NCBI GenBank assembly: GCA_028288625.1
Contig: JAQBNI010000150.1
Location: forward strand, 1 to 64,000
DNA: 64,000 bases
From: Bacteroidota bacterium
Lineage (GTDB): Bacteria > Bacteroidota > Bacteroidia > Chitinophagales > JADIYW01
Reading direction: 5' to 3'
Below the pieces are notes generated by a model. That model did not search any database, was not told where the DNA came from, and saw nothing but the letters and a program-made list of their open reading frames with translations. This document shows positions 1 to 64,000 of the stretch, in pieces. The position numbers and the translations under genes were made by a program. Position 1 is the stretch's first letter. Each line of letters begins with the position of its first letter.

Positions 1-2
1 AA

Positions 3-44
3 TGTGCAGACCGGGAATGGATACTTGCGAAGATGAAGGAATGA
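3..44 (+). CDS. Possible C-terminal end of a CDS starting outside the window (..CADREWILAKMKE*)
   Basis: Open frame from the window edge to TGA at 42-44; too short to identify. Confidence 0.25.
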   Translation, partial: CADREWILAKMKE

Positions 45-139
45 GTGATGCAATTTTTGTTATAAGTTATAAGGGATCTTGTTTATAAAAATCCTTTTAA
101 CCATTAACGATTAACTGATAACTTACATTATTTTCGCCC

Positions 140-1255
140 ATGCTTTTTAAAGATGTGATAGGTCAGCCGGAGATCAGGCAGCATTTGTTGGATATTGCGA
201 AGCGTGAAAAGATCCCGCATGCACAATTATTTATGTCTCAGCCGGGTTCGGGCGCGCTTGCACTCGCATTGGCATTTACCCAGTATGTGGTTTGTGTAAA
301 TAAACAGGATAATGACAGCTGCGGCGTTTGTTCGGCTTGCATAAAAGCGCAGAAGATGATCCATCCGGATATTCATTATACATATCCGATCATTGCAAAA
401 AGACCTTCGCCGCATCCGAGCTTAAGCACAGATTATATACAGGAATGGAGAGAGGCTATCACACAAAATCCTTATATCAACGAGCTCGAGTGGCTGCAAA
501 ATATTGGCGCAGAAAACAAGCAGGGAAATATTACTGCAGACGAAGCGAGAAATATTCTCAGTGGTTTAAAGCTTACTACGTTTGAAGCGGAATATAAAAT
601 ACAGATCATCTGGATGGCGGAAGCATTATCAAGAGAAGGAAATATTTTATTAAAGTTACTGGAAGAGCCTCCGGAGAAAACGATATTAATATTGATTGCG
701 GAAAACCAGGAAGAGATACTTCCAACAATTTTATCGCGATGCCAGTTAGTAAAAATAAATAAGATCGATGATGCATCTATTGCACAGGCGTTATTGAAGA
801 AAGGTGTTCCTCAATCCGAGACCACGCACATTGCATATTTAGCGGATGGTAATTTTAATGAAGCATTAAAATTAATGGATAGCGAAACTCATGGGAACAC
901 AAGATTACTTACACAGTGGCTTGATTTTTCCGTGAACCTGAAAGCGGGAGAACTGTTGCGCTGGACAGAGGAAACCGGTAAGATGGGAAGAGAAAATATA
1001 AAATCGTTTTTGGAATATTCCACACATATTTTTCGTGAAGCACTAATGCTGCTCCATATAAAAGAGTACTCTCCACGATTAGCGCATGATGAATTAACGC
1101 TTGCTTCGCGCATCAACAGATTTTTGAATTACGAAAAACTATCTGATATTTTACAGCTGATCAATAAGAAGCATTATGAGATTGAACGCAATGTCAGTCC
1201 TAAAATGGTTTTAATGGACATGTCTCTCAAAGTTCGAAAGATCCTAAAAAAATAA
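140..1255 (+). CDS. holB: DNA polymerase III delta' subunit-like AAA+ ATPase
   Basis: N-terminal FKDVIGQPEIRQHLLDIAKREKIPHAQLF, zinc motif CGVCSACIKAQKMIHPD, ALSREGNILLKLLEEPPEKTILILI and ILPTILSRCQLVK clamp-loader motifs. Confidence 0.9.
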   Translation: MLFKDVIGQPEIRQHLLDIAKREKIPHAQLFMSQPGSGALALALAFTQYVVCVNKQDNDSCGVCSACIKAQKMIHPDIHYTYPIIAKRPSPHPSLSTDYIQEWREAITQNPYINELEWLQNIGAENKQGNITADEARNILSGLKLTTFEAEYKIQIIWMAEALSREGNILLKLLEEPPEKTILILIAENQEEILPTILSRCQLVKINKIDDASIAQALLKKGVPQSETTHIAYLADGNFNEALKLMDSETHGNTRLLTQWLDFSVNLKAGELLRWTEETGKMGRENIKSFLEYSTHIFREALMLLHIKEYSPRLAHDELTLASRINRFLNYEKLSDILQLINKKHYEIERNVSPKMVLMDMSLKVRKILKK

Positions 1256-1332
1256 ACTTTTTTTTCTTACTTATAATTACCTGAAAATTAAGAAATTGGG
1301 TCTGTTTTTTGAAAGCAGCGAATAAACTTAAA

Positions 1333-1385
1333 TTGATATAAATCAATAAAAACTTTGGTGGTTTCAACTTTAACATATACATTTG
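1333..1385 (+). promoter_or_regulatory. FNR/CRP-like operator (TTGATATAAATCAA, 1333-1346) plus Bacteroidota promoter (TTG 1355-1357, 20-bp spacer, TACATTTG 1378-1385)
   Basis: Exact TTGATnnnnATCAA palindrome 22 bp before a TTG-N20-TAnnTTTG promoter. Confidence 0.6.
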
Positions 1386-1601
1386 TTTTATAAGTCGTCG
1401 TTAGACTCCTATACGAGACAGAATTCCCCAACTTAGAAACTCACCCGATTTTATTAGCAAAGGGTCCCAACCTCTTGGAATGTGCTGAAAGAATTAAGCT
1501 AACTATTATTTTATTATGGACTAGATCCAAAAGCCCATTAGTTATTGCTAATACATAAAACTATTTGTATCGATAAATATCTACATTTTAACCATAACAT
1601 T

Positions 1602-1784
1602 ATGAAACCAAAGAGTACACTTCACTTTTTTGTTATAGGCATCCTTTATCTTTTTTCAAACCTGTTTTTACTTTCAAAACAGAAAGGATTCTCCGGATCT
1701 ATGATCATCGATTCTACTCCACGCACATATACCTCTTCTGATTTTTTTCTTAATCGTGATAAACTTATCAATCATGAAAATTAA
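1602..1784 (+). CDS. Small putative membrane/secreted peptide (60 aa)
   Basis: ATG at 1602 with hydrophobic N-terminus MKPKSTLHFFVIGILYLFSNLFLL; overlaps the next start by 11 bp. Confidence 0.35.
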   Translation: MKPKSTLHFFVIGILYLFSNLFLLSKQKGFSGSMIIDSTPRTYTSSDFFLNRDKLINHEN

Positions 1785-2307
1785 AAATTTAAATACTCCA
1801 TTACACAGTTGCTATAAAAATTATCTGTTGCAAATTGTTACGATGCTTTTTTTATTCATACACTGCACAGCGTTTGGGCAAAGCTCGAAACAAAATTTAA
1901 ATGCTGCACTAAAAGTTGAGATCTTAATTATAAAAAAGAGTGATGCGCCGCATACCAGCAAAGTTCATGTATACCAGTTGAAAGCTGTAAATACTTCGGT
2001 GAAAGATATTTCATTTAGTCTTACCGGTACAAATATTAATTGCGTTGGAAAGAAAAATAGTGGGATGGATATAAAGGTATATCAGGGTAACCCGGAAAAT
2101 ACGGATTTGCTTTCTTCCACTTCGCCAATGATCACAGTGCCTGCAGGTAGTTCGGTAGAATTTTATGTGAAACTCACAAGACCTGCAAATACTTTATTGA
2201 ATACATGGAATTGCACGGAAGTTAAAGCCATTGGTCAGAATAATTTAATTCTGTCTGAAGGTGCAATTATAGAATCTTTTATTCCTGATCCTGCTGATTT
2301 CAGGTAA
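1774..2307 (+). CDS. Hypothetical secreted protein in the adhesin cassette
   Basis: Hydrophobic signal-like segment ending in FGQSS; lies 30 bp before the giant adhesin gene. Confidence 0.65.
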   Translation: MKIKNLNTPLHSCYKNYLLQIVTMLFLFIHCTAFGQSSKQNLNAALKVEILIIKKSDAPHTSKVHVYQLKAVNTSVKDISFSLTGTNINCVGKKNSGMDIKVYQGNPENTDLLSSTSPMITVPAGSSVEFYVKLTRPANTLLNTWNCTEVKAIGQNNLILSEGAIIESFIPDPADFR

Positions 2308-2337
2308 TGGAAATAACGCTAATGGAAAAATATTTTT

Positions 2338-5300
2338 ATGGGAAATTTTACAAAACTTATAAGAAGCGGATTATTGCTTGCGGTGATTGCTCTTATACAA
2401 ACGCCTGCATCAGCACAGCTGCAGGTTGCCTTTGCACCGAGATTTTCTGATGCAGTGTATGGTGATTTCGTAACTATAGGCAATAATATGTTGTCTACTA
2501 CGGCTTCGGGCAACTATACGGGAACAGATGGTAATCACAATATCACTTCTGTGTTTGTAGATATAGATGCGGATAATACCACCTTTAATTCAAGCAGTGC
2601 AAATTTGGTGGATCCAATTCCGAATACAAATTGTGTATTCATTAAAAAAGCATATTTATACTGGGCTGCAGCAGATTTTGAAGAAGCCAATATCGCTAAT
2701 GAACCTGTATGGAATTATAATGATATAAAACTGATGTTGCCCGGATCTGCCACGTACACTACAATTACAGCAGACAATGTTGTGTACAGGGGAAGAACGA
2801 CCCATTTTGTAAATGACCCTTATGTATGTTTTAAAGATATTACTTCTCTCGTACAGGGATTGGGAAGTCCGTATGGAAAATACCAGGTCGCAAATGTGCG
2901 GACGAAGAAAGGGGATTTAAATCCTGATCATACAGGCAGTAACGTTGGAACATCCGGTGGATGGCAGGTTATTTTTGTTTATGAAGGAACTAAAGATCCA
3001 CAAGGGAATGCCATTTTGCCTGCTAAATATATTTCTGTATTTGATGGATATGCAAATGTTACTTCATCACAGAATAATTATAACATTACGATTTCCGGTT
3101 TTCAGACTCCTCCCGTTGGTAATATTCAGACGAAGATCATGTTTGGCGCCTTGGAAGGAGACCGCGACCTGACCGGTGATCAGTTCCAGATCAGGAATGT
3201 CGCAAATACTTTTGTAGATATGACTACGGGAAGCCTCAGACCTACGACTAATTTTTTTGATAGCAGGATCACGGCGGAAAATACGGATTATATAAACAGG
3301 AACCCCGCAAGTACAAATACGCTTGGATATGATATCGGTTATTTTACATTGAGCAATCCTGGAAATAGTATTATTACAAATAGTCAGACTTCTGCTGTTT
3401 TCCGCCTTACTTCCAACCAGGAAACTTATGGACTTTACATGGTGGGTTTTTCTACAGATGTATGGGCGCCCGATCTGTCACCGATGGTGCAGGTTTCAAG
3501 TCCCGGTACTGTTAATCCGGGGGATACCATATCTTATACATTCACTGTAAAAAATAGTGGAAATGATGATGCAAGAAATGTAGTGATCACGAGGACACTT
3601 CCTCCGGAAGTTGATCTGGTACAACCCGTTACACCGCTTCCTGCCGGTGTAACGTATTCTTATAATACAGGTACAAGAGTATTGTCATTCTTTATTCAGA
3701 ATGGATTAGTGGATGTAGGAGATGCGGCTATTAATATCTCATATAAAACGGTACTTAAGGATCAGTGCTATTTTTTAGAAACTGCATGTCCTGCAAATAT
3801 TAATGCACAAATATTGGCTACTTATACAGGCGTTCAGAATCCGAATACGCAAACTACGCTGAGTTCAAATGGGCTTACCGCTTGCGGCTTAGGAAATGAT
3901 AAGCCGAATGTTACAACTGTAAATTCGCCATCTGCTGCCGGTTGGGCAACAAATGCAGGTGCATTGAATCGCACCGTTAATTGTAACGATGCGCCGGGTT
4001 TAGCTGCAGCAGAAGCGTTATTTCCGGCAACAACAAAATGTAATTTCACTTTAAATAAAGTAACAGGTTCTTTTGCGGCGATTGCCAATTCATGTCCTGT
4101 TATTGGAACATATACCAATACGTGGACCTTTACAGATAAATGCGGAAGAACAAGCCCGGTATTCACACAAATAATTACCGTTCAGGATACGACAAAGCCT
4201 GTATTTACAAGTCAACTGCCTGCTAATGCAATAGTCAATTGTAATGCAGTGCCGACAGCTCCTACGCTTACAGCTTCAGATAATTGCACGACGGGTACAG
4301 TTACATTTAACGAAGTTCGTACAAATGGTAATTGCGTAAACAATTACGTTTTATCGAGAACATGGATTGCCAAGGATGCATGCAACAACAGCATATCATA
4401 TACGCAAACTTTAACGGTACAGGATACAACACGCCCTGTATTTGTTCAGTCACTTCCGGTGAATGCGGTCATATGCGGGAATCCCGCTCCGGCTCCGACT
4501 CTTACAGCAACTGATAATTGCGGACAGGCAACGGTTGTATTTACTGAATTGATAGATTCTGTTTCTGTTCCGGGTGTAAAAACTTACACACGCAAATGGA
4601 CAGCCACTGATGTATGTAATAACAGTACAATCTATACACAAACAATTACATCAAATGCAATTAAGGTGACAACACAAAATCCTGTGATCTGTCAGGGGCA
4701 AAGTGTAACCGTCGGAAATCACACGTATACAACATCGGGAACATTTAAAGATACTTTGCAAACAAGTAAGGGTTGCGATAGTATTGTAACTACGAATCTT
4801 ACGGTAAATCCTGTGAAGACGACAACGCAAAGTCCGGTGATCTGCCAGGGACAAAGTGTAACGGTAGGCAATCATACTTATACAACATCAGGAACATTTA
4901 AAGATACGTTGCAAACGAGTAAGGGATGTGATAGTATCATTACTACAAATCTTACAGTGAATCCTGCAATCGCAACAACACAAAATCCTGTGGTTTGCCA
5001 GGGGCAAAGTGTAACCGTCGGAAATAATATTTATACATCATCAGGAACATTTAAAGATACTTTACAAACAAGTAAAGGATGTGATAGCGTCGTTACCACA
5101 AATCTTACGGTGAATCCTGCAATCGCAACAACACAAAATCCTGTGATCTGCCAGGGAGAAAGTGTAACTGTCGGGAATCATATTTATACATCATCAGGAA
5201 CTTTTAAAGATACTTTACAAACAAGTAAGGGATGCGATAGTATTATAACTACGAATCTTACGGTGAATCCTGTAAAGACGACAACGCAAAGTCCTGTAAT

Positions 5301-8300
5301 TTGCCAGGGAGAAAATGTAACAGTCGGAATCCATACTTATAGTTCCTCAGGAACATTTAAAGATACACTACAAACAAGTAAGGGTTGCGATAGTATCGTT
5401 ACTACAAATCTTACCGTAAATCCTGTGAAGACAACAACACAAAGTCCGGTGATCTGCCAGGGAGAAAGCGTAACGGTTGGGAATCATACTTATACTTCAT
5501 CAGGAACATTTAAAGATACTTTACAAACAAGTAAGGGATGCGATAGTATCGTTACTACAAATCTTACAGTGAATTCTGTGAAGACGACAACGCAAAGTCC
5601 GGTGATCTGCCAGGGACAAAGTGTAACCGTCGGAAATCATACTTATACAACATCAGGGACTTTTAAAGATACTTTGCAAACAAGCAAGGGTTGCGATAGT
5701 ATTGTTACTACGAATCTAACAGTGAATTCAGTGATCACAACAACACAAAATCCTGTGCTCTGCCAGGGGCAAAGTGTAACAGTGGGGAATCATACTTATA
5801 CTTCATCAGGAACATTCACAGACACTCTGCAAACTTCTAAAGGCTGCGATAGTATCGTTACTACAAATCTTACCGTAAATCCTGTGAAGACCACAACGCA
5901 AAGTCCTGTAATATGCCAGGGTGAAAGTGTAATTGTAGGTAATCACATTTACACATCATCCGGAACTTTTAAAGACACTCTGCAAACTTCTAAAGGATGC
6001 GATAGTATAGTTACCACAAACCTTACCGTAAATCCTGTGAAGACTACAACGCAAAGTCCTGTAATATGCCAGGGTGAAACTGTAACTGTCGGAGATCACA
6101 CCTATACATCCGCGGGAACATTTAAAGATACTTTACAAACTAGCAAGGGCTGCGATAGTATCGTTACTACAAATCTTATCGTAAATCCTGTGAAGACTAC
6201 AACTCAAAGCCCTGTAATCTGTCAAGATGAAAGTGTAACTGTCGGAAATCACAATTATACTTCATCAGGAACATTCACAGACACTCTACAAACAAGCAAG
6301 GGTTGTGACAGTGTCGTTACCACAAACCTTACAGTAAATCCTGTAAAGACCACAACACTAAATCCTGTGATTTGCCAGGGTGGTCATGTAACGGTTGGAA
6401 ACCATACATACTCAACAACAGGAATATTCAAAGATACCTTACAAACGAGCAAGGGTTGCGATAGCATTATCACTACCAACCTCACAGTAAATCCAAATAC
6501 ACAATTTATACAAGCACCGCATATTTGTCAGGGAGAAAGTATTACAGTAGGCACGATCATTCACAATCAAAGCGGCATCTATATAGATACCATTCGAAAC
6601 AGTAAGGGTTGTGATAGTATAGTGTTTACAAAACTTACGGTTGACTCTGTCAAAACCGTAACGCAAAATCTTCAGATCTGCCAGGGAGAAAGTATAACTG
6701 TAGGCAGTCATACCTATTCAACTACCGGAACATTTACAGATACATTACAAACGAACAGGAGTTGCGATAGTATTATCACAACTCATCTTACGGTAAACCC
6801 TTTGAAAGCGACAACACAGAATCCGGTGATCTGTCAGGGCGAAAGTGTAACCGTTGGGAATCACATTTATACTTCTTCAGGAACATTCACAGACACTCTG
6901 CAAACGTCTAAAGGCTGCGACAGTAGCGTTACCACTCATCTTACCGTAAATCCCGTGAAGACGACAACACAAAATCCGGTGATCTGCCAGGGAGCAAGCG
7001 TAATTGTTGGAAATCATAATTATACTTCTTCGGGAACATTCTCAGACACGCTGCAAACATCCAAAGGCTGCGACAGTATTGTTACAACAAATCTTACCGT
7101 AAATCCTGTGAAGACATCAACACAAGATCCTGTGATCTGTCCGGGTGAAACTGTAACTATCGGAAATCACACGCATTCATCTGCGGGAACATTTAAAGAT
7201 ACTTTACAAACGAGCAAGGGTTGCGATAGTATCGTCACCACAAATCTTACGGTAAATCCTGTGAAGACATCAACACAAAATCCTGTGCTCTGCCAGGGAC
7301 AAAGTGTAACTGTCGGAAATCATACATATAATTCATCCGGAACATTTACTGACACGCTGCAAACGAGCCAGGGATGTGATAGTATCGTCACTACTAATCT
7401 TATGGTAAATCCTGTGAAAACATCAACACAAGATCCGGTGATCTGCCAAGGTGAAAGTGTAACTGTCGGAAATCATACATATACTTCATCCGGAACATTC
7501 ACAGACATTCTGCAAACAAGCAAGGGTTGCGATAGTACGGTTACAACAAATCTTACCGTAAATCCTGTGAAGGCAACAACACAAAATCCTGTGATCTGCC
7601 AGGGTGGAAGTGTAACTGTTGGAAATCATACATACACTTCATCCGGAACATTTACAGACATTCTACAAACAAGCAAGGGTTGCGATAGTACGGTTACAAC
7701 AAATCTTACCGTAAATCCTGTGAAGACGACGACACAAAATCGTGTGATCTGCCAGGGAGAAACTGTAACTGTTGGAAATCACACATACTCTTCGTCAGGA
7801 ACATTTACAGATACTTTGCGAACCAGCAAGGGATGTGATAGCATTGTTACCACAAATATTTCTGTAGATCCGTTTAAGACAACAACTCAGGATCCGGTAA
7901 TTTGCCAGGGAGAAAGTGCAACTGTCGGAAATCATATTTATGCATCTTCAGGAACATTCATAGATACTTTACAAACGAGTAAGGGTTGTGATAGTATCGT
8001 TACTACAAATCTTACAGTGAATCCTGTGAAATCAACTTCACAAAGTCCGGTCATTTGCCAGGGCACAAGTATAATAGTCGGAAATCATACGTACACCTTA
8101 TCAGGAACATTTACGGATACTTTGCAAACAAGCAAGGGATGTGATAGTATCGTAACTACAAACCTTACAGTAAATCCTGTGAAGACGATTACACAAAATC
8201 CTGTAATTTGTCAGGGCGCAAGTATTACCGTAGGAAATCACACTTACACATCATCAGGAACATTCACAGATACTTTACAAACCAGCAAGGGATGCGATAG

Positions 8301-10575
8301 TATTATTACAACAAACCTTACAGTGAATCCGGTGATCTCCAACACACAAAACCATGCTTTATGCCAGGGTGAAAGTGTAACCGTTGGGAATCATATTTAC
8401 AATTCTGCCGGTACATTCCACGACACGCTTCAAACACGAAACGGATGTGACAGCATCATAATTACAATTATTACAATCAATCCTGTAAAGACAACAACAC
8501 AGAATCCTGTGATCTGTCAGGGAGAAAGTATTACTGTCGGAAATCATAATTATACTTCATCAGGAATTTTTATAGATACGCTTCAAACGATCTCAGGCTG
8601 CGATAGTATTATTACTACAAGCCTTACAGTAAATCCTGTTAAGCGCACTGCACAAAGCCTTGTTATTTGCCAGGGCGAAAATGTGACGGTTGGAAATGCA
8701 GTTCATAGCCAAACAGGAAATTATATTGATACGCTGAATACAAGTTCAGGATGCGATAGTATTGTTTCTACAAACCTAACCGTAAATCCTGTGAAGGCAA
8801 CTTCACAAAGTCACGTCATTTGTGGAGGTGAAAGTATCAGTGTTGGGAATATAATTCACAATCAAACAGGGATATATAGAGATACGCTGCAAACCAGCAA
8901 GGGCTGTGATAGTATCATTACAACGGACCTTACGGTAAATCCGGTTAAAATGATCACACAAAGCTTTATCATTTGTCAGGGTGAAACGGTGATAGTTGGA
9001 AATAATATTCATTCGCAAACTGGAACATATGTTGATACACTGCAGACAAGTTTAGGCTGTGATAGTATTGTAACAACAAACATTAATGTGAATGCAGTGA
9101 AAACAACAGCGCAGAGCTTTGTGCTTTGTTCACGCGAAAGTTTAACTGTTGGAAATATAGTTCATAACCAGACAGGAATATATATTGATACTTTACAAAC
9201 CATCAGCGGTTGTGATAGTATCGTAACTACTGATCTTTTTGTTCGTGACGCTAATGAAACCAGACAAAGTTTTGTAGTGTGTGACGGAGAAAGTATTCTT
9301 GTCGGAAGCATACTTCATAACCTTACAGGAAATTATATCGATACGCTTCAATCGTTTACAGGTTGTGATAGTGTTTGTATGACAAACCTTTTGGTGAATG
9401 ACAGGCATGCTGTTTCACAAAGCTTTTCACTTTGCAACGGTTCCAGCATTTTAGTCGGAAATATTATTCATGATCAGACAGGAATATATATAGATACTTT
9501 AAAAAATATCAGGGGTTGCGATAGTATTATTACCACTGACCTTTTGATCAAACCTGTAAATATGGTTGATGTGCGCGCGTTTATTTGTATTGACGATACA
9601 GGTTCCGGATCATTTGTCACTGTTGGCAACCAGACATTCAGTATTCCCGGAAGTTACCAGGTTACACTTCAAAATGTTTCCGGTTGCGATAGCGTAATAA
9701 ATTTAGATCTGATTGGAAGGCTATGCGTTACTCAACCGGGATTGATCGATACGATAAGAGATACCGTGAGTGTGCGTATGATGGATACGGTTTGTTTAGG
9801 ATTGATGCCATCATTTGACGCCACAGTTACCGCGTGCGATGGAAGTACATCAGGAACAGAAGTGCATGGTACCTGGACAATCTCTACAACTCTGCCGCAT
9901 TGTTTATTGTATCACGCAGATTCGATTTTAGGAAGCGATATACTATGCCTCGTAGCCTGTGATTCTGTTGGAATAATTTATGTATGTGATAGTTCTATCG
10001 TGATCATCACAGTCATAGATTCCTTGCCGGTTGCAGAAGATGAATGCGTGGAAACAGATAAGGATACACCTATCCCGATATCTGTTTTACGAAACGACCG
10101 GGATCCGGATTTCGACAGGTTATATATTGATGGCATTGTGCAGCAACCATTATTTGGTACGGCACAAATCGATCCGGTTACACAAACGATTACCTATACA
10201 CCAAATAAAAATTTCTGTGGAGCAGATACATTCTATTACGAAGTGTGTGATCATGTTTCGGGTTGTGATGTCGGTAAAGTATGTATCAATGTCAGGTGTA
10301 AATGTCAGCTGCCTCAGGTGATCACGCCGAACAATGACGGGTTCAACGATGTACTTATGATCCCTTGTATCAATAACGTTAACAATTCACATATAGTAGT
10401 GTGGAATCGTTGGGGATTATTGGTTTTTGAAAATGATAATTACAAGAATGACTGGGATGGGAAATATAACGGCGATTATTTGCCGCCGGGTACGTACTGG
10501 TACGCTGTTGATTTTAAAGATCCGGAAACACAGGAGCAAATCAACGAAGCAAATTATTTAATGATCATTAGGTAA
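2338..10575 (+). CDS. Giant repetitive cell-surface protein: signal peptide, DUF11-like domain, HYR-like modules, 33 x 51-aa repeats, type B T9SS sorting domain (gliding motility-associated C-terminal / CHU_C)
   Basis: MGNFTKLIRSGLLLAVIALIQTPASAQ; PGDTISYTFTVKNSGNDDARNVVITRTLP; repeated VICQGESVTVGNHTYTSSGTFTDTLQTSKGCDSIVTTNLTV; C-terminal QVITPNNDGFNDVLMIPCI..IVVWNRWGLLVFENDNYKNDWDGKYNGDYLPPGTYWYAVDFKD. Confidence 0.93.
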   Translation: MGNFTKLIRSGLLLAVIALIQTPASAQLQVAFAPRFSDAVYGDFVTIGNNMLSTTASGNYTGTDGNHNITSVFVDIDADNTTFNSSSANLVDPIPNTNCVFIKKAYLYWAAADFEEANIANEPVWNYNDIKLMLPGSATYTTITADNVVYRGRTTHFVNDPYVCFKDITSLVQGLGSPYGKYQVANVRTKKGDLNPDHTGSNVGTSGGWQVIFVYEGTKDPQGNAILPAKYISVFDGYANVTSSQNNYNITISGFQTPPVGNIQTKIMFGALEGDRDLTGDQFQIRNVANTFVDMTTGSLRPTTNFFDSRITAENTDYINRNPASTNTLGYDIGYFTLSNPGNSIITNSQTSAVFRLTSNQETYGLYMVGFSTDVWAPDLSPMVQVSSPGTVNPGDTISYTFTVKNSGNDDARNVVITRTLPPEVDLVQPVTPLPAGVTYSYNTGTRVLSFFIQNGLVDVGDAAINISYKTVLKDQCYFLETACPANINAQILATYTGVQNPNTQTTLSSNGLTACGLGNDKPNVTTVNSPSAAGWATNAGALNRTVNCNDAPGLAAAEALFPATTKCNFTLNKVTGSFAAIANSCPVIGTYTNTWTFTDKCGRTSPVFTQIITVQDTTKPVFTSQLPANAIVNCNAVPTAPTLTASDNCTTGTVTFNEVRTNGNCVNNYVLSRTWIAKDACNNSISYTQTLTVQDTTRPVFVQSLPVNAVICGNPAPAPTLTATDNCGQATVVFTELIDSVSVPGVKTYTRKWTATDVCNNSTIYTQTITSNAIKVTTQNPVICQGQSVTVGNHTYTTSGTFKDTLQTSKGCDSIVTTNLTVNPVKTTTQSPVICQGQSVTVGNHTYTTSGTFKDTLQTSKGCDSIITTNLTVNPAIATTQNPVVCQGQSVTVGNNIYTSSGTFKDTLQTSKGCDSVVTTNLTVNPAIATTQNPVICQGESVTVGNHIYTSSGTFKDTLQTSKGCDSIITTNLTVNPVKTTTQSPVICQGENVTVGIHTYSSSGTFKDTLQTSKGCDSIVTTNLTVNPVKTTTQSPVICQGESVTVGNHTYTSSGTFKDTLQTSKGCDSIVTTNLTVNSVKTTTQSPVICQGQSVTVGNHTYTTSGTFKDTLQTSKGCDSIVTTNLTVNSVITTTQNPVLCQGQSVTVGNHTYTSSGTFTDTLQTSKGCDSIVTTNLTVNPVKTTTQSPVICQGESVIVGNHIYTSSGTFKDTLQTSKGCDSIVTTNLTVNPVKTTTQSPVICQGETVTVGDHTYTSAGTFKDTLQTSKGCDSIVTTNLIVNPVKTTTQSPVICQDESVTVGNHNYTSSGTFTDTLQTSKGCDSVVTTNLTVNPVKTTTLNPVICQGGHVTVGNHTYSTTGIFKDTLQTSKGCDSIITTNLTVNPNTQFIQAPHICQGESITVGTIIHNQSGIYIDTIRNSKGCDSIVFTKLTVDSVKTVTQNLQICQGESITVGSHTYSTTGTFTDTLQTNRSCDSIITTHLTVNPLKATTQNPVICQGESVTVGNHIYTSSGTFTDTLQTSKGCDSSVTTHLTVNPVKTTTQNPVICQGASVIVGNHNYTSSGTFSDTLQTSKGCDSIVTTNLTVNPVKTSTQDPVICPGETVTIGNHTHSSAGTFKDTLQTSKGCDSIVTTNLTVNPVKTSTQNPVLCQGQSVTVGNHTYNSSGTFTDTLQTSQGCDSIVTTNLMVNPVKTSTQDPVICQGESVTVGNHTYTSSGTFTDILQTSKGCDSTVTTNLTVNPVKATTQNPVICQGGSVTVGNHTYTSSGTFTDILQTSKGCDSTVTTNLTVNPVKTTTQNRVICQGETVTVGNHTYSSSGTFTDTLRTSKGCDSIVTTNISVDPFKTTTQDPVICQGESATVGNHIYASSGTFIDTLQTSKGCDSIVTTNLTVNPVKSTSQSPVICQGTSIIVGNHTYTLSGTFTDTLQTSKGCDSIVTTNLTVNPVKTITQNPVICQGASITVGNHTYTSSGTFTDTLQTSKGCDSIITTNLTVNPVISNTQNHALCQGESVTVGNHIYNSAGTFHDTLQTRNGCDSIIITIITINPVKTTTQNPVICQGESITVGNHNYTSSGIFIDTLQTISGCDSIITTSLTVNPVKRTAQSLVICQGENVTVGNAVHSQTGNYIDTLNTSSGCDSIVSTNLTVNPVKATSQSHVICGGESISVGNIIHNQTGIYRDTLQTSKGCDSIITTDLTVNPVKMITQSFIICQGETVIVGNNIHSQTGTYVDTLQTSLGCDSIVTTNINVNAVKTTAQSFVLCSRESLTVGNIVHNQTGIYIDTLQTISGCDSIVTTDLFVRDANETRQSFVVCDGESILVGSILHNLTGNYIDTLQSFTGCDSVCMTNLLVNDRHAVSQSFSLCNGSSILVGNIIHDQTGIYIDTLKNIRGCDSIITTDLLIKPVNMVDVRAFICIDDTGSGSFVTVGNQTFSIPGSYQVTLQNVSGCDSVINLDLIGRLCVTQPGLIDTIRDTVSVRMMDTVCLGLMPSFDATVTACDGSTSGTEVHGTWTISTTLPHCLLYHADSILGSDILCLVACDSVGIIYVCDSSIVIITVIDSLPVAEDECVETDKDTPIPISVLRNDRDPDFDRLYIDGIVQQPLFGTAQIDPVTQTITYTPNKNFCGADTFYYEVCDHVSGCDVGKVCINVRCKCQLPQVITPNNDGFNDVLMIPCINNVNNSHIVVWNRWGLLVFENDNYKNDWDGKYNGDYLPPGTYWYAVDFKDPETQEQINEANYLMIIR
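4678..9729 (+). repeat. 33 tandem 153-bp (51-aa) coding repeats
   Basis: Repeats aligned by hand on xPVICQGxSVTVGNHTYTSSGTFxDTLQTSKGCDSIVTTNLTVNPVKTTTQ; the first 32 are exactly 51 aa (repeat 33 begins at 9574 = 4678 + 32 x 153). Confidence 0.93.
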
Positions 10576-10594
10576 CCATTGAAAAAACACGATT

Positions 10595-11569
10595 ATGAAA
10601 AATATAATTAAACACATGTGCTTCTTTACCCTGCTGTTTTCAGTGACGGCAGCAATAGCACAACAGGAACCATTAAACACCATGTTTGCATACAATAAGC
10701 TGCAAACGAATCCTGCATATACAGGAGCAAAGGATATGGTGAGCATTCGTGCTGTATACCGTCATCAGTGGTCAGGTTTACCCGGCGCGCCGCAAACTAT
10801 TAATGTAAATATTCATGCGCCATTAAAAAATGAACGCATTGCACTTGGGCTTTCAGTTTTAAATGATAGGCTCGGTGTTACCAACCAGACATGGCTCATG
10901 GCTTCGTATGCTTACCGGATCCCTTTTAAGAATGATACCAAATTAAGCTTTGGGATAAGTGCAGGAATGCTGATCTATAAAACGAACATCACTTCATTGG
11001 ATGCGATAGATCCATCAGATCCGTTATTGCAAAATAATCTTAAGGGTATAAATCCGAACCTTGGCGCAGGTATATATTATTACGGTCAGAAATTTTATGT
11101 AGGCGTTTCCATGCCGAATGTGCTGCCATTAAATTATATACATCACAAAGATGACAACAGTGTGCCAAACCGCTTTAAGCAGGTGCCGCATATATTTATT
11201 ATGGGAGGTTATACTTTTGAAATGGGCAAGAAGAAAAATTTCTGGATACAGCCGCAGGTATTATTAAAATACATTACAAGTACACGGTACAAGATACCTT
11301 TTGAAATAGATGCGAATTTGACCTTTACATTATATAAGATCGCAAATATCGGGTTGACTTACCGTTCCGGTTTAGCAGATAAATTTGACAACAGGGAAAG
11401 TATTGATGCGATGTGCATGTTCACGATCCCGAAAGGATTTTCTGTGGCTTATTCCTATGACATCACTATTTCAAAAGTAAAAGCTTACGAAAATGGTACG
11501 CATGAAATAATGCTTGGGTATGATTTTGATCTGCGCAAAAAAGGAACGCGAACTCCAAGATACTTTTAA
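10595..11569 (+). CDS. T9SS membrane protein, PorP/SprF family
   Basis: QQEPLNTMFAYNKLQTNPAYTGAKDMVSIRAVYRHQWSGLPGAPQTINVNIHAPL is typical of PorP/SprF. Confidence 0.93.
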   Translation: MKNIIKHMCFFTLLFSVTAAIAQQEPLNTMFAYNKLQTNPAYTGAKDMVSIRAVYRHQWSGLPGAPQTINVNIHAPLKNERIALGLSVLNDRLGVTNQTWLMASYAYRIPFKNDTKLSFGISAGMLIYKTNITSLDAIDPSDPLLQNNLKGINPNLGAGIYYYGQKFYVGVSMPNVLPLNYIHHKDDNSVPNRFKQVPHIFIMGGYTFEMGKKKNFWIQPQVLLKYITSTRYKIPFEIDANLTFTLYKIANIGLTYRSGLADKFDNRESIDAMCMFTIPKGFSVAYSYDITISKVKAYENGTHEIMLGYDFDLRKKGTRTPRYF

Positions 11570-11587
11570 TACAAAAGGTGAATCGTT

Positions 11588-13936
11588 ATGATAACAATCA
11601 TTCAAAAAATAAAAAACCTATCTATGTTAAAACGTAACTTGAAATACATAGTATTCCTTTTGCTGCTTACAAATAAAATAAAGGTAACAGCACAGGTGCA
11701 GGCAAAATATGAAATTGCACAAGGGTTGTATAACCGGCTGGCTTATAGTGAAGCCATAAAATATCTGAACGAATTCTTAAAGAAGAAAGATGATATTGAC
11801 GGACAGATCATGCTGGCAAATTGTTACAGGAGAACAGGTCAACTTGATAAAGCTGAAGAGTGGTATCATAAAGTTGTTGCCAATAAGGATTTAAAAGATC
11901 CGCTTCAGCGTTTGTATTATGCACAGGTGCTGCAATCAAATGAAAAATATTCCGGCGCGGCATTGATGTACAATAATTATATGATGGCAGCTCCAAACGA
12001 CAAAAGGGCAGCTAACCAGTTCAGTGCTTGTAGTGACATTAGTCAATACACCGGCGATTCATTGAGTTTTCTGATTCTTAACATGCCTTTTAATACAAAC
12101 GGGTATGATTTCGGCGCTTGCATAAAAAGAAACAGGTTCTTTTATACATCCACCGGAAATAAAAATCAAAAGAATGTAAAAACCGATCGGTTTCTCAACG
12201 AAGCGTATATGAATTTATACGAAGTTCAGCTCGCAGATTCGGGAATTATGTCATCCGATCCAAAAGCATTGGAAACAGGAGTGAATACAAAATATCATGA
12301 AGGTCCGATGTGCTTCAGTCCTTTTCAGGATATAGTTTATTTTACGCGAAATGATTACAATCCTGATAAGAGTACCGGCAAGCTGGGTTTTGGTTCGGAT
12401 AAGATCATCAACTTAAAAATTTATCAGGCGGAAATAAAAGTCGGGCAATGGATAAATGATGCAGAGCTTCCTTTCAACAGCAAGCAATACAGCTGCGGGC
12501 ATCCCACCATCGATGCAGATCATAAAGTAATGTATTTTGCTTCGGATATGCCCGGCGGATTCGGCGGTACAGACATATGGCGTAGTGAATGGATCGGGGA
12601 TAAATGGCAAAAGCCAAAAAATCTTGGACCAAAGATCAATACGGAAGGAAATGAAATGTTTCCGTTCTATCACCAGGGCGGCACACTTTATTTTGCAAGT
12701 GACGGATTGCCGGGACTTGGTGGTCTCGATATTTTCTCTGCTACTATGGAAAACCTCGAGCCGTCTAATGTAACAAACATTGGTTCTCCGATCAATTCCA
12801 GCAAGGATGATTTTGGATATTTGCTTTCTGATGATAAAAACAGCGGATATTTTTCAAGTGATAGATCCGGTGGGAAAGGAGAGGATGATATTTATAAATT
12901 CCTTCCTAACAAGTATGAACTTGAGGGATTGGTCGTAGACAAAAATACACAGTCGCCCATCCAAAGCTCCAATGTAAAAGAACTGCTTGTGTCTACAACG
13001 CTGGAAGAACCTGCTGAAGGAAAGGTGTTTGGTCCTGAAGGAGAGATCATGTGGAATAAAGTAATAAAGGAAATAAAGAAGCAAGAGTTCACTACGAATA
13101 TAGAAGGAAAATTTTCCGATGTAGTGAATGGCACAGTGACCTATAAATTTTTGGCAAACGCCGACAACTATCAGCCTAACTTCACAAAGATCACGATCGA
13201 ACCTGTAGAATCTACTCATAAATATTATGTGAAGGTGGAATTGTTGCCCATCATAGGAGAAGTTTTAGTGATCGATGCCAATACGAAAAAACCAATTGAA
13301 AATGCCCAGGTCGCCATCAATTCAAAATGTCTTACGAACAGCGTGAATATAAATACGCCTTCCACAGGAAAAAATTATTTCGAGCTTAAGAATAATTGTG
13401 ATTACGATTTCCTTGCAAATGCGAAAGGATATCTTCCTTCATCTTCCAAAAAATCCGTGATCAATATACAAGACACTTTACATTATGTAATTGAACTTGC
13501 ACCGATCAACAAAGAACCGATCGCACTCAAAAATATATATTATGACTTTGACAAATGGGATATCCGCGAAGATGCTGTTCCTGATCTGAATATGCTTTTG
13601 TCGTTCATGGTACAGAACCCTGACGCGATCGTTGAATTGGGTTCACATACGGATGCCCGTGGCGACGACGCTTATAATTTGAGATTATCTCAAAATCGTG
13701 CGCAATCTGTTGTGGACTGGCTTATCCAACATAAAATATTAAAAGATAAAATTGTGCCAAAGGGATATGGTGAGACCAAACCTCTGAACACGTGCACCAA
13801 CGATGTAAAATGCTCCGAGGAAGACCACCAGAAAAACAGGAGAACGGAATTCAAAGTATTAAATGCGGGGGAAGTAACAGTTTCCCAGGATAAAAAAGAT
13901 GTAAAGGTCAACAAGTGTAAGAATTGTCCTTTTTGA
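11588..13936 (+). CDS. OmpA-family protein with TPR, PD40/WD40-like and carboxypeptidase-regulatory-like domains (PorE-like)
   Basis: TPR region AKYEIAQGLYNRLAYSEAIKYL; PD40 MYFASDMPGGFGGTDIW; OmpA IYYDFDKWDIREDAVPDLNMLL...VELGSHTDARGDDAYNLRLSQNRAQSVVDWL. Confidence 0.92.
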   Translation: MITIIQKIKNLSMLKRNLKYIVFLLLLTNKIKVTAQVQAKYEIAQGLYNRLAYSEAIKYLNEFLKKKDDIDGQIMLANCYRRTGQLDKAEEWYHKVVANKDLKDPLQRLYYAQVLQSNEKYSGAALMYNNYMMAAPNDKRAANQFSACSDISQYTGDSLSFLILNMPFNTNGYDFGACIKRNRFFYTSTGNKNQKNVKTDRFLNEAYMNLYEVQLADSGIMSSDPKALETGVNTKYHEGPMCFSPFQDIVYFTRNDYNPDKSTGKLGFGSDKIINLKIYQAEIKVGQWINDAELPFNSKQYSCGHPTIDADHKVMYFASDMPGGFGGTDIWRSEWIGDKWQKPKNLGPKINTEGNEMFPFYHQGGTLYFASDGLPGLGGLDIFSATMENLEPSNVTNIGSPINSSKDDFGYLLSDDKNSGYFSSDRSGGKGEDDIYKFLPNKYELEGLVVDKNTQSPIQSSNVKELLVSTTLEEPAEGKVFGPEGEIMWNKVIKEIKKQEFTTNIEGKFSDVVNGTVTYKFLANADNYQPNFTKITIEPVESTHKYYVKVELLPIIGEVLVIDANTKKPIENAQVAINSKCLTNSVNINTPSTGKNYFELKNNCDYDFLANAKGYLPSSSKKSVINIQDTLHYVIELAPINKEPIALKNIYYDFDKWDIREDAVPDLNMLLSFMVQNPDAIVELGSHTDARGDDAYNLRLSQNRAQSVVDWLIQHKILKDKIVPKGYGETKPLNTCTNDVKCSEEDHQKNRRTEFKVLNAGEVTVSQDKKDVKVNKCKNCPF

Positions 13937-13971
13937 TAAGAAAACAAGTTCAAATATTAACAAAAAATTAA

Positions 13972-14024
13972 TTGATTTAGATCAATGAAAGGCTTGGTAT
14001 TTTAATAAATAATATACAATTTTG
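13972..14024 (+). promoter_or_regulatory. Second FNR/CRP-like operator (TTGATTTAGATCAA, 13972-13985) plus promoter (TTG 13994-13996, 20-bp spacer, CAATTTTG 14017-14024)
   Basis: Same operator-to--33 offset (22 bp) and -33/-7 spacing (20 bp) as 1333-1385. Confidence 0.55.
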
Positions 14025-14029
14025 TACCT

Positions 14030-14221
14030 ATAATGCTACTGAGGAAATGGGATTTGGTTACATAAAAACTTCATCGGATTTTAATAAATAGGGCTTCAGA
14101 TTATTCATATGAAGCTATTTGAATCATAAGTAAAAATATCCTTTTTTGTATTTTTAGGGATTAATTTGCTGTACTCAACTTTATTTAAAAATGCTGGCCG
14201 GAAGTAATTCCGGCTTTTTTT
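14030..14221 (+). ncRNA. Candidate small RNA of about 190 nt
   Basis: Promoter at 13994-14024, terminator at 14197-14221; only 6-14 codon ATG ORFs in between. Confidence 0.4.
14197..14221 (+). terminator. Rho-independent terminator
   Basis: GCCGGAA-GTAA-TTCCGGC followed by TTTTTTT. Confidence 0.85.
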
Positions 14222-14346
14222 ATTTGACTATCAGCTTCTTAACAAAGTATTTATTCTTTTAGATGAATATGTCCCCTAACCGTATTATTTTTGTGAAATT
14301 AAATTTATATCACATTTGCGCTGCACGCAAATTCTAAATAAAAAAG

Positions 14347-15690
14347 ATGAGTTGTAATAGTTGTGGAACCAGTGTTGGCGGCGTGCCAACGGGTTGTAAA
14401 AGTAACGGGCATTGTGCTACAGGTGGTTGTTCAAAGTTGGAAGTTCACGATTGGCTGAGTGATATCACTGCTGATCCTTATGCCAGGTATAATATTCACG
14501 AAGTAAGCTTTAAAAATGGTTCGCGAAAAGGTTTTTACCGCAATGAGAAACGTATAGATCTCTATACCGGCGATTATGTGATCGTGGAAGCTGTTGCAGG
14601 TTATGATCTCGGACAAATAACATTAAGCGGCGAACTGGTGCGTTTGCAAATGAAGAAAAAACGCATCAAGGAAAATTCGGAAGATATCCGGAATATTCTT
14701 CGCATTGCAAAAGATAATGAACTGCACTTAATGGAGCAGGCGCGTGCCAAAGAAAAACAGACCATGTTGAAAGCGCGAATTCTTGCGCGAAATCTTGGAT
14801 TGGATATGAAGCTGGGTGATGTGCAGTTCCAGGCTGATGGAAGGAAAGCTACTTTTTATTATACTGCCGATGGTCGTGTTGATTTTCGTGAGTTGATCAA
14901 GGTGCTTGCAGGAGAATTTAGAGTGAAGATCGAAATGAGACAGATCGGTGCAAGACAGGAAGCGGGAATCGTTGGCGGAATAGGCTCTTGTGGAAGAGAA
15001 CTGTGCTGTTCTACGTGGCTGACCAGTTTTAAATCAGTAAATACAACTGCAGCACGCTATCAGAATTTATCAATCAATCAAACAAAGCTCAGCGGACAAT
15101 GCGGCAGATTAAAATGTTGTCTCAATTATGAGCTCGATACTTATCTCGATGCTTTGCGTGATGTCCCTGAAAAAGCGGAAACACTCCAATTGGAAACCGG
15201 TGAGGCTCGATTAATGAAAACGGATGTATTGAAAGGATTGATGTTTTATACCGTGAAAGGTTCAGGTACATTTTATCCCATCTCGTTGGAAAATGTAAAA
15301 ATGATCTTAGAGATGAATGCAAATGGCAAACGACCTGCAGATATTACAGAGCTCGTAGAAGTTGAAGAAAAAGCAGGTGCTGAAGAAGTGCTTGAGTTTG
15401 CTGATGTTGTAGGACATATTTCTCTTGCGAGCCTGGATCGTAAAGACAAAAAAGAGTATCACAGAAACAAGCAGCAAAATCGTCCGCAAGGAAATAATCG
15501 CCAGCAGCCAAATAAGGAAGTTCGTGGTGATGCGCAAACTCAAAACAGGCAGCAACAAAAACCACAAAACAGACCACAGCAGAATAAACCTCAGAATGAA
15601 CGACAAAATCCTCAACGACAAAATCGTCCACCAAGACCAAACAATCCCGGTAATAATCCCAACAGGAATGATTCTCCGAAAAAATCATAA
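14347..15690 (+). CDS. PSP1/RicT-like domain protein with Q/N/P/R-rich C-terminal tail
   Basis: ATFYYTADGRVDFRELIKVLAGEFRVKIEMRQIGARQEAGIVGGIGSCGRELCCSTWL..QCGRLKCCLNYE. Confidence 0.92.
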   Translation: MSCNSCGTSVGGVPTGCKSNGHCATGGCSKLEVHDWLSDITADPYARYNIHEVSFKNGSRKGFYRNEKRIDLYTGDYVIVEAVAGYDLGQITLSGELVRLQMKKKRIKENSEDIRNILRIAKDNELHLMEQARAKEKQTMLKARILARNLGLDMKLGDVQFQADGRKATFYYTADGRVDFRELIKVLAGEFRVKIEMRQIGARQEAGIVGGIGSCGRELCCSTWLTSFKSVNTTAARYQNLSINQTKLSGQCGRLKCCLNYELDTYLDALRDVPEKAETLQLETGEARLMKTDVLKGLMFYTVKGSGTFYPISLENVKMILEMNANGKRPADITELVEVEEKAGAEEVLEFADVVGHISLASLDRKDKKEYHRNKQQNRPQGNNRQQPNKEVRGDAQTQNRQQQKPQNRPQQNKPQNERQNPQRQNRPPRPNNPGNNPNRNDSPKKS

Positions 15691-16273
15691 GATCTACGGA
15701 CTGATATTCTTCTTATGTCTATTGTTGAATAATTGTTTTGCTCAAAAGAATAAAGAGAAACCCTTTCTACCTGTTAATGCAATGCCTGCTGAATTCAGAA
15801 AACAGATCCATACCGTTAACAGTGAATTTAAATTTGCATATGGCATGCGATTGGATTCTGTGATGCGTGAGATCCGTAATTATACTCCGCAGGAGGTACG
15901 AGGATTTATTTTAAGAGAGAAAGATTACGAAAAAATATTTCGCTGTCCTTTCTGGATCGCGATGGACAGTGCACGTTATTGTTCCATGATCCCTGTATTA
16001 ATTGACTTATTGACGGATACGACCTATGTTGGCTTAACAAACGCAAATGATGTAACCATATGGTGCCGTGTAAAGACAAATCAATTGGTTTATAATTCTG
16101 CTAACTACCAAATTGACGATGATATTTTTAAAGTTTGCGGTCGGGCGAGCTGGATATTAAAACGATTAACTAAAAATGAATTCGGTATTATCCGCTGTGA
16201 AACAAAAATGGAAGATATTTTTCCGATTCAGCAGCAGTGGAAGAAATGGTTGACTACACTAAAAGTGAAATGA
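15668..16273 (+). CDS. Hypothetical secreted protein; start within the end of the PSP1 gene
   Basis: ATG at 15668 in frame with the 15425 ORF; hydrophobic N-terminus MILRKNHKIYGLIFFLCLLLNNCFAQ. Confidence 0.7.
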   Translation: MILRKNHKIYGLIFFLCLLLNNCFAQKNKEKPFLPVNAMPAEFRKQIHTVNSEFKFAYGMRLDSVMREIRNYTPQEVRGFILREKDYEKIFRCPFWIAMDSARYCSMIPVLIDLLTDTTYVGLTNANDVTIWCRVKTNQLVYNSANYQIDDDIFKVCGRASWILKRLTKNEFGIIRCETKMEDIFPIQQQWKKWLTTLKVK

Positions 16274-16324
16274 AAGATGTCGTCATCCTAAACTTGATTG
16301 CTTCGCCAGTTCGCTTCGCTCGTG

Positions 16325-17161
16325 TCAGGATCTAAAAAATCCAATTGTTTTCTCAACCGCAGTCCTTGAATCTTTCGATAATTTGTTTTCTGTCCACGGA
16401 TGTTTTCCGCCAAACGTGTGATCTGCATCCTCAATTAAAAATAATTCACTTTTTTTATTCCACTCATGGAGTTGTTCAGCGGAATAATATGGAACAGAAC
16501 TGTCATTTGTGCCATGAACGATTAACCATGGCACCTCAATTTCTTTTGCAGCCCCTGGTATGTTAAGTCTTTCTTTATTTGCGATATAATTTTCATACAG
16601 CTGGTAATTCAGCGGCATATTTTGATTTGTACGTGAATTAAAAGTGTACAATATCCCCTCATTTTTCCACTTCTCAATATCCTGAGATTGCACAAAGTCT
16701 TCTATATCTTTCACGCTTGCCCATGTTTCCAGTTTTTTTATCCGCTTATCTTCATGCGTTTTCAGTATTGCCGTTCCACCGCCGCGGCTATGTCCCATTA
16801 AATAAATTTTATCCGGATCACCGGAATATAGTTTTGCATTTTGTTCTATGAAATCAATGACCAGTCCCAAGTCATTCAACTCAACAGTAAAATTATTTTC
16901 AGCAAATGCATCCAAGTCTGCAAAGTCTGTGGGCTGCTCAACAGTTGTTCCGTTAAATGAAAAATTGAATTTCAAAAAAACAAAATTATTTTTGCAAAAT
17001 TCTTCCGCAACGAGATCAAAATGTCCCCAGTTTTTAAATCCTTTAAAACCATGACAAAAAATAACGATGGGTTGAAAGCTATCGTTTTCGATATAACAAA
17101 TATCCAGCATAATTGGTCTTACAGAAGAGCCTTTAATAATAATATCGCCGGTCTTTTTCAT
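16325..17161 (-). CDS. Alpha/beta hydrolase
   Basis: VIFCHGFKGFKNWG, LMGHSRGGG nucleophile elbow, LIVHGTNDSSVPYYSAEQLHEW, DADHTFGG; start trimmed to MKKTGDIIIKG. Confidence 0.85.
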   Translation of the reverse strand: MKKTGDIIIKGSSVRPIMLDICYIENDSFQPIVIFCHGFKGFKNWGHFDLVAEEFCKNNFVFLKFNFSFNGTTVEQPTDFADLDAFAENNFTVELNDLGLVIDFIEQNAKLYSGDPDKIYLMGHSRGGGTAILKTHEDKRIKKLETWASVKDIEDFVQSQDIEKWKNEGILYTFNSRTNQNMPLNYQLYENYIANKERLNIPGAAKEIEVPWLIVHGTNDSSVPYYSAEQLHEWNKKSELFLIEDADHTFGGKHPWTENKLSKDSRTAVEKTIGFFRS

Positions 17162-17209
17162 TTTGTATATCGGGATTAAGCGTTTACCTTTAACAAAAAT
17201 ACACAACTT

Positions 17210-18184
17210 ATGAGCAATAAGGTAGACAACCTGAAAGCTCCGATTGAAAAAGAATTGGAATTGTTTGAGCACAAGTTTCGCGAGGTAATGCGGAGTCATG
17301 TGGCATTGCTGGATAAGGTGAATTATTATATTTACCAGCGAAAGGGAAAACAGGTGCGTCCGATGTTTATCTTTTTATCCGCGAAGATGTGTGGCGAGGT
17401 AACAGAGGCAACATTTACAGGCGCATCGCTGGTAGAGTTGTTGCATACAGCTACGCTCGTGCACGATGATGTTGTGGATGATGCTTATGAACGGCGAGGT
17501 TTTTTTTCTATTAATGCCTTATGGAAAAATAAGATCGCAGTTTTAGTGGGAGATTATTTTTTATCGAAAGGTTTATTGCTTGCGTTAGATACCAAGAATT
17601 ATAACTTGCTGCATATTGTTTCTACTGCTGTTAAGCGCATGAGTGAAGGGGAGTTGCTGCAGATGGAGAAAGCGAGGAGACTCGATATTGATGAAAGTGT
17701 TTATTTTGAAATTATCCGTAATAAAACGGCTTCATTAATTGCTGCCGCCTGCGAGGTAGGTGCCGCATCCGCAACAGATGATACGGAACTGATAGAAAAA
17801 ATGCGGCTGGTTGGAGAGCATATCGGCGTTGCGTTTCAAATAAAAGATGATTTGTTTGATTATGGCGAAGCAGATATAGGTAAGCCACGCGGAATAGATA
17901 TTAAAGAACGGAAAATGACGTTACCGCTTATTTACACCCTGAATAATTCATCAAAAGAAGAAAAAAAATGGATCATTAATACGGTGAAGAACCATAATGA
18001 AGATAAAGAGCGCGTGAATGAATTAATAAAATTTATTCAGACTAAGGGGGGTATTGAATATTCTGAGAAGAAAATGTATGAATTTAAACAGAACGCATTT
18101 GATATTATTGATACAATAAAAGATTCAGATGCTAAAACAGGATTGCTGGATCTGGTAAATTATATTACAGAAAGGAATTATTAA
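17210..18184 (+). CDS. Polyprenyl synthetase family protein
   Basis: GKQVRPMFIFL, LLHTATLVHDDVVDDAYERRG, and second Asp-rich motif FQIKDDLFDYG. Confidence 0.95.
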   Translation: MSNKVDNLKAPIEKELELFEHKFREVMRSHVALLDKVNYYIYQRKGKQVRPMFIFLSAKMCGEVTEATFTGASLVELLHTATLVHDDVVDDAYERRGFFSINALWKNKIAVLVGDYFLSKGLLLALDTKNYNLLHIVSTAVKRMSEGELLQMEKARRLDIDESVYFEIIRNKTASLIAAACEVGAASATDDTELIEKMRLVGEHIGVAFQIKDDLFDYGEADIGKPRGIDIKERKMTLPLIYTLNNSSKEEKKWIINTVKNHNEDKERVNELIKFIQTKGGIEYSEKKMYEFKQNAFDIIDTIKDSDAKTGLLDLVNYITERNY

Positions 18185-18185
18185 A

Positions 18186-19187
18186 ATGCAGGTTGCTCCT
18201 CAAATACCAAATAACAAAGAAAAGATCTTTGTGCAATCTTTCACGCTGTTTGTGGGTGTGTTGTTATTAGGGGTCAAGTTTTTTGCTTTTTTTAAAACCA
18301 ATTCAAACGCGATCCTTACAGATGCACTTGAAAGCATCATAAATGTAATAGCTGGTGGCTTTGGCTTATACAGCTTATACTTAGCCGCTAAGCCACATGA
18401 TGAAGACCATCCGTACGGACATGGAAAGATCGAATTTATTTCTGCAAGTATTGAAGGCTCGCTGATCTTATCTGCCGGTATTGCCATGATCATAAAATCG
18501 AGCTATAATTTATTTTTTCCTATTCATATTGCAAAACTCAATATCGGTATGATCTTAGTGGTCGTTTCAGGGTTTGTGAATTATCTGATGGGAATTTATG
18601 CTGCACGTCAAGGTGAAAAAAATAGTTCTTTAGTTTTGGTTGCCAGTGGTGCGCATTTAAAAGCGGATGCTTATACGTCTCTCGGGTTGCTTGTAGGTTT
18701 ATCTCTTATTTTACTGACTCGTTTATTCTGGCTGGATAATGTTGTTGCTATTATTATGGGCATTGTGATTATTTATAGTGGGTATAAAATTTTAAAACGA
18801 TCCGTAGCAGGTATCATGGATGAAGCTGATTTTGCGTTGCTTTCAAAAGTAGTTCAACACCTCAATGGAAACAGAAGCATGAACTGGCAGGACATTCACA
18901 ATTTAAGAATCATCAAATTCGGGGACCAAATTCATATTGATTGTCATGCTACCATTCCATGGTATTTTAATGCAGTGGAAGTGCATGAGGAATTAAAGCT
19001 TATCGAACAAAAAATGAAAGAGGTCATTCCGAATAACCTGGAAACCTTTATTCATGCGGATCCTTGTTTGCCGAAATCCTGTAAAAGTTGCTACAAAGAT
19101 GATTGCCAGCACCGTATACATCCATTTGCACGAAGAATTGAATGGGATCTGGAAAATGTAATGAAAAATGAAAAACATTTTTTGTGA
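18186..19187 (+). CDS. Cation diffusion facilitator family transporter
   Basis: SNAILTDALESIINVIAGGFGLYSLYLAAKPHDEDHPYGHGKIEF, GAHLKADAYTSLGLL; Cys-rich C-terminus. Confidence 0.92.
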   Translation: MQVAPQIPNNKEKIFVQSFTLFVGVLLLGVKFFAFFKTNSNAILTDALESIINVIAGGFGLYSLYLAAKPHDEDHPYGHGKIEFISASIEGSLILSAGIAMIIKSSYNLFFPIHIAKLNIGMILVVVSGFVNYLMGIYAARQGEKNSSLVLVASGAHLKADAYTSLGLLVGLSLILLTRLFWLDNVVAIIMGIVIIYSGYKILKRSVAGIMDEADFALLSKVVQHLNGNRSMNWQDIHNLRIIKFGDQIHIDCHATIPWYFNAVEVHEELKLIEQKMKEVIPNNLETFIHADPCLPKSCKSCYKDDCQHRIHPFARRIEWDLENVMKNEKHFL

Positions 19188-19192
19188 AAAAC

Positions 19193-19223
19193 TTGCAACT
19201 TCCGACAAAAATACATAAATTTG
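19193..19223 (+). promoter_or_regulatory. Promoter of the Xre/RES operon
   Basis: TTG (19193-19195), 20-bp spacer, TAAATTTG (19216-19223). Confidence 0.55.
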
Positions 19224-19239
19224 TGACAGATGTCGTACG

Positions 19240-19707
19240 ATGAAAAAGAAACAAAATATAAAATCAGCTTCAGTTAAAGTAAAAGAGGTATCTGTTCTTC
19301 AGGAGCCTGAAGTACAATACATAGCCGGTAACACTGCCTTTCCTTATCGCATCATAGATACAGCCCGTGATGGGATTTCTAAAGGTTCCTTTATGAATTT
19401 TATCAATAAATTTGATTATACACTACGCGAAGTAGCTTCTGTTCTGAACCTTTCGGAACGCACCTTGCAACGCTATGAAAACTCTGATAAACTAAGCAAG
19501 GATGCTTCAGAGCGAGCATTGCATTTTAAACGCTTATATACAAAGGGAGAAACCGTTTTCGGTTCTATCGATGCTTTCAATGAATGGATGAAAACATCAA
19601 ACTTGCTTTTCAATAATAAAAAGCCAATGTCATACCTCGATACTTCTTTCGGTTTTGAAATGCTGGAAGATGAATTGGGTCGCATTGAACACGGCATATT
19701 TGCTTAA
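19240..19707 (+). CDS. Type II antitoxin, Xre/MbcA/ParS toxin-binding family
   Basis: HTH YTLREVASVLNLSERTLQRYENSDKLSKDASERALHFKRLYTKGETVFGSIDAFNEWMKTSNLLFNNKKPMSYLDTSFGFEMLEDELGRIEHGIFA. Confidence 0.9.
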   Translation: MKKKQNIKSASVKVKEVSVLQEPEVQYIAGNTAFPYRIIDTARDGISKGSFMNFINKFDYTLREVASVLNLSERTLQRYENSDKLSKDASERALHFKRLYTKGETVFGSIDAFNEWMKTSNLLFNNKKPMSYLDTSFGFEMLEDELGRIEHGIFA

Positions 19708-19724
19708 ACTTCTTAAAATTTTTG

Positions 19725-20180
19725 ATGCTTGTATATAGAATTTGCAGGGACGAATTTGCTAATGATTTAACGGGTCTCGGTGCAAGGTTATACGGCGGGC
19801 GCTGGAACAGCAAAGGCATTTCTATGCTGTATACTTCCTCCTCAAGAGCCCTGGCAACATTAGAAATTCTTGTTCATATGCCGGCAACTATTACACTCGT
19901 TGATTACAGTATCATTACGATTGATGTACCGGAAGCCAGCATAGAAGAAATTCCATTTTCCGTTATCAAAAGTGAGTATGAAATTTATGGATTAAATGCG
20001 AATTTCAGTTGGATAGGAGATGGCTTTTGCAGGAAAAATAATCACCTTCTTTTAAAAGTGCCTTCCATAATCGTCAGGGAAGAATTTAATTATCTAATAA
20101 ATCCCGGGCACCGGTTATTCAAAGAAGTAAAAATTAAAGAGAGGAAACCATTTGCATTAGACACGCGATTGATAAAATGA
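19725..20180 (+). CDS. RES domain toxin
   Basis: MLVYRICRDEFANDLTGLGARLYGGRWNSKG..SRALATLEILVHM..VPSIIVREEFNYLINPGHRLF. Confidence 0.92.
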   Translation: MLVYRICRDEFANDLTGLGARLYGGRWNSKGISMLYTSSSRALATLEILVHMPATITLVDYSIITIDVPEASIEEIPFSVIKSEYEIYGLNANFSWIGDGFCRKNNHLLLKVPSIIVREEFNYLINPGHRLFKEVKIKERKPFALDTRLIK

Positions 20181-20921
20181 TTATTCTTTTACAGCTTTTT
20201 TTCTAAGCTCAAAATTCTGCCCGAGATAAACCCTACGCACCTGTTCATCTTCACTTAATTCATCTGCAGTGCCTTGCTTGATGATCTTTCCTTCGAATAA
20301 AAGATATGCCCTGTCCGTAATGGAAAGTGTTTCGTGTACATTATGATCGGTGATGAGGATACCGATGTTTTTAAATTTTAGTTTTTCTACAATGTGCTGG
20401 ATGTCTTCCACCGCGATCGGATCTATCCCTGCAAATGGCTCATCCAATAAAATAAATTTCGGGTCGGAAGCCAATGCTCTCGCTATTTCCGTTCTGCGGC
20501 GCTCACCACCCGACAATAATTTTCCCGGTGTCTTGCGCACATGGTTCAATCCAAATTCTTCTATCAGCGTTTCTAACTTATCTCTTTGCTCAGATTTTTT
20601 TAAGGATGTAAATTCCAAAATCGCCCTGATGTTATCTTCCACATTTAATGTTCTGAACACAGAATTTTCCTGAGGTAAATAACCGATGCCGAGTTTTGCG
20701 CGCCTGTACATCGCCATAGAAGAAATGTCCCGGTCGTCCAGGAAAACCTTACCCTGATCAGGTGTTACCAAGCCAACCGTAATATAAAATGAAGTTGTTT
20801 TTCCCGCGCCATTCGGTCCGAGTAAACCTACAATTTCTCCCTGGTTAACCTGGATGGAAACATTGTCGACAACTCTGCGCTTGCTGTACGTTTTGATAAG
20901 GTTTTCTGCCCGTAAGATCAT
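20181..20921 (-). CDS. lptB: LPS export ABC transporter ATP-binding protein
   Basis: Walker [21 protein letters not shown], signature [17 protein letters not shown], Walker [20 protein letters not shown]. Confidence 0.93.
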
Positions 20922-22618
20922 TATTGTAAATCTTTCAATTTGAATTCAATTTTTGTCTGGTTGTTCCAGACATTCGGATAAAGCTGGTAACAAATATCAA
21001 ATGATTCTTTTTTCTCCATGATCTTCATATAATTTCCCATTCCAAATCCAACACCGTTTTTGGGATCCTGACCATCTTTTAAAATATTTAATTTGAGATG
21101 ATTGCCGTTTAATATTTTGCTGAAGCCGGTATCATAAACATCCTTCGTTACAAAATTCGGACACATATTTCCGGGACCAAAAGGTGCCATCTGCACTAAA
21201 ATATTATAGAATCTTTCGTTTATATCCGTCAACTCTATTTCTGCATCGATCTCAATTTGCGGAATTAATTGTTCTGCCGTTATACGTTCCGTAACGATCT
21301 TATCAAACTGTTGAGAGAATGCTTCAATCTGGTCGAGTTCGATCGTTAAGCCTGCGGCATATTTATGTCCGCCGAATTGTACGAGATGATCACTGCATGC
21401 ATCAATGGCATCGTGCAAATCAAAACCGGGAACGGAGCGACCTGAACCAACCGCTTTCCCATTTGAAGCTGCAAGAATAATTGTAGGACGATGATATTTT
21501 TCTATTAGTCGTGAAGCAACGATACCGATGACACCTTTATGCCAATGCTCACGGTATAGCACCGTCGTCTTTCTTGCTATCATTACTTCATCGCCATCGA
21601 TCATTGCAAAAGCCTCTTCTGTGATATCTTTATCCAGTGTTTTGCGGTTCGTATTATTCAGCTGTACTTTTTTTGTTTTTTCAATCGCTGTATCATAATC
21701 ATCTTCGATCAATAAAGTCACTGCCTCAGAGCCATGTGCAATTCTGCCGGCTGCATTAATTCGCGGACCAATGATAAAAACAAGATCAGTGATGTCTAAA
21801 ATTCTTGTCAGTTTTAATTCACTCATCAGCGCTTTTATTCCGGCGCGTGGATTTGTATTTATTCTGTCTGTTCCGAATTTTGCAAGTATTCGATTTTCAC
21901 CGGTGATAGGCACAAGATCAGATGCAATACTTACAGCTACAAGATCGAGTTGATCATAAATTTTTTCCGACAGCATATCATGTTTCATGGCATATGCCTG
22001 GATCAGCTTAAAACCAATACCGCAACCGCTAAGTTCTTTGTACGGATATTCACAATCTTTTCTTTTAGGATCCAGAACCGCTGCTGCGCCAGGAAGAATT
22101 TCACCCGGTAAATGGTGATCGCAAATGATGAAATCGATATTTCTTTCTTTTGCGTAATCTACTTTATCATTGGACTTAATGCCACAATCAAGTGCAATGA
22201 TCAGGTTGAAATTATTGTCTTTTGCGAAATCTATACCTTGAAATGATATACCATAACCTTCTGTATATCTATCAGGTATGTAATAGGCAACATCTTTATA
22301 AATTTCTTTAAAAAAAGAATATACAAGAGAAACAGCAGTTGTGCCATCTACATCATAATCGCCATAGATCAGAATACGCTCATTATTGGCAAGGGCATTT
22401 TCAATCCTTAAAATAGCGACATCCATATCCTTCATCAGGAACGGATCGTGCAAGCTGTCAAGGCTAGGACGGAAAAAATTCCGGGCTTCCTCAAAAGTTT
22501 TTACACCCCTCAGTACTAACAATTTACATAGTACACGGTGAATGTTCAATTGCTTTTGTAAGTCATCCACAATGGCTTCATCAGCATCTAAATATTTCCA
22601 GCGTTTCTGAGGTAGCAT
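20921..22618 (-). CDS. recJ: Single-stranded-DNA-specific exonuclease RecJ
   Basis: [66 protein letters not shown]; start trimmed to [10 protein letters not shown]. Confidence 0.95.
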
Positions 22619-22764
22619 ATAATTTCCAGGAGTATCAAATTTATTAAATTGTATCGGTAATAAAGAATTTTTACTAAATTGATTAAGGTAAAAGTAATTT
22701 TGATTTAATACATATTGCTTTGTGGAAAAGCGCAACTTCCTAATTTTGCAAAACAACTATCGAC

Positions 22765-23088
22765 ATGACAGAACTAATCAAAAAATTTATTTATACTTCC
22801 ATTGGGGTCGCAACCATCACCAATGAAAAATTTAAAGAACTGGTTGAAGACCTTATCCAGAATAGCCAGTTTACTGAAGAGGAAGGCAAGCGTATTGTAG
22901 ATAGTTTCTTATTCGATGTCAGGCAGCAGGTTGATTCTATCAATGCGAATATCCAAGTAAAAGCAGACGACCTTTTTCAACGATCAGGAATTCCTGCCAT
23001 CCAGGATTTAAAAAATAATATAGAAAATTATATAAGGGATATTAAAGAAAATCCTTCGTTACTTTTGAAACATTCGAGACATAAATGA
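22765..23088 (+). CDS. Phasin-like small helical protein
   Basis: VATITNEKFKELVEDLIQNSQFTEEEGKRIVDSFLFDVRQQVDSI resembles PHA granule-associated-like proteins. Confidence 0.6.
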   Translation: MTELIKKFIYTSIGVATITNEKFKELVEDLIQNSQFTEEEGKRIVDSFLFDVRQQVDSINANIQVKADDLFQRSGIPAIQDLKNNIENYIRDIKENPSLLLKHSRHK

Positions 23089-23096
23089 ATCAACAA

Positions 23097-23128
23097 AAAC
23101 CTATAAGGTTTTGAAAACTTATAGGTTT
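23097..23128. terminator. Bidirectional terminator between convergent genes
   Basis: AAACCTATAAG / CTTATAGGTTT inverted repeat, 11-bp stem. Confidence 0.65.
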
Positions 23129-23143
23129 CTATGTTGAAGATTT

Positions 23144-24682
23144 TTAGAAGATATCAAAGCTTTCATTTCCTTTTCCTTCTTCATCTTTCATGAAATTACC
23201 TTTAGACGGCAACGTTTTATAATTTGAAAATTCCTGCATCTCTTCATACAATCCGCCGGCATCATAAAACCGTCCGAAGTTTTTATTAAACCGCAGGTTA
23301 ACATTTCCTGTAGGTCCGTTTCTATGTTTTGCAATGATGAGTTCTGCTACACCTTTTAGTGAAGCGCCGTCAGCGCCTTCATTCAGATTATAGTATTCAG
23401 GGCGATATAAGAACATCACCATATCTGCATCCTGTTCTATCGATCCTGATTCACGCAAATCCGAAAGCTGCGGTTTTTTTTCTCCGCCGCGTGTTTCAAC
23501 ACTCCGGTTTAATTGCGATAAAGCGATCACCGGAATATTTAATTCTTTTGCCAAACCTTTTAATGATCTTGAAATAGATGAAATTTCCTGTTCGCGGTTC
23601 ATGCCTTTATCTCCTGCTCCGCTCATCAATTGCAAATAATCGATGATCACCATTTTTATTCCATGCGCATTCTGCAAGCGCCGGCATTGTGCGCGCAACT
23701 CATAAATATTTATGGCAGGCTGATCATTGATATATATAGGCGCCTGTGATAATTTTTCCACTTTGTCTCTCAATATCGCATATTCATTATCGCTCATTTT
23801 TCCGTTCGCTACTTTTTGCGCATCGATCTCGCATTCCAATGAGATCAAGCGTTTTGCTAGTTGCACGGCACCCATTTCCAAAGAAAAAATTGCAACCGGC
23901 ATATTAAAATCCACTGCTGCATTGCGCGCTAAATTTAAAACGAATGCGGTCTTTCCCATGGACGGTCGCGCTGCAACGATAATAAGATCTGTAGCCTTCC
24001 AGCCTGCTGTGAGTTTATCCAATTCAAGATAACCGGATGGAACAGAATCTTCGAGTAAGCCATCTTCGCGGTTGATCAATCCATCTATTTGCATAATGGA
24101 TTTCGAGACAAGCTGACCGATACCCTGCGTAGAGTTGCGTAAGTTTTTATCGGTGATCTCATAAATGCGTTTTTCTGCAGTATCTAAAAGATCGAAAACA
24201 TCTGTTGTGTCTTCGTAAGAATCGCGGATAATATCATTTGAAATACGGATCAGTTCGCGCTGAATAAATTTTTGGATGATGATACGCGCGTGAAATTCAA
24301 CGTTTGCAGAAGATGCAATTTTATTGGTTAATTCGCTTAAGTAATATGCGCCGCCAATCTCTTCGAGTTTTGCCTGTTTACGTAATTCTTCAGTTACTGT
24401 TAACAGGTCTATCGGCTGTGATTTTCCGAACAATTCCTGGATGGCGCGAAAGATTGTAGAATGCGCATCAACATAAAAACTTTCAGGTTTTAAAATATCA
24501 GAAACATAGCTGATAGCATCTTTTTCTATTAAAATTGCACCTAAAACCGCTTCCTCTAATTCACGTGCCTGCGGGGGTATTTTTCCGTATAATAAATTAG
24601 AAATATCTTCAGTCTTATTACGTGTAAACCGCGTAGTACGTTTGTTCGTCGTATTATCTTCCATAGCTCTACGAAAATACAA
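23144..24682 (-). CDS. dnaB: Replicative DNA helicase
   Basis: RELEEAVLGAILIE, IIVAARPSMGKTAFVLNLARNAA, VIIDYLQLMSG, ALSQLNRSVETRGG..LSDLRESGSIEQDADMVMFLYRPEYY. Confidence 0.96.
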   Translation of the reverse strand: MYFRRAMEDNTTNKRTTRFTRNKTEDISNLLYGKIPPQARELEEAVLGAILIEKDAISYVSDILKPESFYVDAHSTIFRAIQELFGKSQPIDLLTVTEELRKQAKLEEIGGAYYLSELTNKIASSANVEFHARIIIQKFIQRELIRISNDIIRDSYEDTTDVFDLLDTAEKRIYEITDKNLRNSTQGIGQLVSKSIMQIDGLINREDGLLEDSVPSGYLELDKLTAGWKATDLIIVAARPSMGKTAFVLNLARNAAVDFNMPVAIFSLEMGAVQLAKRLISLECEIDAQKVANGKMSDNEYAILRDKVEKLSQAPIYINDQPAINIYELRAQCRRLQNAHGIKMVIIDYLQLMSGAGDKGMNREQEISSISRSLKGLAKELNIPVIALSQLNRSVETRGGEKKPQLSDLRESGSIEQDADMVMFLYRPEYYNLNEGADGASLKGVAELIIAKHRNGPTGNVNLRFNKNFGRFYDAGGLYEEMQEFSNYKTLPSKGNFMKDEEGKGNESFDIF

Positions 24683-24924
24683 TTATAACTTTGTTCCGAA
24701 ATTGCTATTAGTCAACTTTAATCTGTTAATAAACTCAAAGCCGTGGAACGTATGGTTTAGTATTTGAGATAGAATTCTTTACTTAATCACCAAATACGAG
24801 TATGTTGAATAATGACTTTTTTGAGTGTACAACTCGATTTTTTTTGTTGAAAAGACTGTGGATGAAGTGTGTATAAAAGGGGGAAATAAATTATAAAAAT
24901 TTACATGCTTAGCAAAGATCAAGA

Positions 24925-26112
24925 TTATCCGAAAGCATTTTCCCCGGTAAGATCCATTCCCGTGATCAGTAAATGGACTTCATGCGTTCCTTCATAAGTA
25001 ATCACGCTTTCCAGGTTCATGGCATGGCGCATAAACGGAAAATCTCCCGTGATTCCCATAGCGCCGCAGATCTGCCTGCAATCGCGCGCAATGCGTAAAG
25101 CAGTTTCTACATTATTGCGTTTCCCCATGGATATTTGTGCCGGCGTTATTTTTCCTTCGTTATTTAATTTTCCTAATTGCATTGCCAGTAATTGGGCTTT
25201 CGTCAATTCCGTAAGCATCTCCGCTAACTTTTTTTGTGTCAACTGGAAACCGGCTAACGGCTTTCCGAATTGTTTACGTTCCTTGCTGTATTCAACGGCA
25301 TGATGAAGACAATCCATCGCTGCGCCCATGCTGCCCCAGGCAATGCCGTATCGCGCAGATGATAAGCAGGAAAGCGGCGCTTTCAAGCCTTTTGCGAGCG
25401 GTAGAATGTTTTCTGCAGGAATTTCAACGTCTTCAAAAATAAGCTCGCCGGTAATGGATGCGCGTAAGCTCCATTTGCCTTTTATTTCAGGGGCTGAGAA
25501 GCCTTTCATGCCACGCTCTACAATACACCCGATAATATGTCCGTCTTCATTTTTTGCCCAAACAACGGCAATATCCGACAACGGAGAATTAGTGATCCAC
25601 ATTTTTGCTCCGTTGAGTATATATTTATCTCCGGATTTTTTGATGCGCGTTTCCATTCCCGACGGATCGCTGCCGTGATTCGGTTCCGTTAATCCGAAAC
25701 ATCCGATAAATTCACCCTTTGCTAATTTCGGTAAGAATTTATTTTTTTGTTCTTCACTTCCGAACTTCCAGATCGGGTACATCACCAATGAGCTTTGCAC
25801 GCTTGCGCAGCTTCTTACACCGGAATCTCCGCGTTCGAGTTCCTGCATGATCAAGCCATAAGAAATCAGATCAAGTCCACCGCCGCCATATTTTGTTGGT
25901 ATATACGGACCTAAAGCACCGATCTCTCCCAATTCTTTTACAAGATGTTTTGGAAATTTATTATGCTCTGCACAATCTTCTATAATTGGAATCACCGCAG
26001 TGTTTACCCAGCTTCTTATACTTTCCCGGATCAGCTTTTGCTCTTCAGTCAATTGTTCATCCAAATTCAAATAATCAAATCCACGGTATGATGCAGCATA
26101 TCTGTTTTGCAT
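24925..26112 (-). CDS. Acyl-CoA dehydrogenase (glutaryl-CoA dehydrogenase-like)
   Basis: GCFGLTEPNHGSDPSGMETR, KMWITNSPLSDIAVVWAK, ARYGIAWGSMGAAMDCLHHAVEYSKERKQFGKPLAGFQLTQKKLAEM, YEGTHEVHLLITG. Confidence 0.93.
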   Translation of the reverse strand: MQNRYAASYRGFDYLNLDEQLTEEQKLIRESIRSWVNTAVIPIIEDCAEHNKFPKHLVKELGEIGALGPYIPTKYGGGGLDLISYGLIMQELERGDSGVRSCASVQSSLVMYPIWKFGSEEQKNKFLPKLAKGEFIGCFGLTEPNHGSDPSGMETRIKKSGDKYILNGAKMWITNSPLSDIAVVWAKNEDGHIIGCIVERGMKGFSAPEIKGKWSLRASITGELIFEDVEIPAENILPLAKGLKAPLSCLSSARYGIAWGSMGAAMDCLHHAVEYSKERKQFGKPLAGFQLTQKKLAEMLTELTKAQLLAMQLGKLNNEGKITPAQISMGKRNNVETALRIARDCRQICGAMGITGDFPFMRHAMNLESVITYEGTHEVHLLITGMDLTGENAFG

Positions 26113-26213
26113 AATTCTTTTACTTTACGACATAAATCTATTTAATTTTTATGAGACTATGGCTTTGATAATTTTTAATTAGTTTCGCTACGGTTTTTAT
26201 AGATAATAAAGTG

Positions 26214-26573
26214 ATGCAAAAAAAACTCCGGATAGGTTTGGAAGGTATGGAATTCCATGCGCATCACGGTGTGTATGAAGAAGAGCGTATAAAGGGCGGG
26301 AAATATATTGTAGATGTTTTTGTTTATACGGATGCAATGCAGGCAGAATTATATGATGATCTGAACGGTACAGTTAATTATGAAAAAATTTATAGCACAG
26401 TGGAACAAAGTATGCAGCAGCCTGTAAAACTGATCGAACATTTAGCAAGAAAGATCCTGGATGATTTACGCATTTTTATTTCAAAGGATGATCAAATTCG
26501 GATCAAAGTAAAAAAGCTGTTCCCTCCTCTAAGTGGCAAGGTAGCTGCAGGAGTAGTGGAAATTGAAGATTAA
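26214..26573 (+). CDS. folB: Dihydroneopterin aldolase
   Basis: LEGMEFHAHHGVYEEERIKGGKYIVDVFVYTD, NYEKIYSTVEQ, KLIEHLARKILDDL. Confidence 0.92.
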   Translation: MQKKLRIGLEGMEFHAHHGVYEEERIKGGKYIVDVFVYTDAMQAELYDDLNGTVNYEKIYSTVEQSMQQPVKLIEHLARKILDDLRIFISKDDQIRIKVKKLFPPLSGKVAAGVVEIED

Positions 26574-26622
26574 CTAAAAATATACTGCGAAACAGCACAT
26601 AAACAAGCACTTAGTTTGCATT

Positions 26623-26651
26623 TTGAAAAAAGGAAAATATAACTATATTTG
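26623..26651 (+). promoter_or_regulatory. tRNA-Cys promoter
   Basis: TTG (26623-26625) and exact TATATTTG (26644-26651) just before the tRNA. Confidence 0.5.
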
Positions 26652-26664
26652 CAGTTCACAAAAT

Positions 26665-26738
26665 GGTCGGTTGGCCGAGAGGCTAGGCAGAGCTCTGCAA
26701 AAGCTCGTACGGCGGTTCGAATCCGCCATCGACCTCCA
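26665..26738 (+). tRNA. tRNA-Cys (anticodon GCA), CCA encoded
   Basis: Acceptor GGTCGGT/ATCGACC, anticodon arm GAGCT-CTGCAAA-AGCTC, T arm GGCGG-TTCGAAT-CCGCC, discriminator T then CCA. Confidence 0.93.
26722..26736 (+). repeat. attL core TCCGCCATCGACCTC (within the tRNA 3' end)
   Basis: Exact 15/15 match to 31562-31576. Confidence 0.9.
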
Positions 26739-26751
26739 CCTTTGGTGATAG

Positions 26752-26785
26752 CCCCTTGAATGTCAACATATTCAAGGGGTTTGTT
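26752..26785 (+). terminator. Terminator just inside the left end of the element
   Basis: CCCCTTGAAT-N8-ATTCAAGGGG followed by a T-rich tract. Confidence 0.8.
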
Positions 26786-26860
26786 TTTTACAGCGTATGA
26801 ATTAGCGTAATAATCGGTATCGTATTAATAAAAAAGAGGCATTTCTGCCTCTTATTAGTT

Positions 26861-27052
26861 TCATTCCATTTTGAGTTGTTTCATAATGTGTGAAACGAGA
26901 TATCGCTTGCGATTGCTTAAGCGAAATGATGGCTTAATCGTACCGAAAGCTTCAAGACGTAAAAGTGTGTTTTCACTAATCTGAAGCATCTGCATGACTT
27001 GTTTAGCCGTGAGGATTTTATCCTCTTCCTTTTTCTGTTCCATGAATTCCAT
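26861..27052 (-). CDS. Excisionase/MerR-like HTH protein
   Basis: DKILTAKQVMQMLQISENTLLRLEAFGTIKPSFRLSNRKRYLVSHIMKQL. Confidence 0.8.
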   Translation of the reverse strand: MEFMEQKKEEDKILTAKQVMQMLQISENTLLRLEAFGTIKPSFRLSNRKRYLVSHIMKQLKME

Positions 27053-27308
27053 GTATTGTTATCTCACATTGACTGTGATTATACCTAAACTACGATTTAT
27101 TCCAATACAGTGCAACCTTAATTAAAGGTGCAATACATTTTTATTATTATTCCAACAGCATAGACTTTACTTGTTCCCGAAAATTCATTTTATTAAGCCA
27201 ATAGATAGACCCATTATGTCTTTTTCATTTTGGTGCAATATTTATAAAGTAAGAAACATAACACGGAACCGCCCCCACGTGGTTCTCCTATTTATAAACC
27301 AGAAGTAA

Positions 27309-27899
27309 ATGAGAAATGCTGAATTATTAGACAAATTAAATAGCGGAAAGATGAAGAAATTCTTTAAGCTAAATCAATTGAAAGAGATAACAGGTTTACA
27401 AGACAGAGCCTTAAAATACCGTATGCTGTATGTTAAGAATAAATATATTGACATACCCAGCAGATTGAAAAAATTGGGACGAAGTTGGCAAATACATTAT
27501 TCAATAGTGTACGAGTTCTTTCCTAAGAGAAAAAGAATTGAAACAACCGTATATACATACCCGTGGGCGAACATTGTAAGTTGGAATCCAGAAAACAACT
27601 ACGACGCTGCGTACCACGAAGAATTGATACAACAGATAAAGAAGCAACTGCCGAATAATAAAATCCTTTATGCAATTGAACTGGACAGCCGACAAGTTAA
27701 GCATGTACACTTTATAACGGATGCGCAGAAGGTTGACTTAGATAAAGCTGTGAATGATACGTTAGATTTATTCATGTCACATAAAATCGCAAATAAGGTG
27801 AGAAAAGAATACAAGCTCGAAATAAATAAGATTTACCACAAGTATAATGTGGTGGATTATCTCCGCAAAGCTCCAGTAGCAAGCGGAATCATAAATTAA
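27309..27899 (+). CDS. N-terminal HTH plus possible HUH/Rep-like domain protein
   Basis: KLNQLKEITGLQDRALKYRMLYVKNKYI..LGRSWQIHYSIVYEF (HTH-like); ILYAIELDSRQVKHVHFITDA (HxH) and YNVVDYLRK (YxxK). Confidence 0.5.
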   Translation: MRNAELLDKLNSGKMKKFFKLNQLKEITGLQDRALKYRMLYVKNKYIDIPSRLKKLGRSWQIHYSIVYEFFPKRKRIETTVYTYPWANIVSWNPENNYDAAYHEELIQQIKKQLPNNKILYAIELDSRQVKHVHFITDAQKVDLDKAVNDTLDLFMSHKIANKVRKEYKLEINKIYHKYNVVDYLRKAPVASGIIN

Positions 27900-27906
27900 G
27901 ACAGAT

Positions 27907-28125
27907 ATGAAAAAAGAAATTATTAACCTTGACAACATGCCAATGACGAAAGCGTTGCTGATTGATTACATCATGTTCATGTACGGTGAAGCGTATGATA
28001 TAAGCCATGAGTATTTGGTCATGGAATACCTAATGCTTAAGCGAGAAAATCGTTTGCATGAATTGTTCCAACAGGAATTACTTGACAACACAGGTGCCCT
28101 GGAAGAGGACTTTATTTGGCGGTAA
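27907..28125 (+). CDS. Hypothetical protein in the element
   Basis: ORF 7 bp downstream of the preceding gene, probable operon. Confidence 0.6.
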   Translation: MKKEIINLDNMPMTKALLIDYIMFMYGEAYDISHEYLVMEYLMLKRENRLHELFQQELLDNTGALEEDFIWR

Positions 28126-28180
28126 CATCGTTACGCAACATACATACGAAAACTTGCCTTAGTTTAATGAAACCTTCCAT

Positions 28181-28291
28181 ATGGCGTTTAAATTTTCTGG
28201 GAAAATTACAAGTACCGAAAAGGACGTTATAGCTTCCGTTAATGTTCACAAAAGGTTGGTTGGAATTGCCGAATTCATACAAGAATCATAA
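28181..28291 (+). CDS. Possible 36-aa small ORF
   Basis: MAFKFSGKITSTEKDVIASVNVHKRLVGIAEFIQES; position only. Confidence 0.2.
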   Translation: MAFKFSGKITSTEKDVIASVNVHKRLVGIAEFIQES

Positions 28292-28327
28292 AATAATATC
28301 ATATGCTGATTAAAAATTTCCCATAAA

Positions 28328-28489
28328 ATGACCATAGAAGAAATAGGTGCAAAGATACAATTGAAGCAAGCCCAAATACAGGCTGAGTCTGACCAACATA
28401 GAAAGCAAGTATTATCAAAAGAGTTACATGTATTACAACTGCGTAAGGAGATAGAAACTATAAAGCAGCAGATTAGTAGATTACCATGA
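28328..28489 (+). CDS. Possible 53-aa coiled-coil protein, missing from the supplied ORF track
   Basis: MTIEEIGAKIQLKQAQIQAESDQHRKQVLSKELHVLQLRKEIETIKQQISRLP; heptad-like pattern. Confidence 0.45.
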   Translation: MTIEEIGAKIQLKQAQIQAESDQHRKQVLSKELHVLQLRKEIETIKQQISRLP

Positions 28490-28939
28490 TGTTTTACCTA
28501 CTCCTTTACACGTTGGACACCTTTCTACTTCATCCTTATTTTTTTCATTTTTGGATAGAAGTCGTCCTGTACCTTGGCATACTGTACAATCAAATCGTGA
28601 ATCTACTGGTTGTGAGTCTTCTGGTTGTAAATCTAATGGTGAATCTACATTAATTAGATTGTTAGCAATATTTGACAAACTCTGAAATATTACTATAAAA
28701 AAAATTATTTCGGTAATCGCCATAACAATATTTATTACAGAATAATAATCTTTAAGCTTATCGGGTTTAATGTTTAAAATCTCATCAACGGTCATCAGGG
28801 TGGGATAAGTATCGCTTAAAAACAACTGGGGATTTTCACGCAATAAAGCAAAGATTATGGCAAAGATAATTTGTATAATTAGGACGTTACGAAGAGTCAT
28901 AACTGAATTACCAGCTACTTTAATTCTATTACTATTCAT
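28481..28939 (-). CDS. Membrane protein with C-terminal DnaJ-like CxxCxGxG zinc-finger half
   Basis: Two hydrophobic segments (VLIIQIIFAIIFALL; VINIVMAITEIIFFIVIF) then CTVCQGTGRLLS..VERCPTCKGVG. Confidence 0.75.
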   Translation of the reverse strand: MNSNRIKVAGNSVMTLRNVLIIQIIFAIIFALLRENPQLFLSDTYPTLMTVDEILNIKPDKLKDYYSVINIVMAITEIIFFIVIFQSLSNIANNLINVDSPLDLQPEDSQPVDSRFDCTVCQGTGRLLSKNEKNKDEVERCPTCKGVGKTSW

Positions 28940-28942
28940 AAC

Positions 28943-29620
28943 TTAATAAGTTTGTTTTCCAGTACCCTTGCATGATGGACAAACTTTATATCCATCATAA
29001 CTGTTTACAAAACCTGTTCCATTACACATCTCACATTTCGGATAATTTGCTTGATGTCTTTCAACAGTAGTCGGTGATGCGACACCGCAATAATTACAGA
29101 ATCCATTTACATAATGTCCAAAACCACACGAGACACATTTTTCTCCCGAATATTGGTCTACCTTATCAAGTAATTTATTCACTTCTGCCGTATGCTTCCT
29201 GCCACATTCTGGACTACAAACATAACATTGATAGGGATAGCTACAAGGTTTCCATATGCCTTCAGATGCTTCTTCATAACCATTACCTTTAAATTTACGA
29301 CCACAAATACTACATGTATTTTCTTTTACCTCTTCTGTAACAGTTTTGGAGCTTTCAGTTTGACTATTATTCATTTGGTTATAATCAGAAGTCTTTTCGC
29401 TATTCGGTACAGCGACAGGGATTATAGCTATAATAATAAGTGAAATAAGAAATACAATTACGCTTCCTACTCCTATGCGCAGATAAGACTTTTGGCTTAT
29501 GGAGAGAACAGACGTGTGAACATTATTTCCTTTCTTAAAAGAGCTATGGGCGTTATAACCAGTCATTCCAAATAAGCTAAATGCCATGGATATAAAAACG
29601 ATGCAAATGAAAATAACCAT
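28943..29620 (-). CDS. Membrane protein with zinc ribbons and C-terminal CxxCxGxG repeats
   Basis: Two hydrophobic segments; CSICGRKF.., CVSCGFGHYVNGFCNYCG, CEMCNGTGFVNSYDGYKVCPSCKGTG. Confidence 0.75.
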   Translation of the reverse strand: MVIFICIVFISMAFSLFGMTGYNAHSSFKKGNNVHTSVLSISQKSYLRIGVGSVIVFLISLIIIAIIPVAVPNSEKTSDYNQMNNSQTESSKTVTEEVKENTCSICGRKFKGNGYEEASEGIWKPCSYPYQCYVCSPECGRKHTAEVNKLLDKVDQYSGEKCVSCGFGHYVNGFCNYCGVASPTTVERHQANYPKCEMCNGTGFVNSYDGYKVCPSCKGTGKQTY

Positions 29621-29736
29621 AATAATACATTACTGATAAGCTAATATAATAAATTTCTAAAGTGAAGATAATAAAATCGGAGAAAACTCCGCACGCTGAA
29701 TAAAGATTTCAAGATTCCGATGTGGATTTTTGCTGA

Positions 29737-29988
29737 ATGCAAAGCCAGTTGGACAAGGTTAAGGATGAAGTCACAGAGCGAATTCACAAACTCTTTATGA
29801 CTAAGTTTGGCGGTAATAAATTACAATTTGCCAAAGCCTCTGGGTGCAATGAAAAAACAATCCGATTGTTATTTGATGAGGGGCAGGGTATGACGTTGAA
29901 TTTGTTATTCAAGTTGGCTTTTGCGTTGGATGTAACACCGTCAGAATTATTGGACGGGTTATCACTTAAAACCTCTTCCAAAAAGTAG
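29737..29988 (+). CDS. XRE-family HTH regulator
   Basis: KLQFAKASGCNEKTIRLLFDEGQGMTLNLLFKLAFALDVTPSELLDGL. Confidence 0.85.
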   Translation: MQSQLDKVKDEVTERIHKLFMTKFGGNKLQFAKASGCNEKTIRLLFDEGQGMTLNLLFKLAFALDVTPSELLDGLSLKTSSKK

Positions 29989-29992
29989 TTTT

Positions 29993-31414
29993 CTATATTG
30001 CAACCATATATACAGGCGGTTGAACCACCTTGTAAACATCCGATTGAACACCAGCAACTGCATTCCTAAACATCTCCGCATTGTCAATAATTGTAGAGTT
30101 GTTATAAACATCCTTCATTTCCTTCTTTCGCACCGATGGGTGCGTTATGTTATCAATTACTTGGTTGGATATTCCATGTTGAATAAGATTTGTATAAAAC
30201 GATTTACGTCCCGTATGAGAATGGACTAACTCGTGAAATGGCTGATAGGTTACAGTAGGGGTATCGTTACCATAATACCATGTCTCTAATTTAACTACCT
30301 CTTCAAACTCCAAGTGTTTACACAGCTTCTTTAATTGGCGGTTCAGCGGTTGACCTTTAGGAAAGGTTGGGAATCTCCAACCGTTTTCCGAAAGAATGCG
30401 GTTTACGGGTTCTAATATTGGAATGCAGACCTTCACTTCTCTATTAACCTTTGATACTTTCCTGACCTTTGAAATGATACCTGTAAACGACACAGACCTA
30501 CCATTAAATTGCTCGGTTTGCAATGAGTGTAATTCATACAGGTCGCCATATCGTAATCCAGTAAGAGCAGAAAGGATTATAAAGTTTCTTGCATTATTGA
30601 ATTCGGAAGAATGAGCCACATCCGCATTCAGGATTTTGGTTAACCGTTCCTCGGTGTAGAAAATTTCATTAGCACTTTTCATTTCCTCGATATTCAATCC
30701 ATCCTTATGAATATTAAGTGATACATTAATGTTGGCTTCCGATGCCAGACGCAAGAACATAAGGAATATGTTCGACAGCTTCGCCATGTAATTTACAGTA
30801 TAACCGTTTAAGTCTTCCTTCTTTTTGTCATTATTCACCACAGTAAAGAATGACCAATACTTCTTTTCATCAAGGTTCTTAAATGTAAGAGCAAGCTTTG
30901 CAATAGACTCATATTTTTTTAATAAGTTGAGGAAGACACTGTAGTTTTTAATTGTACCATCCGTAACATGTTTACGGGCTGTAATTGGCAATTTCTGAAA
31001 TTCTTTTATTTTGCCGTCAATGAAATTGACAATAGTTATGTCCTTTACCATCTTTTCCTTGCGCCCCAGTTTTACCTCAATGATGTCTTTGAGTTGTTGC
31101 GGAGAAGGATTTTGTTCATGTTCTTCCCGATATGCCGTTAACGCTTGGTAAGAAATCTTCTGAATCCTGTCCAATTGATTATTCAAATCGGCTCCGAACT
31201 GACTGACATACTTCTTAACTGTTCGGTATGTGATAACATCCCAGTATTGTGGTTGAATGCGCTGTTGTGTACTGATTCGCATTGGAATGTATTGCATTCT
31301 ATCGCTTGTAGCATTGTATTCACTATAACCATAGTTAAAGTTGAAGTAGATAAGCTTATCGCCGTTCTTTGATTTGTTAGATTCAAGGTTGAAGTTGTGT
31401 GTAGCTGTTTTCAT
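29993..31414 (-). CDS. Tyrosine-type site-specific recombinase (integrase)
   Basis: LTGLRYGDLYELH (Arg I), HSHTGRKSFYTNLIQHGI (HxxR), THPSVRKKEMKDVYNN (His, Tyr). Confidence 0.9.
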   Translation of the reverse strand: MKTATHNFNLESNKSKNGDKLIYFNFNYGYSEYNATSDRMQYIPMRISTQQRIQPQYWDVITYRTVKKYVSQFGADLNNQLDRIQKISYQALTAYREEHEQNPSPQQLKDIIEVKLGRKEKMVKDITIVNFIDGKIKEFQKLPITARKHVTDGTIKNYSVFLNLLKKYESIAKLALTFKNLDEKKYWSFFTVVNNDKKKEDLNGYTVNYMAKLSNIFLMFLRLASEANINVSLNIHKDGLNIEEMKSANEIFYTEERLTKILNADVAHSSEFNNARNFIILSALTGLRYGDLYELHSLQTEQFNGRSVSFTGIISKVRKVSKVNREVKVCIPILEPVNRILSENGWRFPTFPKGQPLNRQLKKLCKHLEFEEVVKLETWYYGNDTPTVTYQPFHELVHSHTGRKSFYTNLIQHGISNQVIDNITHPSVRKKEMKDVYNNSTIIDNAEMFRNAVAGVQSDVYKVVQPPVYMVAI

Positions 31415-31561
31415 ACGTATTAATTAACGTATTAAAACTACTAAATGATATGCAATAATGCAAGGTAAGTTGAGGATATATTTTCTGGGTCTCCCAGGTT
31501 TTATTGGGGTTTTGAGGCATGTTGCAGTTAGTTGAAGTGAATGGTGGTAATAGGGTTATAG

Positions 31562-31576
31562 TCCGCCATCGACCTC
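31562..31576 (+). repeat. attR core TCCGCCATCGACCTC
   Basis: Exact copy of 26722-26736. Confidence 0.9.
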
Positions 31577-31584
31577 TTCAAAAT

Positions 31585-31614
31585 GGCTGGACTTCGGTTC
31601 AGCCTTTTGTTTTT
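31585..31614 (+). terminator. Probable original tRNA-Cys terminator, now displaced by the element
   Basis: GGCTGGAC-TTCG-GTTCAGCC followed by TTTTGTTTTT, 8 bp after attR. Confidence 0.75.
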
Positions 31615-31621
31615 AAAGTTC

Positions 31622-33835
31622 TTAATGCTGAATAATAATCTTCTGAATTCCTTCTTTCACACCATCAGAAATTTTCAATAAATATATCCCATTAGAGATA
31701 CTATTTGTATTGAGATCAATCGCTTGCACATTTTCAATTTTTTTATTGACGATTTGTTGACCTAATGAATTGAATAATTGCAGTTGAATATTTTTCGAGT
31801 TTTCATTTAAGTTAATTTGGAGATGATGGTCTGCCGGATTCGGATAAATTGTAAAGTTTAATTTTTCCGTGATACTGTTTTTAATTGCAGTCGGGCGGAA
31901 CGGAGGAGGATCCTGGCTGAAAATAATTAATCCGCCGTCTATATTTCCTGTAAGCAATTCCAGTTTTCCATCATTAGTTATATCATCTATAACTGCTGTA
32001 GTTCTTGTGCCGAGATCCTCAGATACTGCAGGAGATGTTAATGAAAAAGAATCGTTCAAATGAGATTCAATATTATTATAAAATTGCAAGCCCTCAAAAT
32101 TTGTTCCCAGGATGAGATCATATTTTCCATCGTTATTTACATCTGCAATACAAGGTTGAGTAAATCCAAAATTACTGTTGACACTTTTTATCCTGACTTT
32201 TCCCAGCGAATCCGTAACGAAAGAAAATTTTGCGCTATCCGCGGAAGTTCCGCGGTAATAGTCTAGGTTTCCGTTCCGTTCACCGGTCACGAGATCAGTT
32301 TTTCCATCGCGGTTAAGGTCAATTAAATAAGGCGTTGCATTAGCCCCGATAGAAATTTCATTGCCTGCTGAGTCTTTTAAAATACCCCGATAGAATAGCA
32401 ACGGAGGATTTCCCTGCGACGCAATATTCTCCCACCATAACATTCTTCCATCCGATAAACCAACAACGAGATCACTGTCATGATCATTATCTATATCTCC
32501 TGCAGCAGGAAAAATATCTCTGACATTCAGATTGCTGATATTGAGAAAGTCATCATCCTGCAAATTGAATTCAGGATAATCTGATGTACCGGTATTTTTA
32601 TAATAACGCAATTTAAAAATATCCGAATTCATAAAATCTTTATATCCACCGCTGCCCAGTAAAATATCTTTTAATCCATCACCATCGACATCAAAAAAAC
32701 ATGGATTTGAATTTTCACCCGCATCTATCATATTATCCAGCAGGAAATTTTTTTTCTGCAAACGAAGATCAATAGAATCGCTTCTTTGATTTTTATAATA
32801 CCAGATATTATTGATATTTGCTGCATTCGCATCAAAAGTAGAGACAAGCAAATCCGTTTTTCCATCATTGTCAACATCAGTAAAATAAGGCGCTGCGAAT
32901 GAACTTGTATTGTAAGGTACATCGTATGACGGGTAATTAACATCCTGTTTCAATACACTTGCATAAGAGGGAACTCCCTTGTTATACAACATGGTTATCG
33001 AATTTAATGAAACACTTCCTACCAGTACATCTATTGCTCCATTGTTGTCTACATCAATGCCTTCAATAGTGGATCCTGTATGCAGAACGTTATTATTATT
33101 TGCAGGACGGTTAAATTTAAAACTGCAGGTATCTCTCAAAGCATACATGGCAGAAAATGTGTCGCGTACATTTCCCCAGCAGTTATCGCTTTTCGCAAAG
33201 AATAAACTATCACATGCCAGTCCCAATTCCACTCGCTGGTTTTCATAATAAATGATCCGGTTTCCGGAAACATTAAATGAAATGATATCCGGGTCTCCAT
33301 CATTATTTACATCGACGATAGCAGGTTTTATTACATCTGAGCAGTATACATTAATAAAGATCCCGGAGCCGTGGTAAAAAAAACCATCCTGCTGCAGCGT
33401 GTAATTTAAAGTATCATGATCATAATATCCCGTATATACTTTTAAATTCCCGACACCATTGTAAGTGAAAATATCTTCAATTCCATCACAATTGTAATCC
33501 TTCATGATCATCCATCCGCTTATCGGCGGGAAATGAGTTGCATACGCAGATTCAAATTTGAAAACGGTAGAATTTGTTGCAAGACTTAGAAAAACGCAGA
33601 ATTTATTGTTTGACTTATCATATGCTACAAGATCTTTTTTACCGTCGTGGTTCACATCCGCTTTTCCAAACTGTACGCTGTTCAATCCACCTGTCCATGG
33701 ATATTGTAAAACGCTGTTGTTGTCTGTTACTTTTAAATAATCAAATCTTGTGAAAGATTGCGCATACATGGTGAGCGACAGCATACACTGCACGATGAAC
33801 AAAAAGAATTTTATTTTTTTTATTGCGGAATTCAT
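31622..33835 (-). CDS. FG-GAP/VCBS repeat secreted protein with type A T9SS sorting domain
   Basis: Repeated DVNHDGKKDLVAYD / DVDNDGKTDLLVST / DVNNDGKYDLILG; C-terminal FTIYPNPADHHLQI..IQLQLFNSLGQQIV..ISNGIYLLKISDG. Confidence 0.92.
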   Translation of the reverse strand: MNSAIKKIKFFLFIVQCMLSLTMYAQSFTRFDYLKVTDNNSVLQYPWTGGLNSVQFGKADVNHDGKKDLVAYDKSNNKFCVFLSLATNSTVFKFESAYATHFPPISGWMIMKDYNCDGIEDIFTYNGVGNLKVYTGYYDHDTLNYTLQQDGFFYHGSGIFINVYCSDVIKPAIVDVNNDGDPDIISFNVSGNRIIYYENQRVELGLACDSLFFAKSDNCWGNVRDTFSAMYALRDTCSFKFNRPANNNNVLHTGSTIEGIDVDNNGAIDVLVGSVSLNSITMLYNKGVPSYASVLKQDVNYPSYDVPYNTSSFAAPYFTDVDNDGKTDLLVSTFDANAANINNIWYYKNQRSDSIDLRLQKKNFLLDNMIDAGENSNPCFFDVDGDGLKDILLGSGGYKDFMNSDIFKLRYYKNTGTSDYPEFNLQDDDFLNISNLNVRDIFPAAGDIDNDHDSDLVVGLSDGRMLWWENIASQGNPPLLFYRGILKDSAGNEISIGANATPYLIDLNRDGKTDLVTGERNGNLDYYRGTSADSAKFSFVTDSLGKVRIKSVNSNFGFTQPCIADVNNDGKYDLILGTNFEGLQFYNNIESHLNDSFSLTSPAVSEDLGTRTTAVIDDITNDGKLELLTGNIDGGLIIFSQDPPPFRPTAIKNSITEKLNFTIYPNPADHHLQINLNENSKNIQLQLFNSLGQQIVNKKIENVQAIDLNTNSISNGIYLLKISDGVKEGIQKIIIQH

Positions 33836-33891
33836 TTAATATAAGATCGACAAAGTTATGGAATGGTTGATGCGCAAATAAAAAAAAGTTT

Positions 33892-36405
33892 TTAAAAAGG
33901 ATAACCAATGGCAAAATTCAACCCCACAAAATCTTTAAAGCTGAATTTATAAAATCCAAGCGATTCCTTTCTCGGTTGCTTGTATAACTTGTAGTTATCA
34001 TTGTTGATCTTATTAAAGGTCCACCTGTCACCTGCAGGAAAAGCCGGATCATACAGCGCGTAACCAACATCAAAGCGTACAACGAAAAAGTTGAGATCCA
34101 TGCGTAAGCCGATTCCCATATCCCATGCGAGTTCTTTGGCAAAACGCTTGGCATCAAAATTCGCAAGCGGTTTCGTCGGATCCTCCTTGATCAGCCATAT
34201 ATTTCCAAGATCAGAAAATATCACACCCTTAAAAGATTTATAAATACTAAAACGGTATTCTACATTAAATTCAAATTTAATATCACCTGTCTGGTCGAGA
34301 TTATTTCTATTCAGCAAATACGTATTATATCCACCGGGTCCCAATCTGCGGAAACCCCAGCCCCGCAAGGAGTTTGGACCGCCTGCAAAGAATTGTTTGA
34401 TGTAGGGCATCACGGCAGTATCGCGGTAAGTAGAATTTCCATATGGAATGCCGATGCCGCCAAACACCCGTAATGCCAGCGCTTGCCCGCGCTTGAAATT
34501 AAAGAAATACCGTGGCTCAACTTCGAACCGTGTGAACTGCGCAAAGTTGACGCCGCCTAATTTATATGGTCGTTCTTGTCCCTTATGTGTGATAGAAGAA
34601 AAGGCGAACAGAATATTTCCTGCGAGAAAAACATTTCCCCTGAAATAAAAATAATTCTTATATCTCCCCACATTTAAATTTTGATTCGTATATGAGAAAG
34701 TATATTCCTGTCCCATGATAAACTGCTGACTGAAACTTTGCTTGAAGCGCGGGTTACTGTCGAGTTCCTGTTGGAAAAGTGTACTTATCCTGCTTGGGAA
34801 AACATAAGTAAAACTCAGCGGTGTAAAAATATGCCTGTATTTTTCATTGTACCATTCGTAGCCATAGCTTGCCCCGATCGTTTGTATATTATATAAGCCG
34901 ATCCTCTTTTGAAAATTGTAATTCAAGCTTACAAAAGTTTTCGGTCGATATTTTTGATTCGTAACACATTTATTCTTTTTAAATGAAGGGAAGAGACGGG
35001 CTAAATTAATCTTTAATTCAACGTTCAGGTTTACTGCATTAACTGCGTTATTATCTACACGCTTTTCCTTGATCAGCTGAAATTCAACACCGCTGCTCAC
35101 GTTGATCTGCAGTTTTGCAGCAGTTCTGAATAAATTATTATTGCGGTACGAGCCTACGAGGTTGAATCCAAGCGTACTTTGTGCATTTGTATTCAACTCC
35201 ACATCTGTGCTGAATGCGTGGCGTTTCGCAGGAGCACATTTTATTGTCGTATACAAACCGCTTTCATCGGGAGAAATAGAGATCGGCACATGCTCAACAT
35301 TCACAAACCTGAATACGCCTAAGCCGTTGATTGCATTACGAGTTTTCAGCAGCTGATCTTTATTGAAATAATCCCCGGGCTTAATGTAAACTGCCTTCGT
35401 TAGAGCGCGCGGTAAAACGGATTTTTTTAAAACACGGTAATACACGTCGCAAATCGTATCGTAAATAAAATCATTGCGTTTTAATTCAAGGTTCGCTTTT
35501 TTCTTTGAAAAATCCAAGACCTCGAAATTCACTTCCACGTAAGAATATTTTTTGTGGTTGAGCGTATCTTCATCTTTTTTCACGATAAGATTTATATCTA
35601 TTTTGTGATCGCCGACGGTGCTATCAATATTTAAAAATATATACTCGGGACTAAATGTAAAATATCCCTGGTTTTGTATGATGTCTGCAAGACGCTCACG
35701 CTCTTTTTTTACAATATCGATATCAAACGGATCTCCCTTTCTCAACAGCCGGTCTTTTGGATTCTTCATTACAAATTCTAACAACGAACTATCCTCAACA
35801 GATAAAGTGATATTCCTGTAAGTGAATTGCGGGCCTGAAATAATTTTATAGCTCACGGAAGTTTTCTTTCCCTTTGTTTTAAAGGAAGAAGTAACATCGC
35901 TGTAAAAAAAACCATGATAAAATAAATAATTCCTCATCCGCCTGATCGAAGTTTCCATGGTCGTGGAATCAAAGAGGACCGGAGGTTCCCCGCCGGTAGT
36001 TTCATTCAGGAAGTTTTCGAATTTCTTTTTCTTCAATAATTTTACCAGCTCCATCGAATCGCTTTTGGTATAATTGCCGGAATTTATTTTTGCTTCGAGC
36101 TCTTGTTTCTTTACGAGGCGTTTTTGATTTTTCAGCATCGACATGGTGTAAATGCCAAGTTTTAGACGAAACAAACTGAGGAATTTTTTATTGGGCTGTT
36201 GGTTATAAACTACCTGTTTTCCTAATTCGGATTTGAGCGTGGCTTTATCGCTGACAACCTTGCCTGTATATTTTATATTGATCCCATTGCCGACCAACAA
36301 GCTTTCATTATCCTTGATCAGGTGTTTGGTAGCACTACAGGAATAGATCAGCAACACGCACACTACATATCCTATTTTTTTACATCTTTGAAATGAATAT
36401 GGCAT
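33892..36405 (-). CDS. BamA/TamA-family outer membrane lipoprotein (TamL-like)
   Basis: Lipobox VLLIYSCSATKHLI; POTRA-like region; C-terminal FFAGGPNSLRGWGFRRLGPGGY and LAWDMGIGLRMDLNFFVVRFDVGYALYDP. Confidence 0.9.
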   Translation of the reverse strand: MPYSFQRCKKIGYVVCVLLIYSCSATKHLIKDNESLLVGNGINIKYTGKVVSDKATLKSELGKQVVYNQQPNKKFLSLFRLKLGIYTMSMLKNQKRLVKKQELEAKINSGNYTKSDSMELVKLLKKKKFENFLNETTGGEPPVLFDSTTMETSIRRMRNYLFYHGFFYSDVTSSFKTKGKKTSVSYKIISGPQFTYRNITLSVEDSSLLEFVMKNPKDRLLRKGDPFDIDIVKKERERLADIIQNQGYFTFSPEYIFLNIDSTVGDHKIDINLIVKKDEDTLNHKKYSYVEVNFEVLDFSKKKANLELKRNDFIYDTICDVYYRVLKKSVLPRALTKAVYIKPGDYFNKDQLLKTRNAINGLGVFRFVNVEHVPISISPDESGLYTTIKCAPAKRHAFSTDVELNTNAQSTLGFNLVGSYRNNNLFRTAAKLQINVSSGVEFQLIKEKRVDNNAVNAVNLNVELKINLARLFPSFKKNKCVTNQKYRPKTFVSLNYNFQKRIGLYNIQTIGASYGYEWYNEKYRHIFTPLSFTYVFPSRISTLFQQELDSNPRFKQSFSQQFIMGQEYTFSYTNQNLNVGRYKNYFYFRGNVFLAGNILFAFSSITHKGQERPYKLGGVNFAQFTRFEVEPRYFFNFKRGQALALRVFGGIGIPYGNSTYRDTAVMPYIKQFFAGGPNSLRGWGFRRLGPGGYNTYLLNRNNLDQTGDIKFEFNVEYRFSIYKSFKGVIFSDLGNIWLIKEDPTKPLANFDAKRFAKELAWDMGIGLRMDLNFFVVRFDVGYALYDPAFPAGDRWTFNKINNDNYKLYKQPRKESLGFYKFSFKDFVGLNFAIGYPF

Positions 36406-36408
36406 ATT

Positions 36409-37122
36409 ATGATCAGCAAAATTGAAATTAAACACATTAATGCGCTTAAAGTTAAGAAATACCGTAATAAGTATTCTGAATTTATAGCGGAAGGCGATAA
36501 AATTATAAAAGAATTAATAGAGGAGGGGCTGCAAGTTGTGAACATCTTCACCATAAATGAAAATAGCATTCTTCAGAATAAAAATATTAAAGTTGTTAGT
36601 GATGCCGAACTCTCCATGATATCTGCATTGACGAAGCATCATGGAAGCTTAGCAGTATTCAGGATGCAAAAGAAGGAAATGCAGATCGCTAATGATGAAT
36701 GGATATTGTTGTTGGATGATATCCAGGACCCCGGTAACATGGGAACGATCATCAGGACGTGCGATTGGTTCGGAATTAAAAAGATCATTTGTTCAGATGG
36801 ATGTGTGGATGTATACAATCCTAAAGTGGTGCAGGCAAGTATGGCTTCGATTGGAAGAGTGCAGGTAATGGAAGCTGACCTGAAGGAAATTATACAGGAA
36901 TATAAAATGTCGGTGTACGGTGCGATATTAAACGGCAAAAATTACAACGAGCAATCATTTAAAGAGAAAGGATTTATTTTGATCGGAAATGAAGGACATG
37001 GAATTAACAATGATCTTGAAACATTGATTACTTATCGAATTACAATCCCGAAAAAAGGTAGAGCTGAGTCGTTGAATGCCGCAATTGCTACAGCTTTGAT
37101 ATTAGATAAGCTTTCTATTTAA
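36409..37122 (+). CDS. TrmH/SpoU-family RNA 2'-O-methyltransferase
   Basis: LLLDDIQDPGNMGTIIRTCDWFGIKKIIC, FILIGNEGHGI, ITIPKKGRAESLNAAIATALILDKL. Confidence 0.93.
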   Translation: MISKIEIKHINALKVKKYRNKYSEFIAEGDKIIKELIEEGLQVVNIFTINENSILQNKNIKVVSDAELSMISALTKHHGSLAVFRMQKKEMQIANDEWILLLDDIQDPGNMGTIIRTCDWFGIKKIICSDGCVDVYNPKVVQASMASIGRVQVMEADLKEIIQEYKMSVYGAILNGKNYNEQSFKEKGFILIGNEGHGINNDLETLITYRITIPKKGRAESLNAAIATALILDKLSI

Positions 37123-37808
37123 ATAATTAATTCGCCGTTGGCATTTGTAGTTAATACTTCGCTCATGTAATCAAAATAAATTTTCACGGCTTTAAAAATT
37201 CCATTTACTTGTTTCAGGAAGTTTTCAGAAACAACTTCACTATCCTTAAAATCATGTCGTAAAATAAATTGTTTATGTCGAAGTAATTCGATAGCAGGGT
37301 CGTCTTTTTGAAAACCTCTTGGAGCAGATGCAAGTGTTTCTCCCTGCAAACCTCCGAAATTATTTTTAATGACTTTTGAGTTTAGTATCTTTTTCCAGGT
37401 ATCATAATTATAAGAAATATCTTCCCGGATTCTTTTTAGATCTTCAGGATTGGGTGAAAAAAATCCGCACGCAAGATAGGAGTTGCCGGGTTTGATACTC
37501 ATATAATATCCACCTCTTCGGTGTCTTGTGGCTCTTCGCAAACTGAATGCAAATCTTGGATTATACGGAGATTTATCCTTGCTGAACCTGACATCATTAT
37601 AAATGCGATATAAACTTTGCTTGCCCGATGCATTTTCAATTTGATCATGTTTGTTCATTTCAATAATAAGTCCATCCACAAACATGCTCATATTTTGTAA
37701 AGCATCCTGGTAAGTCGTTTTATGAGTATTAAACCAATCCCTGTTATTGCTTGCTGAAAGTTCTTTCAGAAATTTTAATGTTGATTTATCTATCACCTGA
37801 TTTTTCAT
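37119..37808 (-). CDS. DUF2461 family protein
   Basis: FLKELSASNNRDWFNTHKTTYQDA, LYRIYNDVRFSKDKSPYNPRFAFSLRRATRHRRGGYYMSIKPGNS. Confidence 0.88.
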   Translation of the reverse strand: MKNQVIDKSTLKFLKELSASNNRDWFNTHKTTYQDALQNMSMFVDGLIIEMNKHDQIENASGKQSLYRIYNDVRFSKDKSPYNPRFAFSLRRATRHRRGGYYMSIKPGNSYLACGFFSPNPEDLKRIREDISYNYDTWKKILNSKVIKNNFGGLQGETLASAPRGFQKDDPAIELLRHKQFILRHDFKDSEVVSENFLKQVNGIFKAVKIYFDYMSEVLTTNANGELII

Positions 37809-38761
37809 TTCTTTGGAGTTGTTGTTTTAGGTTTATATAACTCCAGGGATTTTTTCTTTTCTACATTAGGCACATCGCCTTCCTTGCGTTTCTGATAAGC
37901 AATTTCATCCACATGTCGCCACTTTCCTTTCTTCCATTCAAACCCTTCATAAGTTCCATCGGGAATATAGTTTGCATAAAAACCCTCCAGTGAATTTCCA
38001 TTAGGCGCCACATGATCATACACAATTTTTTTATCCGCTTCACTGTAATTCATGGTCGCCACTGCATCATCGGAAAATTCAAGTATAAAGCGCTTTACAG
38101 TTTTTCCTTTTTCCGGCTGAATGATCGGTGCGCCAAACCGCGGCTTATCATTTTTGAAAAAAAGTATATCCATTATTTTTTTGTTGCTTGTCATATTATT
38201 TCCATCCCACCCCAATAATGTGTAATAGATATTTTTCCCTGCTTTCACCGTTTTAATTCCATAGTATAAACTTCCGTACCAATTGTTGTTATCAATCGTC
38301 ACCTGTTCAGGATCGGCAGTAAAATCAGAGTAATCAATCAACGGAAACATCTTCAGCGTATCAGACCTCATTTGTATGGTGCCAAAATATTTATACGCCT
38401 CAATATCACTGCGCACATACCATGTAAAGATCCTGAATGAACCATCTTCCGGTGTGATGATCTTCCAGGGCAGGAGAGAGTCCCAGGTGTAATAAAAAGA
38501 GTTAGGTATTTTTAATGCTCTTGTCAAAGCTCTGATAATACGGAAACTTGCAATTGACCTATTCTCCTGCATCTGGCTATTGATCAAAGTATCTCCGTAC
38601 ATACGGATCGTATCTTCAAATTTTTTTATTTTTTGCAGATCCTGCACAGAAACTTGCGGAATCGTCTGGGCATTTGAATAAATTGTAACAGCAATAAAAA
38701 TTATAGTGAAATTAATTTTCAGAAAATTCCTTTTCAAAAATAACGAAGCAAAAATATTCAT
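37805..38761 (-). CDS. Hypothetical secreted protein
   Basis: Signal-like N-terminus; overlaps the DUF2461 gene by 4 bp. Confidence 0.7.
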   Translation of the reverse strand: MNIFASLFLKRNFLKINFTIIFIAVTIYSNAQTIPQVSVQDLQKIKKFEDTIRMYGDTLINSQMQENRSIASFRIIRALTRALKIPNSFYYTWDSLLPWKIITPEDGSFRIFTWYVRSDIEAYKYFGTIQMRSDTLKMFPLIDYSDFTADPEQVTIDNNNWYGSLYYGIKTVKAGKNIYYTLLGWDGNNMTSNKKIMDILFFKNDKPRFGAPIIQPEKGKTVKRFILEFSDDAVATMNYSEADKKIVYDHVAPNGNSLEGFYANYIPDGTYEGFEWKKGKWRHVDEIAYQKRKEGDVPNVEKKKSLELYKPKTTTPKK

Positions 38762-38936
38762 ATGCGAATCAATTTTTTAATAAGCGGAATGGCTATTATC
38801 TACACTCAAAATCAATACCAAAAATAACGTTATTATAGTAATTAAAGTATTTATAAGAAGACAGGAGATATAAATCTTGTTAATTCCATGCTTTTACATA
38901 AGTGCAGACATAAAAACAAAATAATATCTTTGCCGT

Positions 38937-39896
38937 ATGCCCCTGGGTTCCTATGAAAATATATTCCTGCAATTTCCGCCATCTTCTCCCGAAGAATGGA
39001 AGCATAAAATCATGAGCGATCTTAAAGGAGAGCCAATTGATAAGATATCCATCCATACCAGGGAAGGAATAGATATTTTGCCTTTTTACACGCGCGAAGA
39101 CAATAAGAAATATCAGCTCGATATCCCGCAAAAGACCAATAACAGCTGGTTGATCACAGAACGAATAACGGTTAATGATATTTCTTCTGCTAACCTGAAT
39201 GCATTGCAGGCATTGAAAATGGGATCGAATGCTATCATTTTTGATCTGCAAAATAGATCCTTAAAGACAAACGAAATTAAAGATCTGCTCAAAGATATTT
39301 TGTTGGATATCGCTGTTGTTTATTTTGAAAATTATATTGCCGGGAATAAAGATGAATTGGAAAGTGTTGTAAAAGAGAGTTGCACAAAGAAAATAATAAT
39401 TCCAAAACAGGAAACCATCACGGAAGAATTAGTTTTTGCCTTGCAGCATGCAACGGACAATAATTTGAATGTTACCCATTTTCATTTCTTTACATGCACT
39501 GATTATTTTTTTGAGATCGCGAAGCTGAGAGCCTTTCGCTGGTTGTGGAAACAGTTGTGCGAACTCAACAGTATTCCCTATAATATCTTTATCATTTCTG
39601 AAACAGTAGTACTTCACGATAAAGAAAAAGAAGAATACAATAATATCCTTAGAAATACTACCGAAGCCATGAGTGCAATCCTGGGTGGCTGCGATGCGCT
39701 GATCGTAAACAGTCACGATAAAAATGAAACAGGATTCAGTCGCAGACTAGCCCGCAACATTCACCATATTCTACTGCATGAAAGTTACTTCGATGAAATA
39801 AATGATGCCGCCAAAGGAAGTTACTATATTGAATACCTCACTTATCAATTCGCACAGAAAGCATGGGAATTAGTCTCGTTAAAAAAAACAAGGTGA
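38937..39896 (+). CDS. Methylmalonyl-CoA mutase-like protein, short (small-subunit barrel only)
   Basis: EEWKHKIMSDLKGEPIDKISIHTREGIDILPFYTRED; SRRLARNIHHILLHESYFDEINDAAKGSYYIEYLTYQFAQKAWEL; no B12-binding domain. Confidence 0.75.
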   Translation: MPLGSYENIFLQFPPSSPEEWKHKIMSDLKGEPIDKISIHTREGIDILPFYTREDNKKYQLDIPQKTNNSWLITERITVNDISSANLNALQALKMGSNAIIFDLQNRSLKTNEIKDLLKDILLDIAVVYFENYIAGNKDELESVVKESCTKKIIIPKQETITEELVFALQHATDNNLNVTHFHFFTCTDYFFEIAKLRAFRWLWKQLCELNSIPYNIFIISETVVLHDKEKEEYNNILRNTTEAMSAILGGCDALIVNSHDKNETGFSRRLARNIHHILLHESYFDEINDAAKGSYYIEYLTYQFAQKAWELVSLKKTR

Positions 39897-39907
39897 ACCA
39901 AAATGAG

Positions 39908-40027
39908 CGCCGTCATCTCGAATGAAATGAGAGATCCCGAACAGTTATGCACTTGCGGAAGAAGGTAAATTAAATCGGATTGCCACATCGCTGCTGCCTG
40001 CGGCAGCGAAACGCGATTCGCAATGAC
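39908..40027. repeat. GTCAT...ATGAC intergenic repeat cluster
   Basis: cGTCATctcgaatgaaatgagagatccc...gcgattcgcaATGACgga. Confidence 0.6.
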
Positions 40028-40115
40028 GGACTACATTTTAGAAAGCAATCATTTAATAAATTCATTTCTAATTCGTAAATTGTAAATCGTAATTCGTAAA
40101 TAATAATTCATCCTT

Positions 40116-41744
40116 ATGGCATCAAATTCTTTCGACTACGACTATGTAATTATCGGCAGCGGTTTCGGCGGCTCCGTTTCAGCTTTGCGCTTATCGGAAA
40201 AAGGATACAAAGTGCTCGTCATCGAAAAAGGCAAGTGGTTTAAACCGGAGGATTTCCCGAAAACAAACTGGGATCTGCGCAGATGGATGTGGATGCCTTC
40301 ACTCGGAATGCAAGGCTTGTTCAAGCTCACGTTTTACAGGCATGTAGCCATTGTAAGCGGCGTGGGTGTTGGCGGCGGCTCGCTGGTATATGCAAACACA
40401 TTACCAGTACCTAAATCGGAATTTTATAACACCGGTCACTGGAAAGGATTGGATAACTGGCAGGAAGAATTAAAACCATTTTATAGTACTGCGTTAAAAA
40501 TGCTCGGCGCGGAAAAACATCCTTATATGAGTCGCAGTGATAAGGCGATGCAACAACTTGCCACCAACTGGGGCAGACCGGAAGCCTTTGAAAAAACAGA
40601 CGTTGCCGTTTATTTTGGAAAACCCGGTGTAACTGTTTCGGATCCGTATTTTGAAGGTAAAGGACCGGAAAGAACCGGCTGCATTCTTTGCGGAGGCTGT
40701 ATGCTTGGATGCAGGTATGATTCTAAAAATACGCTCGATAAAAATTATTTATATCTCGCCCAGCAATTGGGCTGTGAAATTCTTGCGGAAAAAGAAGTAT
40801 ACGATGTTGTGCCGTTAACGGAGGATGGGAGCGGAGGTTATGAAATAAAATATAAGGACTCATTAAGTTATTTTCCGAAGAAAGGTTCATTGAAAACACG
40901 CGGCGTAATTTTTTCCGGCGGTGTGCTCGGCTCAATAAATTTATTATTGAAGATGAAAGAAGCTTCATTGCCAAATTTATCAGATACGATAGGAACAGGT
41001 ATTCGTACAAATTCGGAAAGTTTGATAGGGGTAACTACTTATGACAAGGATGTTTCTTTTTCTGAAGGTATCGCGATCGGATCTATTGTAAATATTGATG
41101 ATAGCCGCCATCTTGAACCTGTAAAATATTCTGAAGGTGCAGGTTTCTGGCGCATCTTCATGGCGCCGATGGTGCAGGGGAAAAATTTCTTTATCCGTTT
41201 TTTCAGGATGATCAAAGATTTTATTTTGCACCCTGTCAATAATTTTAAAGTATTTTTTGTTGATGACTGGAGCAAGCGCACACAAATTTTATTGTACATG
41301 GAGAGTATAGATTCCACTTTGAGTTTTAAAAGAAATATGCTGGGTGGAATGAAAACAAATTTAGATACAGGTCCTGCACCGACTGCATTCAATCCCAAGG
41401 CTCAGGATATTGCGCATGAAATGGAAAAGATCGTCAATGGAAAAGCAATGGTGATGAGTACGGAAACTTTATTCGGCATTCCTACAACCGCACATATTCT
41501 CGGCGGTGCATGCATGGGAAAGGATGTAGATAGCGGTGTGATCGATAAAAACAATTACGTCTTCAATTATAAAAATATGATGGTTTGCGACGGTAGCATG
41601 ATCTCTGCAAATCCGGGTGTGAATCCAAGCTTAAGTATTACTGCAATAACAGAGCGTGCGATGAGCAAGATCCCGATGAAAAGAGATAATCCTGAATTTA
41701 ATCCTGTTGATATGCGACATGCAGAGATTATTCCTGTTTTATAG
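40116..41744 (+). CDS. GMC-type FAD-dependent oxidoreductase (cholesterol oxidase-like)
   Basis: YDYVIIGSGFGGSVSALRLSEKGYKVLVIEKGKWF, GVGVGGGSLVYANT, TTAHILGGACMG, CDGSMISANPGVNPSLSITAITERAM. Confidence 0.92.
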   Translation: MASNSFDYDYVIIGSGFGGSVSALRLSEKGYKVLVIEKGKWFKPEDFPKTNWDLRRWMWMPSLGMQGLFKLTFYRHVAIVSGVGVGGGSLVYANTLPVPKSEFYNTGHWKGLDNWQEELKPFYSTALKMLGAEKHPYMSRSDKAMQQLATNWGRPEAFEKTDVAVYFGKPGVTVSDPYFEGKGPERTGCILCGGCMLGCRYDSKNTLDKNYLYLAQQLGCEILAEKEVYDVVPLTEDGSGGYEIKYKDSLSYFPKKGSLKTRGVIFSGGVLGSINLLLKMKEASLPNLSDTIGTGIRTNSESLIGVTTYDKDVSFSEGIAIGSIVNIDDSRHLEPVKYSEGAGFWRIFMAPMVQGKNFFIRFFRMIKDFILHPVNNFKVFFVDDWSKRTQILLYMESIDSTLSFKRNMLGGMKTNLDTGPAPTAFNPKAQDIAHEMEKIVNGKAMVMSTETLFGIPTTAHILGGACMGKDVDSGVIDKNNYVFNYKNMMVCDGSMISANPGVNPSLSITAITERAMSKIPMKRDNPEFNPVDMRHAEIIPVL

Positions 41745-41771
41745 TATTTTAAATAATGACCTATTGTGAAA

Positions 41772-41875
41772 TGTCATCCCCGACCTGATCGGGGATCTCA
41801 CGAACATAAGAAGAATGTATCTTCATTAAACTGATTGGTGAAACATGAGATCCCCGCATTCGCGAGGATGACTGT
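41772..41875. repeat. GTCAT...ATGAC intergenic repeat
   Basis: gtcatccccgacctgatcggggatctcac ... gagatccccgcattcgcgaggatgac. Confidence 0.6.
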
Positions 41876-41886
41876 AATTAAATTAA

Positions 41887-41917
41887 AAAAGTCTCCAATC
41901 GGAGACTTTTAATTTTT
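41887..41917. terminator. Bidirectional terminator between convergent genes
   Basis: AAAAGTCTCC-AATC-GGAGACTTTT with T tract. Confidence 0.8.
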
Positions 41918-41930
41918 TGTGGAGCAAGTG

Positions 41931-42818
41931 TTATTCGTACATCAGTACAACCGCATCCTTGTATTTATCTTCGAGCACAGTTTTAAGTGCATCAGCGTAT
42001 GCGCGGTTTTGAAATTTTCCCATGCACAATTTGTAGAGCGTTTTTCCTCCTTCACTTACCTGGTGGATCAGCAACGATTGTTTGAATTTTTCCAGTTCTG
42101 CCGTCAATTCAAAGATAACAGAAGGATCTGAAAAAATACCAAGCTGAACTCCGTAGAATCCGATCTTGCTTTTATCGAGGTTTGTGATGATGGAATAAGA
42201 AGAGCGGTTTAAAAGACCACCTGCATTTGCTTCCTGTACATCCGAAATAGGTAGGGTGGGAATATCTTTTTGGTTTGAAACCCGGGCGACCGGGGTTGTT
42301 TCCCGTTTTTCCTGCGTTTCAACTGCAGTGTTATCGTCATCATTTACCGTTGGTATATCTTTCCAGGATTGCTCCTCAAGATCTGAACAATCATAAGCAC
42401 GTATGCCGTTTTGATGCGTAATATCTGCAGCTGTAACAGATGCCGTGAGCAATTCAACAGGAATATCATCCTTACCTATCACTTCCACTTTTACATAAGC
42501 CGTGCCTTTGTTCCTGTAGCCCAGGATCTCCGCTGCCTTTGTAGAAAGATCAATGATCCGTCCTTTTACAAACGGACCACGATCGTTGATCTTTACGTAT
42601 ACAGACTTGTTGTTTTTTGTGTTGGTTACTTTCACCGTTGTACCGAGCGGAAGCGTTTTGTGCGCTGCAGTAAGCTTGTTCTGTGAATAGATCTGTCCGC
42701 TTGCAGTAGTCTTGCCATGGAATTCCAGTCCATAAAAAGAAGCTACGCCAAACTCAGGTTCTGCGAACAAGGTGATAAATGCAATAATAACCGGGAAAAG
42801 TAAAAGTATTTTTTTCAT
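41931..42818 (-). CDS. rlpA: RlpA-like septal ring lytic transglycosylase with SPOR domain
   Basis: [70 protein letters not shown]-terminal [25 protein letters not shown]. Confidence 0.93.
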
Positions 42819-42952
42819 CTGTTTTTTAATTTTGCTTAATGAGCAGATGGAAAGCTCTTTGTTTGTTTTTTATTTGTGAGACATCTCACGGAACCCGGCT
42901 TTCGAAACTATTTTGTGCCTTAAAGTTCGGAAGCAAAAATACGGCTATTTGG

Positions 42953-43600
42953 TTAAGCAGACGTTAAGGCAGCAGACAATTGCATTAAAGGTTCAGTTAA
43001 AATTACGTGCCCGCCTTTGTAAAAAATATGTGAAAATGTTAACCCCTTGTTAATAAAACCTTTCATTACTTCATCTCTTGCCTTTTCAGTAATGAATTCA
43101 TCGCTGTCGCCCACGAGTAAATAAGGCTGCCATTGATTAATTTTCGGGATATCATTCAAACAGTCGTGAGGTATCGTTCCGCCCCAAAAAACCATTCTAT
43201 CTACGTGATTTTTGCTGTTTAATGCCCATCTGCAGACGGTCGCCGCGCCTTGAGAAAATCCCAATGCAACAATTTTTGCCTTTGTTTGTGAGATTAATGT
43301 TTTGTAAACGTTATCCAGGTATGAAATGTAATCACCGATCTCATTTTCGCGGTCTTCGGTCGTCATCCATGAGGCTCCGACTCTTCCTGTCATATCCTTC
43401 AGGTAAAAGCGATTTAAGGCTTCCGGCACGATCACAAAATGTTCTTCAGGGTTGAGCTCTTCAAATTTCTTTATAAAGAATTCCGCGAGAAAGCCATAGC
43501 CGTGCGCAACGATCCATACTAGTTTGGTGGATTCCGATAAAGTGCCGTGTGTAAATACCCTGCCGGTTTTTTTTGTAACGATGGAATGCGATTGCGCCAT
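42953..43600 (-). CDS. Alpha/beta hydrolase, phospholipase/carboxylesterase-like
   Basis: VWIVAHGYG, IVALGFSQGAATVCRWAL, YLLVGDSDEFI. Confidence 0.83.
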   Translation of the reverse strand: MAQSHSIVTKKTGRVFTHGTLSESTKLVWIVAHGYGFLAEFFIKKFEELNPEEHFVIVPEALNRFYLKDMTGRVGASWMTTEDRENEIGDYISYLDNVYKTLISQTKAKIVALGFSQGAATVCRWALNSKNHVDRMVFWGGTIPHDCLNDIPKINQWQPYLLVGDSDEFITEKARDEVMKGFINKGLTFSHIFYKGGHVILTEPLMQLSAALTSA

Positions 43601-43651
43601 TTCACAAATATACTATACTGCATAAAATGCAATTTTGTTAGTTTTACACAC

Positions 43652-44035
43652 ATGAAGGATTTCAAGAAATATTATATCGTAAGTGAATCGCCTGATATGG
43701 TGTATAAGGCACTGACTAATCCTGTGATACTGGGACTATGGACAGGAGAGGAAGCGGAAATGTCGGAGGAACCGGGCAGCGAATTTTCACTTTGGGGCGG
43801 CAGTATCACCGGAAAGAATCTTGAGTTTATACCGGACAAGAAGATCGTCCAAGAGTGGTATTTCGGTGAGCAAACGGAGCCTTCGATCGTAACTATCCTG
43901 CTGCATGAGCACAAGCAAGGTACCTCGGTTGAATTGAGGCACACCAATATTCCCGACGAAGATTATGATGATATTGTATCCGGATGGAATTCGGAATATT
44001 TCGGAGCGCTGATAGATTTTTATACGCAGGGATAA
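43652..44035 (+). CDS. START-like/AHSA1 (SRPBCC) domain protein
   Basis: MKDFKKYYIVSESPDMVYKALTNPVILGLWTGEEAEMSEEPGSEFSLWGGSITGKNLEF..KKIVQEWYFGE. Confidence 0.85.
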   Translation: MKDFKKYYIVSESPDMVYKALTNPVILGLWTGEEAEMSEEPGSEFSLWGGSITGKNLEFIPDKKIVQEWYFGEQTEPSIVTILLHEHKQGTSVELRHTNIPDEDYDDIVSGWNSEYFGALIDFYTQG

Positions 44036-44060
44036 AAAAAGCCGGATCTATGATCCGGCT
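44034..44060 (-). terminator. Terminator read on the minus strand
   Basis: AGCCGGATC-TAT-GATCCGGCT with poly-A on the + strand (poly-U on the - strand). Confidence 0.65.
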
Positions 44061-44273
44061 ACGCAAATTAGGTTATCAGTTAAGGCGTTCGCATTTTTGT
44101 ATTTCGGGGAATTTAAAATCTTATAATGGTTGCTAGCGCCGAAACAAATTCATTTCTGTAAAGATGCTATCAATCCTTATAAAGATGTTATATCATTTCT
44201 AAGGAATCTTACATAATTCCCATGTAACTTTTCTTTTTAAATCTGATCGGAAATTCCTGACAGCAGATAATAA

Positions 44274-45059
44274 TTACCTTCTGTTCTTAGCACGAACATA
44301 TACATGCTTGATATTATTCTTCCCGGTTTCCCTTGCATCGATCTCAAATTTATTCATGCTTTTTATCAGGGGCAGCATCTTGGAATATCCGTAATTCCGG
44401 GCATCAAAGTCGGGTTTCTTTTTTAAGATAAGATTGCCAAGATCACCTAAAAAAGCCCATCCGTTTTCGTCAGCGAGATCGGCAATGCTATCATTCAATA
44501 ACCGGAAAAGCCCCATATCAACCTTGCTTAAAGGAACGTTTGCCTTAGTCTCACGTTTTTTAACCGGTCTGGGAGGTAAATTTTCAGAACGCGGTTCCTC
44601 CTCTTCTTCATCTTGTTCGGAAGCAAGGATCTCTATATAAATAAATTTATCGCATGCTGTGATAAATGGCTTTAATGTTTTTTTCTCGCCAATGCCGATC
44701 ACCTTCATTCCGGCTTCTCGTAACCGTATGGCAAGCCGCGTAAAGTCACTGTCACTGGAGACAATACAAAAGCCATCCACCTTTCCGGAATATAAAATAT
44801 CCATGGCATCGATGATCATCGCACTGTCACTCGAATTTTTCCCCGAGGTATAGCTGTATTGCTGTACAGGAGTGATTGCATTTTCAAGTAAAACTTTTTT
44901 CCACCCTGAAACGGTCGGCTTTGTCCAGTCCGCATATATGCGTTTAAACGTCGGCGTACCATATTTGGTGATCTCTTCAAGCATCTCCTTAATATTGGCA
45001 TAAGGAACGTTGTCAGCATCAATTAAAACGGCAAGTCTGAGGTCGGTTATGGCGTCCAT
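44274..45059 (-). CDS. NYN (PIN-like) ribonuclease domain protein with C-terminal OST-HTH/LOTUS-like domain
   Basis: LAVLIDADNVPYANIKEMLEEI, GKNSSDSAMIIDAMDILYSGKVDGFCIVSSDSDFTRLAIRLREAGMKVIGIG; C-terminal GWAFLGDLGNLILKKKPDFDARNYGYSKMLPLIKSMNKFEI. Confidence 0.88.
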   Translation of the reverse strand: MDAITDLRLAVLIDADNVPYANIKEMLEEITKYGTPTFKRIYADWTKPTVSGWKKVLLENAITPVQQYSYTSGKNSSDSAMIIDAMDILYSGKVDGFCIVSSDSDFTRLAIRLREAGMKVIGIGEKKTLKPFITACDKFIYIEILASEQDEEEEEPRSENLPPRPVKKRETKANVPLSKVDMGLFRLLNDSIADLADENGWAFLGDLGNLILKKKPDFDARNYGYSKMLPLIKSMNKFEIDARETGKNNIKHVYVRAKNRR

Positions 45060-45260
45060 GTTTTTTATTTTAGAGTGTTCTCAAAGCTATAAATGTAATA
45101 AAATTTAATATGGTTTAGCATTGTTATGCCTTTATTCAATAACGTGTGAATGTTATAAGCTTTTTGATACATCGTATAACGTATACTGAAGGATAATGAG
45201 TCAATTTTACAACGAGAAGTTTATCAAAATCAACTCTCTTAACATTCTAAAATAACAAGT

Positions 45261-45989
45261 ATGAAAAAATCAGCATTAACAGGTCTCTTATTGATCGGAT
45301 TATTATCCTTTCAATTAAACGGTTTCGGACAAACCGCAGAAGATCACTACAAAACAGCTATGTCCAAAATGACTTCCGGTCAAAAATTAGAAGCATTACC
45401 TGAACTCAATTATGCAATTCTTGCAAATCCGAATTACACAGATGCATATAATTTACGTGCACAGGTTCTCAATAGCGTAGGAGAATATAGCGGTGTTATC
45501 AGGGATTATACAAAAGTTATTGAATTAAATCCGAATGACTTAAGAGCTTACCTGAACCGTGGTATTGCTTATGAAAACCTCGGTAACAATACGAGCGCTT
45601 ATTTAGATTTTAACAAGGCAGTTGAATTGGATCCCAATTCTGCAGAAGCACTTAACTATCGCGGAATGTCAAAAAATATTTCACAAAATTATAACGGTGC
45701 AATAAAGGATCTTGATAAAGCAATTTCTTTGGATCCATCATATGCTGAAGCTTATACCAATCGCGGTAATTCAAAATATTATCTGATGGATGATAACGGT
45801 TCTATTGCTGATTATAACAAGGCAATAGAAATAAAACCGGATCTTGCTGATGCATATCTGAACCGTGCAAATTATAAGTACTATACAGGAAGCGATGCTT
45901 CTAAAGCTTGTCCGGACTGGCAGAAAGCAAAAGAGCTGGGAAGCTTTGATGCAAAAGTAATGGCTCGAAAAAATTGTGCAGGAAAATAA
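45261..45989 (+). CDS. Secreted TPR protein
   Basis: Signal peptide plus TPRs such as VIELNPNDLRAYLNRGIAYENLGNNTSAYLDFNKAVELDP. Confidence 0.88.
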   Translation: MKKSALTGLLLIGLLSFQLNGFGQTAEDHYKTAMSKMTSGQKLEALPELNYAILANPNYTDAYNLRAQVLNSVGEYSGVIRDYTKVIELNPNDLRAYLNRGIAYENLGNNTSAYLDFNKAVELDPNSAEALNYRGMSKNISQNYNGAIKDLDKAISLDPSYAEAYTNRGNSKYYLMDDNGSIADYNKAIEIKPDLADAYLNRANYKYYTGSDASKACPDWQKAKELGSFDAKVMARKNCAGK

Positions 45990-46016
45990 AATAAAAGAGC
46001 ACAAACATAATTACCG

Positions 46017-46049
46017 GCACGCAAACGACAGTTTGCGTGCTTTTTTTTT
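46017..46049 (+). terminator. Rho-independent terminator
   Basis: GCACGCAAAC-GACA-GTTTGCGTGC followed by T9. Confidence 0.92.
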
Positions 46050-46108
46050 ACGTTATTCTTAAGTAGATCCTATATATTTTTTCAGAGATTTCAATTATCT
46101 TTATTTAT

Positions 46109-46720
46109 ATGAAAACCTGTTACCCGAATGTTTTATGGTTGCTGTTTGTTTTATTGCGGCTTAACGCAAATGCACAAACTGCGCAGGATTATTTTAAAAG
46201 CGGTACTTCAAAAGATAACACCGGTGATCATCCGGGTGCCATAGAAGATTTTAATAGATCGATCGCATTGGACAGCCTGCATTCGGTAAGTTATTTCAAC
46301 AGGGGAATTGCGAAAGCCGCTACAGGTGATTATGCTGCCGCTATCGTTGATTTTAATAAAGCTATAAAGATGAATCCTTCAAAGCCCGATTATTATAATA
46401 GCCGTGGGAATGCAAAGGATCACATGAAAGACTATGAAGGCGCTATTCTCGATTTTAATAAATCGATACAATTAAATTCCGCAAATACATTCAGTTACTA
46501 TGACAGGGGAATTGCAAGATCGCATTTAAATGATCTGACAGGTGCATTGCAGGATTATACGAAGGCTGTACAGGTAGATTCAACCAATGCCCTTGCTTAT
46601 TTTAACCGCGGTGTTTTGCGACATGATCTGAAATATAAAGGTGCGTGCTCCGATTGGAAACAGGCGTTACGGCTTAAATATAAACAGGCGGCAGAGTTGA
46701 TTGCGAAGTATTGTAAATAA
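46109..46720 (+). CDS. Secreted TPR protein (paralogue)
   Basis: Signal peptide plus TPRs AIEDFNRSIALDSLHSVSYFNRGIAKAATGDYAAAIVDFNKAIKMNP. Confidence 0.87.
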   Translation: MKTCYPNVLWLLFVLLRLNANAQTAQDYFKSGTSKDNTGDHPGAIEDFNRSIALDSLHSVSYFNRGIAKAATGDYAAAIVDFNKAIKMNPSKPDYYNSRGNAKDHMKDYEGAILDFNKSIQLNSANTFSYYDRGIARSHLNDLTGALQDYTKAVQVDSTNALAYFNRGVLRHDLKYKGACSDWKQALRLKYKQAAELIAKYCK

Positions 46721-46795
46721 TTTTTTATGATATTAATTCTTTTTACAATGCCGAACTAGCAGGAAAATCAATGATTTTTTATATTTTTGTTTAAT

Positions 46796-47509
46796 ATGAA
46801 GACTATTTCCAGATATTATCTTTTGCTTTTAATGTGGTTGCCTTTTCCCTTGGTTGCACAAACGGCAGTTAGTTTTTATAAAAACGGCATGTCGAAGCTT
46901 AACGCAGGGAATGCATTGGAAGCATTATCAGATTTCAATTATGCTATCCTGAATAATATTAATTATAAAGAGGCATACATAGCGCGCGCATCTGTGTTGA
47001 ATAGCGTGGGAGAATTTTCTGGTGTGATCAGGGATTACACTAAAGCGATAGAATTGGATCCGAATGACAAAACATTATACATTGCTCTCGGCAAGGCGTA
47101 TGAGTCTATTGGTGACAACAGCAGCGCATTTGCAAATTTTAATAAAGCAGTATCCCTCGATTCCAATTACGCGCAAGCATATTCTTACCGCGGTATGTCC
47201 AGGAATTTTTCCGTTAATTATGAAGAAGCAATAGTAGATTTTGATAAAGCGATTCAATTAGATTCTGCTTCTGCTGAAGCTTATACCTACCGGGGAAATT
47301 CAAAATTTTATTTAATGCAGAATGAGGGAGCTCTGGAAGACTACAATAAAGCAGTCGAATTAAATCCTAAGCTTCCTGAAGTTTTTCTTAACCGCGGTAA
47401 TTTTTATTATTATAATGATGCTGTTTCTGACGCATGCACTGATTGGATGAAAGCAATGGCACTTGGAAGCTTCGACGCAAAGGCACTGGTAAAGAAAAAT
47501 TGTAAGTAG
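46796..47509 (+). CDS. Secreted TPR protein (close paralogue of 45261-45989)
   Basis: Shared VLNSVGE(Y/F)SGVIRDYTK(V/A)IEL(N/D)PND and C-terminal LGSFDAK. Confidence 0.88.
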   Translation: MKTISRYYLLLLMWLPFPLVAQTAVSFYKNGMSKLNAGNALEALSDFNYAILNNINYKEAYIARASVLNSVGEFSGVIRDYTKAIELDPNDKTLYIALGKAYESIGDNSSAFANFNKAVSLDSNYAQAYSYRGMSRNFSVNYEEAIVDFDKAIQLDSASAEAYTYRGNSKFYLMQNEGALEDYNKAVELNPKLPEVFLNRGNFYYYNDAVSDACTDWMKAMALGSFDAKALVKKNCK

Positions 47510-47655
47510 TTTAATAGTCCACTGTCGATAGTCGATGGTTCATAGTATCATATTACTTAATCAACAGTAACCCACTTTTTCGCCTCTTAAATAATTATTT
47601 ATTTCTTTAGTTTGGATTCAGTATATTTTACTATCGACCATCGACGATTAACCAA

Positions 47656-48099
47656 TCAACCCTTCTTCATTTCCTGCAGCATCGCAATAATTTTATCCAG
47701 TTTTTGTTCTTCAATATCGCTTAACTGTTTTTGCAAGGATTCTATTTCCAGTTTCGCCTCCAGATTTGTAGAATAATCATTATACGCTTGTATCCTGTCT
47801 CTTTCACCCTGTCTGTTCTGTGCCATCATAATGATGGGAGCTGCATAAGCAGCCTGAGTAGAAAATAATAAGTTCAGCAATATAAAAGGATACGGATCCC
47901 AGTGTTTAAAAAAAGCAACCACGTTAAGCAGCATCCAAAATGCAACAATAGCAGTTTGAATAATAATAAATCTCCACGAGCCCATGCCTGTGGCGACGGA
48001 ATCAGCAAGGCGCTGCCCGAAAGTTGAAGTTTTCTTATGGCGGACGTGCCAGGTTTCCGGTTCCACCGCATTTATTTCTGTGTTTTTAACTGTTTCCAT
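47656..48099 (-). CDS. DUF1003 membrane protein
   Basis: FGQRLADSVATGMGSWRFIIIQTAIVAFWMLLNVVAFFKHWDPYPFILLNLLFSTQAAYAAPIIMMAQNRQGERDR. Confidence 0.93.
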   Translation of the reverse strand: METVKNTEINAVEPETWHVRHKKTSTFGQRLADSVATGMGSWRFIIIQTAIVAFWMLLNVVAFFKHWDPYPFILLNLLFSTQAAYAAPIIMMAQNRQGERDRIQAYNDYSTNLEAKLEIESLQKQLSDIEEQKLDKIIAMLQEMKKG

Positions 48100-48426
48100 T
48101 TTTAAATTTTATCGTGTTCATAAAGATAAGAATAGGAAAGTCAATTTATGGATTTGTTATGGTATAACATACATTGTATAAATTTTTCAAGTGTATTTTC
48201 TCTATACACTGTCAGATGTAATTTTTTTGTTTAACTTAGATAAGAAGCATGGTTTTATGCAGTATTTGCCTTATTTTTGATTATGGAATTTCGTTGTTTT
48301 TTTACAATAGAAACCTACGCAGTTAGATCAATTGTCGGTAATACTTGGGGAAATAAAAACTGCTTTTACATTTAAATTAATTTTAATCACAAATAGATTA
48401 TTCCTATGATCAATTTATAAGAATTA

Positions 48427-48882
48427 ATGGAAACCAATAAAAAGAATTCTTTTATGATACTGCTTGCAGATGACGATGCAGATGATCGCTTTCTTTTTAA
48501 AGAGGCGGTGGATGAAACGAAGGACGTCGTTCTCGTTACTGTCAAGGATGGCATGGAGTTGATGAATAAATTGACAAAAGCAAACGGAGAACTTCCGGAT
48601 GCGATCTTTCTTGACCTCAACATGCCATTTAAAAATGGTCACGAATGTTTGAGAGAAATAAAAGACAATGAAAAGCTGAAATCCATTCCCGTAATTATTT
48701 ATTCCACATCAACCAATAAAGCGCAAATAGATTCTACGTATAAGGACGGTGCAAATTTATATATTCCGAAACCGGATTCTTTTTCCCTCCTTAAGAAAAT
48801 TGTAGAAAAGGTGTTTATGCTGGAATGGAAAGAATATAAGCCGCAACCTTCTAAAGATAAATTCGTTTTAAGTATTCAATAA
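48427..48882 (+). CDS. Single-domain (Rcp1-like) response regulator
   Basis: MILLADDDADDRFLFKEAVDE, IFLDLNMPFKNGHECLREIK, VIIYSTS, KPDSFSLLKKI. Confidence 0.92.
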   Translation: METNKKNSFMILLADDDADDRFLFKEAVDETKDVVLVTVKDGMELMNKLTKANGELPDAIFLDLNMPFKNGHECLREIKDNEKLKSIPVIIYSTSTNKAQIDSTYKDGANLYIPKPDSFSLLKKIVEKVFMLEWKEYKPQPSKDKFVLSIQ

Positions 48883-48883
48883 A

Positions 48884-51292
48884 ATGGCGGAAGTTAAAGA
48901 GCACATAAAAAATTCGGCTGACTGGCATGATAAACTGGATCTGCATTATTTACCTGCCTATGCTGATTTCCTTCTCCAAAATAAGCTGGAAGAATTTAAT
49001 AGCGCAATGCTTCGCATATCGCGTGAAGTTGAGATACCGTTGCTGAAGCTTCTTGCGCTGATGCCTGAAGAGCAATTACTGGAATTATCCCTCCAGGGAA
49101 CAAAGGAACTCCTCGAATATTTTTCTCAAAATAAGATGGCAACGTTTATTGAGATTTCATTGAAGAGATGGATCGAAAACGAAATACAGGTCATACAATC
49201 CGACCAGGTGGAGGCAAGGGATATTTCATCGGTAAGTTTTGTCCGCCGAAAAATTTTCCGCGATTTTTTTCCGCAATATTCATCAGATCTGACACTGTAT
49301 AGAAACGTGATGGAAGAAGTAGATAGGTTTACCGTAGAATTTGAAGAGCATTGTTACAATACACTGTTTGAAATAAAGCAACAGAAAATAAATGAGCACA
49401 ATCAGGATTTGCGTGAAGCGCAGGAAATTGCCGGAATGGGTAGCTTTGATTGGGATCTCGAAGGCAAGGATTCTAATTTATCAAAACAGTTGTTGAATAT
49501 TTTTGAACTGGAAGGTCCGAGCAGTATGAACTCATTTTTGGAGTATGTGCATCCGGGCGATCGCAAAAAAGTAAGAGAGGCAATAGAAAAAGCCACAAAA
49601 GGTGATGGCGTTTATGAAAGCGAATACCGCTACAGGAAAAATAATAAAGAGAAAGTAATCTGGTCACGCGGCTTGGTTACTTTTAAAGATGGAAAGGCTT
49701 TACGGATGAAAGGAACGGTAATGGATATTACCGAGCGGCATCATATGCTTCAGCGACTGGAGCGAAGCGAAGAATTGCACAAGCAGGCACAGGCGCTCAC
49801 GCATCTCGGAAACTGGAGCTGGTTCATCGAAGACAGTAAGATCAACTGGAGTGATGAAATGTATCGCATATATGGACTGGAGCCGCAATCCGAAGAAATT
49901 ACTTTTGAGCGTTTCCAATCGCTTATTCATCCGGAGGACAGGGAAAACAGGCTGAAGGAAATTCAAAAAGCGTTAGAAACATTGCGTGCAGATGATTATG
50001 AAATGCGGATAGTAACACCACACGGTGAAGAAAAGGTACTGCAGGGAAAAGGAGAGGTTTTGGTAGATGAAGAAAACAAACCTTATAAGATCGTTGGAAC
50101 CTGTCAGGATGTAACCAAACAGTTTCATTTAAATCAGCAGGTAAAAGAGAACGAAGAAACATTTCGCCAGCTGATCAACAACGCCCCTGATGCAGTTGTC
50201 GTGATCGATGAAAACAGCACAATTCTTTTATGGAACCCGAAAGCGGAAGAAGTATTTGGCTGGAATGAAAAAGAGATCATTGGAAAAACTTTGACTGAAA
50301 CTATAATTCCTCCTACGTATAGGAGCGCTCACCTCGAAGGCATTCATCGCCTGCATACTACCGGAGAAGCTCGTGTGCTCAATAAAAGTATAGAGATCAG
50401 TGCGATCAATAAATCAGGTAATGAATTTTTTATAGCGCTTTCGATATCGCGTTCTGTTCGCGCAGGGAAACCTGTATTTATTTCATTTATCCGCGACATT
50501 ACAAATGAGAAAAAAGCGGAAATGGAGATCGCGCGTCACAGGAATGAACTCACTCAAAAAAATATAGAACTCGAACTCAGTAATCAACAGTTAACTTCAT
50601 TCAACTATATCGCAAGCCACGACCTGCAGGAACCATTGCGGAAGATCAGGATATACAGCAACCGCATTCTCGAAAAAAATATGGATGTGCTTCCGGGAGA
50701 TACAATGGATTTTCTTCAGCGTATTATGACGTCTGCTGCCCACATGCAGAATCTTATTGAAGACCTGTTGGCTTTTTCGCGCGCAACGGCAACAGACCAG
50801 ATATTCGACACCGTAGATCTGAATATTTTGTTTGAAGAAATAAAAGCGAATTTAAAGCATGTAATTGAAGAGAAAAAAGTTTCGATTGCGCATGATATAT
50901 TACCAAGCATGAGGCTCATCCCTTTCCAGTTTGAACAGTTGCTGGAAAATATCATTAATAATTCTATTAAATACAGTTACCCGGATATTCCGCCGGTGAT
51001 CAATATCATTTCCGATATCGTAAAAGGCGGAGAATATGTAAAAGAAGGCGCATCACCGCACCAGGATTATCACCGGATATCTATTAAGGATAATGGCATA
51101 GGATTTGACGAAGCATACGCGTCTAAAATATTTGAATTGTTCCAGCGGCTGCACGGCAAATCTGAATATTCAGGAACAGGGATCGGTTTGGCGATATGTA
51201 AAAAGATCGTGGAAAATCATAAAGGATTTATCACTGCAAATAGTGTAGAAGGAAAAGGAGCGACGTTTTCCATATTTATTCCGGTAACGTAG
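48884..51292 (+). CDS. PAS-domain sensor histidine kinase with uncharacterised N-terminal helical domain
   Basis: Three PAS-like regions; HisKA FNYIASHDLQEPLRKIRIYSNRI; HATPase ISIKDNGIGFDEAYASKIFELFQRLHGKSEYSGTGIGLAICKKIVENHKG. Confidence 0.92.
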   Translation: MAEVKEHIKNSADWHDKLDLHYLPAYADFLLQNKLEEFNSAMLRISREVEIPLLKLLALMPEEQLLELSLQGTKELLEYFSQNKMATFIEISLKRWIENEIQVIQSDQVEARDISSVSFVRRKIFRDFFPQYSSDLTLYRNVMEEVDRFTVEFEEHCYNTLFEIKQQKINEHNQDLREAQEIAGMGSFDWDLEGKDSNLSKQLLNIFELEGPSSMNSFLEYVHPGDRKKVREAIEKATKGDGVYESEYRYRKNNKEKVIWSRGLVTFKDGKALRMKGTVMDITERHHMLQRLERSEELHKQAQALTHLGNWSWFIEDSKINWSDEMYRIYGLEPQSEEITFERFQSLIHPEDRENRLKEIQKALETLRADDYEMRIVTPHGEEKVLQGKGEVLVDEENKPYKIVGTCQDVTKQFHLNQQVKENEETFRQLINNAPDAVVVIDENSTILLWNPKAEEVFGWNEKEIIGKTLTETIIPPTYRSAHLEGIHRLHTTGEARVLNKSIEISAINKSGNEFFIALSISRSVRAGKPVFISFIRDITNEKKAEMEIARHRNELTQKNIELELSNQQLTSFNYIASHDLQEPLRKIRIYSNRILEKNMDVLPGDTMDFLQRIMTSAAHMQNLIEDLLAFSRATATDQIFDTVDLNILFEEIKANLKHVIEEKKVSIAHDILPSMRLIPFQFEQLLENIINNSIKYSYPDIPPVINIISDIVKGGEYVKEGASPHQDYHRISIKDNGIGFDEAYASKIFELFQRLHGKSEYSGTGIGLAICKKIVENHKGFITANSVEGKGATFSIFIPVT

Positions 51293-51387
51293 CAGCCGTC
51301 AGACTGCTAAACAGGGTTTCAGCAGGGGAAGCGGTTCATGCGGCTAACATAATCACAAAAGCAAAACCGAATTATCATATCAACCCA

Positions 51388-54300
51388 ATGAACATAGAGG
51401 AACAAAAAATAGAAGTTGAACAAATTCTTTCAGTCGGTGGAGAGCTCGGCGCGTTGATGCGCAGGATCAATTGGAGCAATACTGCTTTAGGCGATGAAAA
51501 AGATTGGCCTGAAAATTTAAAAGCCTGCATCAGGATATTATTCAATTCTATAAAAGAGAATGAAAAAATATTGACTTCCGAAAAACATCTCGAGGCAATG
51601 ATCGAGCATAGTACGGAAATGATCAGCCTTGTAGACAGTGAAGGTGATGTGATCTATTGCGGACCTACTATTGAAAGATTCCTCGGCTTTAGTCCGGAAG
51701 AATTAAAAGGCAAGAAAGGTTTCGAATTCATACATCCCGCTGATCTCCAGAAATCATACGAAGTATTCCAGTATCTCATAGATCATCCAGGTGAATCGGC
51801 GTACTTGCAGCAACGCATGTTGCATAAGAACGGCAACTGGATATGGTGTGAAGGCACGGTAACTAATCACCTGAACACACCCGGCATTCATGGCATACTT
51901 TCTAACTTCCGCGATATCCATACGGAATACAACACCTTTGAAGAATTAAAAAGATCGGAAGAAGAATTGAGAGGATTATTTTACAATTCTCACGACTCTT
52001 TCATTTTACTTGATCGCGATTCAAAAATCCTTGCGCTGAATAATCTTGCACAAAAAGGATCACTGTTGCACATCGGGAAGAAAATGGAAATCGGTCATTC
52101 GCTTACGGAATATTATCCGGCAGGACATGAAAAATCTATAAGACAAACAATATCTACAGTTTTTGACGGACAAACCATAAATTATGAAACCAGTATTCCG
52201 CGACTTGATAACGGTCAGGAAGAATGGTATAAAACCGGCTGGTCGCCGGTATGTGATGATGAAGGCAAGGTCATTAGTGTTTGCCTTGGCGCTTCCAATA
52301 TTACGGAACAGAAAAAAGCGGAACTGCAGCTTCAGCGATCTAAAGAAACCATAGAGAAGAATGAAAAATTATTCAGATCGATTGTCAGCAGCATCCCGAA
52401 TTCATTAGTCTGCCTTATTGATAAAGATTATCGCTTTCGTTTACTCCAGGGAGATGTGCTTGATTCTCTGCAGATCCAGCGAAAAGATTTTACAGGGTTG
52501 CACTTAACAGATGTTTTTCCCGCCGAAAATGTAAAACAGTCCATGCCATTTTATGAGCGCGCGTTCCATGGAGAGCAGCTGACTTTAGAAAGAACCCGCA
52601 GCGATCGCCATTATATCGTGCATTATATCCCACTTAAAAATGACGAAGAGATTGTTGAGAATGTATTAACTATATCATTGGATATCACTGAGATAAAAAA
52701 CGCTCAGAAAAAGATCGAAGAAAGTGAAATGCGATACAGGCAGCTGGTTCACGGGCTTCCGGTAGCGATGTATACCTGTAATACGGAAGGCTATATTGAT
52801 CTATATAACGAAGCTGCAGTTAAGCTTTGGGGACGGACGCCGGAAATTGAAAAAGATTTATGGAATGGTGCGTGGAAGATATTTCGTACAGATGGTACCC
52901 CGTTGCCGCGCGAAGAATTTCCAACGGCAGTTGCCATCACCAAAGGCAAGATCATTCATATGGAGATCATTATTGAAAGACCTGATGGTACAAGGCGATA
53001 TGTTACACCGCATCCGCAGCCGGTGTATGACGCAAATGGAAAGGTCACGGGCGCGGTAAATATGCTGATCGATATTACTGAACAAAAACAATCTCAAAAA
53101 ACACTGGAAGAAAATGAGATCCGGCTTCGATTAGCAACGGAAGGAACAAAGCTCGCTACGTGGGATCTCGATCTTAAAACACGGAATATTATTTACGCGC
53201 CAAGGCTTGCCGAAATATTCGGTCATCATAAATCAAAAATATTGACACACTCCGATATGCGAAACCAGCTACATCCTGATGATCGCGAAGCGATCGTGGA
53301 GAAAGCATTTGCACATGCGATGGAAACCGGTTTCTATGATTATGAAGCACGTGTGATCAGACCTGATAAAACTGTGGTCTGGATAAAAACACAGGGCAAG
53401 GTAATTTTTAATGAACAGCATGAGCCGATGCGTATGCTTGGAACGATGGGAGAAATAACCGACATCAAGGAAGCTGAGTTAAAACTCGGTAAGCTTGCTT
53501 CAATTGTTCAATCTTCACGTGACGCCATCATTAGCAAAACGCTCCAGGGAATTATTACAAGCTGGAATGAAGGCGCAGTAAAAATGTTTGGATATACAGC
53601 AGAGGAAATGATCGGTCAGCATATTTCTAAGCTTTTCCCTCCGGAACGGATCATGGAAGAAGTAGAAATTTTAAATCAGATCCGGAAGGGCGAAGTCGTG
53701 AATCATTTCGAAACGCAAAGGTTGACAAAAAATAATGTGCTTATAGATATTTCTTTGACGATCTCCCCGATAAAAGATTCACAGGGAAAAATTATCGGCG
53801 CCTCAAAGATTGCACGCGATATCAGCGATCAAAAAAAAGGAATTAAAGTGCTGGAAGAAGCTGAACATCGTCAAACATTGGCGCTGGCATCAGCAGAGAT
53901 GGGTGCGTGGGATGTTGAAATTAAAAGCGGAGAGGTGGTGCGAAACCTGCGTCACGATCTCATCTTTGGTTACAATTCTTATCAGCCTCACTGGAATTAT
54001 AAAATATTTTTAGAGCATGTTTTTATTGAAGACAAGCATATTCTCAAAGAAGCAATAACATTTGGTAAGAAGCATGGAAGCTTTAAATGTGAGCTGAGAA
54101 TTATCAGACCGGATAATGCATTAAGATGGATAAAAATACAAGCGAGGATTGTATACGATGATAAAAAGGAACCGATGCGCCTTCTGGGTACTGTGCTCGA
54201 TATCACGGAACAAAAAACGGAATCGGAACGGTTGGAAAGGAAGGTGGAGGAGCGCACAAAGGAATTGGTGAAACAAAAAGAATTTGTGGATGCGATACTC

Positions 54301-55389
54301 GATTCAACAGTAGACATCATAGCAGTATTCAATAAAGATCTGCGATATATCAGCTTAAATAAGAAGGCGTATGAGATCTATGAAGTTGAACCTCATGAAG
54401 TCATCGGTAAACACATTCTTGAAGTTTTCCCTTCCACGCAACATTCAGGAATGTATGATGATCTGGTAAGAGCATTGAACGGCAAAACCATACACAATCC
54501 AAAATATAAATCACCGGTTTTAAAACGCCATTTCGAAAATTTCTTTATCCCTTTAAAACATGGAGATGGAGAGATATATGGCGTATTGATGATCGGGCAT
54601 GAAAATACGGCGATCATTGAAGCGACGGAAAAACTGAAAGCGACAAACCTCGTCCTCGAGGAAAAAAATATTGCGTTAGAAAGAAGTAACAAAGAACTTG
54701 AATCATTCAGTTATGTTGCGAGCCATGATCTGCAGGAACCGCTGCGCAAGATCCAGACTTTTGCGGACATGCTGAAAACAAACCGCGGGACTGAAGAGCA
54801 GTCTAAAAATTACCTGGAGAAAATAAAATCATCTTCGCAGCGGATGTCTGACCTGATCAAGGCTGTGCTGAATTACAGCAGGCTGACAAAAACGGAAGAT
54901 GTTTTTGAAGAAGTTGATCTCAATATTATTGTTGAAGAAATTAAATCCGATTTCGAATTGCTGATCCGGGAAAAGAAAGCAAAGATAAAATATAAGAAGC
55001 TTCCTGTCATCAGCGGCATTCCGTTGCAGCTAAGCCAGCTGTTTTCCAACCTGATCAACAACTCTATAAAATTTTCGAGCGAAGCACCACAAATAGAAAT
55101 TACTTCGAGAATTCTTTCAACGGAAGAAGTAAAGGCAATACCGGAATTAAATTTCACACAAAAATATATTGAATTAAAATTTACCGATAACGGCATTGGA
55201 TTTGAACAGCAATATGCAAATAAAATATTTGCGATTTTCCAGCGGCTTCATGAGAAGCAAGCGTATATGGGAACCGGTATCGGGTTAGCGCTGTGCAAAA
55301 AGATCGTCGAAAATCATCATGGTGTAATTACTGCAAAAGGAGAGTTGGGCAAGGGTGCGGTGTTTACTGTATATCTGCCGAAGTTATAA
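51388..55389 (+). CDS. Multi-PAS (about 8) sensor histidine kinase
   Basis: N-terminal GELGALMRRINWSNTALGDEKDWPENLK; repeated PAS/PAC; HisKA FSYVASHDLQEPLRKIQTFADML; HATPase LKFTDNGIGFEQQYANKIFAIFQRL..GTGIGLALCKKI. Confidence 0.93.
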   Translation: MNIEEQKIEVEQILSVGGELGALMRRINWSNTALGDEKDWPENLKACIRILFNSIKENEKILTSEKHLEAMIEHSTEMISLVDSEGDVIYCGPTIERFLGFSPEELKGKKGFEFIHPADLQKSYEVFQYLIDHPGESAYLQQRMLHKNGNWIWCEGTVTNHLNTPGIHGILSNFRDIHTEYNTFEELKRSEEELRGLFYNSHDSFILLDRDSKILALNNLAQKGSLLHIGKKMEIGHSLTEYYPAGHEKSIRQTISTVFDGQTINYETSIPRLDNGQEEWYKTGWSPVCDDEGKVISVCLGASNITEQKKAELQLQRSKETIEKNEKLFRSIVSSIPNSLVCLIDKDYRFRLLQGDVLDSLQIQRKDFTGLHLTDVFPAENVKQSMPFYERAFHGEQLTLERTRSDRHYIVHYIPLKNDEEIVENVLTISLDITEIKNAQKKIEESEMRYRQLVHGLPVAMYTCNTEGYIDLYNEAAVKLWGRTPEIEKDLWNGAWKIFRTDGTPLPREEFPTAVAITKGKIIHMEIIIERPDGTRRYVTPHPQPVYDANGKVTGAVNMLIDITEQKQSQKTLEENEIRLRLATEGTKLATWDLDLKTRNIIYAPRLAEIFGHHKSKILTHSDMRNQLHPDDREAIVEKAFAHAMETGFYDYEARVIRPDKTVVWIKTQGKVIFNEQHEPMRMLGTMGEITDIKEAELKLGKLASIVQSSRDAIISKTLQGIITSWNEGAVKMFGYTAEEMIGQHISKLFPPERIMEEVEILNQIRKGEVVNHFETQRLTKNNVLIDISLTISPIKDSQGKIIGASKIARDISDQKKGIKVLEEAEHRQTLALASAEMGAWDVEIKSGEVVRNLRHDLIFGYNSYQPHWNYKIFLEHVFIEDKHILKEAITFGKKHGSFKCELRIIRPDNALRWIKIQARIVYDDKKEPMRLLGTVLDITEQKTESERLERKVEERTKELVKQKEFVDAILDSTVDIIAVFNKDLRYISLNKKAYEIYEVEPHEVIGKHILEVFPSTQHSGMYDDLVRALNGKTIHNPKYKSPVLKRHFENFFIPLKHGDGEIYGVLMIGHENTAIIEATEKLKATNLVLEEKNIALERSNKELESFSYVASHDLQEPLRKIQTFADMLKTNRGTEEQSKNYLEKIKSSSQRMSDLIKAVLNYSRLTKTEDVFEEVDLNIIVEEIKSDFELLIREKKAKIKYKKLPVISGIPLQLSQLFSNLINNSIKFSSEAPQIEITSRILSTEEVKAIPELNFTQKYIELKFTDNGIGFEQQYANKIFAIFQRLHEKQAYMGTGIGLALCKKIVENHHGVITAKGELGKGAVFTVYLPKL

Positions 55390-55390
55390 C

Positions 55391-55765
55391 GTCATTCTGA
55401 GCTGTGCGAAGGATCTGTTGAAGACTTCCGTCACGCGCGCCGTCATTATGAGCGTAGCGTAATAATCCCGATCAGTTTCGCACTTGTTATTCAATTTACA
55501 TTTACTTCCTAAGCCTTTCTAAAACTATTCGGGATTGCCACGTCGCTTCCCGATAAATCGGGAGAACGCGACTCGCAATGACGGTGCTCATTTGCGATCC
55601 GTCATGAGCACCGTCATTATGAGCGAAAGGTAATAATCCCGATTTGATTTGCACTTGTGTAAATGTCATTCCCGTGAAAACGGGAATCTCACTCACATTT
55701 GCAACTGATCTACTGAAAGCATTATCTTAATATCATGAGATCTCCGATCAGGTCGGAGATGACAG
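55391..55765. repeat. Cluster of nested GTCAT...ATGAC intergenic repeats
   Basis: Several copies of CGTCATTATGAGCG.., ..CGACTCGCAATGACGG, GTCATTCCCGTGAAAACGGGAATCTCA, GAGATCTCCGATCAGGTCGGAGATGACA. Confidence 0.65.
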
Positions 55766-55858
55766 TATTCAACAAATTGTTTTATTACTCAGATTATTTA
55801 CAGAAGTAAAAGGATGAAGAATTCATTCAACATTCAACATTCATCATTTAACATTAAT

Positions 55859-56290
55859 TTACGACCGGCTGCTATGCATCTCGCTTTCCAGCTCAATTAG
55901 ATTGGTTTCAACAACATGCCGTATTTCGCTGCAAAGCAATTTGAAATCTGTTGGCTTGGTTAAAAAATAAACTGCGCCCAGATCTCTTGTTTCCTTTTTA
56001 TCTTTTTCTGAAGAAGAAGTAGTGAAGATAATTACAGGAATATCTTTGAGCTTGTGATCGTTTTTTAATTCTGAAAGACATTGCCATCCGTCCATGCGCG
56101 GCATATTCAGATCGAGGAAAATAAAATCAGGTAAGCGCTTTAATTTTAAGCGGATCTTATCCAGCGCGTCTTCACCGTTAAATGCACTCAAACACTGAGA
56201 GGAAGGGTATATTTCGCTGATAGCTTCCAGGAAAAAATCCCGGTCATCGGGGTCGTCGTCCACTACAAGAAATATAAAATTTCTGTTCAT
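55859..56290 (-). CDS. Single-domain response regulator
   Basis: FLVVDDDPDDRDFFLEAISE, FIFLDLNMPRMDGWQCLSELK, VIIFTTSSS, FLTKPTDF. Confidence 0.93.
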   Translation of the reverse strand: MNRNFIFLVVDDDPDDRDFFLEAISEIYPSSQCLSAFNGEDALDKIRLKLKRLPDFIFLDLNMPRMDGWQCLSELKNDHKLKDIPVIIFTTSSSEKDKKETRDLGAVYFLTKPTDFKLLCSEIRHVVETNLIELESEMHSSRS

Positions 56291-56512
56291 ACATGTGGGG
56301 GTATTCGTAATAAAAAATTAAAAAAAGCTATTCAGTGGTATGATTCGTCTACTAAATATATCGAAAAAAAAACAATTGCACAAGTTTTTTTCATGAGAAT
56401 TTTCTCTAATACATTAAACTATTTTACCAGTGTTTTGTTTGAATTATAAGTTCGCTTTTGCCTTTTATCTTTATCTTTACTTCTTTCGCTTTCTTTATCC
56501 TTAAATTACCTG

Positions 56513-59500
56513 ATGTCCAAAAAGACCATACCCGAAGTGAGCGTGCAGGATTTTCCTGTAGTCGGGATTGGCGCGTCTGCCGGCGGACTTGATGCATTCA
56601 AAAGATTTTTACAGGAGATACCGGAAAAATCGGGGATGGCTTATGTAATTGTTCAGCACCTGAATCCAGCGCATGAAAGTATATTGCCCGAGCTCCTCAC
56701 CAGGGTTACAAAGATCCCCGTGCATGTTATTGAAAATGATATCAACCTCGCACCTGATAACATCTATATCATTCCTGAAAATAAAATACTCACAGCATCC
56801 GATGGAGTACTCAAATTAAATTCTAATGATCCTGCAAATAAGAAAAATATGTCGATAGATATTTTTTTCAAATCGCTTGCAGAAGTACACACCAATCTTG
56901 CGGTAGGCGTAGTGCTTTCAGGTACTGCATTCGACGGTACTGCCGGATTGAAAGCGATCAAGGAAAACGGCGGTCTCACATTTGCACAGGATGATTCAGC
57001 AGCATTCGACAGCATGCCGCAAAGCGCGATCAATTCTGATGTCGTTGATTTTATTTTGCCGCCGGAAAAGATCCCCGCCAAAATTCTGGAGATCAACAAT
57101 ATTTACAAGCCGGAAAAGCAACAGGACGGAAAATCAAATTTATCCTCCGAAGATGAAAGGGATCTGAAAATTATTCTTACAATCATTCGTCAGCGTACAG
57201 CAGTGGATTTTACTTATTATAAACAGCCTACGATTCGCAGACGACTTGCAAGGAGAATGTCGATCAGGAAAGTGTATAAATTTTCAGATTACCTGGATAT
57301 TTTACGGATGGATAAAGAAGAGCAGGATGCACTGTTCCTCGATATGCTGATCCCGGTCACTGCTTTTTTTCGCGATTCTAAAACCTTTGAAAGTTTAAGT
57401 GAAACAATTTATCCCGAGCTTCTTAAAAATGCAGCAAATAAGGAATCGATACGCGTATGGGTGGCAGGTTGCTCTTCCGGTGAGGAAGCTTATTCTCTTG
57501 CGATCTCAATTCATGAATTTTTTCATGACAAGATACCGAATATCAAGATACAGGTCTTTGCCACAGATATATCTGACACGGTTATTACAAAGGCTCGCGC
57601 AGCCATCTATACAGCGAATGATGTGCATAGTATTTCTTCTGCAAGGCTCCAGAAATATTTTACCAAAACGGATGGAATGTATCATGTGAATAAGCAGATC
57701 CGTAACATGTGTATTTTTGCGTCTCATAATTTTTTAAAAGATCCGCCCTTTTCGAATATCGATATGGTTTCCTGCAGGAATGTCCTCATTTATCTCGACA
57801 CCTATTTACAAAAAAAAGCGCTCACCAATTTTCATTATGCATTGAATGAAAACGGGTTTCTGTTCCTGGGTAAATCTGAAACAATAAATGCGGCTGCAGA
57901 ATATTTTAATCCTGTAAACAAGAACGAGAAAATTTATAGCCGCAAACAGGCGGTGTCGCGTTATATGAGTGTAACTTCTAAAAAAAATGAGGAAGCATAC
58001 GCGGAAAAAAATACCCAGTTGCGCAAGGAGCCTGATCATACAAATGATTTTCAGAAAAATGTAGATGAGATCTTATTGTCAAAATTTGCTCCTCCTGCTG
58101 TTATTGTTAATGAACACCAGGAAATCGTACATTTCCGCGGTGATACGGGTTTATTTCTTCGACCTTCTCCGGGGAAAGCAAGCCTGAATGTATTGAAAAT
58201 GATAAGAGATGGTTTAACCTTTGAATTGCGCAATGCACTTCACCATGTGCAAAAGAAAAAAATGCCGGTGATCAAGGAAAATATTCCTTTATCCAATATA
58301 AACGATTATGTAGTAACGATGGAAGTGATCCCGGTTCCGAATATTATAGAGCAGTATTTTTTAATTGTATTTCATAAAATAGAAATACCGCCCATAGAGC
58401 GTGAATCAGAAATGAATTCTGCGGAAAAAATAAAAAGCGACCGCGCTAAAAAAAGGATCGATCAATTAGAGAAAGAACTTGCGAAGACACGCGAAGATAT
58501 CCGCAGTATTTCTGAAGACCAGGAAGCGTATAATGAAGAATTGCAAAGCGCGAATGAAGAGTTGTTGAGCAGCAGTGAAGAATTGCAAACCATTAACGAG
58601 GAACTCGAAACTTCGAAGGAAGAATTGCAGGCGGGTAACGAAGAGTTGATTATCGTAAACCAGGAACTTACGGAAAGGCAGGAAAATCTGGGTGATGTAA
58701 GTGAAAAGCTGGAAAAGCTGAACAAGCAGCTGATCATACAAAATGAAACGTTTAAGCAAGCAGAAGAAAGTTCAAATCAAGGAAGCTATACTTATAATTT
58801 TACGACCGGTGAATTTGCATGTTCAGATAATTTATACAGGATCATGGGTTATGAACCGGGCGAAATGCAATGCACCTTAAAAGATTTTTATAAGCATGTA
58901 CACCCAAAGGACAGGGGGCATGTAAAGAAGGATGCTGAAAAAGTAAAATCTATCAAAGAAACTGTGGAAATGAGGTACAGGCTAGTAACGAAGAAAGGTC
59001 AGAAACTATATATTAAGGGAACCGGCAGAACGATTACACAAAATGATGAATTGATATTAGTCGGTACTGTACAGGATGTAACGCAGGATACGTTATTGAA
59101 TAAGCATTTAAAGCTTCGCGAAGCACAGCTTTCGGAATCACAGCGTTTAGGAAAGATCGGCAGCTGGGAAGTTGATTTTAACAGGAACAGGCTCGTGTGG
59201 TCGGATGAATTGTACAGGATGTATGGTTATAAGCGCGGAGAGCTGAAACTCGACCTCGAAACATTCGGAAATTTAGTACCTGAAGATCTGCCGCGTGTAA
59301 AAGAAATGCTGGAGCATTCGCGCAGCACCGGAGACCCTTTTGAAATGGAATATCGCAGATACGACAAGAACGGTCATATTCATAATATTTATTCAAAGGG
59401 AAGTGTGAAAAAAGATAAGACGGGTAAAGTGATCGGGTTGCTTTGTATCAGTATGGATCTTTCCGAGTTGCGGCAAAAAGAAGAAACATTGCGTCAATCC

Positions 59501-60280
59501 AATATTATGCTGGAGAGTAAAAATATCGAACTCGAACGCAAGAATATTGAGTTGTCATCCTTCAGTTATGTGGCAAGTCATGACCTCCAGGAACCGCTGC
59601 GTAAAATTCAAACGTTTTCTAAAAGACTTAAGGAAAAGTATACGGACATCCCGGAGGATATGATCTTGTATCTCGATAAAATTGAAAGCGCTTCTGAACG
59701 CATGACAGCATTAATTAAAGACCTGCTGGATTATTCAAGGCTTACAAATCCGGACAAGCTTTTTGTGCTGACGGATCTGAATGATGTTGTTAAGAATATC
59801 CTCAACGATTTTGAATTGCTGATCGAACAAAAAAACGCAACCATAAAAATTTTATCCGATCTGCCCGAATTAGAAGCAGTGTCTCTGCAGATCAACCAGC
59901 TTATCTATAACATCATTGGCAATTCGCTTAAATTTTCAAGGGAAGGTATTCCGCCAGAATTAACGATCAACTGCAGAAATTTGACCCGTGATGATTTTTC
60001 AAAATATCCAATTCTAAATCCTGAACAGGCTTATGTGGAAATGATTTTCACGGATAATGGTATCGGCTTCGACCAGTCATATGCAAAGCAGATCTTTGTA
60101 ATTTTCAAACGGCTTCATGAACGCTCCAAATACCAGGGCACCGGTATCGGCTTATCGCTCAGTAAAAAAATTGTAGAGATTCACGGCGGTATTATCTTCG
60201 CACTTTCGGAAGAAGGAAAGGGCGCCGAATTTCATGTTATCCTTCCGCTCAGGCAAGGCTCGCATTATAAGGCGTTGTAA
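56513..60280 (+). CDS. CheB-CheR-PAS-histidine kinase fusion
   Basis: CheB VVGIGASAGGLDAFKRFL, IVQHLNP, GTAFDGTAGLKAI; CheR RRRLARRM, VWVAGCSSGEEAYSLAI, VSCRNVLIYLD; coiled coil NEELQSANEELLSSSEELQTINEELETSKEELQ; HisKA FSYVASHDLQEPLRKIQTFSKRL; HATPase MIFTDNGIGFDQSYAKQIF. Confidence 0.94.
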   Translation: MSKKTIPEVSVQDFPVVGIGASAGGLDAFKRFLQEIPEKSGMAYVIVQHLNPAHESILPELLTRVTKIPVHVIENDINLAPDNIYIIPENKILTASDGVLKLNSNDPANKKNMSIDIFFKSLAEVHTNLAVGVVLSGTAFDGTAGLKAIKENGGLTFAQDDSAAFDSMPQSAINSDVVDFILPPEKIPAKILEINNIYKPEKQQDGKSNLSSEDERDLKIILTIIRQRTAVDFTYYKQPTIRRRLARRMSIRKVYKFSDYLDILRMDKEEQDALFLDMLIPVTAFFRDSKTFESLSETIYPELLKNAANKESIRVWVAGCSSGEEAYSLAISIHEFFHDKIPNIKIQVFATDISDTVITKARAAIYTANDVHSISSARLQKYFTKTDGMYHVNKQIRNMCIFASHNFLKDPPFSNIDMVSCRNVLIYLDTYLQKKALTNFHYALNENGFLFLGKSETINAAAEYFNPVNKNEKIYSRKQAVSRYMSVTSKKNEEAYAEKNTQLRKEPDHTNDFQKNVDEILLSKFAPPAVIVNEHQEIVHFRGDTGLFLRPSPGKASLNVLKMIRDGLTFELRNALHHVQKKKMPVIKENIPLSNINDYVVTMEVIPVPNIIEQYFLIVFHKIEIPPIERESEMNSAEKIKSDRAKKRIDQLEKELAKTREDIRSISEDQEAYNEELQSANEELLSSSEELQTINEELETSKEELQAGNEELIIVNQELTERQENLGDVSEKLEKLNKQLIIQNETFKQAEESSNQGSYTYNFTTGEFACSDNLYRIMGYEPGEMQCTLKDFYKHVHPKDRGHVKKDAEKVKSIKETVEMRYRLVTKKGQKLYIKGTGRTITQNDELILVGTVQDVTQDTLLNKHLKLREAQLSESQRLGKIGSWEVDFNRNRLVWSDELYRMYGYKRGELKLDLETFGNLVPEDLPRVKEMLEHSRSTGDPFEMEYRRYDKNGHIHNIYSKGSVKKDKTGKVIGLLCISMDLSELRQKEETLRQSNIMLESKNIELERKNIELSSFSYVASHDLQEPLRKIQTFSKRLKEKYTDIPEDMILYLDKIESASERMTALIKDLLDYSRLTNPDKLFVLTDLNDVVKNILNDFELLIEQKNATIKILSDLPELEAVSLQINQLIYNIIGNSLKFSREGIPPELTINCRNLTRDDFSKYPILNPEQAYVEMIFTDNGIGFDQSYAKQIFVIFKRLHERSKYQGTGIGLSLSKKIVEIHGGIIFALSEEGKGAEFHVILPLRQGSHYKAL

Positions 60281-60351
60281 TAGTTCCTGAGTTTGCCTTG
60301 TCATGTAGAACGTTGTTCGACGTCCTTCCCCATTTTATTTTTGTTATTAGA

Positions 60352-60453
60352 TCCTGAATCAAGTTCAGGATGACGGTGTACAATGTGAGGGCGGCGAAGC
60401 CGCCCTCACACAAACTAAGGCATCCCAAGCTTGATTTGGGATCTAAAAATTCT
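60352..60453. repeat. GTCAT/ATGAC-type intergenic repeats and GC-rich hairpin
   Basis: gatcctgaatcaagttcaggatgacgg; gagggcggcgaagccgccctc; gcatcccaagcttgatttgggatct. Confidence 0.6.
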
Positions 60454-60575
60454 CAGGTCTTCTTGAATGATTTCAAGTGGAAATCCTGTAATCATTTTAA
60501 AAAATAATATAACACAACCCGTTGATTTACTGCAGACCTTTGTATAGTAAATTGATCACTTCAAAAAAATCAGCT

Positions 60576-61673
60576 ATGACATTGTCGGCAGCAGTTGCTT
60601 TTTTTCCTGAAATATTCCATAAGGTATTATACGCCGCAGCAATTACGGTGGGAGGTATACTATTGTTTTATCTTTTATTTTTTGGAGTGAAGAAATGGTC
60701 GAAAGAGGAAAAGCGTTTCTTCCCGACATTGATAGATAAACATCTTCACGCCCCGGGTGTAATGCTGTTCACGCTCATTACACTGAACATAGATTTTAAA
60801 TTGTTCAAAAATTATATTGTAACCAGTGTTTACACGAATGTAAATCATTTACTGCACGTTCTCCTGATCATTTCCGTTGGATACATGCTTAGAAAAATGG
60901 TTTCTTTTTTTTACGATGTGATCGTGGCTATATATTCTCGTAAAGAGTATAAAGATTATACACTGCGGAGTGTGCGTACCCAGTATTATCTCATAGCGCG
61001 CATCCTGAATATGCTCATTATGATCATCACAGTTATCGCCGTTTTGCTGACGTTTGAATATATAAGAAAATTCAGCACTACTATTTTAGCGTCGGCGGGA
61101 ATGGCGGGAATTGTAATTGGTTTTGCCGCCCAAAAAAGCTTGGGTACTATTTTTGCAGGTATACAGATCGCGTTAACACAATCGATCAAGTTAGATGATA
61201 TCATCACTATCGATAATGAAACAGGTAGGGTAGCTGAACTCACACTTACCTATGTTGTAATAAATACGTGGGATGAAAAAAGATTGATCATTCCAATTAA
61301 TTATTTTATCGATAAGTCTTTTAAAAACTGGACGCGCGTTTCTCCTGAAGTGATCGGAGAAGTAAAGATTCATGTCGACTTCACGCTTCCCATTGAAAGT
61401 GTGCGCGAAGAGTTTAAAGAATGGCTGAAGCATACAAAGCTGTGGGATAAGCGCAGTTCCTCGCTTTCTATCAGTGAAACAAACGAAACGTCTATGATAC
61501 TGCGTGCCAAAATGAGTGCAAAAGATTCCGATGACGCGGGAAGTTTGGAATCATATATCCGGGAAAAACTCATCACCTTATTGCAGGAAAAATATCCGTA
61601 TGCATTGCCTGCCGGGCATATAGAGGAATTGAAAAAAAGGAAATCCGAAAAACACGCAGCATCTCATTCATGA
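60576..61673 (+). CDS. Mechanosensitive ion channel (MscS) family protein
   Basis: STTILASAGMAGIVIGFAAQKSLGTIFAGIQIALTQSIKLDDIITIDNETGRVAELTLTYVVINTWDEKRLIIPINYFIDKSFKNWT. Confidence 0.93.
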   Translation: MTLSAAVAFFPEIFHKVLYAAAITVGGILLFYLLFFGVKKWSKEEKRFFPTLIDKHLHAPGVMLFTLITLNIDFKLFKNYIVTSVYTNVNHLLHVLLIISVGYMLRKMVSFFYDVIVAIYSRKEYKDYTLRSVRTQYYLIARILNMLIMIITVIAVLLTFEYIRKFSTTILASAGMAGIVIGFAAQKSLGTIFAGIQIALTQSIKLDDIITIDNETGRVAELTLTYVVINTWDEKRLIIPINYFIDKSFKNWTRVSPEVIGEVKIHVDFTLPIESVREEFKEWLKHTKLWDKRSSSLSISETNETSMILRAKMSAKDSDDAGSLESYIREKLITLLQEKYPYALPAGHIEELKKRKSEKHAASHS

Positions 61674-62182
61674 AGTTACCTAAGACATATACAGAAGATA
61701 AGCAAGCAGTAAATGTAGTTATTGAAACGCCGTATAAAAGCCGGAACAAATATGCTTACGATAAAGATACAGGCTTATATAAATTGAGAAAGGTATTGCC
61801 CGCAGGACTTGCATTTCCATGCGATATGGGCTTTATTCCAAATACAAAAGGAGGGGATGGCGATCCCCTTGATGTATTGATCTTAATGGATGAGTTGACT
61901 TTTCCCGGCTGTGTCGTCGAATCAAGATTGATTGGTATCATTAAGGCAACACAAAAAGAAAAAGGAAAAAAGGCGGAACGCAATGATCGTATCATAGGCG
62001 TGCCGGTGGAAATGGAGGATAGCACACACATTAAAGACATTTCAGACGTCAGTAAAAATAAAATTGATGCCATCATAAGTTTCTTTGAATATTATAATGC
62101 TATGGCAGATAAGAAATTCAAATTAATAGAGATTGCGGGATATAAAAGCATTGATAAGATGCTGAAGGATGCAATGAAGTAA
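61670..62182 (+). CDS. ppa: Inorganic pyrophosphatase
   Basis: VVIETPYKSRNKYAYDKDTGLYKLRKVLPAGLAFPCDMGFIPNTKGGDGDPLDVLILMDE. Confidence 0.93.
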   Translation: MKLPKTYTEDKQAVNVVIETPYKSRNKYAYDKDTGLYKLRKVLPAGLAFPCDMGFIPNTKGGDGDPLDVLILMDELTFPGCVVESRLIGIIKATQKEKGKKAERNDRIIGVPVEMEDSTHIKDISDVSKNKIDAIISFFEYYNAMADKKFKLIEIAGYKSIDKMLKDAMK

Positions 62183-62197
62183 ATTAAAATTATCATC

Positions 62198-62689
62198 ATG
62201 GAAATCATTTATAAATTATTTGGAGAAGGCAAGGATCTGAATGTCCTCCAAATGTGCATGCGTGCATTGGTTATGTTCATTTTTACATTGATCATTATTC
62301 GCATAGCAGGTCGCCGTTCGTTCGGAATGAAAATGCCTTTCGACAATATTATCACAATTCTTTTAGGAGCGATCTTAAGTCGTGCAGTAGCCGGCGCTTC
62401 TCCTTTTTTTCCAACCATAGCTGCTGCAACCCTGTTGGCGATATTACACAGAGTGTGTGCTTGGCTTGCCATGAAAAGCGACAGCTTCGGCAGGTTACTA
62501 AAAGGCAATGCGTGTGTTTTATTTAAAGACGGCAGGTTTTTATATGAGAATATGGACGCTTTCCAGGTATGTGAAAAAGATATGCTGGAAATGGTACGGA
62601 TAGATACCAATCTTCCGGATTTTGAAAAGGTGAAAGAAATATACATGGAAAGAACCGGAGAATTGGGAATTGTAAAAAAAGAGGAATGA
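62198..62689 (+). CDS. DUF421/YetF-like membrane protein
   Basis: MCMRALVMFIFTLIIIRIAGRRSFGMKMPFDNIITILLGAILSRAVAG. Confidence 0.87.
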   Translation: MEIIYKLFGEGKDLNVLQMCMRALVMFIFTLIIIRIAGRRSFGMKMPFDNIITILLGAILSRAVAGASPFFPTIAAATLLAILHRVCAWLAMKSDSFGRLLKGNACVLFKDGRFLYENMDAFQVCEKDMLEMVRIDTNLPDFEKVKEIYMERTGELGIVKKEE

Positions 62690-63096
62690 TGGAGAAAGCA
62701 TTGATCTGGTCGCTTCTGAACACTACATTTAGAATTTTTCAAAACGACATCTCTTTTAAGATCGGAGATGTATGTAAACCCCTGGATAAATTACTCGAAC
62801 AGTATAATAAAACAACGTGGGCGTTTATGACGGCATGGAATCCATATTGTGAATCGCTGCCGGAAAACAAAAATATGGAACGCCACCTGCAATTAAAAAA
62901 GAAACTGGATGGTTACGCAATATTTGAAGGCGAAGCCATTGGAGAAGATAAAAGTTATCCCCCTGAAAGAAGCTTTTTAATATTAGGGATCAGAAGGGAA
63001 GAAGCTTGCGTGTTAGCAGAAGAATTTCCGCAGTATGCGATTGTTGTTGGAGAAAAAAATAATGCTGCGGAATTGCTGCTGCTGAGTAATTACTAG
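62686..63096 (+). CDS. DUF3293 family protein
   Basis: WAFMTAWNPYCESLPENKNMERHLQLKKKL..SFLILGIRREEACVLAEEFPQYAIVVGEKN. Confidence 0.8.
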   Translation: MMEKALIWSLLNTTFRIFQNDISFKIGDVCKPLDKLLEQYNKTTWAFMTAWNPYCESLPENKNMERHLQLKKKLDGYAIFEGEAIGEDKSYPPERSFLILGIRREEACVLAEEFPQYAIVVGEKNNAAELLLLSNY

Positions 63097-63209
63097 ACTT
63101 AATAAAAGATTTGAATCAAGCAATAAACGTTTTTGATCTCAAAATCAAGTTTGGGGATATATTGGTGATGAGTTGGTGCGCCTATGCCGCACCAACTCAT
63201 TGGACAACG

Positions 63210-63240
63210 TCATCCTGAACTTGATTCAGGATCTTTTTTA
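63210..63240. repeat. GTCAT-type intergenic repeat
   Basis: GTCATCCTGAACTTGATTCAGGATC hairpin. Confidence 0.6.
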
Positions 63241-63252
63241 CAAAGTAGCCTT

Positions 63253-63711
63253 CTAAATCACTTCATTATTTATTTCCCTTTCCTCAGAAGCATAAGCCAT
63301 AAATGTAAACGCGCCGAAAATAACGTGCGCTGCGATCAAATGACCGAAATAATTTTTAAATGTTCTTTTAGGAGGATAAGGGTGCAGCTTTAATACTGCA
63401 TACCATATGCCAACTGCAGGAATGCCGCTAAGTCCTCCAATCAGCAAGCCATTCAGCACCGTAGGTTCAACATTAGTCTTCTTCAAGACCTGGTAATAAA
63501 CTGAAGCAAATATAATTCCAGTGGCATAATGCAACAGCCACCCGCTCTTTTCTGCATTCTTTTTTTCAACCGGCGCAACCCGATGGATCAGTTTCCCAAG
63601 CAGTTGTGGCTCTTTAAAATTTCGGTGCTGTATTTTGGAAACTGCATAGCTGAAAAGTGTCATAGCAGTAGTGCCCGCAATACCGGCTAATATAATGGGA
63701 CTAAGTTTCAT
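63253..63711 (-). CDS. Hypothetical membrane protein
   Basis: Hydrophobic segments ILAGIAGTTAMTLFSYAVS, GIIFASVYYQVL, LIGGLSGIPAVGIWYAVL. Confidence 0.7.
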   Translation of the reverse strand: MKLSPIILAGIAGTTAMTLFSYAVSKIQHRNFKEPQLLGKLIHRVAPVEKKNAEKSGWLLHYATGIIFASVYYQVLKKTNVEPTVLNGLLIGGLSGIPAVGIWYAVLKLHPYPPKRTFKNYFGHLIAAHVIFGAFTFMAYASEEREINNEVI

Positions 63712-63979
63712 ACGTTCCGTTTTTTACATAAACTTCCCCTTTGTAAGGATGTAAGGAGGAATGATAAGTATATCCCGCAACATGCAGGATATAATAGGTC
63801 ATAATATCGCACCAGCAGATCTCATCTTCAAATAAAGGAACTTCAGGCATCTTTCCTTTTTGCCGGCTGTTTTCTTTATCGTAATCATAATTTCCATGAT
63901 GACTTTTGCACCAGTCTTCAAACTTGGTTAACTCATTCGGATGGGAAAACACAATTTTAAAATGTGTTTCTTCTTCCAC
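63701..63979 (-). CDS. Hypothetical protein
   Basis: 92-aa ORF overlapping the downstream gene by 11 bp; may extend with an upstream operon outside the window. Confidence 0.6.
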   Translation of the reverse strand: MEEETHFKIVFSHPNELTKFEDWCKSHHGNYDYDKENSRQKGKMPEVPLFEDEICWCDIMTYYILHVAGYTYHSSLHPYKGEVYVKNGTYET

Positions 63980-64000
63980 AGATTTGAGATCCTCGTTAAG

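Follow-up and report, generated by a model that had tools for sequence, protein, structure and literature searches.

The window, a stretch of 64,000 nucleotides of Bacteroidota DNA, contains a 4,840 bp element of eight genes which, judged from its repeats and its target gene, is precisely inserted at the 3′ end of tRNA-Cys and which encodes a predicted Rep protein of the HUH endonuclease type. The precise insertion at tRNA-Cys, the intact integrase, the Xis-like gene and the intact HUH Rep support, at the sequence level, its interpretation as a small integrative element of the integrative-plasmid or IME type, which probably excises, replicates by rolling circle and needs a helper for transfer. 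The features are as follows.

26665..26738, + strand: tRNA-Cys (GCA), the integration target, left intact (ARAGORN; Rfam tRNA 54.7 bits)
26722..26736, + strand: attL core TCCGCCATCGACCTC, in the tRNA-Cys 3′ end (repeat comparison)
26737..31576, no strand: whole element, 4,840 bp, one att copy counted in (empty sites, four congeners)
26861..27052, − strand: Xis-like protein of 63 aa, HTH_17/MerR-type (excisionases in PHROG; Pfam HTH_17 at E 7.6e-5, below the cut-off)
27127..27134, + strand: conserved motif GGTGCAAT, candidate Rep or regulator binding site (8-mer comparison upstream of reps)
27264..27292, + strand: candidate double-strand origin or leader hairpin (GGAACC...GGTTCTCCT), weak in the window's copy (position)
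27309..27899, + strand: putative HUH Rep, 196 aa, N-terminal HTH and nuclease domain (conserved residues, AF2, Foldseek)
27907..28125, + strand: 72-aa partner protein (homologues near rep and BREX)
28328..28489, + strand: 53-aa putative coiled-coil protein (45–52 aa counterparts after rep in relatives)
28481..28939, − strand: cargo, 152 aa, two hydrophobic stretches, C-terminal CxxCxGxG zinc-ribbon-like tail
28943..29620, − strand: cargo, 225 aa, Cys-rich, two hydrophobic stretches, zinc-ribbon-like tail as in the 152-aa protein
29737..29988, + strand: 83-aa regulator of XRE type, divergent from the two cargo genes (Pfam HTH_26 at cut-off)
29993..31414, − strand: tyrosine integrase, 473 aa (Pfam Phage_integrase and Arm-DNA-bind_5, both below cut-off; PHROG 1 E 1.2e-7)
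31562..31576, + strand: attR core, perfect second TCCGCCATCGACCTC copy (repeat comparison)

Insertion at tRNA-Cys

The original prediction was of a tRNA-Cys integrative element with 15 bp direct repeats flanking a 4.84 kb segment. Both repeats were located, as perfect copies of TCCGCCATCGACCTC at 26722–26736, within the 3′ end of tRNA-Cys, and at 31562–31576, and this pair is the sole match of at least 11 bp when the tRNA region is compared with the 7 kb that follow it on the right. On the basis of the repeat comparison, chance is excluded for a 15 bp match sitting exactly at the tRNA 3′ end. The site is empty in four congeners (G008, G003, G002 and G006), in which folB, tRNA-Cys and an FG-GAP/T9SS gene are directly adjacent, which bears out the integrative nature of the segment and implies that the insertion happened within the history of the genus. 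The element is present sporadically, in one of 13 genomes of the family and two of 399 of the order, and its GC content is only slightly low (35.7% versus 38.7%).

A stranded genomic island, now immobile, with its cargo kept and its mobility genes decaying, would fit the single copy in a single genome, the gene content unique within the family and a leader hairpin that some relatives have in stronger form. This is improbable given that the att repeats are perfect and that int, xis and rep are all open with catalytic residues kept, the integrase having all of its R-HxxR-H-Y residues in an intact frame; the empty sites in the congeners also speak against it.

The Rep protein and its upstream region

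What had been predicted as a possible Rep-like protein is, by its conserved residues and modelled structure, an HTH domain joined to an HUH endonuclease with a Rep-type nuclease fold. The key residues are E124, H132-x-H134 and Y184-x-x-K187, with HVHF (132–135) as the HUH metal motif and YLRK (184–187) as the catalytic tyrosine motif, and both HxH and YxxK are invariant across seven Rep homologues of about 40% identity. The AF2 model built from the seven sequences, with a pLDDT of 84.5, supersedes an earlier one from two sequences (pLDDT 70), which gave generic ferredoxin-like matches. The best PDB matches of the model in Foldseek were wheat dwarf virus Rep and SIRV1 ORF119, and other geminivirus Reps, the AAV OBD and IS200/IS608-type transposases were also among the matches, at E-values of about 2e-3 and with modest TM-scores. 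The best matches in BFVD include CRESS-type Reps.

No model in Pfam, PHROG or NCBIfam matched the Rep above its cut-off, and no Rep relatives were found in phage and plasmid records by tblastn (with the window Rep and the G305 Rep) or in IMG/VR by pattern scan. Other genomes gave weak profile matches (E 1e-4 to 1e-2); these lay mostly inside much longer proteins or in stop-containing frames and were set aside. The Rep family looks new, and the kind of element is already known. Since current family libraries do not recognize the Rep, annotation would miss such elements.

The HUH protein might instead only bind DNA as a regulator, or serve solely as a relaxase with no role in replication. Next to BREX operons the Rep HTH domain is found as a stand-alone protein of 67 aa accompanied by the 72-aa partner, and there a nuclease function is impossible; Rep-like relaxases are already known (PMC7563843). 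However, HxH and YxxK are retained in seven of seven full-length homologues, which selection for regulation only would not preserve, and we consider this alternative unlikely.

The motif GGTGCAAT, of which a second copy lies at 27232–27239, is the sole 8-mer that all seven rep genes share in their 260 bp of upstream sequence, and none of 1000 shuffles (five lineages) yielded any common 8-mer. In relatives, CTTGTCCT lies downstream of an inverted repeat, in a position that agrees with that of the window's candidate hairpin. The fold of the leader hairpin in the window is not significant (z = −1.08); as folds are significant in one or two relatives only, the hairpin was rejected as a proven origin.

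Proposed cycle and comparison with known elements

As a small integrative element of the integrative-plasmid or IME type, the segment would be excised by recombination of attL with attR by Int and Xis, giving a 4.84 kb circle. The HTH domain may guide Rep to the GGTGCAAT sites upstream of rep, and Rep would nick one strand via Tyr184, possibly at the hairpin/TCCT leader, leading to rolling-circle replication with the host helicase and polymerase. A helper would pass the circle on, and re-integration would take place at tRNA-Cys. Most speculatively, Rep might double as a relaxase, with a resident conjugative element mobilizing the circle; the conjugation ATPase PF19044 was not found in the host genome, so that no resident helper is visible.

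The integrase, Xis-like HTH, XRE regulator, Rep-like protein and two Cys-rich membrane proteins had been correctly listed in the original prediction, and Pfam and PHROG support its statement that capsid and conjugation genes are lacking. Its statement that MOB genes are lacking has to be softened, because the Rep-like protein is a predicted HUH endonuclease and RCR-initiator-type proteins act as relaxases in streptococcal IMEs (PMC7563843). As in an IME, the element has its own site-specific integration and excision, with att repeats, and no mating-pair apparatus family among its eight genes; an HUH nuclease is present, its relaxase role and an oriT being putative.

The element had also been proposed to be a satellite or IME-like element parasitizing another. 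Here the IME-like half is the better one, with the parasitism of a helper remaining conjectural. A phage satellite, the circle of which a helper phage would replicate and package, would share the small size, the Int/Xis/XRE layout and the tRNA site; anti-phage genes, which are frequent in satellites (PMC11389934), are present in some relatives. Against this, Pfam and PHROG reveal no packaging, capsid-size, primase or terminase-like genes in the element, so that the hallmarks of PICI/P4/cfPICI-type satellites (capsid hijack, terminase, primase) are missing. Together with the lack of Rep or Cys-rich protein relatives in the IMG/VR pattern scan and of Rep relatives in phage records, and with no TerL nuclease domain found in the host genome, this makes a satellite very unlikely.

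The Bacteroides mobilizable elements NBU1 and Tn5520 resemble the window element in belonging to Bacteroidota and in their tyrosine integrase and small size, but they encode recognized Mob proteins, whereas none was recognized here. AICEs such as pSAM2 combine a tRNA site, Int, Xis, a rolling-circle Rep and a regulator, as does the window element, which is however much smaller and has no TraB-type dsDNA translocase, no FtsK-like protein being found among its eight genes.

The streptococcal non-canonical IMEs (Rep_trans/MobT, Rep_2 and Viral_Rep; PMC5704250, PMC7563843), which are the precedents for IMEs with RCR-initiator relaxases, are likewise small, with a site-specific integrase acting at gene 3′ ends, a rolling-circle-type initiator and no transfer apparatus, whereas the window element has a Bacteroidia host, a Rep that those Pfam families do not recognize and that has a putative relaxase role, and no recognized TcpA-type coupling protein. 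PMC5704250 also mentions NBU1 and Tn5520. The pCRESS integrative plasmids (PMC6668415), the precedent for Rep plasmids integrated site-specifically, share an HUH Rep with YxxK, site-specific integration and the lack of structural genes; their Reps combine the nuclease with a helicase domain, whereas the 196-aa Rep of the window has HTH and nuclease domains only. The same paper mentions an uncharacterized Bacteroidetes HUH cluster of integrated elements. The 10K genomic island of Riemerella anatipestifer (PMC6764341) is likewise a Flavobacteriales island at a tRNA, and its excision has been shown, but it differs in its Arg-tRNA, 53 bp repeat and IntN1-like integrase, and no Rep is described in the available part of that report. 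Charybdis elements (PMC12324425), of similar size, were ruled out as archaeal and without a Rep, and SE elements (PMC9345347) as having two integrases and no HUH protein. If the preferred interpretation is true, Bacteroidota would have, in an element of very few genes, their own equivalent of the streptococcal IMEs that are based on replication initiators.

Related elements and cargo

Six further Rep loci were found in Bacteroidia. L074 (8,098 bp, inserted at tRNA-Met; its Int, Xis, Rep and 72-aa protein are homologous to those of the window element) and L073 (5,814 bp at tRNA-Ala) are fully delimited, independent elements with a layout comparable to that of the window but at other tRNAs, and two further Rep loci adjoin serine integrases at tRNA genes. 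The Xis-like protein is 53% identical to the corresponding gene product of L074 and the integrase is 39% identical over 460 aa to that of L074. In phage and plasmid records the integrase gave only matches of 21–26% to Bacteroidota integrases; the IMG/VR pattern scan gave one remote integrase locus (L003). Near Rep in the relatives, the small partner genes are recurrent and the integrases are exchanged.

The Cys-rich membrane cargo of the window has no known relatives: homologues of the 225-aa protein were absent from 298 other genomes of the order and, by tblastn, from plasmid records, the IMG/VR pattern scan found none for the Cys-rich protein, and neither the 152-aa nor the 225-aa protein matched a PADLOC model at E 0.1. 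In some relatives the cargo slot holds defence genes (type ISP restriction-modification and AbiC-like), and by analogy the cargo of the window element, the zinc-ribbon membrane pair under the XRE regulator, possibly has a defence function. As the cargo slot of related elements carries restriction-modification and abortive-infection genes, the core genes offer a handle for new defence genes, and such a search could start with the window's two unknown membrane proteins. A broader proposal, that an undescribed HTH–HUH Rep family defines modular Bacteroidia integrative elements in which a Rep/partner core with tyrosine or serine integrases ferries defence genes between tRNA sites, with Rep also acting as relaxase and the zinc-ribbon pair as a new defence system, is unlikely.

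The two small conserved genes (27907–28125 and 28328–28489), like the common upstream motif, had been overlooked in the original prediction; homologues of the 72-aa protein occur directly after rep in four relatives, and three islands have one next to BREX genes.

Insertion at tRNA-Cys and gene content

Judged from its sequence, the 4,840-bp segment (26737–31576, one repeat copy counted in) is a site-specific insertion, and the direct repeats that the original prediction placed around it are present as proposed; the tRNA-Cys is intact. The empty sites anticipated in related genomes were found uninterrupted in four congeners (G008, G003, G002 and G006), in which folB (dihydroneopterin aldolase), tRNA-Cys and a T9SS/FG-GAP gene are directly adjacent, with just a short terminator-like stretch between the last two. 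The T9SS/FG-GAP gene is the right-hand neighbour of the element in the window, where the element starts exactly 3' of GACCTC. In the congeners G005 and G007 another gene lies on the right side, and no integrase was found among the ORFs listed near tRNA-Cys. The element has a GC content of 35.7% compared with 38.7% elsewhere in the window, which is inside the window's own GC range, and is present as one copy in the source genome (3.7 Mb, 161 contigs).

Features of the element and its insertion site
26665–26738: tRNA-Cys(GCA), intact, its 3' end being the first repeat copy
26722–26736 and 31562–31576: TCCGCCATCGACCTC, 15 bp, two direct copies
(-), nearest the tRNA side: Xis-like HTH protein, 63 aa
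27309–27899 (+), second from the tRNA side: Rep, 196 aa
(+), after Rep: 72-aa protein (27907–28125) and 53-aa protein
(-): membrane proteins of 152 and 225 aa, with a CxxCxGxG-type tail common to both
(+), between the membrane-protein genes and the integrase: XRE regulator, 83 aa
(-), farthest from the tRNA: tyrosine integrase, 473 aa

The tRNA-Cys is 74 nt long in the window and 72 nt in most congeners, whose copies have no encoded CCA; the CA after the att core (window 26722–26738) comes from the element, so that CCA is encoded at the end of the restored tRNA-Cys.

The tyrosine recombinase noted at the right end carries the complete R-HxxR-H-Y set, read off the sequence as TGLR (TGLRYGD), HTGR, TH and VY. 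Searches with Pfam, PHROGs and NCBIfam recognised no capsid, terminase, primase, conjugation or partition genes in the element, which agrees with the earlier reading, in which capsid and conjugation genes were likewise not recognised. The 152-aa and 225-aa proteins had no match in PADLOC, and a search of plasmids and of 298 further genomes from the order found no relative of the 225-aa protein. Since the genes of the pair are divergent from the XRE gene and occupy the slot of the restriction or abortive-infection genes of some relatives, a role in defence or exclusion is at most plausible.

The Rep protein and its upstream region

The 196-aa protein gave nothing above the cut-off in Pfam, PHROGs or NCBIfam; Pfam REP_ORF2-G2P covers the right region at an E-value of 0.24, below the cut-off. 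Its gene occurs in two of 399 sampled genomes of the order, the window's own included (the other copy is a 44% homologue), and in none of 12 other genomes of the family. Scanning 84,980 genomes with the HTH-stretch pattern ITGLxxRxLKYR gave five further loci confirmed by profile, one initially partial and later completed. The seven full-length Reps, at about 40% identity to that of the window, share 36 invariant columns, including E124, H132-x-H134 and Y184-x-x-K187. In the AlphaFold2 model built from these seven sequences (pLDDT 84.5), an N-terminal HTH-type helical region is joined to a nuclease domain of the order strand-helix-strand-strand-helix-strand-helix. In the PDB the model is closest to wheat dwarf virus Rep and SIRV1 ORF119; further geminivirus Reps, AAV Rep, an NS1 nuclease, circovirus Rep and IS200/IS608-type transposases are also among the matches listed. 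CRESS-type Reps and parvovirus nonstructural proteins are among its best matches to viral models. As the PDB E-values are weak (2e-3), assignment of the suspected Rep-like protein as an HUH Rep rests on the invariant motifs and the predicted fold jointly.

The sequence GGTGCAAT is the sole 8-mer that all seven rep genes share in their upstream 260 bp (position -221 to -160). With five lineages, none of 1,000 shuffled sets had any common 8-mer, and we regard it as a genuine conserved site. Five of the seven regions have a second copy of GTGCA, in direct or inverted orientation, at about -75. Between this and the start codon the relatives have a small inverted repeat and then CTTGTCCT or a near-variant; the window has GGAACC...GGTTCTCCT at the matching place. 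A rolling-circle origin could reasonably lie in the inverted-repeat region 5' of rep, as a guess from sequence; fold energies of the rep leader are significant in a minority of loci, that of the window not being among them.

Related elements and BREX islands

The element at L074 (a Flavobacteriales MAG) is 8,098 bp long with 15-bp repeats, one inside the tRNA-Met 3' end, and resembles that of the window in its integrase (39% over 460 aa), Xis (53%), 72-aa protein (41%) and Rep (40%); as cargo it carries an ISP/IIG-type restriction-modification enzyme. Just past the same tRNA-Met, another tyrosine integrase (404 aa, 8567–9781), unrelated to the first, suggests a neighbouring or tandem element. 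At L076 a serine integrase adjoins tRNA-Leu, a 12-bp stretch at 8551 may be an att, and identity to L074 is 79% for Rep, 87% for the resolvase and 78% for the restriction enzyme. This common core and cargo with unrelated integrases and targets is direct evidence of integrase exchange. The element at L073 (Flavobacterium chungbukense; 5,814 bp, 20-bp repeats) lies at tRNA-Ala; its tyrosine integrase has no significant similarity to that of the window, and two of its cargo proteins, of 206 and 390 aa (3195–5189), match nothing in Pfam or PADLOC. At L036 (genome G305) the neighbour of Rep is a serine integrase, the gene of which extends into tRNA-Met; an AbiC-like protein is close by, and a search gave no clear second att to delimit the element. 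L075 and L077 are truncated at contig ends.

Three genomes sampled from the F. chungbukense family encode the Rep HTH domain as a free-standing 67-aa protein, which in each of them (L082, L083 and L084) adjoins a protein homologous to the 72-aa one. Gene surroundings are listed for L082 (7655–14113) and L083 (7978–14423), islands with an XRE gene, a protein of 268 aa from no known family and brxA/brxB-type BREX genes, where the pair stands in front of the brxA-type genes; a nearby serine integrase is about 40% identical to that of G305. The pair thus accompanies defence genes even where the nuclease is missing, and possibly serves in element regulation or in the control of element replication.

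HUH Reps are already known from site-specifically integrated elements, among them a Bacteroidetes cluster (PMC6668415). As far as the searched libraries and open-licence papers show, the HTH-HUH Rep family and the modular elements around it are new, with a possible overlap with that cluster.

Proposed life cycle and transfer

Site-specific insertion and intact genes are observed directly in the element. From family knowledge, Int and Xis would excise it to a circle; going by the Rep protein, one strand of this circle would be nicked and rolling-circle replication started. Conjugal mobilisation is our first choice for transfer because RCR-initiator proteins serve as relaxases in streptococcal IMEs (PMC5704250, PMC7563843). 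The satellite life-style guessed at earlier gained no positive evidence, and the TerL nuclease domain was not found in the source genome; nor was the conjugation ATPase PF19044, and this lack of a resident helper argues neither for mobilisation nor for a satellite. A small serine resolvase (206–214 aa, 49–87% identical), missing in the window's element, is encoded near rep in L074 (5604–6248), L076 (6498–7118) and L036 (6598–7218), and perhaps serves to resolve multimers of the circle as it replicates.
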